A stretch of 64,000 nt of DNA from Nitrospira sp. (GTDB lineage: Bacteria > Nitrospirota > Nitrospiria > Nitrospirales > Nitrospiraceae), in NCBI GenBank assembly GCA_024998595.1, contig JACOEK010000001.1:992001-1056000 (forward strand). The letters run 5' to 3'. Below are positions 1 to 64,000 of the stretch, piece by piece. The first letter of the stretch is position 1, and each line of letters begins with the position of its first letter. The notes below the pieces were generated by a model that had not been told where the DNA came from, searched no databases, and saw nothing but the letters and a program-made list of their open reading frames with translations. Both the position numbers and the translations under genes were made by a program.

Positions 1-764
1 TGCAGCAGCATCCGCAGCCGGTTGGGCAACGTGAGGGCGGAGATGTCCGCATAGAAATGCGGATAGCGCTGCACCAAGTCGTGCAAGGTCGGGAGAAACT
101 TCTCATACATGATCAACCCGTAGCTGCACGCATGCGCTGCAATGACCATCGCGCCTTCATCCAATGCCAGGCGAAGCCGGTCCGGCTCACCCACCGACTG
201 ATCTTTGCCGATCAAACTGAATTCATACCCCACATGACTGAGAAACGGCAACCGGCGTTCCGCCAACGCGCGATAGAAGGGAATGTATTTCCTATTCGAT
301 GGATCGAATTGTTGCGCGTTCGCCAGCACCTTCACCAGTACGGCACCGGCGTCCGCGCAGCGATGCACTTCCTCGACGGCATCGCGCCGTTGCGGGTTGA
401 TGGACACGCCGGCCAGCAATTCGTCGGGATGAGCCTGAGCGGTCTTCAGCACATAATCGTTGCCGATGAGGAAGTCTGTGTGGGCCTGGTTGAGGCGGCC
501 GTTCTGATCATAGACGCCGTCCATGCCGAGGAGGACGGCCTTGTGCACATGACGTGAAGCCCGCAACTCGGCCAGGAGATCGGCGAGGTATTTTTGGTTC
601 GCTTCGCGTGGGTTCTCCGGAGAGAGGCCATGTTTCCAGAGCAGGAAGCGAAACAGCGGGCTGTTCAGTGTTTTGGGCGAAATATAACAGCCGTTGTCGT
701 CATCGGGCAGTGCTGCGAGGTGAACGTGGCAATCAATCAGCGTTTTGGTGACGGGGCGCGTCAT
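1..764 (-). CDS. Amidohydrolase-family (TIM-barrel) metal-dependent hydrolase, 3' end cut by window edge
   Basis: Not in the ORF track because it runs off the left edge. Reading back from the ATG at 764 gives about 254 residues of open frame starting MTRPVTKTLIDCHVHL. The DCHVHL motif is the N-terminal HxH metal-binding strand of amidohydrolase_2 enzymes. Later SHVGYEF and AAHACSYG supply the further histidines expected at barrel strand ends, and YADISAL resembles the late family strand before the catalytic Asp, which lies beyond the edge. It is probably a cytoplasmic hydrolase or decarboxylase; the substrate cannot be told. It lies about 60 bp downstream of the LplT-Aas fusion on the same strand and may be cotranscribed with it. 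Confidence 0.75.
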   Translation of the reverse strand, partial: MTRPVTKTLIDCHVHLAALPDDDNGCYISPKTLNSPLFRFLLWKHGLSPENPREANQKYLADLLAELRASRHVHKAVLLGMDGVYDQNGRLNQAHTDFLIGNDYVLKTAQAHPDELLAGVSINPQRRDAVEEVHRCADAGAVLVKVLANAQQFDPSNRKYIPFYRALAERRLPFLSHVGYEFSLIGKDQSVGEPDRLRLALDEGAMVIAAHACSYGLIMYEKFLPTLHDLVQRYPHFYADISALTLPNRLRMLL

Positions 765-825
765 GGTTCGTCACAACCGGTTGCTCGTCGTTCGTCTGCC
801 AATGGAGTCCGCTCATGTGAGCCGT

Positions 826-4224
<3,399 letters not shown>

Positions 4225-4263
4225 CGGTCGCGCGGCTTGTGGTGAGGAATCCGACTGCGGATC

Positions 4264-4280
4264 GATAGGTGCCTCCTTGG
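4264..4280 (-). promoter_or_regulatory. Strong Shine-Dalgarno followed by ATC codon (candidate non-canonical start of aas)
   Basis: On the minus strand the sequence reads AAGGAGGCACCTATCGAT. The consensus ribosome binding site is followed 5 nt later by ATC, in frame with the LplT-Aas fusion. No ATG or GTG exists in that frame between this SD and the MFS domain; the only other candidate is the TTG at 4224. ATC starts are very rare, so this remains a hypothesis. Confidence 0.45.
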
Positions 4281-4351
4281 CCTGGGGAAAAATAATAAGG
4301 TGTCAACGGTGACGCCTCAGTCTGCCGAAACGGCCGGACCGATGCAATTAC

Positions 4352-6274
4352 TTATCGTGGCGGCGTTGGATCGGCTGTCTCAATCGGAAGCCCTTCGAGC
4401 GCCATAATTCGCAAGGCATTGGTCGTCGGACAGGGGCCAGGCTTGAGACGATAGTCAAAGTGAAGGGCGCCGTCCACGACGGTTTCTTGAAAGTGGACAT
4501 TGGTGAGACTGGACAACTGTCGCTCCAACTCAGCCAATTCCAGATCGTGTGTCGTCACAAGGCCGAATCCATTGCCTCCCGCGAGCGCGGTGATGAGGGC
4601 GCGTCCGCCGATGAGTCGCTCCCGGTTATTGGTGCCTTTGAAGACTTCGTCGATCAGCCACAGGACCGGCGGTCCTTGTTCGTCTCGAGTACTGTCCAGG
4701 ATGGTTTTGAGCCGTTTGACCTCGGCATAGAAGAACGAGAGGCCGCCGTCGAGGGAATCGTCTACGCGGATGCAGCTGCCGATTCGCACCAGCGACCAGT
4801 GAAAGGCTGTGGCGCAGACCGGAGCTCCCGCTTGCGCGAGGCAGGTGTTGATGCCGATCGTCCTGAGAAACGTGCTCTTACCGGACATGTTGGAGCCCGT
4901 GACCAGAAAGATCCGTCCTCGCCCTTCAAATGTGACGTCATTTGCCACACGGACCCCGGCCGGAATGAGCGGATGCGCCAGCCCTGCCGCCGCAAGCCCC
5001 GGTGCTTCGCCGTTTCCCTGCCCGTCCGCACCGGCCGCATGCAGCGTCGGCCAGAGATAGGCCGGATGCAGATGGGCAAAGGTGGCCAGGGATGCGGCAG
5101 CATCCAATTCAGCGAGCAGCTCGAACCAGAGCGGCGCAACAGACGCAATCCGATCCTGGAGTTGTTGCAGACGGTAGGTGTGGAAGAGGTCCCACGGTCC
5201 GATGGCATTGATGAGATAGTGCACCAGGGGATGGGCGCGCACGCTGAGGCGGTTCATGAGCGATGCGGCCTGCTTCAGCGAGCGGGACGGACGGCTGTGT
5301 TGATGCTGCAACGGGCTGCAGAGCTTGGCCAGGTGCGGGGTGGCGCGATACGACCGCTGTTCCAAGTACCCGAGTACGGCGCTGAGCCGTTCCAGTTGCA
5401 GGTGCAGTGACTGGGCATGGTCGAAGATTTCCTCCGATCGGCTGCGGACAGACAGAAACAAAATGGCATAGATCCCGAACGATAACATCCAATAGTTGCC
5501 GAGCCCGGAGATCACGTCGGCGAGCAGCAGGGCTGCCGTGGTGAGAGCCAGGACCGATTCTGCCAGCAACATCGGCATCAGCCCCGAATCGTCCACCCGT
5601 TTCTGCAACACCGAAAGCAGCCGGCGCCCGTCGATATCTGCCTCCTCGACCGCTTGCGCCTCCAGCACTAAGCGGTCCCGAAGGAGCGACAGAGGAGTCA
5701 ATTCGCGGATGAGTGCCTGCCGGTTCGACCATTGCGTGGCATGGGCCGCCTGCTCCAATAGCCACGACGCGAGTCGCTGTTGCCCTTGGGAGGAAATGGT
5801 ATGGTCGATCAGGTGTAGCAGGGAGCGAGGACCGGCAAGGTCGAGGTCACGGGCATAGCCATGCCGTTCCGGAACGGTCACCGGACGAAGCGGAATCTCC
5901 GTCCATTTCAAACTGAGGCGGGCCAGGTGAACTCGTTTGATGCCTTGCCAGCGCCGGAGTCGATGCAAGCGATCTTCCAGCCTGTTATGATACCAGGCCA
6001 CGATGAGGAAGAGGACAAAGCTCGCTGCCAGGACCAGATTGCCGAACACCGTCCAGCCGAGTTTATGCGTAATGACGGCGCCAAAGAGGCCGCCGGCAAA
6101 AATCGCGAGCCGTACCGTCGTAAACCGCGCGCTGATGCGTCGGCCATTCGTTTCCAAACGAGCCGCACGGCGGAGTGCATGGACAAGCTGCTGCTCACGG
6201 ACTGGGCTCGATCGTGTTGGGACGGGTGGTTTCACAATAATGCTGACGATACTGGGAGTCTGAGATGACGTCAA
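4352..6274 (-). CDS. Membrane-anchored MutS-family ATPase
   Basis: 640 residues. The C-terminal half is the MutS domain V ATPase: Walker A GSNMSGKST at about 460, Walker B LWLIDEVFKGTNN and switch VTTHDLELAEL. The N-terminal mismatch-recognition domains of MutS are absent. Instead there are hydrophobic pairs near residues 55-95 and 235-275, so the protein is probably membrane-bound. This architecture belongs to a poorly characterised MutS-like group, and a role in classical mismatch repair is doubtful. The track start is TTG 6274, directly abutting GGAGG; GTG at 6235 is an alternative. The 5' end overlaps prmA on the opposite strand. LplT-Aas lies downstream on the same strand. Confidence 0.8.
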   Translation of the reverse strand: MTSSQTPSIVSIIVKPPVPTRSSPVREQQLVHALRRAARLETNGRRISARFTTVRLAIFAGGLFGAVITHKLGWTVFGNLVLAASFVLFLIVAWYHNRLEDRLHRLRRWQGIKRVHLARLSLKWTEIPLRPVTVPERHGYARDLDLAGPRSLLHLIDHTISSQGQQRLASWLLEQAAHATQWSNRQALIRELTPLSLLRDRLVLEAQAVEEADIDGRRLLSVLQKRVDDSGLMPMLLAESVLALTTAALLLADVISGLGNYWMLSFGIYAILFLSVRSRSEEIFDHAQSLHLQLERLSAVLGYLEQRSYRATPHLAKLCSPLQHQHSRPSRSLKQAASLMNRLSVRAHPLVHYLINAIGPWDLFHTYRLQQLQDRIASVAPLWFELLAELDAAASLATFAHLHPAYLWPTLHAAGADGQGNGEAPGLAAAGLAHPLIPAGVRVANDVTFEGRGRIFLVTGSNMSGKSTFLRTIGINTCLAQAGAPVCATAFHWSLVRIGSCIRVDDSLDGGLSFFYAEVKRLKTILDSTRDEQGPPVLWLIDEVFKGTNNRERLIGGRALITALAGGNGFGLVTTHDLELAELERQLSSLTNVHFQETVVDGALHFDYRLKPGPCPTTNALRIMALEGLPIETADPTPPR

Positions 6275-7200
6275 CCTCCAAGTCTGATCAATATTTCGCG
6301 ACCGAGTCCGCTGCGGCGGACACAGGGGACTGGGTTCAAGTCGATGTGCGGACTTCGCTGGATGCCGGCGAGCTGTTGGGGGTCTTGAACGATCCTGACG
6401 TCACCGGAGCCTGGCAAGAGGATGACCATGTGCATCTCTATTGGCCCGCGGGCCGTTGCGGGCCGGATAACTGGCAGGGGCTCATACGAGCGCTGATTCA
6501 ACTGGGTCAAACGGATCCGGACCACGCGGTGACGATCAATCACCTCGCGAATCAGGATTGGAACGCGCAGTGGTCACGTCTGGTGGAACCGATCAAGATC
6601 GGGCGAGTCCTGATCAGACCGAGTTGGAAGGAGGTCTTGCTGAATCCAGGTGAGATCGAATTGATCATCGACCCCAAGCAGGCCTTCGGCACCGGCCATC
6701 ATGCGACGACGCAGTTACTGATTGAATGGCTGCAGCAGGTCGTCAAGCCGGGCGACCGCGTGTTGGATGTGGGGACCGGCAGCGGCGTGCTGGCGATGGC
6801 AGCCTTACGGCTTGGGGCCATGGAAGCACTGGGCGTGGATTTCGATGCCGTCGCGGTGGATTGCGCGCGTGAATATGCTCAGATCAACGGATTCGACAGA
6901 CGATTGACACTCACCGTGGGACATGCTCAATCAGGGCAGCCCCATGATACGTTCGATCCCACCCTGGTCCTCGCTAATTTAGATCGACAGACACTCTTGG
7001 CATCCGCCGACAGCCTTTGCGGGTATGCGGCCGGCGGCGCGCGACTCTTACTGTCCGGACTGTTGCTCGAGCAGCGCTCCGAAATTGAAGCGGCCTATGC
7101 CTCTCGCGGGGTCTATGTGAAAGCCGTTCGAGAACGTGACGGGTGGCTAGCATTGGAAGCGACGGGGATGGAATCGTGTGACGGCGGTCTCTGTTCCTGA
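6265..7200 (+). CDS. prmA: Ribosomal protein L11 methyltransferase
   Basis: 311 residues, the usual PrmA size. It trimethylates ribosomal protein L11 using S-adenosylmethionine. The SAM-binding motif I VLDVGTGSGVLAMAA lies near residue 170, preceded by the PrmA-specific KQAFGTGHHATTQL. ANLDRQTLL corresponds to the usual NPPY-like motif IV position. The ATG at 6265 has GGGAG at suitable spacing. The gene starts inside the 5' end of the divergent MutS-like gene and overlaps the MOSC gene at its 3' end, making it the first gene of a four-gene plus-strand run. Confidence 0.92.
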   Translation: MTSTSKSDQYFATESAAADTGDWVQVDVRTSLDAGELLGVLNDPDVTGAWQEDDHVHLYWPAGRCGPDNWQGLIRALIQLGQTDPDHAVTINHLANQDWNAQWSRLVEPIKIGRVLIRPSWKEVLLNPGEIELIIDPKQAFGTGHHATTQLLIEWLQQVVKPGDRVLDVGTGSGVLAMAALRLGAMEALGVDFDAVAVDCAREYAQINGFDRRLTLTVGHAQSGQPHDTFDPTLVLANLDRQTLLASADSLCGYAAGGARLLLSGLLLEQRSEIEAAYASRGVYVKAVRERDGWLALEATGMESCDGGLCS

Positions 7201-7699
7201 TGCGGCCATGAAGCCATCGGTGACTCCTCATGTGCACCAGGTTAGCCTTTCTGATGGCGGGGTGCCGAAGCGGGCCGTGGCCTCAGCTGTGATCACGAGC
7301 AACGGATTGGCCGGCGATCGCCAGCGCAATCGGAAGTATCACGGCGGACCCGATCGGGCAGTGTGCCTGTACTCGTTGGAGGTGATCGAGGCCTTGCGCG
7401 CCGAGGGGCATTCGATCGGGCCGGGGTTGGCCGGAGAGAACATCACGGTGGCCGGTCTCGATTGGCAGCAATTGGCACCGGGCGACCGACTCGCCATCGG
7501 AGAGCATGTTCGGATTGAGTTGACCAGCTACACCGCACCGTGCCGATTAAATGCACAATGGTTCAGTGACGGAAACTTCGGTCGAATCGCGCAGGAAGCC
7601 TATCCAGGCTGGAGCCGCCTCTACGCGCGAGTGCTCAGTGAAGGCGTGGTCAAAGCAGGGGATGCAGTAGTGGTTGAAGCGCTCACGAGCGAGCGGTAA
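7178..7699 (+). CDS. MOSC domain-containing protein
   Basis: 173 residues from GTG 7178, or 163 from ATG 7208. MOSC domains bind sulfur carried on cysteine and are related to the molybdenum cofactor sulfurase C-terminus and YiiM-type proteins. Family hallmarks are visible: GLAGDRQRNRKYHGGPDRAVCLY, GLAGENITVAGLDW and a TSYTAPCRLNA segment with the conserved cysteine. Overlap with prmA suggests translational coupling. GTG 7178 is preceded by a weak GGGGATGG; ATG 7208 has no SD, so the start is undecided. The precise substrate is unknown. Confidence 0.85.
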   Translation: MTAVSVPDAAMKPSVTPHVHQVSLSDGGVPKRAVASAVITSNGLAGDRQRNRKYHGGPDRAVCLYSLEVIEALRAEGHSIGPGLAGENITVAGLDWQQLAPGDRLAIGEHVRIELTSYTAPCRLNAQWFSDGNFGRIAQEAYPGWSRLYARVLSEGVVKAGDAVVVEALTSER

Positions 7700-7727
7700 A
7701 TGGCCAACGAACTCAATGTGGGAATGA

Positions 7728-8390
7728 ATGATGAAACGAGTGCTTGAACCGGAATTGATGGATGATGCGGCGCAAGCCCGAGCCTATGCGAAAGCTGATT
7801 TCTCCGAAGAGAATCAAGGTTTCGTCGATCGCTTTCGCGACTACTTCCCCGATTGGAGCGGCGGCCATGTCGTTGATTTGGGGTGCGGACCAGGCGATAT
7901 CCCGATTCGTTTTCTTCGCGCCTATCCGGATGTGCGACTTACTGCCGTAGATGCCAGCCGTCCCATGCTCGATTTGGCCGCCGAGGCCATTGCAGAAGCG
8001 CGATTGACGGATCACATCACACTTCGCTGCGAGCGTGTTCAAACGCTCGCCCTACCGGAGCAAGCCGACGCGCTCCTTTCCAACAGTCTCTTGCACCACG
8101 TGCCGAATCCACTGCAGTTCTGGTTTCGTCTCAAACAGCTGGCGAAACCGGGTGCCTGCATTCTGGTCATGGATTTACTGCGGCCGGACTCTCCGGAGGC
8201 AGCCAACGCCTTGGTAGAGCAGTACGCATCCGACGAGGATCCGATTCTGAAGCGGGACTTTTACAATTCATTGCTGGCGGCGTTCACCGAAGACGACGTC
8301 GCCGCGCAATTGGCCGAAATGAATTTATCCCGCCTCCTCATCGACGTGCCTGACGATCGTCACTGGGTTGTCGGCGGAATCATTCCCTGA
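7728..8390 (+). CDS. Class I SAM-dependent methyltransferase
   Basis: 220 residues with a Rossmann methyltransferase fold: motif I VVDLGCGPGDIPIRFL near residue 45, acidic motif II LTAVDASRPMLDLA, and post-motif SNSLLHHVPNPLQFW, typical of UbiE/Methyltransf_11-like small-molecule methylases. It follows the MOSC gene by 28 bp and precedes the FGE-like gene by 38 bp, so all four are likely one transcript with prmA. The acceptor substrate cannot be deduced. Confidence 0.85.
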   Translation: MMKRVLEPELMDDAAQARAYAKADFSEENQGFVDRFRDYFPDWSGGHVVDLGCGPGDIPIRFLRAYPDVRLTAVDASRPMLDLAAEAIAEARLTDHITLRCERVQTLALPEQADALLSNSLLHHVPNPLQFWFRLKQLAKPGACILVMDLLRPDSPEAANALVEQYASDEDPILKRDFYNSLLAAFTEDDVAAQLAEMNLSRLLIDVPDDRHWVVGGIIP

Positions 8391-8428
8391 CCGCTTGTCG
8401 ACTCACACGATCAGCGGCGAGGGCTCAA

Positions 8429-9325
8429 GTGCACACGTTCATGTGGGGTGTTCAAACATCCTGTTCATTATCGACAGCGATCAGGCATGTCCTGCACTCC
8501 ATCTTTTCCACCTGCCTGCTGGTCATTGTCCTGGTGGGCCCGGCTGAGTCGGCAGGCGGACTGCGTGAGCAGCTGCGCAAATCGCGTCCCGGTCCGGACT
8601 TGCAGGTCTATCCCGAGGTCCCGATGACGATGATCCCTGAGGGCGTCTTTCGCATGGGCGCCGATGGAACGGACGCTTTGGAGGACGAAAAACCTCAGCA
8701 TGAGGTGTGGATCGATCAATTTGAGATCGACCGTCACGAGGTCACGACCGGGCACTACGCCGAATTCCTCGTCTCCACTAAGCGTCCAGTGCCCTGGCAA
8801 TGGGAGTCGGTGGACCTGTCGCAACATCACGACCGTCCCGTCATCGGTGTCAGCTGGTTCGATGCCGCAGCCTACTGCGAGTGGCGAGGCAAACGGCTCC
8901 CGACCGAAGCGGAGTGGGAAAAGGCGGCCCGAGGGATTGATGGACGGCTCTTTCCTTGGGGCAATCAGAGCCCACGTGAGGAATCGGCCAATTTCGGGTT
9001 GGGGGCCCGATTTAGCTACAGCCAGGTGCTGGCCTCCGTGGAACGCTACGAACAGGGCCGTAGCCCCTATGGCCTGTATCAGATGGCGGGAAATGCGGGG
9101 GAATGGGTTGCGGATTGGTACGGGGCGAATTATTACGAGATCGGTTCGCGCGACAATCCGGCCGGGCCCGATGTCGGATTATTTCGAGTGGTGAGAGGAG
9201 GGTCCTGGTCAGACCTGCCGAAGTATCTGCTGACCTATGGCCGGTTCAAATTGCCGCCGGACACTCGTAACAGCTACACAGGATTTCGATGCGCCAGGTC
9301 CGGTAGTTTGACCGCTTCGCCGTGA
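8429..9325 (+). CDS. Exported formylglycine-generating-enzyme-like (SUMF1 fold) protein
   Basis: 298 residues. The N-terminus has a hydrophobic export segment (about 24-40, FSTCLLVIVLVG) ending near AESAGG. The body is a complete FGE-sulfatase domain: MIPEGVFRMGAD, WFDAAAYCEWRGKRLPTEAE, MAGNAGEWVADWYG, VVRGGSWSD and TGFRCAR. True sulfatase activators carry a copper-binding cysteine pair just after RGGSW; here that stretch (SDLPKYLLTYGRFK) has none, so it is probably a structural or ergothioneine-synthase-like relative rather than a formylglycine oxidase. GTG 8429 has GAGGG upstream; ATG 8441 is also in frame. It ends in a shared terminator with the convergent BACON-repeat gene. Confidence 0.82.
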   Translation: MHTFMWGVQTSCSLSTAIRHVLHSIFSTCLLVIVLVGPAESAGGLREQLRKSRPGPDLQVYPEVPMTMIPEGVFRMGADGTDALEDEKPQHEVWIDQFEIDRHEVTTGHYAEFLVSTKRPVPWQWESVDLSQHHDRPVIGVSWFDAAAYCEWRGKRLPTEAEWEKAARGIDGRLFPWGNQSPREESANFGLGARFSYSQVLASVERYEQGRSPYGLYQMAGNAGEWVADWYGANYYEIGSRDNPAGPDVGLFRVVRGGSWSDLPKYLLTYGRFKLPPDTRNSYTGFRCARSGSLTASP

Positions 9326-9353
9326 GCCGGGCGCCCATGCGCGCCGGCTCACG
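9321..9353. terminator. Bidirectional hairpin terminator
   Basis: CGTGAGCCGG and CCGGCTCACG form a perfect 10-bp inverted repeat, extended by an inner GCGC/GCGC, lying between two convergent genes. The stop codon of the FGE-like gene is inside the left arm. A T-rich run follows on the plus strand. Confidence 0.8.
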
Positions 9354-9368
9354 GTTTCTCGCTGCGAG

Positions 9369-11138
9369 CTAAAACAGGCTCTTACTGACTTCCGCAGATT
9401 TCGCACTCTCGTTCCCCGACTTGTCAAAAGCCGAGACGGCAAAGAAGTACGTGGCACCGAGCGGAAGGTTTGGCACGGTGAAAGTGGTGCGGTTCGTGAC
9501 CTCAAACGGCCCCACGAATCCGTAACTGCCTGATCGGGTGCCGACATAGATACGGTAGCCGGCGAGGTCGGACTCGGTATTCGCGTTCCAACTCACTGTG
9601 GCGTTGGCGGTCTTGGGCGCCGTGGTAGAGGCGGACGACGTCGGCGTCGCAGGGGGCGGTGACGGAGGGCTGGGCGGGGGCGGTGTCGCCACCGATGGCT
9701 GAGTCGGAGTCGTGGGCGTGCTGGGCGCCGCCTGACCCGCGGCGACAGTGATGCTCACCGGAATGCGGAGTGTATTGGCGAAGTTATTGGGGCCTGATTC
9801 GACGATGTACACGACCCCCGAATAGGTGCCGGCCGCCAGCCCGCTCGTTTGGGCCGTGATGACAATCTGATCGGTTTCGGTCGTAATGGTTTGCGTGCTG
9901 CCATAGGGCGGATTCATCCAGATCCATCCCTGGTTCGTGCTGATGTAGTAGGCGTGTTGGTCGGTCCCTGTTTTGCGCAGCGTTAAGGTGCCGACGTTAT
10001 TGGCGCTGGTCAGGCTCAAGGCTGCCGGTGTCACTTGAATCGGTCCGGTCGCCACGGTAACCGGCGCTGGCGCAGGAGGGGCCGGAGCCGGGGGCGGCGG
10101 TACGACTACGGGAGTGGGTGGCGGAGGCGGTGTCAGCACCACCGGTTTCGGCGTTGGTGTGACTGCAGGGGGAACTGCCGCAGGGGGCGGAGGCGGCGGT
10201 GCCACTGCCGATGCCGTGACCGTGAGGGTGACGGGGATGCGAAGCATGTTCTGGAAGTTATTCGGTCCGGACTGGACGATGTACACCACGGCGGAATGCG
10301 TTCCGGCCGGGAGGTTGGCCGTTTGCGCCGTGATCACCAGTTGATCGGTTTCGGTCGTAATGGTTTGCGTGCTGCCATAGGGCGGATTCATCCAGACCCA
10401 CCCCTGGTTCGTGCTGAGATAGTAGCTATGTTGATCGGTACCGCCTTTGCGCAGGGACAAAGTTCCGACAGCGGTTTGTCCCTTGACGGCACTCAAGGCC
10501 AACGCCATGGGGCTTGAGGTCATGGCCGTTCCGGTGACAACCGGCGGGACGACTGGAGCCGGAGCCGGGGGAGGTGGCACGGCGACGGGATTGGTCGCCG
10601 GGGTGACCGCAGGGGGAGCCGGGGCGGGGGGCGGCGGCGGTGCCACCGCCGATGCCGTGACGGTGAAGGTGACCGGGATGCGCAGCATATTGGTGAAATT
10701 ATTCGGCCCAGAATCGACGATGTACACTACAGCGGAATGGGTTCCGGCCGGAAGGTTGGCCGTTTGCGCCGTGATCACCAGTTGATCGGTTTCGGTGGTA
10801 ATGGTTTGCGTGCTGCCATAGGGCGGGTTCATCCAGATCCACCCCTGGTTCGTGCTGAGATAGTAGCTATGTTGATCCGTACTGGATTTTTTTAGACTGA
10901 GGGTGCCGACCGCCGTTTGGCCCTTCTGTGCGCTGAGGACCAGGGCGGCGGGGCTGGTCACGATGGGAGCCGTGCCGCTGCTTTGAGCCTTGTTCACCAC
11001 CGCGTCAGTCGAGGACTGTTGCAGCAGGCTGAGCGTGGTGTCTGCGGCAACGGCGGTTGGAGTCAAGGCTGTTGAGCACAGCGCGGAAGATAAGCAACCG
11101 GCAATACCGATAACCAACACACTCTTGGACGTCTTCAT
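9369..11138 (-). CDS. Secreted protein with three BACON-like repeats, proline-rich linkers and a C-terminal FN3 domain
   Basis: 589 residues from ATG 11138, which has GGAGG 7 nt upstream; the track adds 29 spurious residues. The signal peptide starts MKTSKSVLVIGIAG. Three repeats of about 95-100 residues each contain STNQGWIWMNPPYGSTQTI or a close variant and TDQLVITAQT. They resemble BACON/immunoglobulin-like domains, which are often carbohydrate or protein binding on the cell surface. They are joined by long Pro/Ala/Val linkers. The C-terminal 90 residues (VSWNANTESDLAGYRIYVG, VPNLPLGATYFFAVSAFD) are a fibronectin type III domain. No enzymatic domain or anchor is seen, so it is probably an extracellular adhesin or scaffold. 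Confidence 0.8.
   Translation of the reverse strand: MKTSKSVLVIGIAGCLSSALCSTALTPTAVAADTTLSLLQQSSTDAVVNKAQSSGTAPIVTSPAALVLSAQKGQTAVGTLSLKKSSTDQHSYYLSTNQGWIWMNPPYGSTQTITTETDQLVITAQTANLPAGTHSAVVYIVDSGPNNFTNMLRIPVTFTVTASAVAPPPPPAPAPPAVTPATNPVAVPPPPAPAPVVPPVVTGTAMTSSPMALALSAVKGQTAVGTLSLRKGGTDQHSYYLSTNQGWVWMNPPYGSTQTITTETDQLVITAQTANLPAGTHSAVVYIVQSGPNNFQNMLRIPVTLTVTASAVAPPPPPPAAVPPAVTPTPKPVVLTPPPPPTPVVVPPPPAPAPPAPAPVTVATGPIQVTPAALSLTSANNVGTLTLRKTGTDQHAYYISTNQGWIWMNPPYGSTQTITTETDQIVITAQTSGLAAGTYSGVVYIVESGPNNFANTLRIPVSITVAAGQAAPSTPTTPTQPSVATPPPPSPPSPPPATPTSSASTTAPKTANATVSWNANTESDLAGYRIYVGTRSGSYGFVGPFEVTNRTTFTVPNLPLGATYFFAVSAFDKSGNESAKSAEVSKSLF
9744..10965 (-). repeat. Three near-identical coding repeats inside the BACON-like gene
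   Basis: Units at roughly 9744-10037, 10213-10523 and 10653-10963 encode the same domain. The core nucleotide stretch TTGGTCGGT/TTGATCGGT... CCATAGGGCGG.TTCATCCAGA is almost unchanged between copies, while the GC-rich linkers between them vary. This indicates recent duplication or gene conversion. The two upstream copies are closest to each other. Confidence 0.85.
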
Positions 11139-11402
11139 GGTAGTTCCTCCGGAAATTCGAGACGCTGGATGAGCAACCGCCATGCCAGCTTGAAAATCGT
11201 GGCAAACGCCAGAAAGCCGCGTCACGAGCCATTTTGCGGAGAATCGTGGTGTGAGATAGTGTTCGTTATTTTTTACCGTGCAAGTTGGAGCAGTGGGTGG
11301 AGGAGAAAGCCTTCGCTACCCCTCTCGCGAACCACTGTGTGAAGCAGCGCGCAGACGGAATTCTCTGACAGGTGAGGTCGTGGTAGTTGGGGAAAGGAGA
11401 AG

Positions 11403-12203
11403 TCAGGCAGCGGGAGGCGCGGCAATCCAATCCGTGAGCAAGGTCAGCATTCGCTGGAAGTCGGAAGGGTTTGTGAAACGATGATCGGCACCCGGAAGAA
11501 TCTCCAGATGTTTGGGGCCTGACAACGATTCGTACAGTCGTTGGCTTTGGTGGAGGGGAACATATTCGTCATGATCCCCCTGGACGATCAACGTTGGTGC
11601 GGCGATAGTTCGGGCCGGTCCATAGGCGATGCGATTGAGGCAGTCCTGGTAGAAAGCGTAGTCGAGGGGAAGACGGGAGTCTCCTCCATGCAGATCCGGG
11701 ATCGTGTTCGTACGTTTCCATTCCTGCAGTCCATCGTCCCCAAGCTCTAAGCGAAGCTCCTCCCCAAAATCGACTACGGGGCATTTGAGTGCAAGGCAGG
11801 CGAGCGGTGGAATTGCCGCCGGCGTTGAATAATGCAGATCTGTCCATTCGGCGCCTGCAAGGATTGAGAGCAGGCCCCCGAAGCTGGAGCCGACGAGGGC
11901 CAGTCGCCGGTAGCCACGGGTCATGACATAGGTCAAGGCTGCGAGCGCTTGAGCCACTCCGATACTAGTTGTCAGCTTGGCGAAGGGCCCGTCGCTGTCG
12001 CCATGTCCAAAACAATCGAATCGTAATGTGGCAATGCCGCGGTTTTTCAAGAGCTCCACCAGCGCTTGATTGCTCGAACTGTTCTTGTGTGACAAAAAGC
12101 CATGACAGAGCACCGCCACATGGTCGGTGGTCTGCTGCGGTTCTGCCAGCACGGCCGCGATCCGGTAGCCCGCAGGGTCGCGGAATGACAGCGTTTCTTC
12201 CAT
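11403..12203 (-). CDS. Alpha/beta hydrolase (serine esterase/acyltransferase-like)
   Basis: 266 residues. Oxyanion strand VAVLCHGFLSHKNS, nucleophile elbow LVGSSFGGLLSI (GxSxG), Asp region LIVQGDHDEYVP and catalytic His GADHRFTNP appear in canonical order. The fold is that of small cytoplasmic esterases (family S9/BAAT-like); there is no signal peptide. It lies 37 bp downstream of the polytopic membrane protein gene on the same strand and is likely the last gene of that operon. The substrate is unknown. Confidence 0.82.
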   Translation of the reverse strand: MEETLSFRDPAGYRIAAVLAEPQQTTDHVAVLCHGFLSHKNSSSNQALVELLKNRGIATLRFDCFGHGDSDGPFAKLTTSIGVAQALAALTYVMTRGYRRLALVGSSFGGLLSILAGAEWTDLHYSTPAAIPPLACLALKCPVVDFGEELRLELGDDGLQEWKRTNTIPDLHGGDSRLPLDYAFYQDCLNRIAYGPARTIAAPTLIVQGDHDEYVPLHQSQRLYESLSGPKHLEILPGADHRFTNPSDFQRMLTLLTDWIAAPPAA

Positions 12204-12240
12204 GGATGAATGCCTGTAAGCGTTAGCAGTGCGATCCGGG

Positions 12241-13533
12241 TTATTTCATCCCCGACCCTTCATGGGTCGGCTGGGTGGCGGTCGCCTGAGCAATTTTGAT
12301 GGTGACCATGGTGAGGTGCAGCAGCAGCAGCCCCAAGCTGATCCAGGTGCCCGTGTGGATCCAAGAGGAGGACAGGGGCAGATTCCAGGTCAGCGAAGCG
12401 ACCAGCACCAACCCCAAGGAGCCAAAACTCACGGTCGCGACCTGCGCCGCCCGCCAACGATTCATGATGCGCTCAAGGTCTTCACGATAGGCACCCCGCT
12501 TTTTCTGATTCGCGATCCGCCCTGTAGCAAGCAGGGACGGCAAGGCGAGAGACAGTCCGCCGACCATGCTCTGTAGGAGAAATCCGAGGAACGCTGTGTG
12601 GGTGTAGGCTACCAGATGTAGGGTCCCATAGGGCATGACCGGCGGCATCGACAACACGTTGATCCCGAGGGCCAGGCCGATGCAGGTCATGATCAGCAGG
12701 AAGCTCAATGCCGTGAGCAGGTGGTCCGTGGCGGCAGAGCCAGGCTGTCCTGCCTGGCTCCACGTGCGGAGAAGGTTGATGCAGCAGAGCGCCAGCCCAA
12801 CGATAAGCATACTTCCCGCAGCTACCTGGATGTGGACCGAAGACAAGACGAATCCCGTGATCAGCCCGGCGGCGGAGGCTGGCAGGAGCAGGAAAACCGC
12901 CTGACCAAGCGCTGCGCTTCGCAGAGGGCGATGTAACATCAAGGGCAGTGCCAGTTGGATCGTGCCGACGGTTCCGATTGTCAGAAACAGTAAGAGGCCT
13001 GCATGGAGATGGCCCAAACGGATCATGCCGTGCCAGGTGGGATACCAGGCTCCGGCGAGTAGGCCGCCCAGGATCACGCTGCCGAACAGTCCGGCGAGGC
13101 TGATTCCGAAGTAGAAATGCGACAGCGGCGTCCAACTTGAGCAGGTTCGTAGCCCGGTCAGTAGTCGGCGTGCCACGGGAACAAAGAGGACAGCCAGCAG
13201 GAGTCCTGCACCAAGGGTCACCGTGGGATTCCGCAGCCACGCCCCGAGGGCGAATCCAAGGGCTGCGAGGTTCATACTCAGAAACAATAGCCGGTGCGTC
13301 GTGCGTTTGCCTTGGTGGCTGATCAGATCCTCCGCAGCGATCGCCAGGCCCGTCAGCAACTGGAGCAGCCCGCCGACCAGCACTCCGTGAACGTGCAATA
13401 AGCGAAGGCCCGATGGAAGCGGGGCTCCGCGCACGATGCCCCAAAAGGTGGCGAGTCCCAGCAGCGAGGTCAGCAACAGCCAGCCCCATCCGGCCAGAAG
13501 AAACGACAGTGACGATCCAAACCCTCGACTCAT
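12241..13533 (-). CDS. Polytopic membrane protein, distantly heme-copper oxidase subunit I / NnrS-like
   Basis: 430 residues with about twelve hydrophobic helices. Conserved-looking intramembrane histidines sit in HVHGVLVGGLLQLLTGL (about residue 48), IRLGHLHAGLLLF (about 190) and LVAYTHTAFLGFLLQS (about 335). The HxH helix patterns recall the heme-ligating helices of cbb3-like oxidase subunits and NnrS-type proteins, but the full set of ligands for a catalytic oxidase is not evident. It is likely a heme- or copper-binding membrane protein of unknown role. It follows thiD by 5 bp, so it is almost certainly cotranscribed. Confidence 0.55.
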   Translation of the reverse strand: MSRGFGSSLSFLLAGWGWLLLTSLLGLATFWGIVRGAPLPSGLRLLHVHGVLVGGLLQLLTGLAIAAEDLISHQGKRTTHRLLFLSMNLAALGFALGAWLRNPTVTLGAGLLLAVLFVPVARRLLTGLRTCSSWTPLSHFYFGISLAGLFGSVILGGLLAGAWYPTWHGMIRLGHLHAGLLLFLTIGTVGTIQLALPLMLHRPLRSAALGQAVFLLLPASAAGLITGFVLSSVHIQVAAGSMLIVGLALCCINLLRTWSQAGQPGSAATDHLLTALSFLLIMTCIGLALGINVLSMPPVMPYGTLHLVAYTHTAFLGFLLQSMVGGLSLALPSLLATGRIANQKKRGAYREDLERIMNRWRAAQVATVSFGSLGLVLVASLTWNLPLSSSWIHTGTWISLGLLLLHLTMVTIKIAQATATQPTHEGSGMK

Positions 13534-13538
13534 AGCCG

Positions 13539-14333
13539 TTAGCCCTGATTCAAGAAATAAAAGTGATTGGTCGGGCCTTTGCCATGTCCAATGGCCAGGC
13601 TGTGCCTGATGGCTTCGGTAAGATAGGTCTTGGCGGTTTGAATCGCGTCGGGGACCGTTTTGCCCCGGGCGATGTGCGCGGCAATGGCGGAGGCAAAGGT
13701 GCAGCCGGTGCCGTGGGTATGCGGCGTGTCGATGAATTCACCCTTGTAGATGTTGAAAAACCGTCCGTCATAGAGCACGTCTGTCCCGCGATCTTTTGGG
13801 AGGTGGCCCCCTTTGATGAGGACATTGGCGCAACCGAACTGATGAATGACCTTGGCGGCACGGCGGGCATCCGCCAGCGAAGTAATCTCGATCCCTGAAA
13901 GTTGCTGGGCTTCGTGTACATTCGGCGTGACCAGCAACGCCAGCGGGAAGAGCGCGCTCTTGAGGGTATCGATGGCATCCGGCTTCAGCAGTGGCTGCCC
14001 GCCTTTGGCGATCATGACCGGGTCCACGATGAGGTTCTTCACCTGTTGCGGTTTCAAGAGCGTCACCACCGTCCGGATAATCTCCGCAGACGAGAGCATC
14101 CCGGTCTTCACGGCCGAGACGTCGAAATCGTCGAAGATGGCGTCGAGCTGAGCGGCAATGATCGACGTGGGAAGTTCGAACACCTCGGCGACTTCTTCCG
14201 TGTTCTGCGCGGTGATGGCCGTAATGACTGACATGGCATAGACGCCACTAGCCGACATGGCTTTCAGATCCGCCTGAATGCCTGCGCCGCCGCCCGAATC
14301 TGAACCAGCTATCGACAAGACTTGTTTAATCAT
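13539..14333 (-). CDS. thiD: Hydroxymethylpyrimidine/phosphomethylpyrimidine kinase
   Basis: 264 residues from ATG 14333, with AGGAAA upstream; the track adds six residues. It catalyses the two phosphorylations giving HMP-PP for thiamine synthesis. The ribokinase-fold signatures are N-terminal VLSIAGSDSGGGAGIQADLK and C-terminal DTPHTHGTGCTFASAIAA, with the catalytic Asp in the T-H-GTGC region. VDPVMIAKGG is the family middle motif. It is embedded in a minus-strand operon with an exported FlgO-like protein and a membrane protein, not with other thi genes; tenA lies 3.3 kb away. No TPP riboswitch is recognisable upstream. Confidence 0.93.
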   Translation of the reverse strand: MIKQVLSIAGSDSGGGAGIQADLKAMSASGVYAMSVITAITAQNTEEVAEVFELPTSIIAAQLDAIFDDFDVSAVKTGMLSSAEIIRTVVTLLKPQQVKNLIVDPVMIAKGGQPLLKPDAIDTLKSALFPLALLVTPNVHEAQQLSGIEITSLADARRAAKVIHQFGCANVLIKGGHLPKDRGTDVLYDGRFFNIYKGEFIDTPHTHGTGCTFASAIAAHIARGKTVPDAIQTAKTYLTEAIRHSLAIGHGKGPTNHFYFLNQG

Positions 14334-14369
14334 GGGTGGTTTCCTGTGCAAGTGCTCTGAGGTAATGGC

Positions 14370-15350
14370 CTACGGTGTGGGAGGCGTTGATTCCTGCGTG
14401 ACAGGAACCTCGGGTTCGCCGACCGGCGCGGTATCAATTTTCAGTCCGTCCAGAGTGATGATCCGATCCGCCCGGGGCGATGTTTCGTGGTAGTGCAGGG
14501 TGATCGGGCCTGTCGGTGGCTTCTCGGTTGCCAGGAACGACAGGCGGGCGTGCTGCTGTCGCTTCGGGTTGACCTCCATCCCGCGGGTACAGAGACCCTC
14601 GCGATTGTGCGCGACATTCTGTTTCCAATGCTCCCCATGTTCATCCACAAGATAGGTGTCGAGCAGCTGGCAGCCGATCTTGACCGGATGCGCCGTGCGG
14701 TTCGTGAATAACAGATCGAGGCCGATCTGATCGTCCTGCCGTGAGATGCTGAGAATCGTCAGCTTGTACATCTCATTTTCATGGGCGCTCAGTACGGGGG
14801 CCGATTCCGTTACCACGGCTGTGGTCACCGGGGCGGGGGCGGCGGCCTGTTTCAGGAGGGCCGCCAAGGGCCCGGATTTCGGCACGATCGTCCGGGAGGC
14901 GCCGACGGGGTAGACCGTATAGGGTCCGATGAGCTTGGCGGTAACCTGAATGCCCTCGGGAATTTCGAGATATGCGCCGGTGACATAGAGGTCCGCGCGT
15001 AAGGCCTTGGCGACTTTCTTGGCCGCCTTGGCTTGCGACGTATCGAGGTGGGTCAGTTGGTGCTTCTCCATCGTGGCGATCAGCAACTTGCGATCGACTA
15101 CTTTCAGCTCGCCGGCCACGAGCAGGTGGGTGGCCAGCTCTTCGGCCAGGAATTGTCCGATGGGGGTCACGTCGCCCTTGCTGTCGACGAAATCCAGCAG
15201 GGCGAGTCGCGACTTCTTCATCTTGATCGCCTCGGCCGCCACACCTTCGGCGAGTTCCTTCACGCTGTCCTCATATTTCGAGGCAGCCAGGGACGTGGAG
15301 TGCCAGAGGACAAGCAGGATGAGGCAGGGCAACAGACGAATCATCGGCAC
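14370..15350 (-). CDS. Exported FlgO-domain-like protein
   Basis: 326 residues with a clear signal peptide (MPMIRLLPCLILLVLW...SLAAS). Residues about 30-150 (RLALLDFVDSKGDVTPIGQF, LKVVDRKLLIATMEKHQL, ADLYVTGAYLEIPEG) match the FlgO/CsgG-type periplasmic nucleotide-binding-like fold of lipoproteins. The C-terminal half is an Ig-like beta domain rich in charged residues, ending in a Pro/Thr tail. It probably acts in the periplasm or outer membrane. There are no flagellar genes nearby, so a flagellar role is not supported. It lies 36 bp upstream of thiD. Confidence 0.68.
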   Translation of the reverse strand: MPMIRLLPCLILLVLWHSTSLAASKYEDSVKELAEGVAAEAIKMKKSRLALLDFVDSKGDVTPIGQFLAEELATHLLVAGELKVVDRKLLIATMEKHQLTHLDTSQAKAAKKVAKALRADLYVTGAYLEIPEGIQVTAKLIGPYTVYPVGASRTIVPKSGPLAALLKQAAAPAPVTTAVVTESAPVLSAHENEMYKLTILSISRQDDQIGLDLLFTNRTAHPVKIGCQLLDTYLVDEHGEHWKQNVAHNREGLCTRGMEVNPKRQQHARLSFLATEKPPTGPITLHYHETSPRADRIITLDGLKIDTAPVGEPEVPVTQESTPPTP

Positions 15351-15419
15351 CCGTGTACGCTCTCATAACGCATGGCCCACATTATACTCACGTCGTCGAT
15401 GCTGTCCAGCCCGTGAGTT

Positions 15420-15920
15420 TCAGAGTGAGAGCCTGGGCAGAAAGGCCTTCGCCAACGCTCGTCCCAGCCCATACCCGAGCGGCAGGATGGTCACCAACAG
15501 GATCGGCAGGTAAAAATAGGCCAATGCTCCCTGGGCATCGGGATGAATGAGCACTTCGACATGGATCCAGCCTGCGATGAGCACCATGCTCAATCCCGCC
15601 GAGAAGAGCCCCAGCGCCCTCCGATAGGCGATCAGCGTGTTATGCGCGGAGGCGGTCCCCAGGTGGACGATGATGATCACTGCCAGGATTACGAAGGGCA
15701 ACGCCGTCAGGACCCCGACCAGGAAAAAGTTGTAGCCGGGGGCAAACAGGTGCAGCGTGAACGATCGCCAGGCCCGGGGAAATGGCACGTCACGCACGAG
15801 GGTCTCTACGGCCAACATGATCATCCAGGGGAGGAGCAACCCGCCGATCAGACTGATCCAGGCACCCAGCCGTGCCATCATCCTGATGCGTGAAGATGAG
15901 TTCTGCGCGAGGTCGGTCAC
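15420..15920 (-). CDS. Four-helix membrane protein of unknown function
   Basis: 166 residues with four predicted membrane helices (LGAWISLIGGLLLPWMIMLA, FFLVGVLTALPFVILAVIII, ALGLFSAGLSMVLIAGWIHV, LAYFYLPILLVTILPLGY). Its GTG start forms a GTGA overlap with the stop of the upstream HEAT-repeat gene, and AAGGAG sits 8 nt upstream, so the two are translationally coupled. No recognisable domain; the products may form a complex at the membrane. Confidence 0.7.
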   Translation of the reverse strand: MTDLAQNSSSRIRMMARLGAWISLIGGLLLPWMIMLAVETLVRDVPFPRAWRSFTLHLFAPGYNFFLVGVLTALPFVILAVIIIVHLGTASAHNTLIAYRRALGLFSAGLSMVLIAGWIHVEVLIHPDAQGALAYFYLPILLVTILPLGYGLGRALAKAFLPRLSL

Positions 15921-16978
15921 CGTGGCAGCTCCTTCGCCGAGGGGGCGGCGGTGGCGGCCGTTGCGGATTCTATCGCGCTCACGGCGTCGGTCATGGCGGC
16001 ATGGACGACCGGGTCGGAGTCCTGATGTTGGTGCAAGGCCGGCAGGGCTTGTTTGGCGGCAGCGCCCATTCCGCCGATGGTTTCCACCGCCAGGTAGCGA
16101 ATGAGCGGTTGTTCATCCTCCAGCAGAGGAAGGATCGGCGTGAGGGCATCACTTGCCGCCGGGCCCAGTTGGGCCAACTGGTGCAACGCATAGTCGCGCG
16201 CAGAGGAATGTCCGAGCATCATGCCCAACGATTCGATGTGAGCCGCATCGCCGGCTCTCGGTTTATCAAGCGCGGTGCGCGCGAGCGTAGTGAGGCCTTT
16301 GTCGGGGTCATTCAGGATCGGCGTCAGCGCGGCCACCGCATCCTGGGTAAGGGGGACGGTAAAGGCAAATTGAGTGGCGGCCGTCTGGCGCACGAGCGAG
16401 GAAGAATCGCGTAGCCCGTCCAGGAGGGCGACGCCGATAGGCGTCGAAGGAATACCGACACTCGCCAATGCAATAAGAGCATTGCGGCGCACGAGCGCAT
16501 CGGCATCACGGGCGGCTGCCACCAGGGGTGGCACCCCCGGTTTGGCAATCGGCCCCAGGCTGCCAAGCACTGCGCAGGCTGTGCGGCGTTGTTGCACATC
16601 GGGATCCTGGAGTCGCGACACGAAGTGGGTCATCACGCGGCGAGCCGCAGTCAAATCGATCCATTTCAGCGCGGCGGCGGCAGTGGTGTTGGCATGTTGA
16701 CTGCCGTCCTGCGTCGCCTGACTCAGCAGTTGCGGCACGGCGGTTCGCGCGGCCGGGCCGACTTGTCCCAATTGTTCCGCTGCGACAATCCTTGTGGACG
16801 GATCATCGTCTTTGAGCAACTCGATCAACGTGGGGACGACCCGCGCTCCGGTCGAGAACCAGTACCAGAGGCCGAGCAAACCGAGCAGCATGACCAGCCC
16901 CAGCAGATGGAGCTTGATCTCGCGTGAACTCAGAATGGTCGAGGATGAAGTGTCGGCTGTCATGTAGATGTCAATCAC
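15917..16978 (-). CDS. Membrane-anchored HEAT-repeat protein
   Basis: 353 residues from GTG 16978; ATG 16963 gives 348. One N-terminal membrane helix (LHLLGLVMLLGLLGLWYWF, about 25-43) is followed by eight or so HEAT/PBS-lyase-like repeats, such as DDDPSTRIVAAEQLGQVGPA and DADALVRRNALIALASVG, ending in an Ala/Thr-rich tail. HEAT arrays are protein-binding scaffolds. It is the first gene of a minus-strand operon running through a four-helix protein, the FlgO-like protein, thiD and a polytopic protein. Neither start has a good SD. Confidence 0.75.
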   Translation of the reverse strand: MIDIYMTADTSSSTILSSREIKLHLLGLVMLLGLLGLWYWFSTGARVVPTLIELLKDDDPSTRIVAAEQLGQVGPAARTAVPQLLSQATQDGSQHANTTAAAALKWIDLTAARRVMTHFVSRLQDPDVQQRRTACAVLGSLGPIAKPGVPPLVAAARDADALVRRNALIALASVGIPSTPIGVALLDGLRDSSSLVRQTAATQFAFTVPLTQDAVAALTPILNDPDKGLTTLARTALDKPRAGDAAHIESLGMMLGHSSARDYALHQLAQLGPAASDALTPILPLLEDEQPLIRYLAVETIGGMGAAAKQALPALHQHQDSDPVVHAAMTDAVSAIESATAATAAPSAKELPR

Positions 16979-17354
16979 ATGCGGTCGAGGGATATCGGTA
17001 CCCTATCACAACGCAGCCTCAAATCTGAGGGGGGAGCACTCAGGTGTGTGCATGGGGTGTTGGTGGGCGCCGAGAGGGTATTTTGTGGGGAAAGTGAGCA
17101 CCATCTCGCGTCTCCCAGGAGGCACGAGGGTATATGAAGCACCGGGAGTGGAACGCCGGGAGGATTGCCTCAGCTTAGATGCTGAAATCGTGGAGAATCA
17201 GTGCGTTTGCTGCTGCGATCCTGCCTGTTCCCCCCTAGGGAATTACTTCTGGAAACCCAGGTATTTCCCTTATAACGACTCAGGGGAGGAAGGATTAGCA
17301 TAATAGGTGGGATCAACCTGCATCCTCACCTGAATCCTCAACGGGGAGGTCAAT
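16979..17354. other. Intergenic region between divergent genes
   Basis: About 375 bp without a convincing gene. It must hold the promoters for the HEAT-repeat operon (leftward) and the 52-residue peptide (rightward). The 111-residue frame 16968-17303 has protein-unlike composition. The only structured element noticed is a tandem 12-bp repeat next to the peptide's SD. Confidence 0.5.
17317..17340 (+). repeat. Tandem 12-bp repeat in the leader of the small membrane peptide
   Basis: CCTGCATCCTCA is followed directly by CCTGAATCCTCA (11 of 12 identical), ending 3 nt before the GGGGAGG Shine-Dalgarno of the next gene. It could be a regulator site or mRNA-binding site; this is inference only. Confidence 0.6.
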
Positions 17355-17513
17355 ATGCCAATCTATTTTCTCGGCGCATTGACGGTCTTGATCTGTGTAA
17401 TTGCAGTCTGGGCCACGGTTGCGGAGGATGACGAGACGACGACGTATGCCGATGAATCCGAATCGGCATGGGAACCGTTCGAAGAGCAGAAGGATTATCG
17501 CAAGGCGAGTTAA
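17355..17513 (+). CDS. Small single-helix membrane protein, 52 residues (not in ORF track)
   Basis: ATG 17355 is preceded by a strong GGGGAGG at 5 nt. The product has an N-terminal membrane helix (IYFLGALTVLICVIAVWATV) followed by an acidic cytoplasmic-like tail (EDDETTTYADESES...). No family recognised. It stands alone between the HEAT-repeat operon and a bidirectional terminator. A good ribosome site, clean helix and flanking terminator support it being real. Size and topology resemble small oxidase- or transporter-associated subunits, but nothing nearby indicates a partner. Confidence 0.65.
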   Translation: MPIYFLGALTVLICVIAVWATVAEDDETTTYADESESAWEPFEEQKDYRKAS

Positions 17514-17596
17514 GAAGGGCCGTTCGAATTCAGCAGATCTTCACAGGCAAGGCTGATACGCTGATTCTGATGGCACTTTCTATACCGGCCAGGGAG

Positions 17597-17621
17597 AGCG
17601 GGGTGCTATGTGTGCCCCGCT
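17597..17621. terminator. Bidirectional hairpin terminator
   Basis: AGCGGGG and CCCCGCT form a 7-bp stem around an 11-nt loop, between the convergent 52-residue peptide gene and tenA, whose stop codon is 4 bp away. Confidence 0.65.
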
Positions 17622-17624
17622 TCC

Positions 17625-18293
17625 TCAGACCGGCCACTTTTCCTCGTTCCAGGCCATTTCCCAAAACATCCACTCATATTTGGAACTGATTAGAAACGCC
17701 TGCTCCATCCGTTTCTTTTCTTCATGTCCGGCGGTCCGTGCCCAGGTATCTACCCTGGCCCGCATCCACTCCTGTACCGCTTCAAATTCCGGCGAAGCAT
17801 AGAGCATGAGCCAATCCCGGTAAGGGTGTTTGGCCGGCGGGGGACCGTTCTTGAGAAAATGTTTCCCTACTACGCAATAGATCCAGGCGCAGGGTAGCGC
17901 CACGACGGCGATTTCCGTGGCAGAACCGCCCTGAGCTATGGCCAGCATGTGACGTGTATAGGCATAGTTGGTCGGGGCCATGGGCTCATTCAGCATTTGT
18001 TGCGGCGTGAGCTTCCAACGCTTGCCATAGTTTTCATGCAGGCTCCGTTCGACGGTGATGGTCTCTTCGGCCAATTTGGCGAAGCGGAGGGCCGATTCGG
18101 AGTCCGGCGCACGCAAGGATCCGGCGGCAAACACGCGGGCTAGATCCGCGAGGAAGCGAGCATCCTGCAGGATGTAGTAGCGGAATTTTCGCTCCGACAA
18201 CGTGCCTTTGCCCAGCGCCAGCACGAAGGGATGAGTCAGTTGCGCATCCCACACGGGCTGGGCCAGCTTGCGAAGATGATTTGAAAACGACAT
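17625..18293 (-). CDS. tenA: TenA/thiaminase II family protein
   Basis: 222 residues, all-helical TenA fold. The nucleophile cysteine is in ALPCAWIYCVVG; the conserved aspartate is in YILQDARFLADLARV; the C-terminal SSKYEWMFWEMAW carries the conserved Glu and aromatics of the pyrimidine pocket. Family members hydrolyse aminopyrimidine degradation products of thiamine for salvage, feeding ThiD, which is encoded 3.3 kb away. TenA_E-type variants lack the cysteine; this one has it. Preceded by GGAGGATCC. Confidence 0.88.
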   Translation of the reverse strand: MSFSNHLRKLAQPVWDAQLTHPFVLALGKGTLSERKFRYYILQDARFLADLARVFAAGSLRAPDSESALRFAKLAEETITVERSLHENYGKRWKLTPQQMLNEPMAPTNYAYTRHMLAIAQGGSATEIAVVALPCAWIYCVVGKHFLKNGPPPAKHPYRDWLMLYASPEFEAVQEWMRARVDTWARTAGHEEKKRMEQAFLISSKYEWMFWEMAWNEEKWPV

Positions 18294-18410
18294 CCGGATC
18301 CTCCTTCATCGCTGTCCGTGTCTCTCGCCACTCGTGAATCGCCCGGTCGCAATGATCTTCACCGCAGCCGGTCGATCATGCCTTCTTGTTAGTGTGTCAC
18401 GAGCAGCCTG

Positions 18411-19814
18411 TCATGCTCGTGGTGTCCAGGGTCTCGGGAGTTGATTAATGCCATCCAGCGCGGCGACCCGATAACATTCCGCGAGGGTGGGGTAATTGAA
18501 CACCGCATCGATGAAGTAGTCGATCTGTCCTTGAAATGCCATGACCGTCTGGCCGATGTGAATCAGTTCCGTCGCTCCGTCGCCGATGGCATGGACGCCG
18601 AGTAGTTGCCGTGTTTTGTTGTGAAAGAGCAGCTTGAGCATGCCGATCTCATCACCGATGATCTGTCCTCGGGCGATTTCCCGATAGCGGGCGATTCCCA
18701 CGGCATAAGGTACTCCGTTTTTGGTCAGGTCGTCCTCGTTGCGGCCAACCATGGAAATTTCGGGGATGGAATAGATGCCATAGGGCATCAGGTCCGACTG
18801 CGTGTGGTAGGGGACGCCAAATGCGTGGCAAGCGGCGTGACGGCCTTGCTGCATGGACGTTGAGGCCAATGCAGGAAACCCGATGATGTCGCCGGCCGCA
18901 TAAATATGGGGGACCGACGTTTGATAATGTTCGTTGACCGAGAGTCGCCCGCGGTCGTCCGCTGTGAGACCGATTGCCGCCAGGTTGAGCGTTGCGCTGG
19001 CGCCGGTACGGCCCACCGAATAGAGCACGGTGGACGCGGCGATTTCCTTGCCGCTCTTCAAGCGGACGATCACTTGTTGCTCGGCCACCGGCTCGACGGA
19101 CACGACCTCTTCGTTGAACCGGAGGATCACCCCGATACTGCGCATGTGGTACTGCAGGGCCTCGATGGTTTCCTGATCGACGAATTCCAGCAGACGCGGG
19201 CGGCGCTCGATGAGGGTGACGTGAATGCCCATCGTGGCCAGGATGGAAGCGTATTCCGCGCCGATCACTCCACCCCCGATGATCGTGATGGACTTGGGGA
19301 GGTCCTTCAGCGCCAGGAGGCCGTCGGTATCGATGATAGTTTGGTCGTCGAAGGGAATGTGAGCGGGTCGAGCCGGGACGGTGCCGCAGGCAATGACGAT
19401 GAAGTCCGCGGTGTGTTCGACATGATCAGCCTCACGTTCGATTCGCACGCGGTGCGGGTCCACGAAGGAGGCGGTTCCGTACCATAAGTCGATATTGTTC
19501 CGCGTCATCTGATTCTGGATGATTTCGATCTCACGGCTGATGACGTGGTTGGACCGGAAGGTCAGATCCGCCATCGTAATGTCCTGCTTGACGCGATAAC
19601 TGGCGCCATACAGGCTGCGCTGATGGAAACCGGAGAGATAGAGGGCGGCTTCACGAAGGGATTTGCTGGGGATGGTTCCGGTATTGGTGCAGACCCCGCC
19701 GACAACCCGTTTGCGCTCGACGATGCCGACCTTTTTGCCGAGCTTCGCCGCCTGGATAGCGGCCTTTTGTCCTGCCGGGCCGGTCCCGATCACCAGCAGA
19801 TCGTAATGGGCCAT
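18411..19814 (-). CDS. sthA: Soluble pyridine nucleotide transhydrogenase
   Basis: 467 residues. It belongs to the flavoprotein disulfide reductase family but carries GVCTNTGTIPSKSLREA, in which the second redox cysteine is replaced by Thr, the hallmark of SthA rather than lipoamide dehydrogenase. FAD motif LLVIGTGPAGQKAAIQAAKLG at the N-terminus, NAD(P) motif TIIGGGVIGAEYASILA near 175, and a C-terminal dimerisation domain (GVHAIGDGATELIHIGQ). It interconverts NADPH and NADH in the cytoplasm. It follows the lipoprotein Tpx gene by 30 bp, suggesting a redox-stress transcription unit. Confidence 0.92.
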   Translation of the reverse strand: MAHYDLLVIGTGPAGQKAAIQAAKLGKKVGIVERKRVVGGVCTNTGTIPSKSLREAALYLSGFHQRSLYGASYRVKQDITMADLTFRSNHVISREIEIIQNQMTRNNIDLWYGTASFVDPHRVRIEREADHVEHTADFIVIACGTVPARPAHIPFDDQTIIDTDGLLALKDLPKSITIIGGGVIGAEYASILATMGIHVTLIERRPRLLEFVDQETIEALQYHMRSIGVILRFNEEVVSVEPVAEQQVIVRLKSGKEIAASTVLYSVGRTGASATLNLAAIGLTADDRGRLSVNEHYQTSVPHIYAAGDIIGFPALASTSMQQGRHAACHAFGVPYHTQSDLMPYGIYSIPEISMVGRNEDDLTKNGVPYAVGIARYREIARGQIIGDEIGMLKLLFHNKTRQLLGVHAIGDGATELIHIGQTVMAFQGQIDYFIDAVFNYPTLAECYRVAALDGINQLPRPWTPRA

Positions 19815-19844
19815 GTGTTTTCCTCAACGGCCGTGAGACCTGTT

Positions 19845-20531
19845 TCAGCTGGCCGTCACCAGCTTTCGCGCGAACCGGAAGGCTTCCTCCAGGTCCGGCA
19901 GTTGGGCTAACTCAGGGGTGATCTGAAGGTAGCGCACCTTGTTGTCCTTGTCCACGACCAGCAGGGCGCGACTCAGGAGGTGAAGGTCTTTGAGCAGGAG
20001 CCCGTGAGCCTTGCCGAAATCGGCGGCACGAAAATCGGAGAGGAAGGTGATATTGCTGATCTTGGCTTCTTCTGCGAAGCGTTTTTGCGCAAAGGGCGTA
20101 TCGATGCTGATCGTAATAAGTTCGACCATGCGATCAAGGCCCATGTTCTTCTCGCTTAAGTAGTGCGTTTGTTGTTCGCACACCTTCGTGTCGAGAGACG
20201 GGACGATGCTGATAATGCGGACCTTGCCCTTTCCCTTGGTGTCGTTGACGGGAATCATCGACAAGTCGGTTTGAGCGAGTTTCACGTCGCGCAATTTGTC
20301 GCCTACCTTGATCCCCATGCCGGTGAGCATCAATGGTTTGCCTTGAAACAGGATATTGTTGCCTTCTCCAGCCACCGCGCTCCCATCGGCGATCGGCATG
20401 TCTTTGTATGAAAAATCAGCCTTGCCGGTGCCAGGCAATGTTCCACAGGCACTCAACCCGAAGCAGAACAGGCTAAGGAGAAGACGAGGAACCAGAGCGC
20501 CGCGCAGGGCAAGGGGACGAATCGACCTCAT
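19845..20531 (-). CDS. Lipoprotein thiol peroxidase (Tpx-like peroxiredoxin), resolving cysteine absent
   Basis: 228 residues. The signal sequence ends in lipobox LSACG (Cys about 29), predicting an envelope lipoprotein, whereas normal Tpx is a soluble protein of about 165 residues. The peroxidase domain is recognisable from SMIPVNDTKGKGKVRIISIV, PSLDTKVCEQQTHYLSE (peroxidatic Cys in the usual place), FLSDFRAADFGKAHGLLLKDL and SRALLVVDKD. The helical resolving cysteine of two-cysteine Tpx is missing (RFAEEAKISN), leaving one catalytic cysteine. It probably detoxifies peroxides in the periplasm using an external thiol partner. Confidence 0.82.
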   Translation of the reverse strand: MRSIRPLALRGALVPRLLLSLFCFGLSACGTLPGTGKADFSYKDMPIADGSAVAGEGNNILFQGKPLMLTGMGIKVGDKLRDVKLAQTDLSMIPVNDTKGKGKVRIISIVPSLDTKVCEQQTHYLSEKNMGLDRMVELITISIDTPFAQKRFAEEAKISNITFLSDFRAADFGKAHGLLLKDLHLLSRALLVVDKDNKVRYLQITPELAQLPDLEEAFRFARKLVTAS

Positions 20532-20598
20532 AAGGAGTCTCCATGAATGAAAGGGGCGTTCACTCTCCTCGTCACTGTATGGCCCGCTGGTAAGACTG

Positions 20599-21561
20599 TC
20601 AAGGTTGAAGGAACTCTCTGATGTGCCGGTTGACCGCCTGCGGTTGCTCCCATTGGGGAATGTGGCCCGCCTCGGGAATGACGATCAGTCGGGCTTGCGG
20701 AATCATGGCTTGGAGGTCCCTGCCGACCTGCGGAGGAAAGAGGCGATCCTGTTCGCCCCAGAGGATCAACGTGGACTGCCGGAGCTCTGTCAGTCGCGGG
20801 GCAAATTGCTGTTCCCATAGGGGCAGGCTATCGCGTAGCGACAGTAATGGGCCGACCATATCCTCCCGCTGCCGATTCCGGTTTGAGCGGTCCAGCACGA
20901 GCGGTGTGATGAGGTCGTGATTGTAGACGACTTCTTTCAGTACGGCCTCCGTTGTCCGGCTGCCGAACAGCGAGGCGGCAAAGCGGGCCAGCCAGGCCGG
21001 TGCGTGCGTGTTGAGGGCCCGCTGCATGAGTGGGCTGACGAGTCGTTCTCGCACATGATCGGGAAGGGTATCGATCAGCACCAGACGATGGACCCGGTCC
21101 GGATAGGTCAGGGCCATGCCGATGGCCACACCGCCCCCCATGGAATTGCCGATCAAGGTGGCCGCCGGCAGGCCCAGCGCGTCCATCAGCCCCCGTACGG
21201 ATTCGATGAGCGCTGCGGGCCGGTAGTCGATGTCAGGTTTGTCGGAAAGTCCGGACCCGAGGAGGTCCGGCGTAATCACGCGGAAGTGCGCAGTGAGCGA
21301 CTGTTGGTATTCCCACTGCCACATGGATCCGCCGTAGCCGTGAAGCAGAATCAGCGGCGGGCCCTGGCCTTCATCAAGATACGCGATTCGATGGCCGTTG
21401 ACGGAGGCGGTATGGACGGGGAATCGCTGGATTGCGTCGAACCAGGGAGGAATTTCGGGCCTTGCCGCGCAACCGCTCATGAGGAGACTCGCAAGAAACC
21501 AGGTCGCCAGGTAATGGGGTGCTCCTGCAGCCAACCTGGCGAGACACGCCGGGCGCGGCAC
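20599..21561 (-). CDS. Lipoprotein alpha/beta hydrolase
   Basis: 320 residues. The N-terminal hydrophobic stretch ends in LLMSGCA, a lipobox, so the mature protein is likely envelope-attached. The hydrolase core has LILLHGYGGSMWQWEYQ (oxyanion), IGNSMGGGVAIGMAL (nucleophile Ser), ILWGEQDRLFPP (Asp) and PEAGHIPQWEQP (His), typical of C-C bond hydrolase/esterase-like proteins. It begins 3 bp after pycB stops and is probably cotranscribed with pycAB, though no metabolic link is apparent. Confidence 0.82.
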   Translation of the reverse strand: MPRPACLARLAAGAPHYLATWFLASLLMSGCAARPEIPPWFDAIQRFPVHTASVNGHRIAYLDEGQGPPLILLHGYGGSMWQWEYQQSLTAHFRVITPDLLGSGLSDKPDIDYRPAALIESVRGLMDALGLPAATLIGNSMGGGVAIGMALTYPDRVHRLVLIDTLPDHVRERLVSPLMQRALNTHAPAWLARFAASLFGSRTTEAVLKEVVYNHDLITPLVLDRSNRNRQREDMVGPLLSLRDSLPLWEQQFAPRLTELRQSTLILWGEQDRLFPPQVGRDLQAMIPQARLIVIPEAGHIPQWEQPQAVNRHIREFLQP

Positions 21562-21564
21562 CGG

Positions 21565-23553
21565 CTACTCCAATTGAATAACGGTTTCGTCGATCTTGAC
21601 GTTGTCTCCCTCGGCGACCAGGATGGCGGTGACCCGCCCGTCCATGGGGGCTGGAACCTGGCTTTCCATTTTCATGGCCTCGATGATCAGGAGCGGATCT
21701 CCCGTTTTCACCTGGGCGCCATCCGTTACCAGGACCTTCACCACACGGCCGGGCATGGGCGGGGCGACATCACCAGGTTTCGTCGGCCGGGGGCGTTTCG
21801 GCTTTGAGGTGCTGCCGGCCGCGGGGGATTCCGGCACACCCGCCAAAACCTCCTGCAGCGGTTCGAGGGAGACTTCCTGCAACCGGTCGTTGACGCGGAT
21901 GTAGTAGGGCTTGCGGCCGTCGGTGGTGCGGCCTGAGCCCGAGACGACGACATGGTAATTCTCGCCGTGCACGGTAATGTTGAATTCGGCCGGGGCCAGA
22001 TGGAGATCGTGTGCCACGGCGGGACCCTTGGTATCGGTCGGGTCCAGCGGCTCCGGTTGAAGGGCGCCCTGTTCACGTGCTTCAAAGAAATCCCGCGCAA
22101 TCGCAGGAAACAGGGCGAACGACAGTTGGTCTTCCAGTGTCGTGGCGGATTCGGGCATGTCTTTTTTAAGCTTTTCAAACTCTGATTCCAGCCGATCCGC
22201 AGGACGGCCTTTCACGGGTTCTTCATCCCCGATAGCCCGTGCCATGATTTCCTTATCGAGCGGGCCGGGGGCGCGGCCGTAGAGGCCGAGGAAGTAGTTC
22301 TTGGTTTCCGTCGTGATGACTTTGTAGCGCTCGCCCTGTTCGCCGGTGAGCACGTTGAGCGTGGCCTGCGTCCCGACGATTTGGCTGGTCGGCGTGACGA
22401 GCGGAGGATAGCCCATGTCTTTGCGGACACGGGGAATTTCGTCCATGACTTCCTTCATCCGGTCGAGCGCATTTTGTTCCGCCAATTGCGCGGCCAGATT
22501 GGACAGCATGCCGCCGGGAATTTGGGAGGTCAGAATCTCCGCGTCCACCCCTGTGAAGTCGCTTTCGAATTGCCGGTACTTGCGACGTACCGTCCGGAAA
22601 TGCTCCGCGATGGGCTGAAGATCTTGCAGATCCAGTTGGCTGTCGTACGGGGTGCCGCGCAGGGCCGCCACCATCGATTCGGTCGGCGGATGCGAAGCCC
22701 CTCCCGCCAGCGGGGAAATGGATGTGTCCAAAAGATCGAGCCCCGCCATCACGGCCATCAGGGCCGTCATGGTGCCCATGCCCGAGGTGTAGTGGGAGTG
22801 CAGATGGATAGGCACGCGAACCGCTGCTTTCAAACTCTTGACCAACCGGTAGGCATCCATGGGCGCCAGCAGCCCGGCCATATCCTTGATGCAAATCGTA
22901 TCGGCACCTAGATCTTCAAGGCGTTTCCCCATCGTGACGAATCCATCCAGGCGATGCACGGGACTCGTCGTGTAGGAAATCGCCGCTTCCACGTGTTTCT
23001 CGCAGGCTTTGACTTCTCGGATGGCCCGCTCCAGATTGCGAACATCGTTGAGCGCATCGAAAATGCGGAAGACGTCGATGCCGTTAAATGCCGAGCGTTC
23101 GATAAACTTCTCTAGCACGTCGTCGGCATAGTGGCGATACCCGACGAGGTTCTGACCGCGCAACAACATTTGCAGCTTCGTCTTGGGCATTGCCGCGCGG
23201 AGTGCGCGCAGCCGCTCCCAGGGATCTTCTTTGAGGAACCGAAGGCAGGTATCGAAGGTGGCGCCGCCCCAGACTTCCAAGGACCAGAATCCCACGGCGT
23301 CCAGTTTTTGGGCGATGGGCAGCATGTCCTCGGTGCGCATCCTGGTCGCCAGCAGGCATTGATGTCCGTCGCGCAAGGCGACCTCGGTCATCAATAGCTT
23401 CTTCCCGGGCGCCGGGGTCACGCGGAACTCAGGGCTCACCGACTGCGGAGCCTGGACGGCGCGTGAGGTGGACGGTCGAACGGATTTCGCAGGCGCTTTC
23501 TTCTTCACAGGACTTTTCGTCGGGGCGATTTTCTTCGTCTTTTTCGTTGCCAT
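21565..23553 (-). CDS. pycB: Pyruvate carboxylase subunit B (carboxyltransferase + biotin carboxyl carrier)
   Basis: 662 residues. After a Lys/Ala/Pro-rich N-terminal extension of about 45 residues (MATKKTKKIAPTKSPVKKK...), a carboxyltransferase TIM barrel begins at LLMTEVALRDGHQCLLATRM with VWGGATFDTCLRFL and FRIFDALNDVRN. A conserved PycA-type domain follows, then a biotinyl domain with IEAMKMESQ near the C-terminus. Together with PycA it carboxylates pyruvate to oxaloacetate. The oxaloacetate decarboxylase alpha subunit is an alternative name, but the adjacent biotin carboxylase argues for carboxylation. Confidence 0.9.
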   Translation of the reverse strand: MATKKTKKIAPTKSPVKKKAPAKSVRPSTSRAVQAPQSVSPEFRVTPAPGKKLLMTEVALRDGHQCLLATRMRTEDMLPIAQKLDAVGFWSLEVWGGATFDTCLRFLKEDPWERLRALRAAMPKTKLQMLLRGQNLVGYRHYADDVLEKFIERSAFNGIDVFRIFDALNDVRNLERAIREVKACEKHVEAAISYTTSPVHRLDGFVTMGKRLEDLGADTICIKDMAGLLAPMDAYRLVKSLKAAVRVPIHLHSHYTSGMGTMTALMAVMAGLDLLDTSISPLAGGASHPPTESMVAALRGTPYDSQLDLQDLQPIAEHFRTVRRKYRQFESDFTGVDAEILTSQIPGGMLSNLAAQLAEQNALDRMKEVMDEIPRVRKDMGYPPLVTPTSQIVGTQATLNVLTGEQGERYKVITTETKNYFLGLYGRAPGPLDKEIMARAIGDEEPVKGRPADRLESEFEKLKKDMPESATTLEDQLSFALFPAIARDFFEAREQGALQPEPLDPTDTKGPAVAHDLHLAPAEFNITVHGENYHVVVSGSGRTTDGRKPYYIRVNDRLQEVSLEPLQEVLAGVPESPAAGSTSKPKRPRPTKPGDVAPPMPGRVVKVLVTDGAQVKTGDPLLIIEAMKMESQVPAPMDGRVTAILVAEGDNVKIDETVIQLE

Positions 23554-23624
23554 GCTGACGGCCTCGGGGCGGCGGAATCGCTCGCGTAACAGGGTTGAGG
23601 TGGTGCTGCCTGGTGGCTGAGAGG

Positions 23625-25043
23625 TCAGAGTCCTTCGTAGGCGGCAATCGCTGCGGAGATCGCCAGCACCAGGTCCTCAGGCTCCTCGGATTCTTCGTAT
23701 TGATACAGGTCCGGGTGGGTCTCCAGGTAGGAGGTATCGAATCGTCCTGCCTGGAAATCCTGTTCCATCATCACGTTCTTCATGAAAGGAATGGTCGTTT
23801 TCACGCCACGTAAGACGTATTCCTCGAGCGAGCGCCGCATGCGGCTGACCGCTTCCTCCCAGGTCCGTCCACGCACGGTGAGTTTTGCCAGTAAGGCATC
23901 GTAGTAGGGGGGAATCGTGTAATCGCGATAGACCGCGCCGTCGATACGGACCCCGATGCCGCCGGGTGAAAGATAGGCGGTAATGGTGCCGGTGCAGGGC
24001 ATGAAATTATTCCGCGGATCCTCGGCGTTGATGCGGCATTGAATCGCATGGCCTTGCAGCGTGACATCCTTTTGCCGGATCTCCAACGGTTTGCCCGCCG
24101 CGATGGAGATTTGATTGCGAACGATGTCGATCGCCGTGATCTGTTCCGTGACCGTATGTTCGACCTGCAACCGGGGATTCATCTCCATGAAATAGAAGCG
24201 ACCCTCGTGGTCGAGGAGGAACTCGACGGTGCCGGCATTGTCGTAGTGCACGGCTTTCGCGATGGCAATGGCGGCCTCACCCATCTGCGCGCGCAATTTT
24301 GGGGTTAGAACGAGCGAAGGGGCGATTTCAATCAGCTTCTGGTGGCGGCGCTGGATCGAGCAGTCCCGTTCTCCCAAATGGATGATGTTGCCGTGTTTAT
24401 CGCCCAGGATTTGAAACTCGATATGGTGCGGCCGTTCAATGTATTTCTCGATGAAGATACTGCCGTCGCCGAAGGCCGCGAGCGCTTCTCGTGCCGCGAC
24501 TTCCATATTCTCGCGCAATTCCTGGTCGGAACGAACGACTCGAAGTCCGCGTCCCCCGCCGCCGGCGCTGGCCTTGATCATGACCGGATAGCCGATGCGG
24601 TTGGTGAACTCCAGGGCTTCTTCGACGGTGGTGATGCCGCCTTCGGTTCCAGGGACGATCGGGAGGCCTGCCTGCTGCGCGATCTGGCGAGCCTTGACCT
24701 TGCTGCCCATCAGATCGATCGTTTCCGGAGAGGGGCCGATGAAGGTGATCCCGGAGGTGTGGCAGAGTCGGGCAAATTTGGCGTTTTCCGAGAGGAACCC
24801 GTATCCGGGGTGGATCGCGTCGGCGCCGATGCGTTTCGCAATCTCTACGATCTGTTTTCCGTCGAGAAAGCCTTTGACGGGCCCCGGCCCTACGAGATAG
24901 GACTCGTCGGCCTTCTTGACGTAGATGCCGGAGGAGTCAGCCTCGGAATAGATCGCCGCTGTCGCGATGTTGAGTTCGCGGCAGCCGCGGATGATGCGCA
25001 TGGCGATTTCGCCACGGTTGGCAATAAGGATCTTCCGGAACAT
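23625..25043 (-). CDS. pycA: Pyruvate carboxylase subunit A (biotin carboxylase)
   Basis: 472 residues. ATP-grasp biotin carboxylase with FRKILIANRGEIAMRIIRGC, HPGYGFLSENAKFA, glycine-rich MIKASAGGGGRGLRVV (about 158), FMEMNPRLQVEHTVTE (catalytic Glu/Arg) and C-terminal HAIQCRINAEDP. It carboxylates the biotin on PycB using ATP and bicarbonate. It lies 71 bp upstream of pycB. AccC of acetyl-CoA carboxylase has the same fold; the pycB partner decides the assignment. The C-terminal SLEEYVLRGVKTTIPF is typical of anaplerotic enzymes. Confidence 0.9.
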   Translation of the reverse strand: MFRKILIANRGEIAMRIIRGCRELNIATAAIYSEADSSGIYVKKADESYLVGPGPVKGFLDGKQIVEIAKRIGADAIHPGYGFLSENAKFARLCHTSGITFIGPSPETIDLMGSKVKARQIAQQAGLPIVPGTEGGITTVEEALEFTNRIGYPVMIKASAGGGGRGLRVVRSDQELRENMEVAAREALAAFGDGSIFIEKYIERPHHIEFQILGDKHGNIIHLGERDCSIQRRHQKLIEIAPSLVLTPKLRAQMGEAAIAIAKAVHYDNAGTVEFLLDHEGRFYFMEMNPRLQVEHTVTEQITAIDIVRNQISIAAGKPLEIRQKDVTLQGHAIQCRINAEDPRNNFMPCTGTITAYLSPGGIGVRIDGAVYRDYTIPPYYDALLAKLTVRGRTWEEAVSRMRRSLEEYVLRGVKTTIPFMKNVMMEQDFQAGRFDTSYLETHPDLYQYEESEEPEDLVLAISAAIAAYEGL

Positions 25044-25178
25044 GCTGAGCTTGCGCGAGGTTTGGAGCCGGAGCTCACCTCTGGTTCGCCTCCCAAAAAG
25101 ATCGCGTAACCTAGCATAGGGTCAAGAGAGTTGTCGAGACGACGGAGGGTGAAATGGCGAATCCGGCAGGCGCCAATC

Positions 25179-25203
25179 GGCAGGAGGCGGAGAGCCTCCT
25201 GCC
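25179..25203 (-). terminator. Hairpin terminator after the TIG-domain gene
   Basis: GGCAGGAGGC and GCCTCCTGCC are a perfect 10-bp inverted repeat with a 5-nt loop, located 10 bp past the stop codon of the exported TIG-domain protein. Confidence 0.8.
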
Positions 25204-25213
25204 ACGGAAGTGT

Positions 25214-25669
25214 TTACTTGGCTTGAATGAGGAGCGGCTTCGACTGAGCACTGCCTCCGCCGGCTACCACGATAATGAATGACATGCCCGCTTTCGCGTC
25301 CGGCACGACGGCTTCAATCGTCGTCTCATTGACGAACTGGTACTCGATCTTATCCTTCGGCGCCGCGCTGAAGGTCACCCCGTGGAAACATTCTTTGCTG
25401 CCGAAGTTTTCGCCTTTGATTACGACTTTTTCGCCGGGTTTCGCCTCATCCGGCTCCACCTTGCCGATGGAGGGGCGTTTCGAACGATCACACACCGGGT
25501 CTTTCTCGAGTTTGGAGGTATCGGACCCCTTAATCGATTCGGTACTGAACATTGTATAGCCGGCGCCTTCTACCATCGCCCCTTCCTGGGCCTGGCCTGA
25601 AGAGACGGCAATACAGAGCATGCCTGAAACAATTGCGGAGCCAAGGGCAACAGTCATAAATGTGCGCAT
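25214..25669 (-). CDS. Exported IPT/TIG-like domain protein
   Basis: 151 residues. Signal peptide MRTFMTVALGSAIVSGMLCIAVSSGQAQ, then a short linker and an Ig-like TIG domain (KVEPDEAKPGEKVVIKGENFG, TTIEAVVPDAKAGMSFIIVV). The mature part has cysteines in DPVCDRS and SKECFHG that may pair. TIG domains mediate binding at the cell surface. Encoded 12 bp after a substrate-binding-like protein, so the two secreted proteins are probably made together. Confidence 0.75.
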   Translation of the reverse strand: MRTFMTVALGSAIVSGMLCIAVSSGQAQEGAMVEGAGYTMFSTESIKGSDTSKLEKDPVCDRSKRPSIGKVEPDEAKPGEKVVIKGENFGSKECFHGVTFSAAPKDKIEYQFVNETTIEAVVPDAKAGMSFIIVVAGGGSAQSKPLLIQAK

Positions 25670-25681
25670 GAAAGCCTCCTA

Positions 25682-26506
25682 TTAGGGAGATGATGTCTTC
25701 GGGAGCGGCGTATAAGACTCGCTGATGATTTTCTGCCCCTCATCGGACAGGGCAAACTGTTCAAAGGCGGCCACGAGCGGATCGGCTTCGTTATTCGAAA
25801 TCAAGAGGATCGGTCGGCGTAACGCATACCGGCCGTCCTTGACCGTCGGCGTTTCGGGTTCGATCTTATCGACCGGCAGCAAGCGTACCGGCACACCGGA
25901 GGCGACGGCTTCCAAGGCTTGGCCGAGGGATAAATAGGTGACGGCAGAATTGGGCGGGAGGGTCCCGGCGATGGTTTTGATGACCTTCTCGTCCTTCGCG
26001 ATCACTTTGGTCGTATCGGGAATTTTGCCCGCAATGCCGAGGAGTTGCTCAAAGGCGTCGCGATTGTTTTCGTTGCGGGGCCTGTCGATGAGCAGCACCC
26101 TGGTATCCGGTCCGCCCAGGTCGGCCCAGAGTTTATATTTTCCCGAAAAGAGGTCGGCGACCTCCTGCTTGGTGACTTCCTTCGTGAAGTTCGAGCGATG
26201 GACCATGATAGCAATGCCGTCCCAGGCGATCTGGACGGAGCGCAACCCGTCAGCCGAGGCTCCGGTGACGGCGATGTGCGCCTGCTTGGTTTTCACCATG
26301 TCGAGAGGTTTGGAGTTGTCGTCCCAGACGACATCGATATAGGCGCGGGGGTTGGCTTTTTCGAACGCGTGAGCCAGCGATTCCATCACGCGCTGCTCGG
26401 GTCCATGACCTGCGATCACCATGGATCCGGCGACTTCGGCTGAGGCGGGCAGCTCGAAAAGAATGAGGAATGCGGCACAAAGCAAGGCGCTGATACGGGA
26501 ATACAT
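25682..26506 (-). CDS. Orphan PstS-like periplasmic substrate-binding protein
   Basis: 274 residues from ATG 26506 with GGGAGA upstream; the track adds three residues from a TTG. Signal peptide ends ELPASAEVAG. The body has the PBP-like fold of phosphate-type binding proteins: SMVIAGHGPEQRVMESLAHAF, HIAVTGASADG, VADLFSGKYKLWADLGGPD and a late SDEGQKIISESY. No permease or ATPase lies nearby, so it is an orphan. Binding of phosphate itself is uncertain, as the GASxxP ligand loop is not evident. Overlapping transcription with the TIG protein is likely. Confidence 0.75.
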   Translation of the reverse strand: MYSRISALLCAAFLILFELPASAEVAGSMVIAGHGPEQRVMESLAHAFEKANPRAYIDVVWDDNSKPLDMVKTKQAHIAVTGASADGLRSVQIAWDGIAIMVHRSNFTKEVTKQEVADLFSGKYKLWADLGGPDTRVLLIDRPRNENNRDAFEQLLGIAGKIPDTTKVIAKDEKVIKTIAGTLPPNSAVTYLSLGQALEAVASGVPVRLLPVDKIEPETPTVKDGRYALRRPILLISNNEADPLVAAFEQFALSDEGQKIISESYTPLPKTSSP

Positions 26507-26609
26507 GCTGAACAATTCTCCCTATCGCCCCTGAGCCGCCTCCGGAGGGCATCTCGTGGCGCGGCAGGCCCGGGGCGGCAGTTCCCGTCCCCTCACGCGA
26601 CCGTTCCGC

Positions 26610-26921
26610 TTAGGAGTCGGGGCTATCCGTCGGGGTCACAGCTCCGGACATCATCTCCGGCGACACATCTACTCGTTTGCCCATGGCGGGAGGAAGTTTT
26701 GAGAAGCGATCCATGCGTTCATTCAGCATGTCGTACGCCTTGATTTCCTCAAACCCTGGCTTATGGCTGCCTTTGACCTTCGAGGCGAAGGCGGACAATA
26801 TCCGGGTTGCCCCGATGTTATTGCACTTGGGGCATGTCGTATCTTCCGGCCGCGCATGAACGGATTGGGTGGCCTCGAACTGATGAGTACACTGTTCGCA
26901 GCGATATTCGTAAACCGGCAT
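26610..26921 (-). CDS. FmdB-family zinc ribbon protein
   Basis: 103 residues. The N-terminal putative regulatory domain MPVYEYRCEQCTHQFEATQS with a second pair TTCPKCNN forms a four-cysteine zinc ribbon, characteristic of the FmdB/CxxC_CXXC_SSSS family. The tail is charged and low in structure. Such proteins are widespread small zinc binders; regulation of formamidase was proposed only for the founding member. Divergent from the 58-residue protein gene. Confidence 0.85.
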   Translation of the reverse strand: MPVYEYRCEQCTHQFEATQSVHARPEDTTCPKCNNIGATRILSAFASKVKGSHKPGFEEIKAYDMLNERMDRFSKLPPAMGKRVDVSPEMMSGAVTPTDSPDS

Positions 26922-27003
26922 TGCCGACTCCTTCAGGCTGGCGCTCCATGGCCCACCCCCTGACGGGTTGAGCGAGATAAAGCGATTCTCTATTTGGAAA
27001 CGC

Positions 27004-27033
27004 TTGACCCTCTGCGTAGCTTTGAACTATTGT
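27004..27033 (+). promoter_or_regulatory. Sigma-70-like promoter for the 58-residue protein
   Basis: TTGACC (-35) is separated by 18 bp from TATTGT (-10), ending 49 bp before ATG 27083. Confidence 0.5.
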
Positions 27034-27082
27034 ACCGAATCTATGTGTTGAAACGCGAGCTACAATTGAAGGAGCGGTTGAA

Positions 27083-27259
27083 ATGCCCCTGTTAATCCGG
27101 AAGTACAAAGGTAGTGGTGGAGTTATGCAGGAAGAGCGCATCGATGATCCGGATCGGATCGAGCGGTACATGCGTCTCTTCGAAGAGAAGGACGTCAAGA
27201 AGCTGGAAACCGGCGTCAAGACCGTGATCGAGAAGGACGAGTGGCAGCTCCTGCCCTAG
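27083..27259 (+). CDS. Small conserved-looking protein, 58 residues (not in ORF track)
   Basis: ATG 27083 has AAGGAG 8 nt upstream and a promoter-like pair further up. The product MPLLIRKYKGSGGVMQE... is highly charged, with an amphipathic helix (RIERYMRLFEEKDVKKLETGV) and no membrane segment. No known domain; probably a small cytosolic protein. Divergent from the FmdB-like gene. Confidence 0.6.
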   Translation: MPLLIRKYKGSGGVMQEERIDDPDRIERYMRLFEEKDVKKLETGVKTVIEKDEWQLLP

Positions 27260-27407
27260 CGCGTACCTCCTGGGTTCATCCCACAATGTATATGTGTTGC
27301 CGTCGCGGGTCGTTGCGGCTTGATGCGTTCTGCGCATTGCTCTCTCCGAGAGGTGCGTGATAGGGTTGGGCTGCGGCGGTCCTGACGACGGAATTTGACG
27401 GGGTACC

Positions 27408-27611
27408 ATGGTCTATTGGATCCACATTGCTCGCGCGATTGATCGAGTCACGCTTCATCGGGACCGTTGTTCGGAAGTGCCTTCCAGCGTCTCCAGTAGC
27501 GATTTCTGGGAAGGCGGCTGGTTCGACTATCCCGACAAGGACCGCGCGCTCGCCGCGATGGAGCAGGCCGGGACCACCGATGAGCGCAAGTGCGCGCTCT
27601 GCAAACCCTAA
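27408..27611 (+). CDS. Small hypothetical protein with paired cysteines, 67 residues
   Basis: ATG 27408 encodes MVYWIHIARAIDRVTLHRDRC and ends KCALCKP. The layout (HRD.C early, then a W..GGWFDYP..D.ALAAMEQAGT motif and a terminal CxxCKP) is that of a recurrent family of small bacterial proteins with a likely zinc site built from the first cysteine or histidine and the terminal pair. Function unknown. Codon use matches its neighbours. Confidence 0.65.
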   Translation: MVYWIHIARAIDRVTLHRDRCSEVPSSVSSSDFWEGGWFDYPDKDRALAAMEQAGTTDERKCALCKP

Positions 27612-27707
27612 TCGCGTTCACGAGAGTGTTCTGAGCCGATCGATCCACACTGGTCCAGATTCGCGCCGGATCTGGTTCATCACGCAGCACTTCTCATTCG
27701 CCTGACC

Positions 27708-28586
27708 ATGCCTCAACTCGCGCTCCTCCTCACAACGTTTGTGTGGGGCGCAACGTTTCCTGCCACCAAGGCCGCCCTCGAACAAATCACTCCACTGTCG
27801 TTTCTGTTTCTGCGGTTTTTTCTCGGCCTGCTTATGGTCTTCGCGGTCCTGTTCCTGATGCGCCGTAAACTGACGGCCGATGCCGCGATGATGCGGATGA
27901 GTCTCATCGCAAGTCTTTGGCTGTTTCTCGGGTATGTCTTGCAGACGGTGGGACTGCATTTGACGACTGCCTCCAACTCGGCGTTTATCACGGTGCTGTA
28001 TGTCGTGTTCGTTCCCCTGTATCTGCGTCGCCTGAACAGCCATACCTGGGTCTCAATCGGGATTGCGTTGCTCGGGCTGTGGCTTCTCGTCAAGCCGACG
28101 GCCTCCGCCAATCTTGGTGACCTGCTGACTCTCGGGAGCGCCGCCGCGTTTGCCGCGCACATGGTGTGCCTGGAGCGGTACACCAGAACCACTGACGCCG
28201 TATCGTTGTTCGCCTGGCAATTGGCCATGATGACCGTGGCCATGCTGGGCGCGATGTGGTGGGAACAGCCGACGCCGGCCATGTTCGAGCCAAGCCGTGT
28301 GTTGGTGTTGGGCCTTGTCGTCACCGGAGTTCTGGCCACTGGAGCGTTTGCCGTGCAGATGTGGGCGCAGCAACTACTGCCCGCACAACAAGTCGCGTTA
28401 TTGTTCGCGGTGGAACCGGCCATCGCCGCCTGGCTCGCATGGTATTTCCTGGGAGAAAATCTGGATGCGCAAGGATGGTTCGGCAGCGCGATGATCCTAG
28501 GCGGTGTGCTGCTCGGATCGCGGGTGCCTGGTGAGATGGCTCAGGCATCGCCGAAGTCTGTGGTGGTGGGTACAGAGGGAAGGTGA
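27708..28586 (+). CDS. EamA/DMT-family transporter
   Basis: 292 residues with ten membrane helices arranged as two EamA repeats: repeat 1 begins LLLTTFVWGATFPATKAALE, repeat 2 begins GSAAAFAAHMVCLERY. These are drug/metabolite exporters of the inner membrane. The C-terminal helix pair ends LGGVLLGSRVP. The following gene starts 1 bp after its stop, suggesting coupling. Substrate unknown. Confidence 0.88.
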   Translation: MPQLALLLTTFVWGATFPATKAALEQITPLSFLFLRFFLGLLMVFAVLFLMRRKLTADAAMMRMSLIASLWLFLGYVLQTVGLHLTTASNSAFITVLYVVFVPLYLRRLNSHTWVSIGIALLGLWLLVKPTASANLGDLLTLGSAAAFAAHMVCLERYTRTTDAVSLFAWQLAMMTVAMLGAMWWEQPTPAMFEPSRVLVLGLVVTGVLATGAFAVQMWAQQLLPAQQVALLFAVEPAIAAWLAWYFLGENLDAQGWFGSAMILGGVLLGSRVPGEMAQASPKSVVVGTEGR

Positions 28587-28587
28587 T

Positions 28588-29058
28588 ATGGCTCAAAAGT
28601 TTGGAAACAGCCGATGGGTGGAAGAGGGATTTCTCGACAACCGACAGGACGGCACGGTGGTCGGGCGAATCACGTTTGCGGTTCTCGGCGCGATCGATTT
28701 TTATCTTGCGGGTAATTGCCGGGGAGAAATTTCCGGCAAGGTCATCCGGTTTAAAAACAGCCGGTTCGCCGACGAGGACCTTGCCGGTCAGGTGCTTGGT
28801 GATGTTGAAAATCCGCAGGTCGGAGATGCCAGCCTGATCTCGTTCGATCCCCATCCCCATCTGGTGCCCCATCCGTACATCGAATGGTTTTCAATGCGAA
28901 AAAATCACTATCGCATCGAGCTGATACCGGAGGATGCCTGGATCGCGACGGAGGCGGAGGTAGCTGGGATCGATGCGGTGAGCCGTGCAATCCGCGATCG
29001 GTTGGCGCCGCAGTACGGCAGTAAGGCTACCTCGGCAGATGAGTCGGATTGGATATAA
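28588..29058 (+). CDS. Hypothetical soluble protein, 156 residues
   Basis: The track frame begins inside the transporter gene; the true start is ATG 28588 with GAGGGAAGG upstream. It has no signal peptide or membrane helix. The sequence opens MAQKFGNSRWVEEGFLDNRQ and contains a beta-rich segment with PHPHLVPHPYIEWFSMRKNHYRIEL. The Pro/His cluster is striking but matches no family recognised here. It is probably cotranslated with the DMT transporter and ends at a strong terminator. Confidence 0.72.
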   Translation: MAQKFGNSRWVEEGFLDNRQDGTVVGRITFAVLGAIDFYLAGNCRGEISGKVIRFKNSRFADEDLAGQVLGDVENPQVGDASLISFDPHPHLVPHPYIEWFSMRKNHYRIELIPEDAWIATEAEVAGIDAVSRAIRDRLAPQYGSKATSADESDWI

Positions 29059-29066
29059 GGACGGTT

Positions 29067-29097
29067 GCGGGGGCGGGCCGTGAATGGCTGCCCCCGC
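29067..29097. terminator. Bidirectional hairpin terminator
   Basis: GCGGGGGC and GCCCCCGC pair across a loop that itself has GGCC/GGCT; TTT follows on the plus strand. It sits between convergent genes. Confidence 0.75.
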
Positions 29098-29103
29098 TTT
29101 CAA

Positions 29104-30123
29104 TCAGGCGAGTTTGCTTTTACCTTCTCGAACGTGTGCGGGCACTTCGCGGATATCCCATATCAGTCCTACCGCCTGCAGGGCGCGGAGCATGTAGTAG
29201 GTGATGTCGATTTCCCACCAGTAGAACCCCTGCCGGGTTGAGGCGGCATAGTAGTGGTGATTGTTGTGCCAGCCTTCGCCGAGGGTGATCATGGCAAGAA
29301 TGAAATTGTTCTTGCTGTCGTCTCCCGTCTTGTAGCGCTGCGATCCGTACACGTGGGAGAGTGAATTGATCGTGCAGGTGCCGTGGAGCAGGGCAACGGT
29401 CGAGACGAAGAAGCCCCAGATCAGCATTTGCGGACCATTGGTGCCGAGTCCCGGCGCATAGGCTTCCAGCAACTTGCCCAGTCCGAACATGCCGAATCCA
29501 CAGATCGTCGGCACTAGGGTATCGAAGCGATCCAGAAAGCGCAGTTCGGGAAACTTGGCAAAATCGCCGATGCTCTTCAGCCGCGGTGGAAAGAACTTCT
29601 TTGAGCTGATCCAGCCGATGTGAGCCCACAGAAATCCGCCCTGACGCACCGAGTGCGTATCTTCGGGTTTGTCCGAATAGATGTGATGGTGGCGATGATG
29701 GCCGGCCCACCAGAGGGGGCCGCGTTGGGCGCACGACGATCCAAGCAGCGCAAAGGCAAATTGACAGGCGCGGGACGTTTTAAATGTTCGATGGGAGAAG
29801 TACCGGTGGTACCACCCGGTGATGGCGAACATGCGCACGAAGTAAAAGGCGGCGCACACGCCGACCGCCACCCAGCTCCACCCGACGATAAATACGCCGA
29901 GACAGATCAAGTGGACCGTGATAAGGGGAATGGCCCGCAGCCAGTCGACGGTGGCGGGGGCAGCATCAGTCTTCATGTTTTCGATGCCGGCCCAAGAATC
30001 AAACCAGTGCATAACCGTCAGCCAGGGTGTGTGGCTCGTGGCCTGGGCTACCGCAGGTTGTTCGTCGGGTTTGGACAGCTCACCGTTTTCGGGTAAGGTG
30101 AGCGGATGCAGATCACTACTCAT
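29104..30123 (-). CDS. Acyl-CoA/acyl-lipid delta-9-type fatty acid desaturase
   Basis: 339 residues from ATG 30123 with GGAGG at 5 nt; the track is 20 residues longer. Membrane di-iron desaturase with all three histidine boxes: HRYFSH, HHRHHH and HNNHH. Four membrane helices lie around them (MPLITVHLICLGVFIVGWSW-like region early). It introduces a cis double bond into saturated acyl chains, using O2 and an electron donor. The N-terminal 40 residues are a soluble extension. Its length and boxes match bacterial stearoyl-CoA desaturase homologues. Confidence 0.9.
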   Translation of the reverse strand: MSSDLHPLTLPENGELSKPDEQPAVAQATSHTPWLTVMHWFDSWAGIENMKTDAAPATVDWLRAIPLITVHLICLGVFIVGWSWVAVGVCAAFYFVRMFAITGWYHRYFSHRTFKTSRACQFAFALLGSSCAQRGPLWWAGHHRHHHIYSDKPEDTHSVRQGGFLWAHIGWISSKKFFPPRLKSIGDFAKFPELRFLDRFDTLVPTICGFGMFGLGKLLEAYAPGLGTNGPQMLIWGFFVSTVALLHGTCTINSLSHVYGSQRYKTGDDSKNNFILAMITLGEGWHNNHHYYAASTRQGFYWWEIDITYYMLRALQAVGLIWDIREVPAHVREGKSKLA

Positions 30124-30297
30124 GCCACCTCCACAGTTGTGTGAAATAGGATGCGGTACCGAGGAGTCGCGCCGCCGTTGCACTCGCGTGACGTAATCGT
30201 TGCGGCGCTTGCGAATGATGCGATGGGGCAGGCCGCTGATGTTCGGATGGTGTCGATGAATGAGCGTCTATACTCAGCTTTCAAGACACGTGGGACC

Positions 30298-30327
30298 ATT
30301 ATACACAGATTCGCAAGAAAATGTCGT
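30298..30327 (-). promoter_or_regulatory. Candidate promoter for the desaturase gene
   Basis: On the minus strand TATAAT (30303-30298) is preceded by ACGACA with an 18-bp spacer. It would give a leader of about 170 nt before ATG 30123. The rest of the 360-bp gap to hemE shows nothing else recognisable. Confidence 0.4.
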
Positions 30328-30487
30328 GAGATTTTTTGGCTTACGCGGCGGAATCGATGCTCGCAACCAGCCTATGGAGGAATTGGACCATTCCCTGCTG
30401 CGTCAGAGGCCGCCATTAAGACCAGAGAGCCTTGGTGATGGACCGCCGCGCAAGATTGTTTGACTCTGTTCGGATCGGCCCTCTAAA

Positions 30488-31528
30488 ATGCGCCCCATTA
30501 TGAATGACCGATTTCTCAAAGCGTGCCGGCGCGAACCGGTTGATTGTACGCCGGTCTGGTTCATGCGCCAGGCGGGCCGTTATATGGTCGAATATCGTCG
30601 ATTGCGGGAAAAATATTCCATTCTTGAACTGTGCAAAACGCCTGAATTGGCGGCGCAGGTCACCCTGCAGCCGATCGACCGCTTTGCCCTCGATGCGGCC
30701 ATTATTTTTGCCGACATTTTGCTTCCGCTGGAACCGATGGGGCTCTCGCTGGAGTTTGCGGAGGGGGAAGGGCCGATTATCCACAATCCTGTGCGGGATC
30801 GGGCGGCAGTGGATCGGCTCAAGATGCTCGATGGCAGCGATCTCCAGTATGTGATGGATGCCATCAGCCTGACTCGCAAGACGCTGGCCGGTCGGGTTCC
30901 GTTGATCGGGTTTGCCGGGGCACCCTTTACGCTGGCCAGTTATGCCATTGAGGGCGGAAGCTCACGGAACTATCTCCACACCAAGCAGATGATGTACGCA
31001 GAGCCGGAGACCTGGCATCGCCTGATGGACAAGTTCGCGCGGGTCATTACCGGGTATTTGCGTCGTCAGATCAAGGCCGGCGCCCAGGCCGTGCAGCTCT
31101 TCGACAGTTGGGTCGGGTGCCTGTCGGCTGGGGACTATGCGGAATATGTCATGCCGCATGTGCAATTGATTTTTGAGGGCCTCAAGCACGAAGGCGTTCC
31201 GCTGATCCATTTCGGCACGGGCACTACAGCCATTCTCAAGGCAATGCGTCAGGCTGGTGGTGACGTGATCGGCATCGATTGGCGTATCCCGATCGATGAG
31301 GCCTGGGCCATGGTGGGATACGACCGCGCCGTACAGGGGAACCTCGATCCGGTCACCTTGTTTGGTCCGATGCACGAAATCGAGCGCCGCGTGACGGATA
31401 TTCTTCGCCGGGCCGGAGGGCGACCCGGACACATTTTCAATCTCGGGCATGGGATCCTTCCCAATACTCCCGTGGAGCATGTGGCCGCCACGATCGATCT
31501 GGTCCATAAATTGAGCGCTCGCTACTAA
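30488..31528 (+). CDS. hemE: Uroporphyrinogen decarboxylase
   Basis: 346 residues. It decarboxylates uroporphyrinogen III to coproporphyrinogen III. Signature 1 PVWFMRQAGRYMVEYR near residue 21 and signature 2 GFAGAPFTLASYAIEGG near 140 are both intact. FADILLPLEPMG carries the catalytic Asp. ATG 30488 and ATG 30500 are both possible and neither has a clear SD. It is first of a hemE-hemH-hemY run, so the last three steps of protoporphyrin-dependent heme synthesis, apart from coproporphyrinogen oxidase, are clustered. Confidence 0.95.
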   Translation: MRPIMNDRFLKACRREPVDCTPVWFMRQAGRYMVEYRRLREKYSILELCKTPELAAQVTLQPIDRFALDAAIIFADILLPLEPMGLSLEFAEGEGPIIHNPVRDRAAVDRLKMLDGSDLQYVMDAISLTRKTLAGRVPLIGFAGAPFTLASYAIEGGSSRNYLHTKQMMYAEPETWHRLMDKFARVITGYLRRQIKAGAQAVQLFDSWVGCLSAGDYAEYVMPHVQLIFEGLKHEGVPLIHFGTGTTAILKAMRQAGGDVIGIDWRIPIDEAWAMVGYDRAVQGNLDPVTLFGPMHEIERRVTDILRRAGGRPGHIFNLGHGILPNTPVEHVAATIDLVHKLSARY

Positions 31529-31613
31529 GTCTGGTGATGCGTCGTTCTCCCTGTCCATGCAGACTCCTGATTTGCGAGGGACGCATCCTCCGTAGGGGCT
31601 GACGAGGTCCCGG

Positions 31614-32558
31614 ATGTCTGCATCACCACGCCCGATTGCCCTGTTGCTGATGGCGATGGGCGGACCCGATAGTCTGGAGAATGTGGAACCTTACCTTCTG
31701 GATGTCCGTGGCGGGCGGCCGACTGCTCCCGAGTTGGTGGAGGAAATCCGGGCGCGGTACCGTATGACGGGCGGGAAGTCGCCCGCGCTCGAAGTGACGC
31801 GCGAGGTGGCCAGGGCGTTAGAGCGGCGGCTGAACGCATCCGGCGAAGCACGTTTTCGGTGTTACGTGGGGTTGCGGCACTGGCATCCGTTCATCAAAGA
31901 TGTGTACGCCGAAATCCTGAAGGACACTCCGGATCATATTGTCGGGTTATGTATGGCGCCGCAATACTCTTCACTCAGCATCGGTGCCTATGTGAGAAAG
32001 GTCGAGGAAGCCAGGACTGAACTTGCCGATGAAACGCCGATCAGCTTCGTGAAGAGCTGGCATCGGCATCCATTGTTGATCGCAGCGATTGTCGAGAATA
32101 TCCGCCGGACGCTTGAACAATTTCCGGCTGAGCTCCGCGCACAGGTGCCCGTGCTCTTCACGGCTCATAGTCTACCGGAGCGGGTGGTGGCCATGAAGGA
32201 TCCCTATCCGGACGAAGTCCACGGTACCGTTCAGTCGGTCTGTGCGCAGCTCGGCGGTCACCCGACCCGTTTCGCCTATCAAAGCCAGGGGCGCTCAGGA
32301 GAAAAATGGCTGGGGCCCTCTGTCGAAGAGGCGATGGATGACGTGGCTCACTCTGGGTACCATCATGTGCTCGTGGCGCCTATCGGCTTTCTCTGCGACC
32401 ATGTGGAAACCCTGTACGATATTGACATCGAGCTCACGCAGTTGGCCCGCTCGAAGGGGATCCAACTGAAACGCATACCCATGTTGAATGCCTCTGCCCC
32501 CTTGATCGACATCCTGACGTCGGTGGTCGAGGCGCATGAGTCCTCGCTAGTTCATTAG
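31614..32558 (+). CDS. hemH: Ferrochelatase
   Basis: 314 residues. It inserts ferrous iron into protoporphyrin IX. Visible are LLLMAMGGPDSLENVEPYL, YVGLRHWHPFIKD, LCMAPQYSSLSIG, the catalytic His in VLFTAHSLPERV and PIGFLCDHVETLYDID with the conserved Asp/Glu. ATG 31614 has GAGG 6 nt upstream. No 2Fe-2S C-terminal extension is present. It lies between hemE and hemY. Confidence 0.94.
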   Translation: MSASPRPIALLLMAMGGPDSLENVEPYLLDVRGGRPTAPELVEEIRARYRMTGGKSPALEVTREVARALERRLNASGEARFRCYVGLRHWHPFIKDVYAEILKDTPDHIVGLCMAPQYSSLSIGAYVRKVEEARTELADETPISFVKSWHRHPLLIAAIVENIRRTLEQFPAELRAQVPVLFTAHSLPERVVAMKDPYPDEVHGTVQSVCAQLGGHPTRFAYQSQGRSGEKWLGPSVEEAMDDVAHSGYHHVLVAPIGFLCDHVETLYDIDIELTQLARSKGIQLKRIPMLNASAPLIDILTSVVEAHESSLVH

Positions 32559-32569
32559 CGGCACTACCT

Positions 32570-34039
32570 GTGGCGCGTACTTCACGGTCAGTGGTCATCA
32601 TCGGTGGAGGCATCTCAGGCCTCTCCACAGCCTTTGCTCTTCTGGATCAGGCCGCGACGGCTGACGTGGCGCTGTCCTGCACTATCCTCGATGCTGCGCC
32701 CGTCTGGGGCGGGAAGATCGTCACCCATCGGGTCGGTCGGCTGGTCATGGAGGCGGGTCCGGATTCGTTCCTCTCTCAGAAACCTTGGGGGATGGACCTT
32801 TGTCGGCGGCTTGGCATCACCGATGAACTCATCAACACGAACCCCGTCGAAAAGAAAGCCAGCGTCTTGAGGGGCGGGCAACTGCACGAGTTACCGGAAG
32901 GCCTCGTGACCTTTACGCCGACGCAACTGGGCCCGTTTTTTCGCAGCGGCTTGTTGTCGTGGATCGACCTGGCCAGGATGGGCTGTGACCTGCTGATTCC
33001 ACCGCGCCGTTCGACGGAAGATGAGTCGCTCGCGTCATTTTTTCGTCGCCGCTTCGGGCGGCATGCCTGCGAGCGGGTCATGGAGCCGCTGATGGCGGGC
33101 ATTTACGCAGGTGATGCCGAGCAGATGAGCCTTCGCGCGACGTTCCCCCGGTTTTATGAGCTCGAGCAGGCGCATGGCAGCGTGATCCGCGGCATGATGG
33201 CGGCTCGCCGAGCCCGCCCGCAACAGGTTTCCGACGGACGTCCCCGGCATACCATGTTTGTCACGCTGAAAAACGGTCTGGCGGATATAGTCGCCGCATT
33301 GACCGCACGTATCCGAGAGACCGGCGGCGTCTTGAGGTCAGGCGTTCAGGCAGAAGCGCTTCGAGTACGCTCGCATCAGCCGGGACGCTGGATGTACGAT
33401 GTGATTTGTAGCGATGGGACGGCGCTGTCGGCGGAAGCGTTGGTGCTGGCGACGCCGGCTTACGTGAGTGCTGACCTGGTGCGGCCGTTGAGCCCGCTTG
33501 CGGCCGGATTGATGGAAACGATTCCGTATGCCTCGACGGCGACGATTTCCTTGGTCTACCCGGCTGCTGCGGCGGGGACCCGGTTGCAAGGGTTTGGCTT
33601 CGTGGTCCCGCGGGTTGAGGGACGTGACCTGATTGCCGCGACCTGGACGTCGATTAAGTGGCCGCATCGTGCGCCTCCTGAAGATGTCTCCGTTCGCTGT
33701 TATCTGGGAGGGGTGGGACGCGAGGCCATCTTGCAGCAGGACGATGAAGCATTGGTCCGTTGTGTGCGGGAGGAATTGGCGTCCATTGTGGGCCTGCAGG
33801 CGACGCCGCATTATGTGGAGGTCAACCGGTGGCATCGGGCGATGCCACAATATACGCTCGGGCATCTCGATCGACTGACACAGCTTGAGGCCGCTCTATC
33901 GCGGTTCGGCGGATTGGCCATCACGGGAGCAGGGTATCGCGGCGTCGGCCTACCCGATTGTATCAGGGACGGTGCAGAAGCGGCCGCGCAAACACTACGA
34001 TATCTCCAAACGACTTCGACGCGCGAGATGGAATCGTGA
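32570..34039 (+). CDS. hemY: Protoporphyrinogen oxidase, HemY-type flavoprotein
   Basis: 489 residues. FAD-binding dinucleotide fold SVVIIGGGISGLSTAFALL at the N-terminus, EAGPDSFLSQKP, substrate domain FVTLKNGLADIVAAL and C-terminal TGAGYRGVGLPDCIRDG, as in HemY/PPOX of the amine-oxidase superfamily. It oxidises protoporphyrinogen IX with oxygen. Some annotations call this family HemG, but it is unrelated to the flavodoxin-like HemG. The GTG start at 32570 follows hemH by 11 bp. Confidence 0.92.
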   Translation: MARTSRSVVIIGGGISGLSTAFALLDQAATADVALSCTILDAAPVWGGKIVTHRVGRLVMEAGPDSFLSQKPWGMDLCRRLGITDELINTNPVEKKASVLRGGQLHELPEGLVTFTPTQLGPFFRSGLLSWIDLARMGCDLLIPPRRSTEDESLASFFRRRFGRHACERVMEPLMAGIYAGDAEQMSLRATFPRFYELEQAHGSVIRGMMAARRARPQQVSDGRPRHTMFVTLKNGLADIVAALTARIRETGGVLRSGVQAEALRVRSHQPGRWMYDVICSDGTALSAEALVLATPAYVSADLVRPLSPLAAGLMETIPYASTATISLVYPAAAAGTRLQGFGFVVPRVEGRDLIAATWTSIKWPHRAPPEDVSVRCYLGGVGREAILQQDDEALVRCVREELASIVGLQATPHYVEVNRWHRAMPQYTLGHLDRLTQLEAALSRFGGLAITGAGYRGVGLPDCIRDGAEAAAQTLRYLQTTSTREMES

Positions 34040-34067
34040 CGGGCGATGCAACAGAAGGACGTGAAAG

Positions 34068-34484
34068 ATGTTAAATGACCAGTTGGTGATCTCCAGCGTA
34101 GCCGGCCCCTTTCGCGAGCCTCGGGAGCCGGTGTTTTCGTATGACTATTCCATTCAACGGGCGACCTGGGCGGCGACCCACGCAGTTCGGGTGAAGATCG
34201 CACTCACGGAAGAGTTGGATTATGTGAAAACGAAGCTGCTGGGCACCGTGAGCGGGAGTCCGGGGCAGCAACTGATGTTGAATAAGTTGCTGTCGCGAAG
34301 GATCGGCGATCAAAAGCTTCGGATTGCCGAGGAGGAAGGGTGGCTGAAGGAGCGCGCCGATGTCTTAGTGCCGCCCTTCACAGGACCGCTGGCCCATCAC
34401 TTTCCGCAATTGGAATCGTGGATTCAAGCCCAGCAGGAGTCCTTGCGGAGCGAAATCAAACAAGCGATCGGTTTGGCAGTCTGA
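34068..34484 (+). CDS. Hypothetical protein downstream of hemY, 138 residues
   Basis: ATG 34068 with GGACGTGAAAG upstream, 28 bp after hemY. It is soluble and helical, with a charged middle (LTEELDYVKTKLLGTVSGSPGQQLMLNKLLSR) and a C-terminal amphipathic helix (SWIQAQQESLRSEIKQAIGL). No domain is recognised. Position in the heme operon suggests coexpression, but that does not establish a heme role. Confidence 0.68.
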   Translation: MLNDQLVISSVAGPFREPREPVFSYDYSIQRATWAATHAVRVKIALTEELDYVKTKLLGTVSGSPGQQLMLNKLLSRRIGDQKLRIAEEEGWLKERADVLVPPFTGPLAHHFPQLESWIQAQQESLRSEIKQAIGLAV

Positions 34485-34500
34485 TTCATCGAGCCCATGA

Positions 34501-34521
34501 GGGGAGGCTCCAGGCCTCCCC
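34501..34521 (+). terminator. Hairpin terminator of the heme operon
   Basis: GGGGAGGC-TCCAG-GCCTCCCC, a perfect 8-bp stem with 5-nt loop, 17 bp after the stop codon. Confidence 0.75.
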
Positions 34522-34895
34522 ATGCTGCAATCGCGCGATTTCTTCCCGGTCCCCCCTCCCATTTTCCTACATTACCCCGGCATCAACAAACGCTCGTTGT
34601 CCGCTCTCTGACTGCTTTTCCCACCGCTTGGCGATCAGGTCGGCGGAGGGGCGGTCTCTCGTTATCTCACACACAGAATCTGTGGATAAGCGTGTGTATA
34701 GCAGCCACCTCACGGCGCAAGGCCCTTCGTAGGCTGGTCCTTGAGCGGCCTGCACAAGTTTTAGGCATTGGGGGTCATCATGGGGTGGACCACCAGATGC
34801 TGTAGAAGATGAAAACCCTTAGGGGGATCTTTGTCGATCGATTTCGGCTTGGGGATAGCGAAGGCGCGTCAGGCGTGGGATTTCGAGAAATCTGC
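34522..34895. other. Intergenic region with a perfect DnaA-box sequence
   Basis: About 370 bp between convergent genes with no credible ORF. It is less GC-rich than its surroundings. TGTGGATAA at 34681-34689 equals the consensus DnaA box on the minus strand, and TGTGTATAG at 34693-34701 is one base off a relaxed box. No AT-rich unwinding element or dnaA gene is seen, so an origin is not claimed. Confidence 0.45.
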
Positions 34896-35510
34896 TCAAA
34901 AAATCCGGCGGTATTGTCTGCTGTGGACCCCTGAGTCATCGGCAAAACCAATGGATCCGGTGTCGGGATTACTCGTATCGTTCAAGTCGATGCGGTAATG
35001 TCCCCGCACCTGTTCCATGGCCTCCTCGAATGGAATGGCTTGCGGATACAGGTTGCCCGGAGCATGGGCCCCTCGGGCCAATGTCCCGACGACTTCCGCC
35101 GTCGCATATTTGGGATCCGAAAAGATGTACAAATCGGCGACCGCCTGATCGCCAAGTTTGTGCCCTGGACTCGTGGCCGGAATGACCCCGGACAGCGTTT
35201 GATTGAGTCTCGCTTGCTGGAATTGTTTCAGCAGACCGACGACCTGGCTGGTCGTCACCTGGGCCGGGACGACAATGCTGACGGCATTAAATTCCGTCAA
35301 GGTCGTCTGAACTTTGTACATAACCGGCGCGGCATCCGGATCTTCGGTACCGATTTGAGAAATCTCCGGTCCGGCAGCCTGTTTCTGTTTTCCGCTGGGC
35401 ACGGCAAGATTGATCAGGAGCCACATGATCAGAATGGCGCCGAAGAGCACGAGCAGCGGATGGAGCCCGGCTCGTTTGCCCTCTTCGTATGGGTTCTGTT
35501 CGTTGCTCAT
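34896..35510 (-). CDS. Single-helix membrane protein of unknown function
   Basis: 204 residues from ATG 35510, which forms an ATGA overlap with the mazG stop; the track adds 30 residues. One membrane helix (LHPLLVLFGAILIMWLLINLAV, about 16-37) follows a short cytoplasmic N-terminus MSNEQNPYEEGKRAG. The exported part has repeats of alternating beta and helix (VQTTLTEFNAVSIVVPAQV...) but no known domain. Coupled translation with MazG is the main context clue. Confidence 0.72.
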   Translation of the reverse strand: MSNEQNPYEEGKRAGLHPLLVLFGAILIMWLLINLAVPSGKQKQAAGPEISQIGTEDPDAAPVMYKVQTTLTEFNAVSIVVPAQVTTSQVVGLLKQFQQARLNQTLSGVIPATSPGHKLGDQAVADLYIFSDPKYATAEVVGTLARGAHAPGNLYPQAIPFEEAMEQVRGHYRIDLNDTSNPDTGSIGFADDSGVHSRQYRRIF

Positions 35511-36403
35511 AAGGGAGTCTGTGACGCCTCTTTCCCGGAACCGAGCGGAGCGCTGACCGCAGGACGATCGGCCTGTTCCAATCGTTTTGCGGCGTTCCAA
35601 TAGTGATCCATTTCGGCGGTGGTGAGGTCGTGCACACTCCGTCCGCTGCGCGCTGCCTCTTGCTCGATGTATTGGAATCGGGAGGTGAACCGGTTCGTGG
35701 CCAGACGCAGCGATTCCTCCGGATTCACCTTGATGTGGCGCGCCAGGTTGACCAACGAGAAGAGCAGGTCGCCCAATTCCGCCGCCATTTCCGCGGTGGG
35801 TTCCGATGGCGACTGGGAGGAGGCCGCCGCGTCACTCACGGCTTTGCGGAGCTCCTCGATTTCCTCTTCGACTTTACCAAGGACGTCAGCGAGGCCCTGC
35901 GGACTGTCGGGCCAGTCGAACCCGACGCGCGCGGCGCGAACCTGAGTTTGATAGGCCCGAAGCAGGGCCGGAAGAGCCTGGGGAATGTCCTGCAGCACTG
36001 AATCAGGTTTTCCGGCATTCTTCCGCTCGGCTCGTTTGATGTCTTCCCATCGGTGCACGACCTGGTCGGAGTTCAGGCTCGGCGTGCCGGTCGCCGCATC
36101 CCCGAAGACATGCGGGTGACGGCGCACGAGTTTATCGCCCAGCTGCTCGAGCACCTCATCCATGGTGAAGGTGCCGGCTTCCGTGCCGATCTGGCTGTGG
36201 AATAACACCTGGAGTAGTACATCGCCGAGTTCTTCCTTGAGTTTGGGAAAATCCCGCCGATCGATGGTGTCGAGCGCTTCGTACGTTTCTTCGATCAGGT
36301 AGGGCTTGAGGGATTCATGGGTTTGTTTGCGATCCCATGGGCAACCGCCGGGTGCCCGGAGCCGGGCCATGATCGCCACCACTTTATCGAAACGTTCGGA
36401 CAT
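35507..36403 (-). CDS. mazG: Nucleoside triphosphate pyrophosphohydrolase
   Basis: 298 residues with two MazG domains, as in E. coli. Domain 1 begins LRAPGGCPWDRKQTHESLKPYL with the metal-binding EETYEALDTID and KEELGDVLLQVLFH; domain 2 has VEEEIEELRKAV and AAELGDLLFSLVNLARH. It hydrolyses NTPs to NMP and PPi, a housecleaning or stringent-response modulating activity. ATG 36403 has GAGGGGG upstream. The tail after about 270 is variable. Confidence 0.93.
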   Translation of the reverse strand: MSERFDKVVAIMARLRAPGGCPWDRKQTHESLKPYLIEETYEALDTIDRRDFPKLKEELGDVLLQVLFHSQIGTEAGTFTMDEVLEQLGDKLVRRHPHVFGDAATGTPSLNSDQVVHRWEDIKRAERKNAGKPDSVLQDIPQALPALLRAYQTQVRAARVGFDWPDSPQGLADVLGKVEEEIEELRKAVSDAAASSQSPSEPTAEMAAELGDLLFSLVNLARHIKVNPEESLRLATNRFTSRFQYIEQEAARSGRSVHDLTTAEMDHYWNAAKRLEQADRPAVSAPLGSGKEASQTPL

Positions 36404-36537
36404 GCGTACCCCCTCGTGGCGTCACTCTAACTGAGTTTTTCTTCACCTTCAACGGGGCCTGCTGCCTTGCGCGTCTTCGAGGCCTATGGTAGGGTACGTC
36501 CCTGCATTTTATGGTTGGTTGATCGGAGGATTTTCGT

Positions 36538-36954
36538 ATGGGTGATGAGAAGGATCAGGGATTCGTCATCCGCGATCGTCGAGGACGGGGAGAAGACGCG
36601 CCTTCTCCAGGATCGGTTCCCCCGCCTCCTACTCCTGAACCGGCGTCTGCCGAGTCTCATCATGATGCGCATGGGCATGCCGGACACCTGCCGGTCAATT
36701 TCTCCTCCTTCGTGATTTCCATGGGGAGCTCGGCCTTGATGCTCATGGGGGAACAACTGGATCCCCAACAGCCGACGATGCCGCTGAACCTTCCGCAAGC
36801 GAAGGAGATCATCGATCTTCTCTCCATGCTGGAAGAAAAGACGCGGGGCAATCTTACGCCGGATGAGCAGGTCGTGATGAAGGACATGCTGTATGCCTTG
36901 AGGATGAAGTTCGTCAGCCTGACTTCCGGGAAACCATCGATCCATACTCCGTAA
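36538..36954 (+). CDS. DUF1844 domain-containing protein
   Basis: 138 residues, GGAGG 8 nt before ATG 36538. The N-terminal 50 residues are a charged, proline- and His-rich linker (PPPPTPEPAS, SHHDAHGHAGH). Then the DUF1844 core: VNFSSFVISMGSSALMLMGE, LPQAKEIIDLLSMLEEKTRGNLT, LYALRMKFV. The function of the domain is not established. The His-rich stretch could bind metal. It stands alone between mazG (divergent) and ntrY. Confidence 0.85.
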   Translation: MGDEKDQGFVIRDRRGRGEDAPSPGSVPPPPTPEPASAESHHDAHGHAGHLPVNFSSFVISMGSSALMLMGEQLDPQQPTMPLNLPQAKEIIDLLSMLEEKTRGNLTPDEQVVMKDMLYALRMKFVSLTSGKPSIHTP

Positions 36955-37083
36955 CCCGTGACCGCCCTCTGCGCGTGCTCCTGTTCCGAATGGTCTAACC
37001 TTCCATTGGTAGCGCCTGACCTCTCAGTTTCCCTGCGTCCGCCGTTCCTCCCCCAGTCCAATGAGACGGGTCTGGTCTGTCTT

Positions 37084-37113
37084 TTGAGACTTCCCCCAAG
37101 AATTCGTTATAGT
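37084..37113 (+). promoter_or_regulatory. Candidate sigma-70 promoter for ntrY
   Basis: TTGAGA and TATAGT are separated by 18 bp, about 44 bp before ATG 37157. Confidence 0.45.
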
Positions 37114-37156
37114 GTGACAGCATCGAAGGATTCGAGATGGAGTCGGAGACACGCCG

Positions 37157-39454
37157 ATGCCTGAATCGACGGACATGACCAAGCTCATCCCTCCGGGTGT
37201 GCTGCGCGAAAAAGAGCCGTCGTCGCCTGCTTCGATTGAGAGCGAGCGGCGCAAGCGCCATGTCCGGCCCGTGTGGATTGTCCTGATTCTCTTGCTGCCC
37301 TGCCTGGCGCTGACCTTCTACTACGCGCAAATGGCCGTCCCGGTCGGGGATGAGTCGGATTCCTTTCTCCCGAGCACCGGGTATGCGTTTGTGTTGCTGC
37401 TGGTCAATCTCGACTTGATCGGGTTCGTCGTTCTCACGCTGCTCCTGTCCCGGAACCTCATCAAAGCCTACTTCGAGCGGCGGCATCGGCTTGTGGGATC
37501 CGGGTTTCGCGCCAAGCTGGTCGCTGCCTTCATCGGGTTTTCCTTGATTCCCACGGTGCTGCTCGCGTTGGTGGCCAGCGGGCTGGTCAACAAGGCGGTC
37601 GATGTCTGGTTCAACGATCAAATCGAGCATGTGATGAAGGATTCCTACGAGGTGGCACGCATGCACCACGCCGGGCATGTGTCGTTGGCGATCAACAGCG
37701 CCCGCGCCATCAGCCATGAGATCTTTCGCGAGGAATTGTTACTGCCGGAGCAGCGGGATCTGTTGGTTGCGGCGATTGCCAGGAAGCGCGCTGAATACGC
37801 CACCGCGGGCATCGAGGTCTTTTCGTCGAAAATGGAAACGCTGACGAAAGCTTTGGATCCTGAGGTGCCGGTGACCGTGCTCGATCTGCCGATCGGCCAG
37901 CTGGTGTTGCAGGTAATCAACGGCAAACAGGAGTTGACCTCGGTGCAGGAAGCGCAGACCGGTCGGCTGGTGCGAGCCGGCGTGCCGATCGCCTCCAGCG
38001 TGCGGCGCGGGGAAATCGACGGGGTGGTGGTGGTGGACGCCTATGTGCCCGAATCGTTGCTCGGCAAAATGGAGAGCATCGGCCGTCAATATGCCGAATA
38101 TAAACAGATGAAGGCGATGAAGAATCCCATCAAAGCGGGAGCGTATCTTCTGGTGGCCGTGATCACCGTGATGATTTTATTCAGCGCCACCTGGTTCGGG
38201 TTTTATGTCGCGCGCGGCATCACCGTCCCGATTCAACGGTTGGCCGAGGCCACTGAAGCCATTGCGCAAGGTGATCTCTCGGTCCGTATCGAAGCGAAGG
38301 CGACGGATGAAATCGGCACCTTGGTCGAATCGTTCAACCGGATGACCGCCGATCTGCAGGGTAGCAAAAGCAAGGTGGAGGAAGCGAACGTCTCGTTGCG
38401 TCAGTCCAACCTCGAACTCGACCGTCGGCGCGCCTATATTGAAACGGTGGTCGATACGATCGCCGCGGGGGTGTTGTCGATCGACCGGCAGGGGATCATC
38501 ACGACCTTTAACCCGTCAGCGGAACGCATGTTGGGGTTATGGGCCGACCGGTTTCGCGGCCGGTCTGCCAACGAGGTGTTCAAAGAGTACAAGCTCGAAT
38601 TGTTTCAATCCGTCTACGATCGCATGCTCGCCGATCAGCGGGATAACATCGCGCTGGAGGGGCAGTTGGATTTGCAGGGACGTTTTCTGACCATCGGTGT
38701 GCATTGCTCGCGCATGAAGGACGAGTCGAACAAGAATCTCGGGTTTGTGCTCATTTTTGAAGACCTGTCGGAGCTAATCAAGGCGCAGAAAGCAGCGGCC
38801 TGGCGGGAAGTCGCGCAGCGGATCGCGCATGAGATCAAGAACCCATTAACGCCGATTCAGCTCTCTGCGCAGCGGCTGCGCAAAAAGTTCCAGGACAAGG
38901 CGCCGGATTTCGACCGTATCTGCGACGAGTCCACCCAGGTGATCGTCAACGAGGTCGGCAGTCTCAAGCAAATGCTGGATGAGTTCTCGAAATTTGCACG
39001 CATGCCGGCGCCGCATATGACAATGAATTCCCTCGACGAGGTTGTGAAAGAAGTCGTGGCTCTTTACGAGAGTGCGCATCGCGAGATTGCCTGCGTCGTG
39101 TCGCTCGACGCTGATCTGCCGCCCTTCAATTTCGATCGCGAGCAGATCAAGCGGGTCTTGGTGAATTTGTGCGATAACGGCATCCATGCCATGAACCACA
39201 AGGGCCGTCTGTGGATCACGACCCGGTACGACACGAAGCAACGCCGCGCGGTGGTCACGGTGGCTGATGAAGGCACGGGCATTGCGCCCGAGGATCAAGA
39301 CAAACTCTTTGTGCCTTATTTTTCCAGAAAGAAGACCGGGACCGGCCTGGGGCTGGCTATCGTGAGGCGGATTGTGACCGATCACGACGGCCAGATTCAT
39401 GCGGGCAATCATCAGCCGAAGGGAGCCTTGTTCACCTTCGAATTGCCGGTGTAA
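37157..39454 (+). CDS. ntrY: NtrY-type membrane sensor histidine kinase
   Basis: 765 residues. Four membrane segments (around 35-55, 75-100, 118-142 and 330-355) bracket a large extracytoplasmic sensor region. Then a HAMP domain (GITVPIQRLAEATEAIAQGD), a PAS domain (VDTIAAGVLSIDRQGIITTFNPSAER), HisKA with the phospho-acceptor in RIAHEIKNPLTPIQLSAQ and an HATPase domain (NLCDNGIHAM, DEGTGIAPEDQDK, GTGLGLAIVRRI). This is the NtrY architecture. It is followed 48 bp later by an NtrX-like sigma-54 activator, its evident cognate. The signal is unknown; nitrogen or redox/envelope sensing are both reported for the family. Confidence 0.9.
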   Translation: MPESTDMTKLIPPGVLREKEPSSPASIESERRKRHVRPVWIVLILLLPCLALTFYYAQMAVPVGDESDSFLPSTGYAFVLLLVNLDLIGFVVLTLLLSRNLIKAYFERRHRLVGSGFRAKLVAAFIGFSLIPTVLLALVASGLVNKAVDVWFNDQIEHVMKDSYEVARMHHAGHVSLAINSARAISHEIFREELLLPEQRDLLVAAIARKRAEYATAGIEVFSSKMETLTKALDPEVPVTVLDLPIGQLVLQVINGKQELTSVQEAQTGRLVRAGVPIASSVRRGEIDGVVVVDAYVPESLLGKMESIGRQYAEYKQMKAMKNPIKAGAYLLVAVITVMILFSATWFGFYVARGITVPIQRLAEATEAIAQGDLSVRIEAKATDEIGTLVESFNRMTADLQGSKSKVEEANVSLRQSNLELDRRRAYIETVVDTIAAGVLSIDRQGIITTFNPSAERMLGLWADRFRGRSANEVFKEYKLELFQSVYDRMLADQRDNIALEGQLDLQGRFLTIGVHCSRMKDESNKNLGFVLIFEDLSELIKAQKAAAWREVAQRIAHEIKNPLTPIQLSAQRLRKKFQDKAPDFDRICDESTQVIVNEVGSLKQMLDEFSKFARMPAPHMTMNSLDEVVKEVVALYESAHREIACVVSLDADLPPFNFDREQIKRVLVNLCDNGIHAMNHKGRLWITTRYDTKQRRAVVTVADEGTGIAPEDQDKLFVPYFSRKKTGTGLGLAIVRRIVTDHDGQIHAGNHQPKGALFTFELPV

Positions 39455-39502
39455 AGGCCAGGTCGTTCGTGTGGGCGCCGCCGGATCGTATGTGGGGGAT
39501 GC

Positions 39503-40903
39503 ATGTCTGCTTCGATTCTCATTGTCGATGACGAAGTTTCTATTTTGAACTCCTTGAGCAGTATTCTGGAGGATGAAGGGTATGACGTGAGTGTGGCCAA
39601 AAGCGGCATGGAGGCCCTCAGGCAGTGCGCCCTCAGTCCGCCTGAACTGATGATGCTGGATATCTGGATGCCTGAAATGGACGGCCTGGAAACGCTTAAG
39701 CGTTTACGTGAATTGGTGCCAAGCACGCAAGTGATGATGATGTCAGGGCACGGATCGATCGAGACCGCGGTGAAGGCGATCAAGCTGGGCGCCTACGACT
39801 ATATCGAAAAGCCGCTTTCCCTTGAAAATGTGACCCTCAGGGTGAAGCACGCCTTGGATCAACACCGCCTGGAACAAGAGAACCGCAACCTGCGCACAAA
39901 AGTCGAGCGGAAATTCGAACTCATCGGTCAGGCGCCCGTCATGCAACAGTTGAAACAATTGATCGAAACGGCCGGTCCCACCAACAGTCGCGTGCTGATC
40001 GGCGGCGAAAATGGAACCGGAAAGGAATTGGTGGCCAGAGCCATTCATCAACACAGCCACAGGGCGAACCGCCCGTTCGTGGCGGTGAACTGCGCGGCCA
40101 TTCCGGAAACCTTGATCGAGAGCGAGTTGTTCGGCCACGAGCGAGGCGCCTTCAGCGGAGCGACCACCATGAAGCGCGGCCAATTCGAGCAGGCCGACGG
40201 CGGCACCTTGTTTTTGGACGAAATCGCGGACATGAGCTTGAGCACTCAAGCCAAGGTGTTGCGGGCGCTTCAAGAACAGCAGTTCACGCGGGTCGGCGGG
40301 ACCAAGCTGATCAAGGTCGACGTGCGGGTGCTGGCCGCGTCGAATAAAGATTTGTTGCAAGAGATTGAAAAGGGAACGTTCCGTGAGGACCTGTTCTACC
40401 GGCTGAACGTCGTACCTATCGTGGTGCCCACCTTGCGCGATCGCCGCGAGGATATTCCCTTGCTGGTCAAACATTTTCTGCGTGTGCACGCGGAAGAGCA
40501 GGGACTGAAACTCAAGCAGGTGTCGCCAGAGGCCATGGACGTGTTCATGCAGTATGAATGGCCGGGCAACATCCGTGAACTGCGGAATCTGATCGAGCGA
40601 CTGATGATCATGGTGCCCGGGCCGGTGATCGAGGCGGCGCATGCGTCCGTTGCGCTGCAAGTGCGTCCTCAACTGTCGGCCTCGCAATCAGCCGCAGGAA
40701 CGCAACCCGCCAATACGTTGCTCACCAGGCCGTACGATTCGCTCCGTGATGCGCGGAACGCGTTTGAAAAAGAGTTCATCGCCCGCAAATTGCGCGAGCA
40801 TCATTGGAACATTTCCCGCACGGCGGAAGACCTCAAGATCGAGCGCAGTCATTTGCATCGGAAGATTAAGTTGCTCGATGTTGAGATGCGCCCAGAAATG
40901 TAA
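39503..40903 (+). CDS. ntrX: NtrX/NtrC-family sigma-54-dependent response regulator
   Basis: 466 residues. Receiver domain with ILIVDDEVSILNS, phospho-Asp in LMMLDIWMPEMDG and Lys in YIEKPLSLEN; AAA+ domain with Walker A IGGENGTGKELVARAI, the sigma-54 loop as GAFSGA (consensus GAFTGA) and Walker B GGTLFLDEIADM; a C-terminal Fis-type helix-turn-helix (HHWNISRTAEDLKIERSHLH). It activates sigma-54 promoters when phosphorylated by the adjacent NtrY. ATG 39503 has GGGGGA upstream. The Ser in place of Thr in the loop is noteworthy but tolerated in some activators. Confidence 0.92.
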   Translation: MSASILIVDDEVSILNSLSSILEDEGYDVSVAKSGMEALRQCALSPPELMMLDIWMPEMDGLETLKRLRELVPSTQVMMMSGHGSIETAVKAIKLGAYDYIEKPLSLENVTLRVKHALDQHRLEQENRNLRTKVERKFELIGQAPVMQQLKQLIETAGPTNSRVLIGGENGTGKELVARAIHQHSHRANRPFVAVNCAAIPETLIESELFGHERGAFSGATTMKRGQFEQADGGTLFLDEIADMSLSTQAKVLRALQEQQFTRVGGTKLIKVDVRVLAASNKDLLQEIEKGTFREDLFYRLNVVPIVVPTLRDRREDIPLLVKHFLRVHAEEQGLKLKQVSPEAMDVFMQYEWPGNIRELRNLIERLMIMVPGPVIEAAHASVALQVRPQLSASQSAAGTQPANTLLTRPYDSLRDARNAFEKEFIARKLREHHWNISRTAEDLKIERSHLHRKIKLLDVEMRPEM

Positions 40904-40907
40904 CCGT

Positions 40908-41027
40908 GATGCTGTAACGGCTTCCCAACGTCGTTCTCGGCTCGAAGCGATCCTCACCGTACCCCAGAGCGTACGCCTCCGGTTCTTTCTCGCCTACGGC
41001 CTAGTCGGATGACCTGTTTGAACAGCC
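40908..41027. repeat. Intergenic inverted-repeat element (copy 1)
   Basis: About 120 bp between ntrX and purM. The ends GATGCTGT... and ...GAACAGCCCC carry short inverted termini. The interior has a dyad GTACCCCAGAGCGTAC and the stretch GTCGTTCTCGGCTCGAAGCG...CTCGCCTACGGCCTAG. It resembles dispersed palindromic repeats known from intergenic spaces of Nitrospira-like genomes. Family membership is from recollection and has not been tested. Confidence 0.5.
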
Positions 41028-41125
41028 CCTGTCTGCACTGTTGAAGTTGAGCGTCTCACGAAGCGAGTGGAGGCATGAGACTATTGTTGACCCGCTATCA
41101 GTCGGCTCGTTAAGATGCGGCCCCA

Positions 41126-42163
41126 ATGACTACCTATCGTGATGCCGGAGTCGATATCGATGCCGGCGATGAATTTGTCGAGCGAATCAAGCCGCATGTG
41201 CGGGCGACGTTTCGCCCTGAGGTAATGACCGATCTGGGCGGCTTCGGCGGCCTCTTCCGGTTCCAGGCCAATCGCTATCAGGATCCGGTGCTCGTATCCG
41301 GGACTGACGGCGTCGGGACCAAACTCAAGATTGCCTTCCTCATGGATAAACACGATACGGTTGGCATCGACCTGGTCGCCATGTGCGTCAATGATATCGC
41401 CGTGAGCGGAGCGGAACCTCTGTTCTTTCTCGATTATTTTGCCACCGGTAAGTTGTCGATTGCGACGGCGGCGGCGGTGGTGAAGGGGATTTCCGACGGA
41501 TGTCGCCAAGCCGGGTGTGCGTTGATCGGAGGGGAAACTGCCGAAATGCCCTCATTCTATGGCGAGGGTGAATACGACCTGGCTGGTTTTGCCGTCGGCG
41601 TGGTCGACCGTCCGAAGATCATTGATGGAAAGCAGATTGTTCCGGGTGACGTGGTTATCGGCTTGGCATCGAGCGGCGTGCATAGCAACGGCTTTTCCCT
41701 TGTACGGAAAGTGCTGTTGGAGGAAAGCCAATTGACCGTCGAGACGGTCATGCCGGAATTGGGTGGAGCACTGGGCGAGACCCTGCTCACGCCCACGCGG
41801 ATTTACGCCAAGCAAGTCCTATCGCTTATGGAATGCTGTCCGGTAAAGGGCATTGCCCACATTACCGGCGGCGGCATCACCGATAATCTCCCGCGAGTCT
41901 TTCCGGCGCGTTGTGGCGCGCGGGTTCGCCGCGGGTCCTGGCCGGTGTTGCCGATTTTCGAGGCGATTCGCACGCGAGGATCAGTGGCCCTGGATGAGAT
42001 GTACCGTGTCTTCAATATGGGGATCGGCCTGATCCTGGTGGTGGCTCCCGACCATGCCGACCGGGTGATGGCGAAGGCTCGCGAGTTAGGGGAGCAGGCC
42101 TATCACATCGGAGAAATGGTCGCACAGCAAACCGATGAAGGGGTGGTCGAATATGTCGGGTAA
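41126..42163 (+). CDS. purM: Phosphoribosylformylglycinamidine cyclo-ligase (AIR synthetase)
   Basis: 345 residues. Fifth step of purine synthesis: FGAM + ATP to AIR. The family signatures are [57 protein letters not shown] and [16 protein letters not shown]. Full length. It overlaps the start of purN by 11 bp, giving a purMN operon. Confidence 0.95.
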
Positions 42164-42824
42164 GTCGCCTCGGCTCGTGCGGCTGGGGGTGTTGGCCTCC
42201 GGGAGGGGATCAAATCTGCAAGCGATCATCGAGGCGATCGAAGGACAGGCCCTCTCGGCGGAAATCGCGGTGGTGCTGAGCAACAAGCAGGACGCCGTGG
42301 CCCTCGAACGGGCTCGCAAACACGGCGCGCCCGCGGTCTGGCTCGACCCCAAGCCTTTTGCGGGACGACCGGATAGTCGTGAGGCTTACGATCGGGCCGT
42401 CTTTGAGGTTCTTCAGAAGCACGAAGTGGACCTGGTGCTGCTGGCTGGATACATGAAGATCGTCACAGCGGTGCTGGTCTCGGCCTATCAGAACCGGATG
42501 ATGAATATTCATCCGTCGCTGCTCCCTTCCTTTCCGGGGCTGGATGTGCAGAAAAAGGCTCTCGAGCACGGCTGCAAAATTGCCGGCTGCACGGTACATT
42601 TTGTCACAGAAGGGGTGGATGAAGGACCGATCATCATTCAGGCGGCGGTGCCGATCACCGAAGGGGACACGCCGGAATCCTTAGCGGCTCGTATCTTGGA
42701 GTACGAACACCGTATTTATCCACGCGCCATTCAGCTTTATGCCGAGGGGCGGTTGCGAGTGGAGGGGCGGCGTGTGGTGGTGGCAGAGCCGGGTACGCCC
42801 ACCGTCGGATTTCACTCTCCATGA
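42153..42824 (+). CDS. purN: Phosphoribosylglycinamide formyltransferase
   Basis: 223 residues from ATG 42153, which has GGGGTGG 6 nt upstream and overlaps purM; the track's ATG 42135 lacks an SD. It transfers a formyl group from 10-formyl-THF to GAR. Motifs: [16 protein letters not shown] at the N-terminus, [16 protein letters not shown] with the catalytic Asn-His pair, and [18 protein letters not shown] with the catalytic Asp. About 15 residues longer at the C-terminus than E. coli PurN. Confidence 0.94.
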
Positions 42825-42860
42825 CGGACTACCGCGCAAGGTTCTTCACGGTCAACTGCA

Positions 42861-42978
42861 TCTAGCGGGTGGCGTAAAAAGGCCCCTCAAGTAAGGTCGT
42901 AGCGAGGTCCACGGCGCGAAGACTATGCGCGGCACGTTCGTGAACGTCGCTGACAGACTTTTTCAGTGGCCCGCTAGA
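42861..42978. repeat. Intergenic inverted-repeat element (copy 2)
   Basis: TCTAGCGGG at the left end is matched by CCCGCTAGA at the right end; just inside each terminus is an AAAAAG or its complement. The 118-bp unit is GC-rich and non-coding, between purN and tRNA-Ala, and its right end falls on the expected -35 region of the tRNA promoter. It looks like a small non-autonomous palindromic element (MITE-like). Confidence 0.6.
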
Positions 42979-43003
42979 GACTGGCGCGCTGGTTGTGTAT
43001 AAT
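42975..43003 (+). promoter_or_regulatory. Promoter of tRNA-Ala
   Basis: A perfect TATAAT (42998-43003) lies 14 bp before the tRNA. The hexamer 17 bp upstream is TAGAGA, a poor -35, and is partly formed by the end of the inverted-repeat element. Confidence 0.6.
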
Positions 43004-43017
43004 GCCGCGTAAGTTGT

Positions 43018-43093
43018 GGGGGGCTAGCTCAGTTGGGAGAGCACTACGTTCGCAACGTAGGGGTCGGGGGTTCAACTCCCCTGCCCTCCACCA
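43018..43093 (+). tRNA. tRNA-Ala (anticodon CGC)
   Basis: A 76-nt cloverleaf. The acceptor GGGGGGC pairs with GCCCTCC, one G-T. D arm GCTCAGTTGGGAGAGC. Anticodon arm CTACG-TTCGCAA-CGTAG gives anticodon CGC. T arm GGGGG-TTCAACT-CCCC region. The CCA end is encoded. It reads GCG codons. Confidence 0.95.
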
Positions 43094-43486
43094 CTTTCAT
43101 TCGTCAAGTCTGCCAGTAGTCGGTCGAATCTCTCGGGAGCGGTTCACCGTTAACCTCGCCTCCCATCATCCTCGACGGTCTCAACCCCTTGGACAAGCTC
43201 CCCTCCGTCCCTGAAGGTCACATGGGTTCCCGGGTCCAGTCTCGTCGATTCCACCACCACCGTCTTGTGCTAGCCTCCTCCTGGTGAAGTGATGGGGCGA
43301 TAGAAACAGCGCCCTTGCCGTTCACGATGTCTTCCATCAACTGATCCAGCCCGGTCTTAGCTCAGGTCTCATGATGGAGCCTGTGGTCCGCCGTCACCCG
43401 TCTGAGCAGAGAAATAGAACACTTTTTGAGGCTTTCCAGCGGTTTCCCTAGGTCCGCAGCGGACGGGGAAGTCGTACGATACGCGT
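43094..43486. other. Sparsely coding stretch after tRNA-Ala
   Basis: About 390 bp with no full gene. On the minus strand a short open frame (about 43260 to 43150, 36 codons from GTG) reads like real protein (STRLDPGTHVTFRDGGELVQ). A second in another frame just upstream reads LDQLMEDIVNGKGAVSIA. Together they look like remnants of degraded small genes. No integrase or copy of the tRNA 3' end was found. Confidence 0.35.
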
Positions 43487-43606
43487 ATGACGCATGAAAT
43501 CAAGGGATGGTTGCTTCTGATGGCGAGTCTGCTGCTGTTGGCCGTAATTTGTGGTCTTGCGATGGTCGGAGTGCTGACGAGACCGGCCCGGTGGACCGAC
43601 CGATAG
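43487..43606 (+). CDS. Possible 39-residue membrane peptide (not in ORF track)
   Basis: ATG 43487 encodes MTHEIKGWLLLMASLLLLAV... with a single hydrophobic helix and a basic C-terminus (TRPARWTDR). No good SD is seen, only a GGGGAAG about 15 nt upstream. It could be a genuine small membrane protein or chance; codon use is compatible. No family. Confidence 0.35.
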   Translation: MTHEIKGWLLLMASLLLLAVICGLAMVGVLTRPARWTDR

Positions 43607-43668
43607 TCGCCGCTTCCTCCACCAGGTTTAACGGAGCGTTCTACGTGTAGAAGACGGAGGTGATGACC

Positions 43669-44043
43669 ATGGCCTGGTACCAAGACCCCGGAGCCGAGGA
43701 CAAACTCACGGTGTTAATCAGGTATCTCGTGCGCAGTTTCCCGCTGGCCAGTATTTTGTCACGACGAGTCGGAGACCGGTATCACGTGTTTGTCATTGTG
43801 CCGTTTGATGGCTCACCAGAGAAAACCCTTCAGGTCGAGACGGCCGTCTTCCTTGACCAGCAACTTCAGATCGGGAGATTCGCGTCGCTCCTGTCAATGC
43901 TCAATCTTCGCACATTCTATGAACGGGGAGATCGCTATGACCTCCACTGGTTCGGTCGGCCTGCCGAGGCTCACCATACTCCGGCACTCTCCGGTGGATT
44001 CCTTCCCAAACAGACTCACGCGCGAGCCATGGTCCTGCATTAA
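43669..44043 (+). CDS. Hypothetical protein, 124 residues
   Basis: ATG 43669 has GGAGG 8 nt upstream, so I trim the three extra residues of the track. The product is soluble, with a beta/helix mix (VLIRYLVRSFPLASILSRRVG, YHVFVIVPFDGSPEKTLQVE). The last 30 residues after WFGRPAEA look disordered. No known domain. It is the only convincing gene in the sparsely coding 43.1-44.8 kb stretch. Confidence 0.55.
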   Translation: MAWYQDPGAEDKLTVLIRYLVRSFPLASILSRRVGDRYHVFVIVPFDGSPEKTLQVETAVFLDQQLQIGRFASLLSMLNLRTFYERGDRYDLHWFGRPAEAHHTPALSGGFLPKQTHARAMVLH

Positions 44044-44113
44044 GGGACGGGAACACTTACAACCAGGGATCTTCCTAATCCACCTCGCCGCATGATTCCG
44101 GTATCTTCCCCTC

Positions 44114-44347
44114 ATGTTGACCAGAAGATTTGTCGCAACGTACCCATTTCCTCCAGGGACCAAACCCTCGAAAAGAACCCCACACCCACACCATTGGGTG
44201 TCCGACAACACCCCGGGGCAAATGGAGTTTGAACGGTGGACCTGTGCCTTATGTGGGCAGAAACGGATCAGACTCACTGCAGCGGGTGAGCCGACACTTG
44301 TGCGGGATTGGCTCAAGCCAGAAGTGGTGGGAGCCGGGGTTGGTTAG
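44114..44347 (+). CDS. Doubtful small protein with a CxxC motif, 77 residues
   Basis: The frame contains HPHHWVSDNTPGQMEFERWTCALCGQKRIR, plausible as a half zinc site (two His plus CxxC), but there is no clear SD and opposite-strand frames of similar length overlap it. It could be a gene remnant. Confidence 0.3.
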   Translation: MLTRRFVATYPFPPGTKPSKRTPHPHHWVSDNTPGQMEFERWTCALCGQKRIRLTAAGEPTLVRDWLKPEVVGAGVG

Positions 44348-44785
44348 TTGTTTGGTTTGACGGAGTGGGTGGTCGCTAGTCGCAGGCATTCTTGTCCTAC
44401 GAGCTACAATCGCGCTTGAGCCGATTGTCCCCAGTGCTTCCTCTCTTTCCTGCGTATTCAGCATATCTTCTAACCGTTTTGTGCGTTGGTCTGTCATCGG
44501 CGAGGCTGGCAGAAAACGAACGGGCGTCAGGAAGATGACTTCATCATAGACATGACTTCGGCTGCTGGTATTCATTCAGTCGGACGCTCACTTCCATCTC
44601 CTTTCTCGCCTGAAAGTGTACTCCCACGGTGCCGACTCGAAGGTCGCCACCGCTACTCAATAAATTGACAGGGGCGGCGATGTTATATCGTGCCTAACGT
44701 GGTTCGCTTTGGACGCAAGACAGATCGATCGATTTATTATGCAACCGTAAAAAAGGGGCTCAACCACTGATAGCGTATGAGGACG
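44348..44785. other. Non-coding stretch upstream-side of malQ 3' end
   Basis: About 440 bp. No gene or repeat could be supported. A 26-codon plus-strand frame ending at 44769 (GRKTDRSIYYATVKKGLNH) has protein-like sound but is too short to call. A consensus TTGACA occurs at about 44667 without a well-spaced -10. Confidence 0.35.
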
Positions 44786-46675
44786 TCAAGCGCGAGATGG
44801 GGTGCGGCTTTTTTGACTGACACGTTGATTCAGGATCTTTGCCAGCTGAGTGGGAAGCTCAGCGGATTCGAGGTCTTCGATGGAACAGGGAAGCGCAAGC
44901 GACCAATTCGGATAGTTGCCGTTGGAAATGGGCATGTTCGGCCGTTCGCTCACCGCGCAGGCTGCCTCCATGTCCGCCATAACCACCGCGCAAGGGGACT
45001 CCGCCAATTCAGAGAACGTCTTGATTATGACTTCCTCGAGGCGGGTATTGGCCTCTACGTGACTCGTCTCCATGATTGTGGTTCGGAACTGCTCCTGCGC
45101 CTTTTTATCCGGCTTGACCCCGCACTGTTCTTGCAACTTAAGGTCGGCTCCGGTCCACACGCCCGCTAAAGTAGGCAAGTCATGAGTTGTGACCGCGGCT
45201 AAGGCCTTCTCCGGGTACTTTGACGGCGGAGTGTCTTCGAACCACAGCAGGCGATAGGACAAGACATTCTGTTCGGCGAGTACTTCTCGCACCCCCGCTT
45301 CAACGGTCCCGAGGTCTTCCCCCACTACGATTGCCCGAGCGCGCGCACTTTCGACTGCCAGGATCGCCAACAACTCCTCGGACGGATACCGTACGAAGGC
45401 GCCATCCTTGGGAAGATTGCCTTTGGGGACCCACCAGAGCCGGAAGAGGCCCATCACATGATCGATACGTAGTCCGCCGGCGTGGCGGATGATGGCACGA
45501 ATGGTTTCGATGAATGGTTGGTATCCGGCCGCCCGAAGTGCATGCGGAATGAACGGAGGAAGGCCCCAGTCCTGACCGGTCGTATTCAAGAGATCAGGCG
45601 GGGCACCCACGGTCATATCCGGTGCAATCAGGTCTTGCCACGCCCAGGCATCGGCCCCATCCGGAGAGAAACCAATGGGCAGATCCTGCATCAACGGAAT
45701 GGTCTGCGCGGCGGCGGCGAGTTGTTTGTTCAGTAACCACTGTTGCCACATATGAAACCTTGCACGATCGGTTTCCCCCGAAGCGATTTGTTCGGCGTCA
45801 AGGGAGTCGGGATGGCGATAGGCCGCAGGCCAGCGGCGCCAGTCCGCGCCGTATCGCTCGACCAGGCAACAATGTAGCGCATACTGGCGGAGTGAGCGCC
45901 CGCCGGCTGATTGAAACCGGTCGAAATCCTCGTCTCCATCAAACGACTTCCATAAGAGCTGTAGCGCTTCTTGCTTGAGATGATAGATCCGGTCTCGGTC
46001 GAGATGACGATCTTCATTTAGGGCCCGGCCCACAGCCGCCAGTCGTGATAGGTCATGGGAGATTTTCTGCGCGCCAGGAAGGTCCTCGATGCGGAGGTAC
46101 AACGGATTGAGGTAGCGGCGGCTGGAGGGCGAGTAGGGGCTGGCCTCCTGAGGCACTAGCGGCGGTACGGCATGGAGCGGATTGACCAATAACAGCCGAG
46201 CGCCCAGGTTCATGGCCCATCGCGAGAGTCGGGCGAGGTCACCCAGGTCGCCCATTCCCCAACTCTCGTGGCTCCGTGTCGCATACAACTGTGCGCTCCA
46301 TCCCCAGATGCGAAGATCCTTCGGCAAATGACAACGACCCGGCGTGACGATGATGTGCACGAATAACTCAGTGTTGGATGCAGCCATAAGCCGGTGATAG
46401 CCAATGGGCAAGGGGTGAGGGAGTTGATCTGCGCTTTCCACCGTGGAGCCATCCTCGAGCATGAAGACAGCATCGGGCGGAAGAGCAAGAGGCTCATCCT
46501 GACGTAGCACTGTTACCTTTTCGTCGAGCCACGTAACGGCTGGTCGAGAGGAGTCGCCCATCGCTGCTCGAATGCCGGCCAGCGCATTCTTAGAGACGCG
46601 TCGCCTCTTGCCAGCGGCATCCACATACTCCAGCTGAATTCCCCATGCATCGGTCTTCATATGTCGTAACCCCAT
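44786..46675 (-). CDS. malQ: 4-alpha-glucanotransferase (amylomaltase)
   Basis: 629 residues, GH77 family. It disproportionates alpha-1,4-glucans in glycogen or maltodextrin metabolism. Family landmarks: the WGIQLEY start, GWSAQLYATRSHESWGMGDLGDL, QDLPIGFSPDGADAW, the nucleophile-region LRIDHVMGLFRLWWVP, the acid/base region VVGEDLGTVEAGV and TTHDLPTLAGVW. An N-terminal domain of about 100 residues precedes the barrel, as in E. coli MalQ. Starts at 46675 and 46660 are both ATG in frame and neither has a strong SD. No other glycogen gene lies in the window. Confidence 0.92.
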   Translation of the reverse strand: MGLRHMKTDAWGIQLEYVDAAGKRRRVSKNALAGIRAAMGDSSRPAVTWLDEKVTVLRQDEPLALPPDAVFMLEDGSTVESADQLPHPLPIGYHRLMAASNTELFVHIIVTPGRCHLPKDLRIWGWSAQLYATRSHESWGMGDLGDLARLSRWAMNLGARLLLVNPLHAVPPLVPQEASPYSPSSRRYLNPLYLRIEDLPGAQKISHDLSRLAAVGRALNEDRHLDRDRIYHLKQEALQLLWKSFDGDEDFDRFQSAGGRSLRQYALHCCLVERYGADWRRWPAAYRHPDSLDAEQIASGETDRARFHMWQQWLLNKQLAAAAQTIPLMQDLPIGFSPDGADAWAWQDLIAPDMTVGAPPDLLNTTGQDWGLPPFIPHALRAAGYQPFIETIRAIIRHAGGLRIDHVMGLFRLWWVPKGNLPKDGAFVRYPSEELLAILAVESARARAIVVGEDLGTVEAGVREVLAEQNVLSYRLLWFEDTPPSKYPEKALAAVTTHDLPTLAGVWTGADLKLQEQCGVKPDKKAQEQFRTTIMETSHVEANTRLEEVIIKTFSELAESPCAVVMADMEAACAVSERPNMPISNGNYPNWSLALPCSIEDLESAELPTQLAKILNQRVSQKSRTPSRA

Positions 46676-47116
46676 TGGATTTTGATGGTGCGTTCTCGCT
46701 TGCTTTCTGCCCGTGCTTCGATGAAGGAAGATCAGTTAAGACAGACGCCGCCTCTTTCCCGGCATGGAGAGCGTCTCAGGCGCCGTATGCAATGTTCAGA
46801 CTTGGCGGTACATTTAACGACTCCTGCCTAGTGTTCAGTAAATACGGCTGAATCGGGTCTCATAGGTTTTGATTGGAATGAAACGTCGCGGCGTTTTGTC
46901 CTGAGGCGGACAAACTGTCCTCGGACACATGTGCGGACATGCCCTACTCTGGCTGGGAAGCGCTTCATTCGTGAGATACGTGGATCCTCTCATCCGCGTA
47001 ATTCCAACATTGCATTTCTAGGGTAGGTCCTAGTGATGGGACCGGAAATATTCCGGTACTGTCGGCACTCGGCTAAAAAATAATGTACCGCTGGGATTTA
47101 CTTACAAGGGGGATCA
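46676..47116. other. Regulatory intergenic region with dyads, before the outer-membrane barrel gene
   Basis: About 440 bp between divergent genes. Noted are ACCGGAAATATTCCGGT (7-bp arms, 47041-47057), GGACAAACTGTCC (5-bp arms, about 46913) and CACATGTG (about 46927). These may be operators. No ORF is credible here. Confidence 0.45.
47041..47057. promoter_or_regulatory. Palindromic operator candidate
   Basis: ACCGGAA-ATA-TTCCGGT is a perfect 7-bp dyad with a 3-bp centre, 60 bp before the start of the outer-membrane protein gene, suiting a dimeric repressor or activator. Confidence 0.45.
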
Positions 47117-48013
47117 ATGGCTTCAACACGGCGCGCTGTGCCAGGACTCATCAGTTGCGGATTCGTTTTGGGAACCACCTTGACATGCCTTGCGCAAACA
47201 GGGGCGCCGGTGCAGGAACAACCACCGGACGTCGGTCCTCGGACGACGGAGCAGGCGTCTCAGGAACGAGTGGTGACGAGAGATCGGACAGGTGATCGAG
47301 TGGTCGTCGATGAGCGAGTGGTAGAACGTCGGAGGGAAGGCGAAGTCTATGTGGCGGGGTATGGAGGCTTTACGTGGGGACATAGCTTCTCGGATCTCGA
47401 AGGCAGAGGATCCATCGCAGGTCAGCAGTTCGGCGGACGTGACCTGGCGAACTCCGGAGTGTATGGGGCGAAGATCGGCTACTTTCATCCAGGGCGATTG
47501 AATTGGCTGGGGATCGAGGTGGAAGGATTTAACTCAACGCCCCACATCGAACAAGGCGGGGGGGTACCGGGATCGCACCTTCGTGTCACGACTCTGGCGT
47601 TTAATGTGATTGCCCGCACGAAAGTCGGCTGCCGGAACCGCGATGACGTTCGCCATCGGGATGACGTCCGGCGCGCTGACGGCACGGTGGCGGAGGCCGA
47701 CTCTGATCGGAGACATTGGTCGCCATTAGATGAAAATCTCCGCTGCCCGTTGCAACTCTATGCGGGAGCCGGTCCCGGGATTTTCTTTGCCGAAACCTCC
47801 AATCAGTTTGGACGCAGTACCGACAACGGGCGGATCGGTCTGAATGCGCTCGCTGGAGTGAAGTATTTCATGACCCGGAATCTTGCGGTGTTTGCCGAAT
47901 ACAAATTCAACTATGCCCAGTTCGAGTTGTCGCAGATGCAAGGCACAGGGGCGGGATTCAACGGGGAATATAAAGCCAGTCACGTGGTGGGCGGATTGGC
48001 CCTTCACTTCTAA
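47117..48013 (+). CDS. Outer-membrane beta-barrel protein
   Basis: 298 residues; AAGGGGG upstream of ATG 47117. A signal peptide (CGFVLGTTLTCLAQTGAP) is followed by a charged segment with RVVTRDRTGDRVVVDERVVE, probably an extended periplasmic linker. The barrel begins GEVYVAGYGGFTWGHSF and shows alternating beta strands, ending in the canonical aromatic terminus GGLALHF needed for outer-membrane insertion. A hydrophilic loop contains the duplicated RDDVRHRDDVRR. It resembles OmpA-type/OMP_b-brl eight-stranded barrels without a peptidoglycan domain. Confidence 0.8.
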   Translation: MASTRRAVPGLISCGFVLGTTLTCLAQTGAPVQEQPPDVGPRTTEQASQERVVTRDRTGDRVVVDERVVERRREGEVYVAGYGGFTWGHSFSDLEGRGSIAGQQFGGRDLANSGVYGAKIGYFHPGRLNWLGIEVEGFNSTPHIEQGGGVPGSHLRVTTLAFNVIARTKVGCRNRDDVRHRDDVRRADGTVAEADSDRRHWSPLDENLRCPLQLYAGAGPGIFFAETSNQFGRSTDNGRIGLNALAGVKYFMTRNLAVFAEYKFNYAQFELSQMQGTGAGFNGEYKASHVVGGLALHF

Positions 48014-48029
48014 GCGTTTCTCGAAAGAT

Positions 48030-48076
48030 GCGTTCAGGGTTCCATGGCCTGAGATGGGCCGTTGAACCCTGAACGC
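48030..48076 (+). terminator. Long hairpin terminator
   Basis: GCGTTCAGGGTTC and GAACCCTGAACGC form a perfect 13-bp stem just after the barrel gene; a smaller GGCC dyad lies in the loop. Confidence 0.8.
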
Positions 48077-48195
48077 CCACATGGGAGAGGATGACTGGTG
48101 AGCAGGTTCCCGAGGAATTCGTCCAGAGCCAAGTTCGGCCGGTCGGAAGAGATTGATCTATTCACAACGGAATGGGAAGAAGCCGGTATGCTGCA

Positions 48196-48525
48196 CTAGC
48201 GTGTGTACACGACCTCGACGCGACTTAGGAAATCTTTCAGTATAGCCGCTTGCCTTTCGATTGAAGGCCCGTCTTGGGTCATCACGGCCTGCTCCAGATT
48301 GTCGCCGATGGTGCTGATCTGATCGAAGCCGTATCCGCCGCCGTCGCCTTTCATTCGATGCCCCAACATACGGATCGTGTTCAGGTCGCCTTGCTTCAAG
48401 CAGCCCTCGATCGTCGCGAGGTCCCGATGGCGGTTGGCGAGGAATCCTGGAATGATGGCTTCAAGATCCGGATCGATATGAACGATGATCTTGGCCGGGC
48501 CAGACTCAGGTTGGGGGGGCATCAT
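48196..48525 (-). CDS. HPt phosphotransfer protein
   Basis: 109 residues, a stand-alone histidine phosphotransfer domain. Residues [36 protein letters not shown] carry the phospho-His in the HxxKG pattern. The rest is a four-helix bundle with no membrane part. Its start overlaps the stop of the upstream hybrid kinase gene (ATGA), so the two are coupled. It presumably relays phosphoryl groups from the kinase receiver domains to the response regulators encoded upstream on this strand. Confidence 0.88.
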
Positions 48526-50291
48526 TGTGCGCGGGTCTTCTCGTAGGCGGCAAGCAGCTCAAGCAACGTCGTTCTCTTGAGAGGCTTGGTCATGTGGGCG
48601 TTACAGCCGACTTCGAAGATTCTGGCCGATTCCTCCTTCAGGGCCAAGGCGGTGAGGGCGACGATTTGAACCGCGGGGAGTCCCTGTTCCTGCTCCCAGC
48701 GCCGGATGGTACGTGTGGCCGTCAACCCGTCCATAACCGGCATCTGCATATCCATCAGAATCAGATCGTAGTGGCCGTTTTGAAATTTAGCGACGCCGAT
48801 CTGCCCGTTGTCCGCCAGATCTAACCGATGGCTGGTGTTCTTGAGATACGATTGGATCAAGACCTGATTGTCCGGCGAGTCCTCGACCAGCAGGATTCGC
48901 AGAGACCGTCCTTGGGGTGCGGTCGGGAGCGGCGTACTGGGTTGGGGCTGGGCCGCACCGCGTTGGCTGCGTCCCAGAGCAATGCTGATGGTTTGCTGGA
49001 GATCGGAGCGCCGGATCGGTTTGACCAGGTATCCCCCCAGACCGAGGTCGTAGGTTTTGGCGATGTCATCGGCCCAGCGGTCGGAGGCCAGCATGATAAT
49101 CGTCAGGTCGCGAAGCCGGGGATCGGCATGGATGCGTTCGATGACCTCGAATCCGTCCATTCCCGGCATGCGGCAGTCAAGCAAGAGCAGATGGAAGGGC
49201 GTGTGTGAGGTGAGCGAGGCCTCCAGAGCCTCCATGGCCTGTTCTCCACTGTCGGCTTCCACCACGGTGGCGCCCCACGCAAAGAGCGTTTCCCGCAAGA
49301 TCAGACGGTTTGTCGGGTAATCATCGACGACGAGGCAGCGGACACCGCTCAGGTTCAACGCGCCTGCCGCCTTAGACGGAGCCGGAGCGTTTTGCACACC
49401 CAGCCGAACGGCGCAATGGAACGTACTGCCTTTGCCGAGGGTGCTCTCGACCCAGATACGCCCGCCCATGAGTGCGGCCAGTTGTTGTGAAATCGATAAT
49501 CCCAACCCGGTGCCCCCGTAGCGGCGGGCGATTGTACTATGCGCTTGTGTGAAGGTGTCGAAGATGGCCGTCATCTTGTCGTGCGGAACCCCGATGCCCG
49601 TATCGGTTACCGAAAATCGGATCGCGCCCGGTGTGGGACAGTCCGGATCGTTGGTGATGGTCATGACCACCGATCCCTTCTCGGTGAATTTGATCGCGTT
49701 TCCGAGCAAGTTCAGCAGGATTTGGTAGAGACGATTGGGATCGCCGATGAGGTGGCACGGCACATCGTTCGAGAGATGACAGACGAGTTCGAGGCCTTTT
49801 TCGTTGGCCCGGAGCGCCAGCATTTCGCTTGTCTTGTCGATGAGTTCAGAAAGATCGAAGTCGATGCTGTCCAAATCGAGCCGGCCGGATTCGACTTTCG
49901 ATAAGTCGAGAATGTCGTTGATCAGACTCAGCAGGCTGGCCCCGGCGCGTCGAAAGATCCGGAGATACTTTCGTTGCTCCGGAGTCAGAGTCGTATCCCA
50001 TAACAGATCAGCCATGCCGATGATGGCATTCATCGGAGTCCTGATTTCGTGGCTCATACTGGCCAGGAAATCGCTCTTGGCGCGGTTGGCCACATCGGCG
50101 GCATCTTTTGCGCGTTGCAGCTCTTCGACGCGGCGTTGCAGTTCCTTGGAGGCGCGTTCGAGCGCGCGCTCGGCGCGACGGCGCGCGGCTTGCTCGCGTT
50201 GGAGTGCTGTCTGAGCACGGGAAGCGGTGCGGAGGGTGCGTTTCGGAGCGGTACCTGTCGTGCGTCGAGTTTGCGGGATGCGTTTCGCCAT
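48522..50291 (-). CDS. Soluble hybrid histidine kinase with two receiver domains
   Basis: 589 residues. It has no membrane helix or recognisable sensor. After a basic N-terminus a long coiled coil ([20 protein letters not shown]...) runs into HisKA ([19 protein letters not shown]), an HATPase domain ([37 protein letters not shown]) and two receivers. Both receivers have intact DD/ED, phospho-Asp ([25 protein letters not shown]) and Lys residues. BarA/RpfC-like in layout. The input is probably via the coiled coil or a partner protein. Encoded between the HPt protein and a REC-GGDEF protein. Confidence 0.9.
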
Positions 50292-50380
50292 GTCGTCGTC
50301 CGGTCGTCTTCAGTTCATCATGACAGCATCGTGTCGCGAGGGGGTGAAGCCGGCACAGTCGCCGCGACGGCGAGAAGCCA

Positions 50381-51385
50381 TCAATCCTTGTGAGTATGGT
50401 GTACGAGGGAGAGCACGCCGGCTTGCTTGGCGCGGTTGCGCCCTTCTTGCTTAGCCTGGTAGAGCGCTTGGTCGGCCGCACGGATCAGGTCGGTCGGGGC
50501 CGCGACGCGGCTTGGTACCGTACTGGCGAAGCCCAAGCTGATCGTCACCGGATCTCCGTTCGGATGTTTCATCTCCGCCTCACAGACTTTTCGTCTCAGG
50601 GTATCGGCTACCTGTGCGGCGCCATCTACCGTCGTGCCGGGCAGTACGATGACGAACTCGTCGCCGCCGTACCGCGCAACCAAGTCGCCGGGACGATTGA
50701 CGTGGCTGGAAATGAGCTGAGCGACCTGGCGGAGGCACTCGTCTCCGGCCTGGTGGCCATGGCTGTCGTTGTAGGTTTTGAAGAAATCGATATCCAGCAT
50801 GATGAGCGACAGCGGGGTCGATTCGCGCGCGGCCCGGCGCCATTCCTGGTCAAGGAAGTCGTCGAATTGCCGGCGATTGGTGATGCCGGTCAGCCCGTCG
50901 AGGCAGGACAGCCGCAACAGCATCTGGTTGGCCTCCTGCAATTGGCGCATGACCTCGAGCAGTTCCTGTTCGCGCGCGCGGCGTCGTTCAATTTCATGGA
51001 CGAGGCGGAGCACGCAACGGACGCGCGTCAAGAGTTCGATCTTGCTGATGGGCTTGGCGACATAGTCGATGGCGCCTGCGGCGAAGGCTAATTGCAGATC
51101 GACCGGGTCAGTTTTGACCGTGACCATGATGATCGGGATGTCCCGGTACCGTTCGACGGCTTTGATTTGCCGGCAGGCTTCGATCCCGTTGGTGGAAGGC
51201 ATGACGATATCCATCAAGATCAAATCCACCCGGCCGGCCATCTGCCGCATGCCGTCGAGGCCCAGCAGGCGAAATGCCGCGGCGGCGGATTCCGCCACAA
51301 ACGTCTCTTCGTATCCGGCGTTGGCGAGGATGGATTGGATCAACAGACGATCGTCTGCCGAATCATCGACGATCAGGATACCCAT
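50381..51385 (-). CDS. Response regulator diguanylate cyclase (REC-GGDEF)
   Basis: 334 residues. Receiver [18 protein letters not shown] with phospho-Asp in [13 protein letters not shown] and Lys in [10 protein letters not shown], then a coiled-coil linker and a GGDEF domain: [45 protein letters not shown]. The active-site GGDEF is intact and RPGD five residues before it is a product-inhibition I-site. This is a PleD/WspR-like c-di-GMP synthase controlled by phosphorylation. Encoded between the hybrid kinase and another response regulator, 45 to 90 bp from each. Confidence 0.92.
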
Positions 51386-51429
51386 GGTCAGTGTCTCCCT
51401 GAAAGTGTGTCGTAAGTCGATGCTAGCAG

Positions 51430-52077
51430 CTAGTCTGGGTAAACACCAGGGTAATGCTTTTTGATGCAGGGAGTGCAGAGGCCGTGGCTGAATTCCGCCT
51501 CGGAATGCTGTTGGATATATTCTTCCAACTGCTGCCAGAATCCTTGGTCGTTGCGGATTTTCTTACAAGAGGCGCAGATCGGCACGAGTCCCTTCAGAAC
51601 TTTGACTTCGCGCAACGCCCGTTGCAGGTCCTCATTGCTACGGCGAAGTTCCAGTTCTCGGGTTTTGCGGCAGTCCATTTCCTTTTTCAGCATCAGCGCG
51701 GAATTGACCCGGGCAAGCAGTTCCACGCTATTCACCGGTTTCGTAATAAAGTCCATGGCCCCTGCCGCAAACGCTGCCTGCAGGTCTCCGAGGGCGGTTT
51801 TTGCCGTGACGACGATCACGGGGATATCCCGCAGTGCATCCAGGCTCTTGATGTGCCGCGTCGCTGCCACCCCGTCGATGCCGGGCATGAGAAAATCCAT
51901 GAGAATCAAATCGACGGCGTGAGGACCCTCAGGCGGCTGTGGCTGCTCGATGCCGAGCTGGTCGTAGGCCGAGGTGGCAGAGTCCGCGATGAGAAGATCC
52001 TGGTGGCCCGCTTTATTGAGAATAGTCTTCAGCAGAAGTTGCTGGTCAGGGGAGTCGTCGACGATCAAAATTCGCAT
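51430..52077 (-). CDS. Response regulator with C-terminal cysteine-rich motif
   Basis: 215 residues. Receiver domain [18 protein letters not shown] with phospho-Asp in [13 protein letters not shown] and Lys in [10 protein letters not shown], closely related to the receiver of the adjacent GGDEF protein. A coiled coil ([22 protein letters not shown]) leads to the C-terminal [20 protein letters not shown]...[15 protein letters not shown], which carries two CxxC pairs and a His. This motif occurs at the end of many uncharacterised bacterial sensor proteins and is likely a small zinc- or metal-binding module. No DNA-binding or enzymatic output. Confidence 0.86.
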
Positions 52078-52234
52078 GTCGCAGCCTCGTCCGGCGGAGG
52101 TGGAGGAGCCGGCTCCTTGCTCTGGCGAGCATAGCCAAAGAGATGGGGGGCGGGATCGTAATCCCTTCGCCGCCGTACATCGGATCCAGTATCGGCGGAA
52201 AGACCGGAGAGGTTGAGCCCGGCAGAGAAGCGGT

Positions 52235-52684
52235 TTAGCGTTGAAGGGCGGTTTTGACCAGGTCGCTGACGACTTTGCCGTCGACGGATTGACCGGCCAA
52301 GCGAGCCATGACCGCCTTCATGACCTGGCCCATGTCCTTCAGCGAAGATGCGCCGGATTCTTTGACCACCAGTGCGACCACGTGCGCCAGTTCTTCGGAA
52401 GAGATGGCGGCGGGGAGATACCCCTCGATGATACTGATCTCCTGCCGTTCCTTCGCGGCCAAATCTTGTCGATTGCCCTTCTCGAACTGTTCGGCCGCCT
52501 CCTTGCGCTGCTTGATGAGGGTCGTCATGATCCGGCTCATGCCGGCATCGTCCAGATCCTGTTTGAGTTCGACTTCCTTATATTGCACGGCGGCTTTGAT
52601 CATGCGAATGACGTCCATGCGGAGCTGGTCTCTGGACTTCATCGCCGATTTCAGGTCTTCGGATAAACGGTCATGTAGCGACAT
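52235..52684 (-). CDS. yqeY: GatB/YqeY domain protein
   Basis: 149 residues, the stand-alone YqeY fold: LSEDLKSAMKSRDQLRMDVIRMI, QRKEAAEQFEKGNRQDLAAKE, ISIIEGYLPAAIS and DMGQVMKAVMARLAGQSVDGKVVSDLVKTAL. It is related to the tRNA-binding tail of GatB and may act in translation; the exact role is unknown. AAAGGA precedes the ATG. Transcribed toward the signalling cluster after a 160-bp gap. Confidence 0.92.
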   Translation of the reverse strand: MSLHDRLSEDLKSAMKSRDQLRMDVIRMIKAAVQYKEVELKQDLDDAGMSRIMTTLIKQRKEAAEQFEKGNRQDLAAKERQEISIIEGYLPAAISSEELAHVVALVVKESGASSLKDMGQVMKAVMARLAGQSVDGKVVSDLVKTALQR

Positions 52685-52856
52685 CGGATTCCTTTCGGGG
52701 GAGAACTGCGTCGTCGCGGAGAATAACGCCTTTGCCGGGGCCAGTCAACGTGGCTCCGGTGCGCACGTTTTCATGTTGAGCGCGGTGAGGGACTAACCCA
52801 TAATGCAGTGTCGGCGATAGCGGCGGCTGTTGGCATTTTAAATGGGGGGGGTCGGC

Positions 52857-53069
52857 ATGGGGGATTTGAGAGGCAGCATCGATGTCGGAGGACGGGTCAT
52901 CAGTCTGGTGGGCGTAATCGTTGCGGCGATGGTGGTAATGGTGGGTTGCGCCAGCGAAAAGCCCAAACCGATGGCCCAACCGTCATCCGAACAGGTCAAA
53001 GGTAATGCGGATCGTGCATTCGATCGGCTCAAGCAGGAAGAGGGGGAGCGAAAACCGGCGGGCATGTAG
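52857..53069 (+). CDS. Small lipoprotein, 70 residues
   Basis: From ATG 52857 with an upstream G run; the track begins at an earlier ATG. Signal sequence with lipobox MVVMVGC, then a charged hydrophilic tail SEKPKPMAQPSSEQVKGNADRAF. The mature lipoprotein of about 35 residues is too short for a domain. Possibly envelope-associated. It converges with the MFS transporter gene. Confidence 0.6.
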   Translation: MGDLRGSIDVGGRVISLVGVIVAAMVVMVGCASEKPKPMAQPSSEQVKGNADRAFDRLKQEEGERKPAGM

Positions 53070-53093
53070 TCTGTTTCGGCAGGTCCCGACCGG

Positions 53094-54521
53094 TTACGGA
53101 ACGACACGGGGGCTTTTCCACGACAACAGGGCCGTGAGCGGCTTCACCAAGGGAAGTTGCCATAACAGATGTCCCTGTGGGACAGAGGTGATGCGCCTCG
53201 GTTCATCGAACGTTCTGAGCAGGCCCACGGCAATGACCAATCGCAGCGCCCCGGAAAGGCAGAAGAGAAACGGCAGGTTCGATGCCGGGGTCACATGCCA
53301 CTGCCCGAACGACAATTGAGCCGGCAGAACGGTGGCAAGCCAGCTGCCGGTTAATGCCCCCAGACCCCATCCCACCGCATTCATGGCATTGGCCAGCGCG
53401 ACCCCCCTGGTGCGCTCTTCCGGCCGAAGTGAATCAAAGACATAATTCTGCAAGCCAAGCGACAGTCCCGCCCAGATCACCCCGCCGAAGAAGTTCAGAA
53501 TCAAGAGGAACAGATACTGTTCGCTCAGCAAGTAGCCCATCGGGAGGAGCGGAACGGCCGAGGCGGTCAGCGCGAGCAGGGTTTTGTTGCCGTATCGATC
53601 GCCGATGTGTCCCCAGGGCCCCAGCGTGAGGAATTGGGCCGAAATGCTGCTAGCCATCCAGCCGGCGTACTGCAGATAGGACCAATGGAGGTCTCTCAAG
53701 AGGTAAATGACAAAGAACGGTCCCGAGAGGAGCACGGCGAAATGCATGAGGCCGCAGAATAAGAGAAAACAGCGATAGTCCCTCGTGGCGGTTTTGGTCA
53801 GAAAATGCCGGAATCCATGCGGAGCGTCGATACGATGCACCGGCACGAGCGTGGACACCTTCGTTTGACAACGCGTGGCTCCCACGCGGGCGGCAGCGGC
53901 TACGAGAAAAATAATCAAGAAGCCAATCCAATTGATGCCCCACTTCTGCCCGAGTGTCAGCACGGCTCCCGCAATTCCGAGCGCGAGGAAACTCGTCAAG
54001 GCTGTGGTCCTGGCTCGCCGCGCGAAATAGGCGCCACGGCTGTCTTGCTCCACGACATCGACCAAGAGACTGTTCCAGATCGGGGTCGTGGCATGTCCGA
54101 AGGCAAAATAGAGCACCGCGCAGCCGATAAAGAGCCAGGGTCCATACTCAGGCAAGAACAGCGGAAGCGAGAGAATGGGAAGCCAGCAGAGGGCCTGAGC
54201 CCAACCTCCGGCGATGAGAAGCTGTCCGGGCACGTGTAAATATTGGAGCAGCTTCACTGATATGAGCTGCGCCACGACTCCGACCAACTGGGGCAGGGCG
54301 GAGAGGATGCCGATCTGGAATGGTGAGGCGTGCAAGAGCAGGGCAAAGGCGGAGAAGTACTGTTCCCCACTACCCTGCGCAGTGGCTTGAAAGGCCGCAT
54401 CGCGAACACCATAGTGCTGGCTTCTGGATTTGGCATCCATTCCGGCGGTCACACCATGGCTGGCCTGGACAATCTGTCCCTCAGACGGCGATGACGGCTG
54501 GTCGACTGTTGATCGGTTCAT
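53094..54521 (-). CDS. MFS transporter
   Basis: 475 residues from ATG 54521; the track extends 30 residues further and ATG choice is uncertain. Twelve membrane helices after a hydrophilic N-terminus. Visible are the loop GLQNYVFDSLRPEERTRGVALAN and a TM1 region preceded by DAAFQATAQGSGEQYFSAFALLL. It resembles the UMF1/NHL-like permease-type MFS proteins found in many genomes. Substrate unknown. It converges with the small lipoprotein gene, the stops being about 25 bp apart. Confidence 0.82.
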   Translation of the reverse strand: MNRSTVDQPSSPSEGQIVQASHGVTAGMDAKSRSQHYGVRDAAFQATAQGSGEQYFSAFALLLHASPFQIGILSALPQLVGVVAQLISVKLLQYLHVPGQLLIAGGWAQALCWLPILSLPLFLPEYGPWLFIGCAVLYFAFGHATTPIWNSLLVDVVEQDSRGAYFARRARTTALTSFLALGIAGAVLTLGQKWGINWIGFLIIFLVAAAARVGATRCQTKVSTLVPVHRIDAPHGFRHFLTKTATRDYRCFLLFCGLMHFAVLLSGPFFVIYLLRDLHWSYLQYAGWMASSISAQFLTLGPWGHIGDRYGNKTLLALTASAVPLLPMGYLLSEQYLFLLILNFFGGVIWAGLSLGLQNYVFDSLRPEERTRGVALANAMNAVGWGLGALTGSWLATVLPAQLSFGQWHVTPASNLPFLFCLSGALRLVIAVGLLRTFDEPRRITSVPQGHLLWQLPLVKPLTALLSWKSPRVVP

Positions 54522-54626
54522 GGGGGCGTCAGGGTCGGAACCTACAAGCCGCGGTGTGTGAGCATTGCGGATTATATCAAAGCGAGTGACAATTCCTGCT
54601 ATTTCATGCAAATGCCCACAAGCCCG

Positions 54627-54656
54627 TTGACCCTTCTTACTCGCAGTGAGTACGAT
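54627..54656 (+). promoter_or_regulatory. Promoter candidate with possible leaderless transcript
   Basis: TTGACC and TACGAT with 18-bp spacing end 6 bp before ATG 54663. Transcription would start at or next to the start codon; no SD precedes it. Confidence 0.4.
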
Positions 54657-54662
54657 AATCGT

Positions 54663-55358
54663 ATGGAACCCTCACTTTCAGCTTCCAGCGTGAGTGCACG
54701 CTGTCGTCAAGGTCGGAGACGGGCCTTCGGACGGCTGATGGCGGTGTCGATCGCGACGGCCTTTCTGGGGCTTTCGCAGGGTGCCGTCGAGGGACGCGAC
54801 CTGATGGTTCCAAAGGAGCAGGCCACCACGGAGTTCGAACCGACCGAAACACCGTCTTTGGATGTGCAGCAGAAGGGAGTTCCTCAATCGCTGTTCACCT
54901 GGATCAAGATGGCGCGAGGGTATGATGTCGAATGGGATACCTTCGGACGCAAAGGATGGTTTACCCAAGATCCTCGTCTCAAGCCGATTGCCCCGGGTAC
55001 GACGGTATTCGCGCCTGATACTCCGGCTGTGTACATCGTGTTCGAAGTTGCGCCGCTTGAAGATCCGGCTCAGTTTGCCGCGCAGGTGTTTCCCGTCGGG
55101 GTCGACGGGAAAACCAGCGACACGGTAATCGTGCAGGATAGTCTGGAAGTGCCGGGCCACGAACGGTACGGCTTCCTCGAGTTGAAGAAGCCGTCATCGC
55201 TATGGCCGCAGGGCAAGTATCTGGTGAAGATCTACATCACGTCACTCGGGCAGCAACCGTTCCATGCAGTGAACCAAGTCGGAACGATGCGTTTCGTGGT
55301 GACTGATCAGCCTTCAGGGGATGCGCCGCCCCCACTGCCCGATTCTTCCACCCGTTGA
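54663..55358 (+). CDS. Exported protein of unknown function, 231 residues
   Basis: The track starts 35 residues earlier at 54558 in a stretch of unlikely composition; ATG 54663 (MEPSLSASSVSARC) precedes a signal-like segment (MAVSIATAFLGLSQGAVEG) with a preceding arginine run RQGRRRAFGR. The mature domain is beta-rich (FTWIKMARGYDVEWDTFGRK, PAVYIVFEVAPLEDPAQF, WPQGKYLVKIYITSLGQQP), ending in a Pro-rich tail. No known domain. The arginine pair-rich N-terminus is not a clean Tat motif. Confidence 0.65.
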   Translation: MEPSLSASSVSARCRQGRRRAFGRLMAVSIATAFLGLSQGAVEGRDLMVPKEQATTEFEPTETPSLDVQQKGVPQSLFTWIKMARGYDVEWDTFGRKGWFTQDPRLKPIAPGTTVFAPDTPAVYIVFEVAPLEDPAQFAAQVFPVGVDGKTSDTVIVQDSLEVPGHERYGFLELKKPSSLWPQGKYLVKIYITSLGQQPFHAVNQVGTMRFVVTDQPSGDAPPPLPDSSTR

Positions 55359-55445
55359 ATATCTTCCACAGCTTAGTCTAACGTTTGTCTGCCGAGACTG
55401 CGCAGGTGGGCGTCGAAATCACTGATCAACGCGAGGAGCAGGTGC

Positions 55446-55721
55446 ATGAAGGAAACCGATTCGGAGAAATTGACGCTGTTGTATGAACGTTTTTGTGATG
55501 TCTGCTTAGTCGAGAAGGAAGTATGGACCGAAATTTACATGCCGCGCACGTTCAAGGACGGCACCGCAGTTCGAACGAATATTCAAGACCGGTATGATGT
55601 GATCATCGACGACCGGGGTGTGGAGGATGCCTTGGAGGCGAACATCCCTCTTGGGAAGGCCGCATTGGGTGCGGCCATCCAAGAGTATCGCGCGCACATC
55701 AGTTTCGAGAAGAAGAATTAA
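55446..55721 (+). CDS. Hypothetical protein, 91 residues
   Basis: ATG 55446 with GAGGAGCAGG upstream. Soluble and acidic, with a cysteine pair (FCDVCLVEKEVWTEIYM) and DGTAVRTNIQDRYDVIIDD. No domain recognised. It converges with gpx, whose stop is 6 bp away. Confidence 0.6.
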   Translation: MKETDSEKLTLLYERFCDVCLVEKEVWTEIYMPRTFKDGTAVRTNIQDRYDVIIDDRGVEDALEANIPLGKAALGAAIQEYRAHISFEKKN

Positions 55722-55727
55722 CGACGA

Positions 55728-56351
55728 TCAGCTCTTTGCGAGAAACCGTTCGACGTCCTTGACGATCTCCTGTGCCAGCGGTTTCGTGCCATGATGATAG
55801 CGGGCGACCACATTGCCTGAACGATCGACCAGATATTTCTGGAAGTTCCATTCCACCTCACCGGGGAACGGGCTGTGCTCAGTGAGGTAGCGGTACAGGG
55901 GGTGTTTGTCGCTGCCCTTGACGCTGATCTTGCTGAACAGCGGGAAGCCGACGCTATATTTGGTGAGGCAGAATCCTTTGATTTCTTCGTTGCTGCCAGG
56001 CTCCTGCTGACCGAAATTATTGGCCGGGAACGCCAGAATCTCGAACCCCTTGTCCTTATAGGTCTCATAGACCTTTTCCAGATCGGCATATTGCGGAGTG
56101 TTGCCGCAGAAGCTGGCCGTATTGACCAGCATGACGACCTTCCCCTTGTATTGGCTGAGTGAGACGGGTTTTCCATCGATATCGTTGAGTGTGAAGTCGT
56201 AGACGGATGATGCGTTGGCAGCCATACGTGATGCTCCCTGTTCCGCCGCATCGACCGAACCAAAGCCTATTTCGATGGCGCCAAGCCCGAGACCCGCGAT
56301 GAGCCCGAGGACCAGTACCTTCCATGAACAAGTCGGTCGATTGATCGGCAT
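55728..56351 (-). CDS. Exported glutathione peroxidase-like thiol peroxidase (Cys form)
   Basis: 207 residues. The N-terminal hydrophobic segment (WKVLVLGLIAGLGLGAIEI, about 10-28) directs export. The GPx fold has the peroxidatic cysteine in VNTASFCGNTPQYADL, the Gln in FPANNFGQQEPGS and the Trp/Asn in VEWNFQKYLVDR, completing the catalytic tetrad. Cys, not selenocysteine, is encoded. Probably periplasmic and dependent on thioredoxin-like donors, as most bacterial Cys-GPx. AAGGAG precedes ATG 56351. It is 15 bp downstream of htpX. Confidence 0.9.
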   Translation of the reverse strand: MPINRPTCSWKVLVLGLIAGLGLGAIEIGFGSVDAAEQGASRMAANASSVYDFTLNDIDGKPVSLSQYKGKVVMLVNTASFCGNTPQYADLEKVYETYKDKGFEILAFPANNFGQQEPGSNEEIKGFCLTKYSVGFPLFSKISVKGSDKHPLYRYLTEHSPFPGEVEWNFQKYLVDRSGNVVARYHHGTKPLAQEIVKDVERFLAKS

Positions 56352-56366
56352 AGAAAAACTCCTTGG

Positions 56367-57281
56367 TTATAACCGTTCCAACGCCGCAACCCGTTCCTCG
56401 ATCGGAGGATGCGTCGCCAGCAGGTGTAAGAAGCCGGAGGTGTTGCCTGAAATCTTCATCGTGGCCAATGCATCTTGGGTCGAATACTCGAACTGAGCCC
56501 GGTTGACCCAGCGATCGATGGCCTGCAGCGCCTTGATCATCGATTCTTTTCCGTACACCTTCGCAGAAAACGCATCTGCGGCATATTCCCGACGGCGAGA
56601 ATGCCAACTGACTACCAGCATGGCCAGGACCGACAGGACGACCTGTAGGAACAGGTAGACCACGAAACCCAGGATCGGGCTGCCGCTCTGGCCTTCCTCG
56701 CGGTCACCCTGTGGTTGGGCCACCGTCTGATACACAAAATTGCTGATGTAGTGCACAAAGGTGTTCATCAAGCCGGCGAGCACCGTGGTGGAAAACATGT
56801 CGCCATTGAACACGTGGCCCATCTCGTGGGCGAGCACAGCCTTCACCTCATCTTCACGTAGATTAGCCAACAGGCCGGTCGAGACCGCGACCATCGCATT
56901 GTTCTTACTCGGACCCGTGGCAAACGCATTCGGGTCGGGTGAGTCATAGACCCACACTTCCGGCATGGTGATATGGAGGCGCTCTGCGATTTCCCGAACG
57001 GAGCCGTAGATAACTTGTTCTGCTTGCGTGCGGGGTTGCGTGATCTGCGTGCAATCCAACATGGCTCGGGCCATTTGCTTGGAAAACAGCAAGCTGATAA
57101 ACGCGCCGCCGAAGCCGATCACCAAGGACCAGACCAGCAATTCCTGACTGAAGGCCCCGCGAACATCAATGCCGAACGCGGGCAGGACCATGTTCACCAG
57201 CACCCTGACCGTAATAGACAGGGTGAGATAAATGAGAATGTTCGAAATAATCAGCAGCCCGATACCCTTCAACGACTTCAT
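56367..57281 (-). CDS. htpX: Membrane metalloprotease HtpX
   Basis: 304 residues, the standard HtpX size. Two N-terminal and two later membrane helices flank the zinc protease site AVLAHEMGHVFNGDM (HExxH) with third-ligand glutamate in RRREYAADAF. It degrades damaged inner-membrane proteins. AAGGAGGAG precedes ATG 57281. Cotranscription with the peroxidase downstream suggests an envelope-stress unit. Confidence 0.94.
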   Translation of the reverse strand: MKSLKGIGLLIISNILIYLTLSITVRVLVNMVLPAFGIDVRGAFSQELLVWSLVIGFGGAFISLLFSKQMARAMLDCTQITQPRTQAEQVIYGSVREIAERLHITMPEVWVYDSPDPNAFATGPSKNNAMVAVSTGLLANLREDEVKAVLAHEMGHVFNGDMFSTTVLAGLMNTFVHYISNFVYQTVAQPQGDREEGQSGSPILGFVVYLFLQVVLSVLAMLVVSWHSRRREYAADAFSAKVYGKESMIKALQAIDRWVNRAQFEYSTQDALATMKISGNTSGFLHLLATHPPIEERVAALERL

Positions 57282-57555
57282 ATCTCTCCTCCTTGAAGAT
57301 TCGTCCTTCTCCTACGGGGAGGAACGAACCTTGGATGTCATTATACCGAATGCCCGGGTCGCTTGTTGGCCCCTTGGGCAGGGGAGCCAGGACACGTCCC
57401 GGTGTTCAGAGATAATACCAGGTTTTGAGTCCGTCAAGTCGGTTGAGCAGTGGCTCGGCCGGTTTGTCATCGCACGGTTCGGCGCTTGGGTGGGATGTAC
57501 CGTCGGACCTGCTGCCGGTTGACCGATTCTGCGACCTTCTGTTAGAAGCTTCGCT

Positions 57556-58002
57556 ATGCGTATAGGTCTATTGTCCCTAAGTCTGGGTATTTGGGCTACG
57601 ATAGGACTCTGCAACATTGCAGGTCCGACCCCTGCCAGTGGAGCTGAGCAAGCGCCGCAGGTTCCTCCGCTGCGAGTGCCGGTTGATCAAGCGGACGGAA
57701 TCCAGCGGGCTACGGTGATTCTGGACAGCTACTCCTATACCCCGCAGCATTTGATCGTGCAGGCCGGGAAACCCGTTGAACTGCTCTTGACCAGTATCAC
57801 CACCATCACCCCTCATAACTTTATGTTACGGGATGATGCAGCCGGGCTCTCGATCGAACGGGATGTAAGTGCCGGTAAAACAGTGACGGTGCAATTTACA
57901 CCGACGAAGCCGGGCACCTATTCCTTCTATTGCGACAAGAAACTCCTCTTTTTCCCAAGTCACCGGGAGAAAGGCATGGAAGGGACACTCGAAGTCAGAT
58001 AA
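57556..58002 (+). CDS. Exported cupredoxin-domain protein
   Basis: 148 residues. Signal peptide MRIGLLSLSLGIWATIGL...PASGAEQ. A single cupredoxin domain follows: strand QRATVILDSYSYTPQHLIVQ, first His in TITPHNFMLRD, and the terminal copper loop YSFYCDKKLLFFPSHREKGMEG, holding a Cys, His and Met. It probably carries copper or electrons in the periplasm. The stop TAA at 58000 lies in the same frame as the downstream squalene/phytoene synthase. Confidence 0.85.
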   Translation: MRIGLLSLSLGIWATIGLCNIAGPTPASGAEQAPQVPPLRVPVDQADGIQRATVILDSYSYTPQHLIVQAGKPVELLLTSITTITPHNFMLRDDAAGLSIERDVSAGKTVTVQFTPTKPGTYSFYCDKKLLFFPSHREKGMEGTLEVR

Positions 58003-58014
58003 GCAGGTTGCGCC

Positions 58015-59055
58015 ACGAGTAATCAGCCTTCCAAGCACGAACTCCTTCGCGTCATTCTCAAACAGGTATCCCGTTCATTTTACCTGACGCTGAATGTCCT
58101 TCCGTCGGATGTGCGCGACGAGATGGGCTTGGCTTATCTGCTTGCGCGGGCGGCCGATACGATCGCCGACACCGACCTGATCGGGCGTGAGCAGCGCCTT
58201 CAGTATCTGAACATGTTTCGCGCTCAGTTCACAGGCGACGGAGTCCAGCCGCAAGCCGTCCAGGCGATTCAGACGGCCCTTCTCCCGCACCAGACCGACT
58301 CGGCGGAGCGCGTGCTCCTGGAGCGACTGCCGGAGTGCTTGGCTCTTTACCGACAGTTCGAACGGGCTGATCGCGAGCGCATTCGCTGGCTGATGGAGGT
58401 GCTGCCGAACGGAATGGAGATGGACCTGATGAGGTTTCCTGGTTCATCGGCCCAAGACCTCTCAGCGCTGGAGCGGCCGGAAGAACTGGATCGGTATACG
58501 TATTATGTGGCAGGCTGCGTGGGGGAGTTCTGGACGCGAATGGTGTGCGCACACCGGCGCGCCATGGCGCAGTGGGATGTAGACCGCATGTCTGCGATCG
58601 GCGTCCGCTTCGGGAAGGGATTACAACTCACGAACATTGTGAAAGATCTCGCCCGTGACCTCCACAATGGCCGCTGCTACGTGCCGACGCAGTGGCTGGA
58701 TGAGGTCGGGCTCAAACCGCTGGATTTGCTCAAACCGGAAAGCCTGCCGACTTTTCGCCCGATTCTGCTGCGAATGATCCGTCAGGCGGTGGCACATTTG
58801 GACCAGGGCTGGCTCTACACCATGGCGCTGCCGCGGTTGGAAATTCGCCAGCGACTCGCCTGCATGTGGCCGATTCTGCTGGCCGGTGAAACGCTTAAAC
58901 GCGTTGCCACGGCGCAGGATCTCCTCGATCCCACCGTCAACGTCAAGGCTCCGCGTTTGGTGGTCTATCGAGTGATGGCCCTCACCACCTTCACTGGCGC
59001 ATGTGGTTATGTCGGCACCGCCTACTGGGGGCGTTTGCGGAAGCAGATCATGTAG
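58015..59055 (+). CDS. Squalene/phytoene synthase family protein, apparent ACG start
   Basis: 346 residues if started at the ACG at 58015. Both aspartate-rich motifs are present (AADTIADTD; KDLARDLHNGRCYVP), so it should condense prenyl diphosphates to squalene or a carotenoid precursor. The track starts at GTG 58111, but family homology continues upstream (ELLRVILKQVSRSFYLTLNVLP), and the SRSFY motif is needed for activity. The frame has no ATG, GTG or TTG between the cupredoxin stop (58000) and GTG 58111. AGCAGG precedes ACG 58015 by 7 nt, giving TSNQPSKHELL; a mutated ATG, a rare ACG start or readthrough from the cupredoxin are the options. Confidence 0.82.
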   Translation, partial: TSNQPSKHELLRVILKQVSRSFYLTLNVLPSDVRDEMGLAYLLARAADTIADTDLIGREQRLQYLNMFRAQFTGDGVQPQAVQAIQTALLPHQTDSAERVLLERLPECLALYRQFERADRERIRWLMEVLPNGMEMDLMRFPGSSAQDLSALERPEELDRYTYYVAGCVGEFWTRMVCAHRRAMAQWDVDRMSAIGVRFGKGLQLTNIVKDLARDLHNGRCYVPTQWLDEVGLKPLDLLKPESLPTFRPILLRMIRQAVAHLDQGWLYTMALPRLEIRQRLACMWPILLAGETLKRVATAQDLLDPTVNVKAPRLVVYRVMALTTFTGACGYVGTAYWGRLRKQIM

Positions 59056-59191
59056 CCATGCAGGGATGCGGAGATGGGTACTCACGTCCGGTGGTGAAAG
59101 CCACAGGGAGGGGAGAAGTACTTCGCGCGTCCAATGACCGCTTTCTGCGGTCCCGTGTTGCGCGAGCACTGGGGATGCCAGGTGACCCAGC

Positions 59192-59488
59192 CTACTTCTT
59201 TTGCGGCTCCAACAACTTCTCGCCTTTTTTGAATACGGCATAGATCGCTTGGGAGGGGCATGCGTCCAGACACAGCCGGCAACTTTCCAGGCAGCGGGAC
59301 GGATCGAACTTGTAGGGAGGAGTGGAGAGCCAGGCGCTGGTCGGGCAAATGGGGACACAAATGGCCTGGTGAGTGCAGCGGTCGGGATGGCGGACAAGGT
59401 GATCGCGGATAACCAACATCGGTTTCACTCCTTCGAAGAGACCCTGCGAAAAGATCTCGAACATGTTTTTTTGCGGGAGACTGCTCAC
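59192..59488 (-). CDS. Ferredoxin with one degenerate cluster motif
   Basis: 98 residues from a GTG at 59488, which makes a GTGA overlap with the upstream gene and has AAGGAG 5 nt ahead. The N-terminal 35 residues are followed by two iron-sulfur motifs: CTHQAICVPICP, where the second expected cysteine is Gln, and CLESCRLCLDACP, which is complete. It may hold one 4Fe-4S plus one 3Fe-4S or no second cluster. Cytoplasmic electron carrier. It is the last gene of a four-gene redox operon. Confidence 0.8.
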   Translation of the reverse strand: MSSLPQKNMFEIFSQGLFEGVKPMLVIRDHLVRHPDRCTHQAICVPICPTSAWLSTPPYKFDPSRCLESCRLCLDACPSQAIYAVFKKGEKLLEPQKK

Positions 59489-59898
59489 TTCCACTCCTTG
59501 ACCAGCTGGGCAAGCCGGTCTTTCAATTCCGGGATCTGTTCTACATTGTTTTGAATCGCGCCCAGAATATTTTCAAGGCGGGCAGTGCGTTGTGCCTCTT
59601 GGTCTTTCTTGAGCAAGCGGTCGTATCCGGCGTAGGCCTCAGGGTGTTTCGGCTCGAGGTACTCTCGGCCTGTCAGGAGGGCTTCGCCTAACTCGTAAGG
59701 TTCTGCGCTCAGAAGCGGAACCACCACAAACGATCCATCGCGGCAAATGAGCGCGGCGGATCCGGTCTTGCTCTTCAGCGGCAAGACGGCGTCCACGGTT
59801 TTTCCAATCAGCTCATCCCAGGTGCGGAGCAATCCGGGAAACGCTTTCATGTAGGCCACCTTTTCCATGTTGGCCTTCCATTTTTCATCGGCTGGCAT
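59485..59898 (-). CDS. Hypothetical protein of the redox operon, 137 residues
   Basis: Soluble, no cysteine cluster; contains KTVDAVLPLKSKTGSAALICRDGSFVVVPLLS and a helical C-terminus (RLENILGAIQNNVEQIPELKDRLAQLVKEW). No family recognised. Overlap with the ferredoxin and a 33-bp gap to the 2Fe-2S protein indicate one transcript. It may be a partner of the iron-sulfur proteins. Confidence 0.7.
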   Translation of the reverse strand: MPADEKWKANMEKVAYMKAFPGLLRTWDELIGKTVDAVLPLKSKTGSAALICRDGSFVVVPLLSAEPYELGEALLTGREYLEPKHPEAYAGYDRLLKKDQEAQRTARLENILGAIQNNVEQIPELKDRLAQLVKEWK

Positions 59899-59931
59899 AG
59901 AGATCTCGCGAGATTCGGTGGACGGACCGGC

Positions 59932-60282
59932 TCAAGTTTTCAGCGGAGAGAGGAGGGGAGGTCGGGCTTGATCGGGCATGAGGAGTCGTTCGACCGGCTC
60001 TCCTTTCACGATATGGCGCTCCATGATTTCCTTCACGTCGGCCTCGGACCGAACGCGGTACCAGACTCCCTCGGGGTAGACCACCACACTGGGCCCTTGG
60101 GCGCAGTAATCGAGGCAGCCCGCTTTATTGGCACGCACGACTCCCTTCAAGTTGAGTCGCTTGGCTTCTTGCTTGAAGCAGGCATGAAGCGCCTCGGAGC
60201 CGAGCTTCGAGCAGCTGCCGCGAGGATCATCAGGCTCGCGCCTGTTGGTGCAGACAAAAATATGTCGTTGATAGCCGGTCAT
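59932..60282 (-). CDS. Thioredoxin-like [2Fe-2S] ferredoxin
   Basis: 116 residues from ATG 60282 with AGG 6 nt upstream; the track adds two residues. The fold is that of NuoE-like/thioredoxin-like ferredoxins: HIFVCTNRREPDDPRGSCSKLG with two cysteines, then VVRANKAGCLDYCAQGPSVVVYPEGVWY with two more. Four cysteines bind 2Fe-2S. It can pass electrons in respiratory or biosynthetic reactions; the partner is unknown. Confidence 0.88.
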   Translation of the reverse strand: MTGYQRHIFVCTNRREPDDPRGSCSKLGSEALHACFKQEAKRLNLKGVVRANKAGCLDYCAQGPSVVVYPEGVWYRVRSEADVKEIMERHIVKGEPVERLLMPDQARPPLLSPLKT

Positions 60283-60326
60283 CGTCAACCTGTCGGTACT
60301 CGTCGATTCAATCTGCTGTTGCGAGC

Positions 60327-60695
60327 TCAGGCGCGCGCGTGGAACTGGTCGATCAATTGTTTCACGTCCGCCGGGTTCAGAAGCGACGAGCCGGCAGCTT
60401 GCGTGCCGCCAATGGCGGCGATCTCCCGAAGGCGCAATTGTGCGCGTTGTTTCGCTTCAGGCTCCGAGAGCGCAGAGGCCTGGCCCTGGGCGAGTTTATC
60501 GAATTCTAGCCGGATATCGCGGAAATCGCGCTGCAGATTTTTCATCATGGAGCAGGGCTCGCAATACCATTTCGGACTTTGGTCAGAGGATGGCGACAAC
60601 CGGTCATAGGTGCGTCCGAAGAAATCTTTGCCCAGCGACAATTTCATCAACGGTGTGCCTGCGGTGTTGCAGGCATTACAGGATCCGGCATCCAT
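60327..60695 (-). CDS. Small protein with two CxxC zinc-ribbon pairs, 122 residues
   Basis: The track frame continues to 61055, but only the part from ATG 60695 (GAGGAG 10 nt upstream) is protein-like; the N-terminal extension is chance. MDAGSCNACNTAGTPLMKLS and KWYCEPCSMMKNL give two CxxC pairs for a zinc or iron site. The C-terminal half is helical. First gene of the redox operon and divergent from alanine dehydrogenase. No known family. Confidence 0.7.
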   Translation of the reverse strand: MDAGSCNACNTAGTPLMKLSLGKDFFGRTYDRLSPSSDQSPKWYCEPCSMMKNLQRDFRDIRLEFDKLAQGQASALSEPEAKQRAQLRLREIAAIGGTQAAGSSLLNPADVKQLIDQFHARA

Positions 60696-60857
60696 GCGCG
60701 AAGTGCTCCTCTTGAAGAAAAAGAACCAAAGAGATCGAATCTTACCGCACTGGTCTTTCACGTAGCAAGGTGCCGGAGCGGGTCGCGCGTATCCAGACGG
60801 GTCCGATGTATAATGCGAAGACGAACGGGCGAGCGGTGAGGTGGCGAGGAGGCGCGC

Positions 60858-61961
60858 ATGCTGATCGGAGTTCCGAAAGAGGTAAAGGATTTTGAATACC
60901 GCGTGAGTGTGACGCCGGACGGCGTGCATCTGTTGCGGCAGCACGGCCATCAGGTGCTGGTGGAGCCCTCGGCCGGACAGGGAAGCGGATTTTCGGACGA
61001 GGCCTATCGTCATGCCGGCGCTGAGGTCGTCGCCTCGAAAGAAGAGGTCTTCCAACGGGCGGAACTGATTGTGAAAGTGAAGGAGCCTCAGTTATCCGAA
61101 TGTGCGTTGTTTCGCCCAGGTCAGGTGCTGTTCACCTATCTGCATCTCGCCTCATTGCCGGACCTGACCAAGGCGTTGATGGCGGCGGAGGTCACGGCCA
61201 TTGCCTATGAAACCGTCGAAGCAAGGGACCATAGTCTGCCCATGCTGCGGCCGATGAGTGAGATTGCCGGACGTCTTGCTGTACAGGTCGGAGCTCATTA
61301 TCTGGGCACGGTTCAAGGGGGGAGGGGCGTCCTGTTGGCCGGCGTGCCGGGTGTGTTGCCGGGCCATGTTGTGGTGTTGGGCGCCGGGGTCGTGGGAACG
61401 TCGGCGGTCAGAATTGCCGTCGGATTGGGCGCACAGGTTACGGTGATTAATCTGGATTTGGATCGATTACGCGTGCTTGATGATTTGTACGGAGGACGTA
61501 TTGCCACCTGTGCGGCGACTGAATCGGCCATCGAACGAGCGGTCATGCAGGCCGACTTGGTAATTGGCGCCGTATTGGTACCCGGGGCGCGCGCGCCACG
61601 AGTCATCTCGCGCAGTCTCGTGTCGAAGATGCAGATTGGGTCCGTCATCGTGGACGTCGCCGTCGATCAGGGCGGGTGTTGCGAAACAACCAGGCCCACG
61701 ACGCATTCGGATCCTGTCTACACGGTGGACGGGGTCGTGCACTACTGCGTAACCAACATGCCGGGAATTGTCCCGTACACCTCCACTCGAGCATTGACCA
61801 ACGTGACCTTGCCTTACCTTGTCCGGCTCGCATCGGAGGGGGTTGAGAAAGCCATTCGATCGGACGCCGGCCTTGCCAAAGGTGTGAATGTGATGAATGG
61901 AAAGATTACGTGCCAAGCAGTGGCCGAATCTCACGGCTTGCGTTTTACCCCTCTGTTGTAA
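60858..61961 (+). CDS. ald: Alanine dehydrogenase
   Basis: 367 residues. It reversibly deaminates L-alanine to pyruvate with NAD. Substrate-site motifs [23 protein letters not shown] and [12 protein letters not shown], the catalytic His in [12 protein letters not shown], dinucleotide fold [25 protein letters not shown] and [24 protein letters not shown]. Full length. GAGGCGCGC precedes ATG 60858. It may link nitrogen assimilation with pyruvate. Confidence 0.94.
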
Positions 61962-61995
61962 GACAATCCGGCTTCCGTTTTCGGATCCGCCCGGT

Positions 61996-62356
<361 letters not shown>

Positions 62357-62479
62357 ATGAGTGTGAGACCGCAGCGTAAAGATGCAAATCTCGTGACGAC
62401 CTGTAGGCGCTGTGAGAGTATTCGGTGTAAGGCGGGGGAATCGCTCTGCGCCGACAAGCTGGCATTGAGGAAGTTGTGA
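62357..62479 (+). CDS. Four-cysteine small protein, 40 residues (not in ORF track)
   Basis: ATG 62357 with AAGGT 8 nt upstream; stop 62477 lies 4 bp before acyP. The product is basic, with TCRRCESIRCKAGESLCADK holding four cysteines in CxxC-x4-C-x6-C spacing, suggestive of a zinc or iron-sulfur knuckle. No membrane part. The tight spacing to acyP supports cotranscription. No family recognised. Confidence 0.55.
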   Translation: MSVRPQRKDANLVTTCRRCESIRCKAGESLCADKLALRKL

Positions 62480-62483
62480 CACG

Positions 62484-62771
62484 ATGACGGATATCGGCGA
62501 ATCGGTGCGCGCACGAATTGTGGTGAGTGGCCGTGTGCAGGGAGTGGGCTACCGGGCCTTCACCTGCCGCATGGCGGCTGCGCGTGGGCTGACCGGCGGA
62601 GTGGAAAATCTCGATAGCGGTCAGGTGGCGGTGGATGTGGAAGGTGGACGAGCTGTGCTTGAGGAATTCCTGGCAGATCTCAAAAAGGGGCCGGTCGGGG
62701 CGCGGGTGACCCAGGTACAGGTGGAATGGGGCAACGCCACGGGCCGGTATCACGATTTTACGATCCGGTAG
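62484..62771 (+). CDS. acyP: Acylphosphatase
   Basis: 95 residues, canonical small alpha/beta enzyme. It hydrolyses acyl phosphates. [36 protein letters not shown] contains the phosphate-binding loop with catalytic Arg and the downstream Asn. Full length. Its start follows the four-cysteine gene by 4 bp, and the sigma factor gene starts 14 bp after its stop. Confidence 0.94.
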
Positions 62772-62785
62772 TAGGTGACGACGTT

Positions 62786-63784
62786 ATGGCTCGACGTGCA
62801 ACCGTACGACAGGATACCGAGGAAACGACGCCGGTCTCAACCCGCCGTCCGCGTGCGGCGCGCGCGGAAGAGGATGAGGATGCGGAGTCGCAAGGCCACT
62901 CCGAATCGGAGGACTCCGGCGGAGAAACCCGCCAAGCGGAATCCGGGCGTGCGGAAGGGCTCGATACCATCAAGAGTTACCTGCGCGAAGTCCGCAAGTC
63001 GACCCTGTTGAACTTCAAACAAGAACAATCGCTGGGCAAGCGAGTGATGGCCGGCGATGAAGCGGCTCGACAGGAGATGATCGAAGCGAATCTCCGGCTG
63101 GTCATCAGTATCGGAAAGCGATACATGAATCGCGGATTCCCTTTTGCCGACATCGTCGAAGAAGGCAATCTCGGCCTGATCAAGGCCGTGGAGAAGTTCA
63201 ATTACAAGCGAGGATTCCGCTTCAGCACCTATGCGTCCTGGTGGATTCGTCAGTATATCGAGCGAGCCATTATCAACCAGGGCAAACTCGTCCGGTTGCC
63301 GGTGCATGTGGTCGAACGGTTGAACCGGTACCTCTGCAAGGTTGAGCAATTGGTCCATGAACTCGGCCGGGAACCGCGGGCCGAGGAAGTCGCGGCCAAG
63401 TTGAAAACCAGTGAGGCGGAGGTAGACGATCTGAAGCAGCTGGTTCGCACCACCTGTTCGCTCGACAGCCCGATCAGCGACCGGCAGGACACCTTCCTGC
63501 GGGACGTGATCGAAGATCCGCTCTGTCTCACGCCTGCGGACACGACCGAAGGGGTGATGCGCCGGGCCGAACTTATGGCCTGGGTCAATGAGTTGCCCGA
63601 AAAGGAGCGGACGGTGATTTTGGCACGGTTTGGACTTGACGGCGCCGAGTCGCGGACGTTAGAAGAGATCGGCCATGAGATGGGGCTGACTCGCGAACGA
63701 GTCCGCCAAATCGAAACCGCTGCGCTTGCAAGGCTTCGCGGGATCATTGAACGGAAAACTATGAAGCGGGCGGACCTTTTATGA
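62786..63784 (+). CDS. RpoS/RpoD-like group 2 sigma-70 factor
   Basis: 332 residues from ATG 62786; the track's 352 starts within acyP. Acidic N-terminal linker ([19 protein letters not shown]). Then sigma regions 1.2 ([22 protein letters not shown]), 2 ([53 protein letters not shown]), 3 and 4 ([27 protein letters not shown]). Region 1.1 is absent, so it is an alternative (RpoS-like) factor. Named by similarity; its regulon is unknown. Confidence 0.85.
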
Positions 63785-63802
63785 GAACCTCCCGATTCGA
63801 TC

Positions 63803-64000
63803 ATGCCCATGAACTACAAATCCCTCATCCGAGAAGTTCCCGACTTTCCTAAGCCCGGCATCCTGTTCTACGACATCACCACGCTCCTCAAAGATCCGCA
63901 AGCCTTTCGCGCCATCGCCGATGAGCTGGCAGCCCGTTATGAAGGCCAGCGCATTGCGAAGGTCATCGGGATCGAGTCGCGAGGGTTTATCCTCGGCGGC
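63803..64000 (+). CDS. apt: Adenine phosphoribosyltransferase, 5' part (cut by window edge)
   Basis: 66 codons visible from ATG 63803 (63809 also possible). [33 protein letters not shown] and [13 protein letters not shown] match the Apt N-terminus exactly in layout, including the PRPP-side ESRGF. It salvages adenine to AMP. It follows the sigma factor gene by 18 bp. Confidence 0.93.

Follow-up and report, generated by a model that had tools for sequence, protein, structure and literature searches.

A conserved ACG codon as the probable start of a squalene/phytoene synthase-family gene in Nitrospira

The locus and its reading frame

The window (the whole 64,000-nucleotide stretch of Nitrospira sp. 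DNA that was analysed) holds, close to one another on its plus strand, a gene for a cupredoxin-domain protein and a gene for a member of the squalene/phytoene synthase family. The features that matter for the start of the second gene are these:

57556..58002, plus strand: upstream gene, cupredoxin-domain protein (148 aa, ATG start; Pfam PF13473, 48.9 bits)
58000-58002, plus strand: cupredoxin stop codon TAA, in frame with the ACG and 12 nt ahead of it
58001..58008, plus strand: Shine-Dalgarno-like AAGCAGGT, identical to AAGGAGGT at 7 of 8 positions; it overlaps the cupredoxin stop and ends 6 nt before the ACG
58015..58017, plus strand: ACG, probable start codon of the squalene/phytoene synthase gene, found in 29 of 29 readable clade genomes
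58015..59055, plus strand: squalene/phytoene synthase-family protein (346 aa counted from the ACG; PF00494, PDB squalene synthases)
58054..58056, plus strand: ATT (ATC in other species), codon 14, a rival near-cognate start that is disfavoured
58111..58113, plus strand: GTG, the first in-frame canonical start codon, implausible as a start and varying in position among relatives

The codons that follow the cupredoxin TAA are gca ggt tgc gcc ACG (58015) agt aat cag cct tcc aag cac, and the frame continues gaa ctc ctt cgc gtc att (58054) ctc aaa cag gta tcc cgt tca ttt tac. As originally predicted, it contains no ATG, GTG or TTG between the TAA at 58000 and the GTG at 58111. The further claim that homology extends well upstream of this GTG also holds: the Pfam SQS_PSY match begins at residue 19 of P0001, which is codon 15 counted from the ACG, and the alignment with solved squalene synthases of the PDB runs from codon 14 through SRSF. 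Were translation to begin at 58111, a conserved part of the enzyme would therefore be lost, including the whole SRSFY motif, as had been foreseen. The GTG is itself unconserved, and we rejected it as a start. In other species the first canonical codon downstream lies at codon 18, 24, 26, 28, 33 or 37; since its position differs in this way, no downstream canonical codon can be the common start.

Membership of the protein in PF00494 (SQS_PSY) is secure, with a match of 178 bits against a gathering score of 26. It resembles the eukaryote-type squalene synthases in this domain match, in its SRSF motif and in its similarity to squalene synthases of the PDB; it differs in scoring 83 bits against the curated cut-off of 286.75 for the squalene synthase equivalog TIGR01559, and in falling under the HpnC, HpnD and CrtB cut-offs too, so that the exact product is unsettled and the name squalene synthase is used here at family level. 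The same genome has another squalene/phytoene synthase-like gene, which begins with an ordinary ATG (L002, positions 1330-2208, minus strand, G000:C7) and lies next to a FAD desaturase-like gene. By its look that gene is HpnD/HpnE-like, and the enzyme of the window is a separate, distant paralogue.

Conservation of the ACG codon and its context

A family search of 147 genomes found the gene nearly everywhere. Within the clade, ACG occupies the same alignment column in all 29 readable species (28 in the genus and one neighbour), including Ca. Nitrospira defluvii with its complete chromosome (FP929003, L103); the 29 genomes are made up of 28 aligned loci and L288, a partial further genome of the genus that also reads ACG. 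All three bases of the codon are fixed in the 28 aligned loci, while codons 2-7 are free to vary in sequence and in amino acid. There are 84 fourfold-degenerate columns with an invariant amino acid, and codon 1 is the only one of them to keep a single codon: the other 83 use more than one, and the eight other invariant threonine columns use two to four each. The codon is thus conserved beyond what its amino acid would require, at an N-terminus that is itself conserved and holds no ATG, GTG or TTG. This suggests that purifying selection keeps the ACG as a start.

Lack of time does not account for this constancy, because fourfold-site divergence between L001 and the four measured relatives amounts to 35-59%, and because T is seen in at least one species at 38 of the 43 fourfold sites at which C is the majority base. 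One C-to-T transition would turn the ACG into ATG. The original prediction had called for a search for a sister genome with ATG at 58015; the search was run across the genus, and no readable genome has ATG at this base. The suggestions of a sequencing error, or of a recent change from ATG in one genome, fall with the same result, since 29 genomes of the clade, each assembled separately and one of them the complete Ca. N. defluvii chromosome, share the codon. Their probability is negligible.

The Shine-Dalgarno-like sequence that had been proposed ahead of the ACG at 58015 is borne out, with 7 nt between AGG and ACG in the window. One base of its GG is kept in 27 of the 28 aligned clade loci and the other in all 28. 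Pairing with the anti-Shine-Dalgarno sequence is calculated at -5.1 kcal/mol for the ACG of the window, and averages -6.3 kcal/mol at the 38 loci that have only an ACG, against -2.5 kcal/mol at 1626 other ACG triplets taken from the same genes as controls; pairing of -5 kcal/mol or stronger is found at 95% of the former and 17% of the latter. The ACG lies at normal spacing behind a Shine-Dalgarno sequence, as a conserved non-canonical start should. The gap from the cupredoxin stop to the ACG is 11-14 nt in all 28 aligned relatives, and the distance from the ACG to SRSFY is constant. Prediction of RNA structure at the start found nothing stable or unusual (z = 0.40).

The ACG is embedded in a wider motif, CCACGnnTA, which spans 58013-58021 and has its counterpart in 28 relatives. 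None of the 28 aligned genes departs from C(-2), T(+6) or A(+7), and 27 of them keep C(-1), although the amino acid at codon 2 changes (Ala, Ser, Thr, Val). The fixed bases beside the ACG may represent initiation context or another site, and the constraint on the ACG could partly reflect this wider nucleotide motif.

Start codons elsewhere in the family and in the genome

Across the family the start of the gene has changed repeatedly: on a tree of 95 proteins, at least seven steps separate loci with only an ACG from loci with a canonical start. In other genera an ATG or GTG stands a few codons upstream of the ACG column, often overlapping the cupredoxin stop (TAATG, TAGTG), an arrangement that suggests translational coupling. 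A GTG, ATG or TTG lies exactly in the ACG column in a few loci (N. moscoviensis L111, L113, L159, L163, L170, L106); these also have another canonical codon nearby. Loci with only an ACG recur elsewhere in the family (groups g2, g3, g6 and g17), and other lineages lacking a canonical start likewise have ACG in the same column. Where a canonical start is nearby, the ACG has been lost in 28 of 68 loci; where none is nearby, it is found in the exact column in 38 of 40. The two exceptions are L036, whose ACG lies four codons further on and is preceded by AGAGGA, and L048, which has a shortened N-terminus and a GTG just beyond the span of positions tested.

In group g10 the ACG is nearly always retained although a GTG or ATG stands two codons upstream, and because of that upstream codon its retention alone is no proof of initiation there. 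Many of these loci (e.g. L079, L091, L292-L303) read GTG-gct-ACG, with AGG 7 nt before the ACG and 1 nt before the GTG. In most members of g10 the AGG is well spaced for the ACG and too near the GTG, and ACG starts are possibly hidden behind the annotated GTG. Four g10 loci have tagct in place of the AGG; two of them (L304, L306) have also lost the ACG.

The specificity of the feature was assessed by a scan of 408 kb of the contig that contains the window against syntenic stretches of G095 and G089, covering 265 non-overlapping conserved genes. These two genomes were chosen after a check of synteny; a 388 kb stretch of G069 was not syntenic and was left out. Overlapping frames were removed as a guard against antisense shadow frames. 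The scan asked, in each of the three genomes, for at least 20 conserved, third-position-biased codons ahead of the first canonical codon, a length at which short cases are missed. Among the 265 genes only the squalene synthase gene has such a leader, and ACG starts are therefore no general habit of the organism. The other genes flagged were rejected as out-of-phase overlaps with a neighbour or as leaders whose conservation is unbiased.

The textbook non-canonical start is that of infC, which encodes IF3. In 8 of 8 Nitrospiraceae genomes tested infC starts at ATC behind a Shine-Dalgarno sequence, of the AGGTGACCT or AAGAGGTGTCTT type (L308, G000:C6 near 204488-204985, and L309-L315), a start that gene callers may have overlooked. 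It serves as an internal positive control, by analogy with which IF3 probably discriminates against near-cognate starts in these genomes too. The sole initiator-type anticodon stem found in the genome carries anticodon CAU. No special initiator tRNA bearing anticodon CGU turned up among the tRNA matches read (of 40 matches, 10 lacked their own locus, and the majority of these 10 were unread).

A probable weak start and its rivals

That the ACG is a genuine start was one of several options in the original prediction, and it is the one supported by the conservation of the codon, by the Shine-Dalgarno sequence and by the absence of an alternative conserved canonical start. Comparative sequence makes ACG 58015 very probably the start of the squalene synthase gene; the most likely mechanism is as follows. 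Ribosomes would terminate translation of the cupredoxin at the TAA 12 nt upstream of the ACG, and the AAG(C/A)AGG Shine-Dalgarno sequence overlapping this stop would hold a 30S subunit; either the terminating ribosomes or 30S subunits bound there would go on to initiate. The ordinary fMet initiator tRNA (CAU) would then occupy the ACG, with C and A mismatched at the middle position, and discrimination by IF3 against so poor a codon would keep translation per mRNA low, well below that of the cupredoxin. The lack of C-to-T reversion to ATG in the clade would be explained if selection opposes a stronger start. ACG is a very weak start in E. coli, which counts against the reading, and it is probably weak here. 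We infer initiation at the ACG with fMet as first residue, coupling to the cupredoxin gene, low output, control by IF3, and selection against a better start.

Two rivals would place the start elsewhere. Initiation at the near-cognate ATT/ATC of codon 14 (58054) would yield a protein beginning MLKQVSRSFY, which retains SRSFY, and would reduce the ACG to a conserved upstream nucleotide motif. Codon 14 is ATT or ATC in 28 of 28 clade loci (ATC in 17, ATT in 11); AUU and AUC starts are established for infC (PMC5472188), and ATC is the infC start in these very genomes. Against this, no Shine-Dalgarno sequence precedes codon 14 (gaa ctc ctt cgc gtc), and codons 8-12 are kept as amino acids with synonymous changes, so that they must be translated; the canonical ATG or GTG of relatives is found at the ACG column, upstream of it or a few codons away, never at codon 14. 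We regard this start as improbable. The notion that readthrough of the cupredoxin TAA generates a cupredoxin-squalene synthase fusion, also among the original options, draws on the fact that the two frames agree here and in the majority of relatives, only 12 nt separating stop and ACG. The frames do not agree in all relatives, however: the gap is 11, 11, 14 and 13 nt in L012, L014, L024 and L028, which puts the genes out of frame while leaving ACG and Shine-Dalgarno sequence intact. These indels rule the fusion out for practical purposes; the stop is moreover kept as TAA or TAG, and in other genera the start overlaps the stop out of frame, as in TAATG. Readthrough is accordingly extremely improbable.

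Two others accept the position of the start and differ on the ACG itself. C-to-U editing, by which chloroplast start codons are created from ACG (PMC9845219), would account for a C within an otherwise ideal start context. According to the same paper, bacteria have not been seen to edit in this way, and editing is superfluous where a Shine-Dalgarno sequence and a weak start codon suffice; it is highly improbable here. The most serious rival, unlikely though we judge it, is that the ACG is a true start whose retention has nothing to do with low expression, for instance because it belongs to an overlapping regulatory site CCACGnnTA. The invariant or nearly invariant flanks, next to a codon 2 that changes its amino acid, speak for such a site; the flanks are less constant in other lineages with only an ACG (e.g. 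L112, L030), and the region forms no stable structure.

The closest precedent for a functional ACG start is Streptomyces sigR, which starts with GTC in 32 of 34 species and has a conserved ribosome-binding site and proven repression by IF3 (PMC5472188). The likeness lies in a non-canonical start conserved over a genus together with its ribosome-binding site. The differences are that GTC is a third-base change from GTG whereas ACG mismatches at the middle base, that sigR encodes a regulator and the Nitrospira gene a metabolic enzyme behind a cupredoxin gene, and that the sigR start was proven with mutants and blots while the Nitrospira ACG is known from comparative sequence. The AUU/AUC starts of infC are likewise near-cognate starts under selection; their mismatch is at the third base, and autoregulation provides an obvious reason for them, a feedback for which squalene synthase has no known counterpart. 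Chloroplast genes share a genomic ACG at the start position, several of them edited to AUG in RNA (PMC9845219), an activity that bacteria are not known to have. Neither a conserved ACG start in a bacterium nor anything on this gene was found in the open-access literature searched, which excludes most subscription journals.

Very few bacterial genes have a conserved non-canonical start. An ACG leaves the middle base of the codon without a Watson-Crick partner, and heavy discrimination against it is expected; the codon nonetheless persists throughout a genus of nitrite oxidisers and reappears in other parts of the family, which makes the gene a clear test case for initiation fidelity beyond E. 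coli. A more tentative extension, possible and still doubtful, is that the ACG in Nitrospiraceae acts as a purposeful throttle on translation, responding to initiation fidelity (the level of IF3 or the state of the ribosome) and so tying isoprenoid flux to the translation machinery; the trait would be ancient, with gains or losses of canonical starts around it on several occasions. Non-canonical starts of this kind escape gene callers, as was pointed out for sigR (PMC5472188), and annotation has probably cut the enzyme by 17-36 residues genus-wide, taking SRSFY with them in most species.
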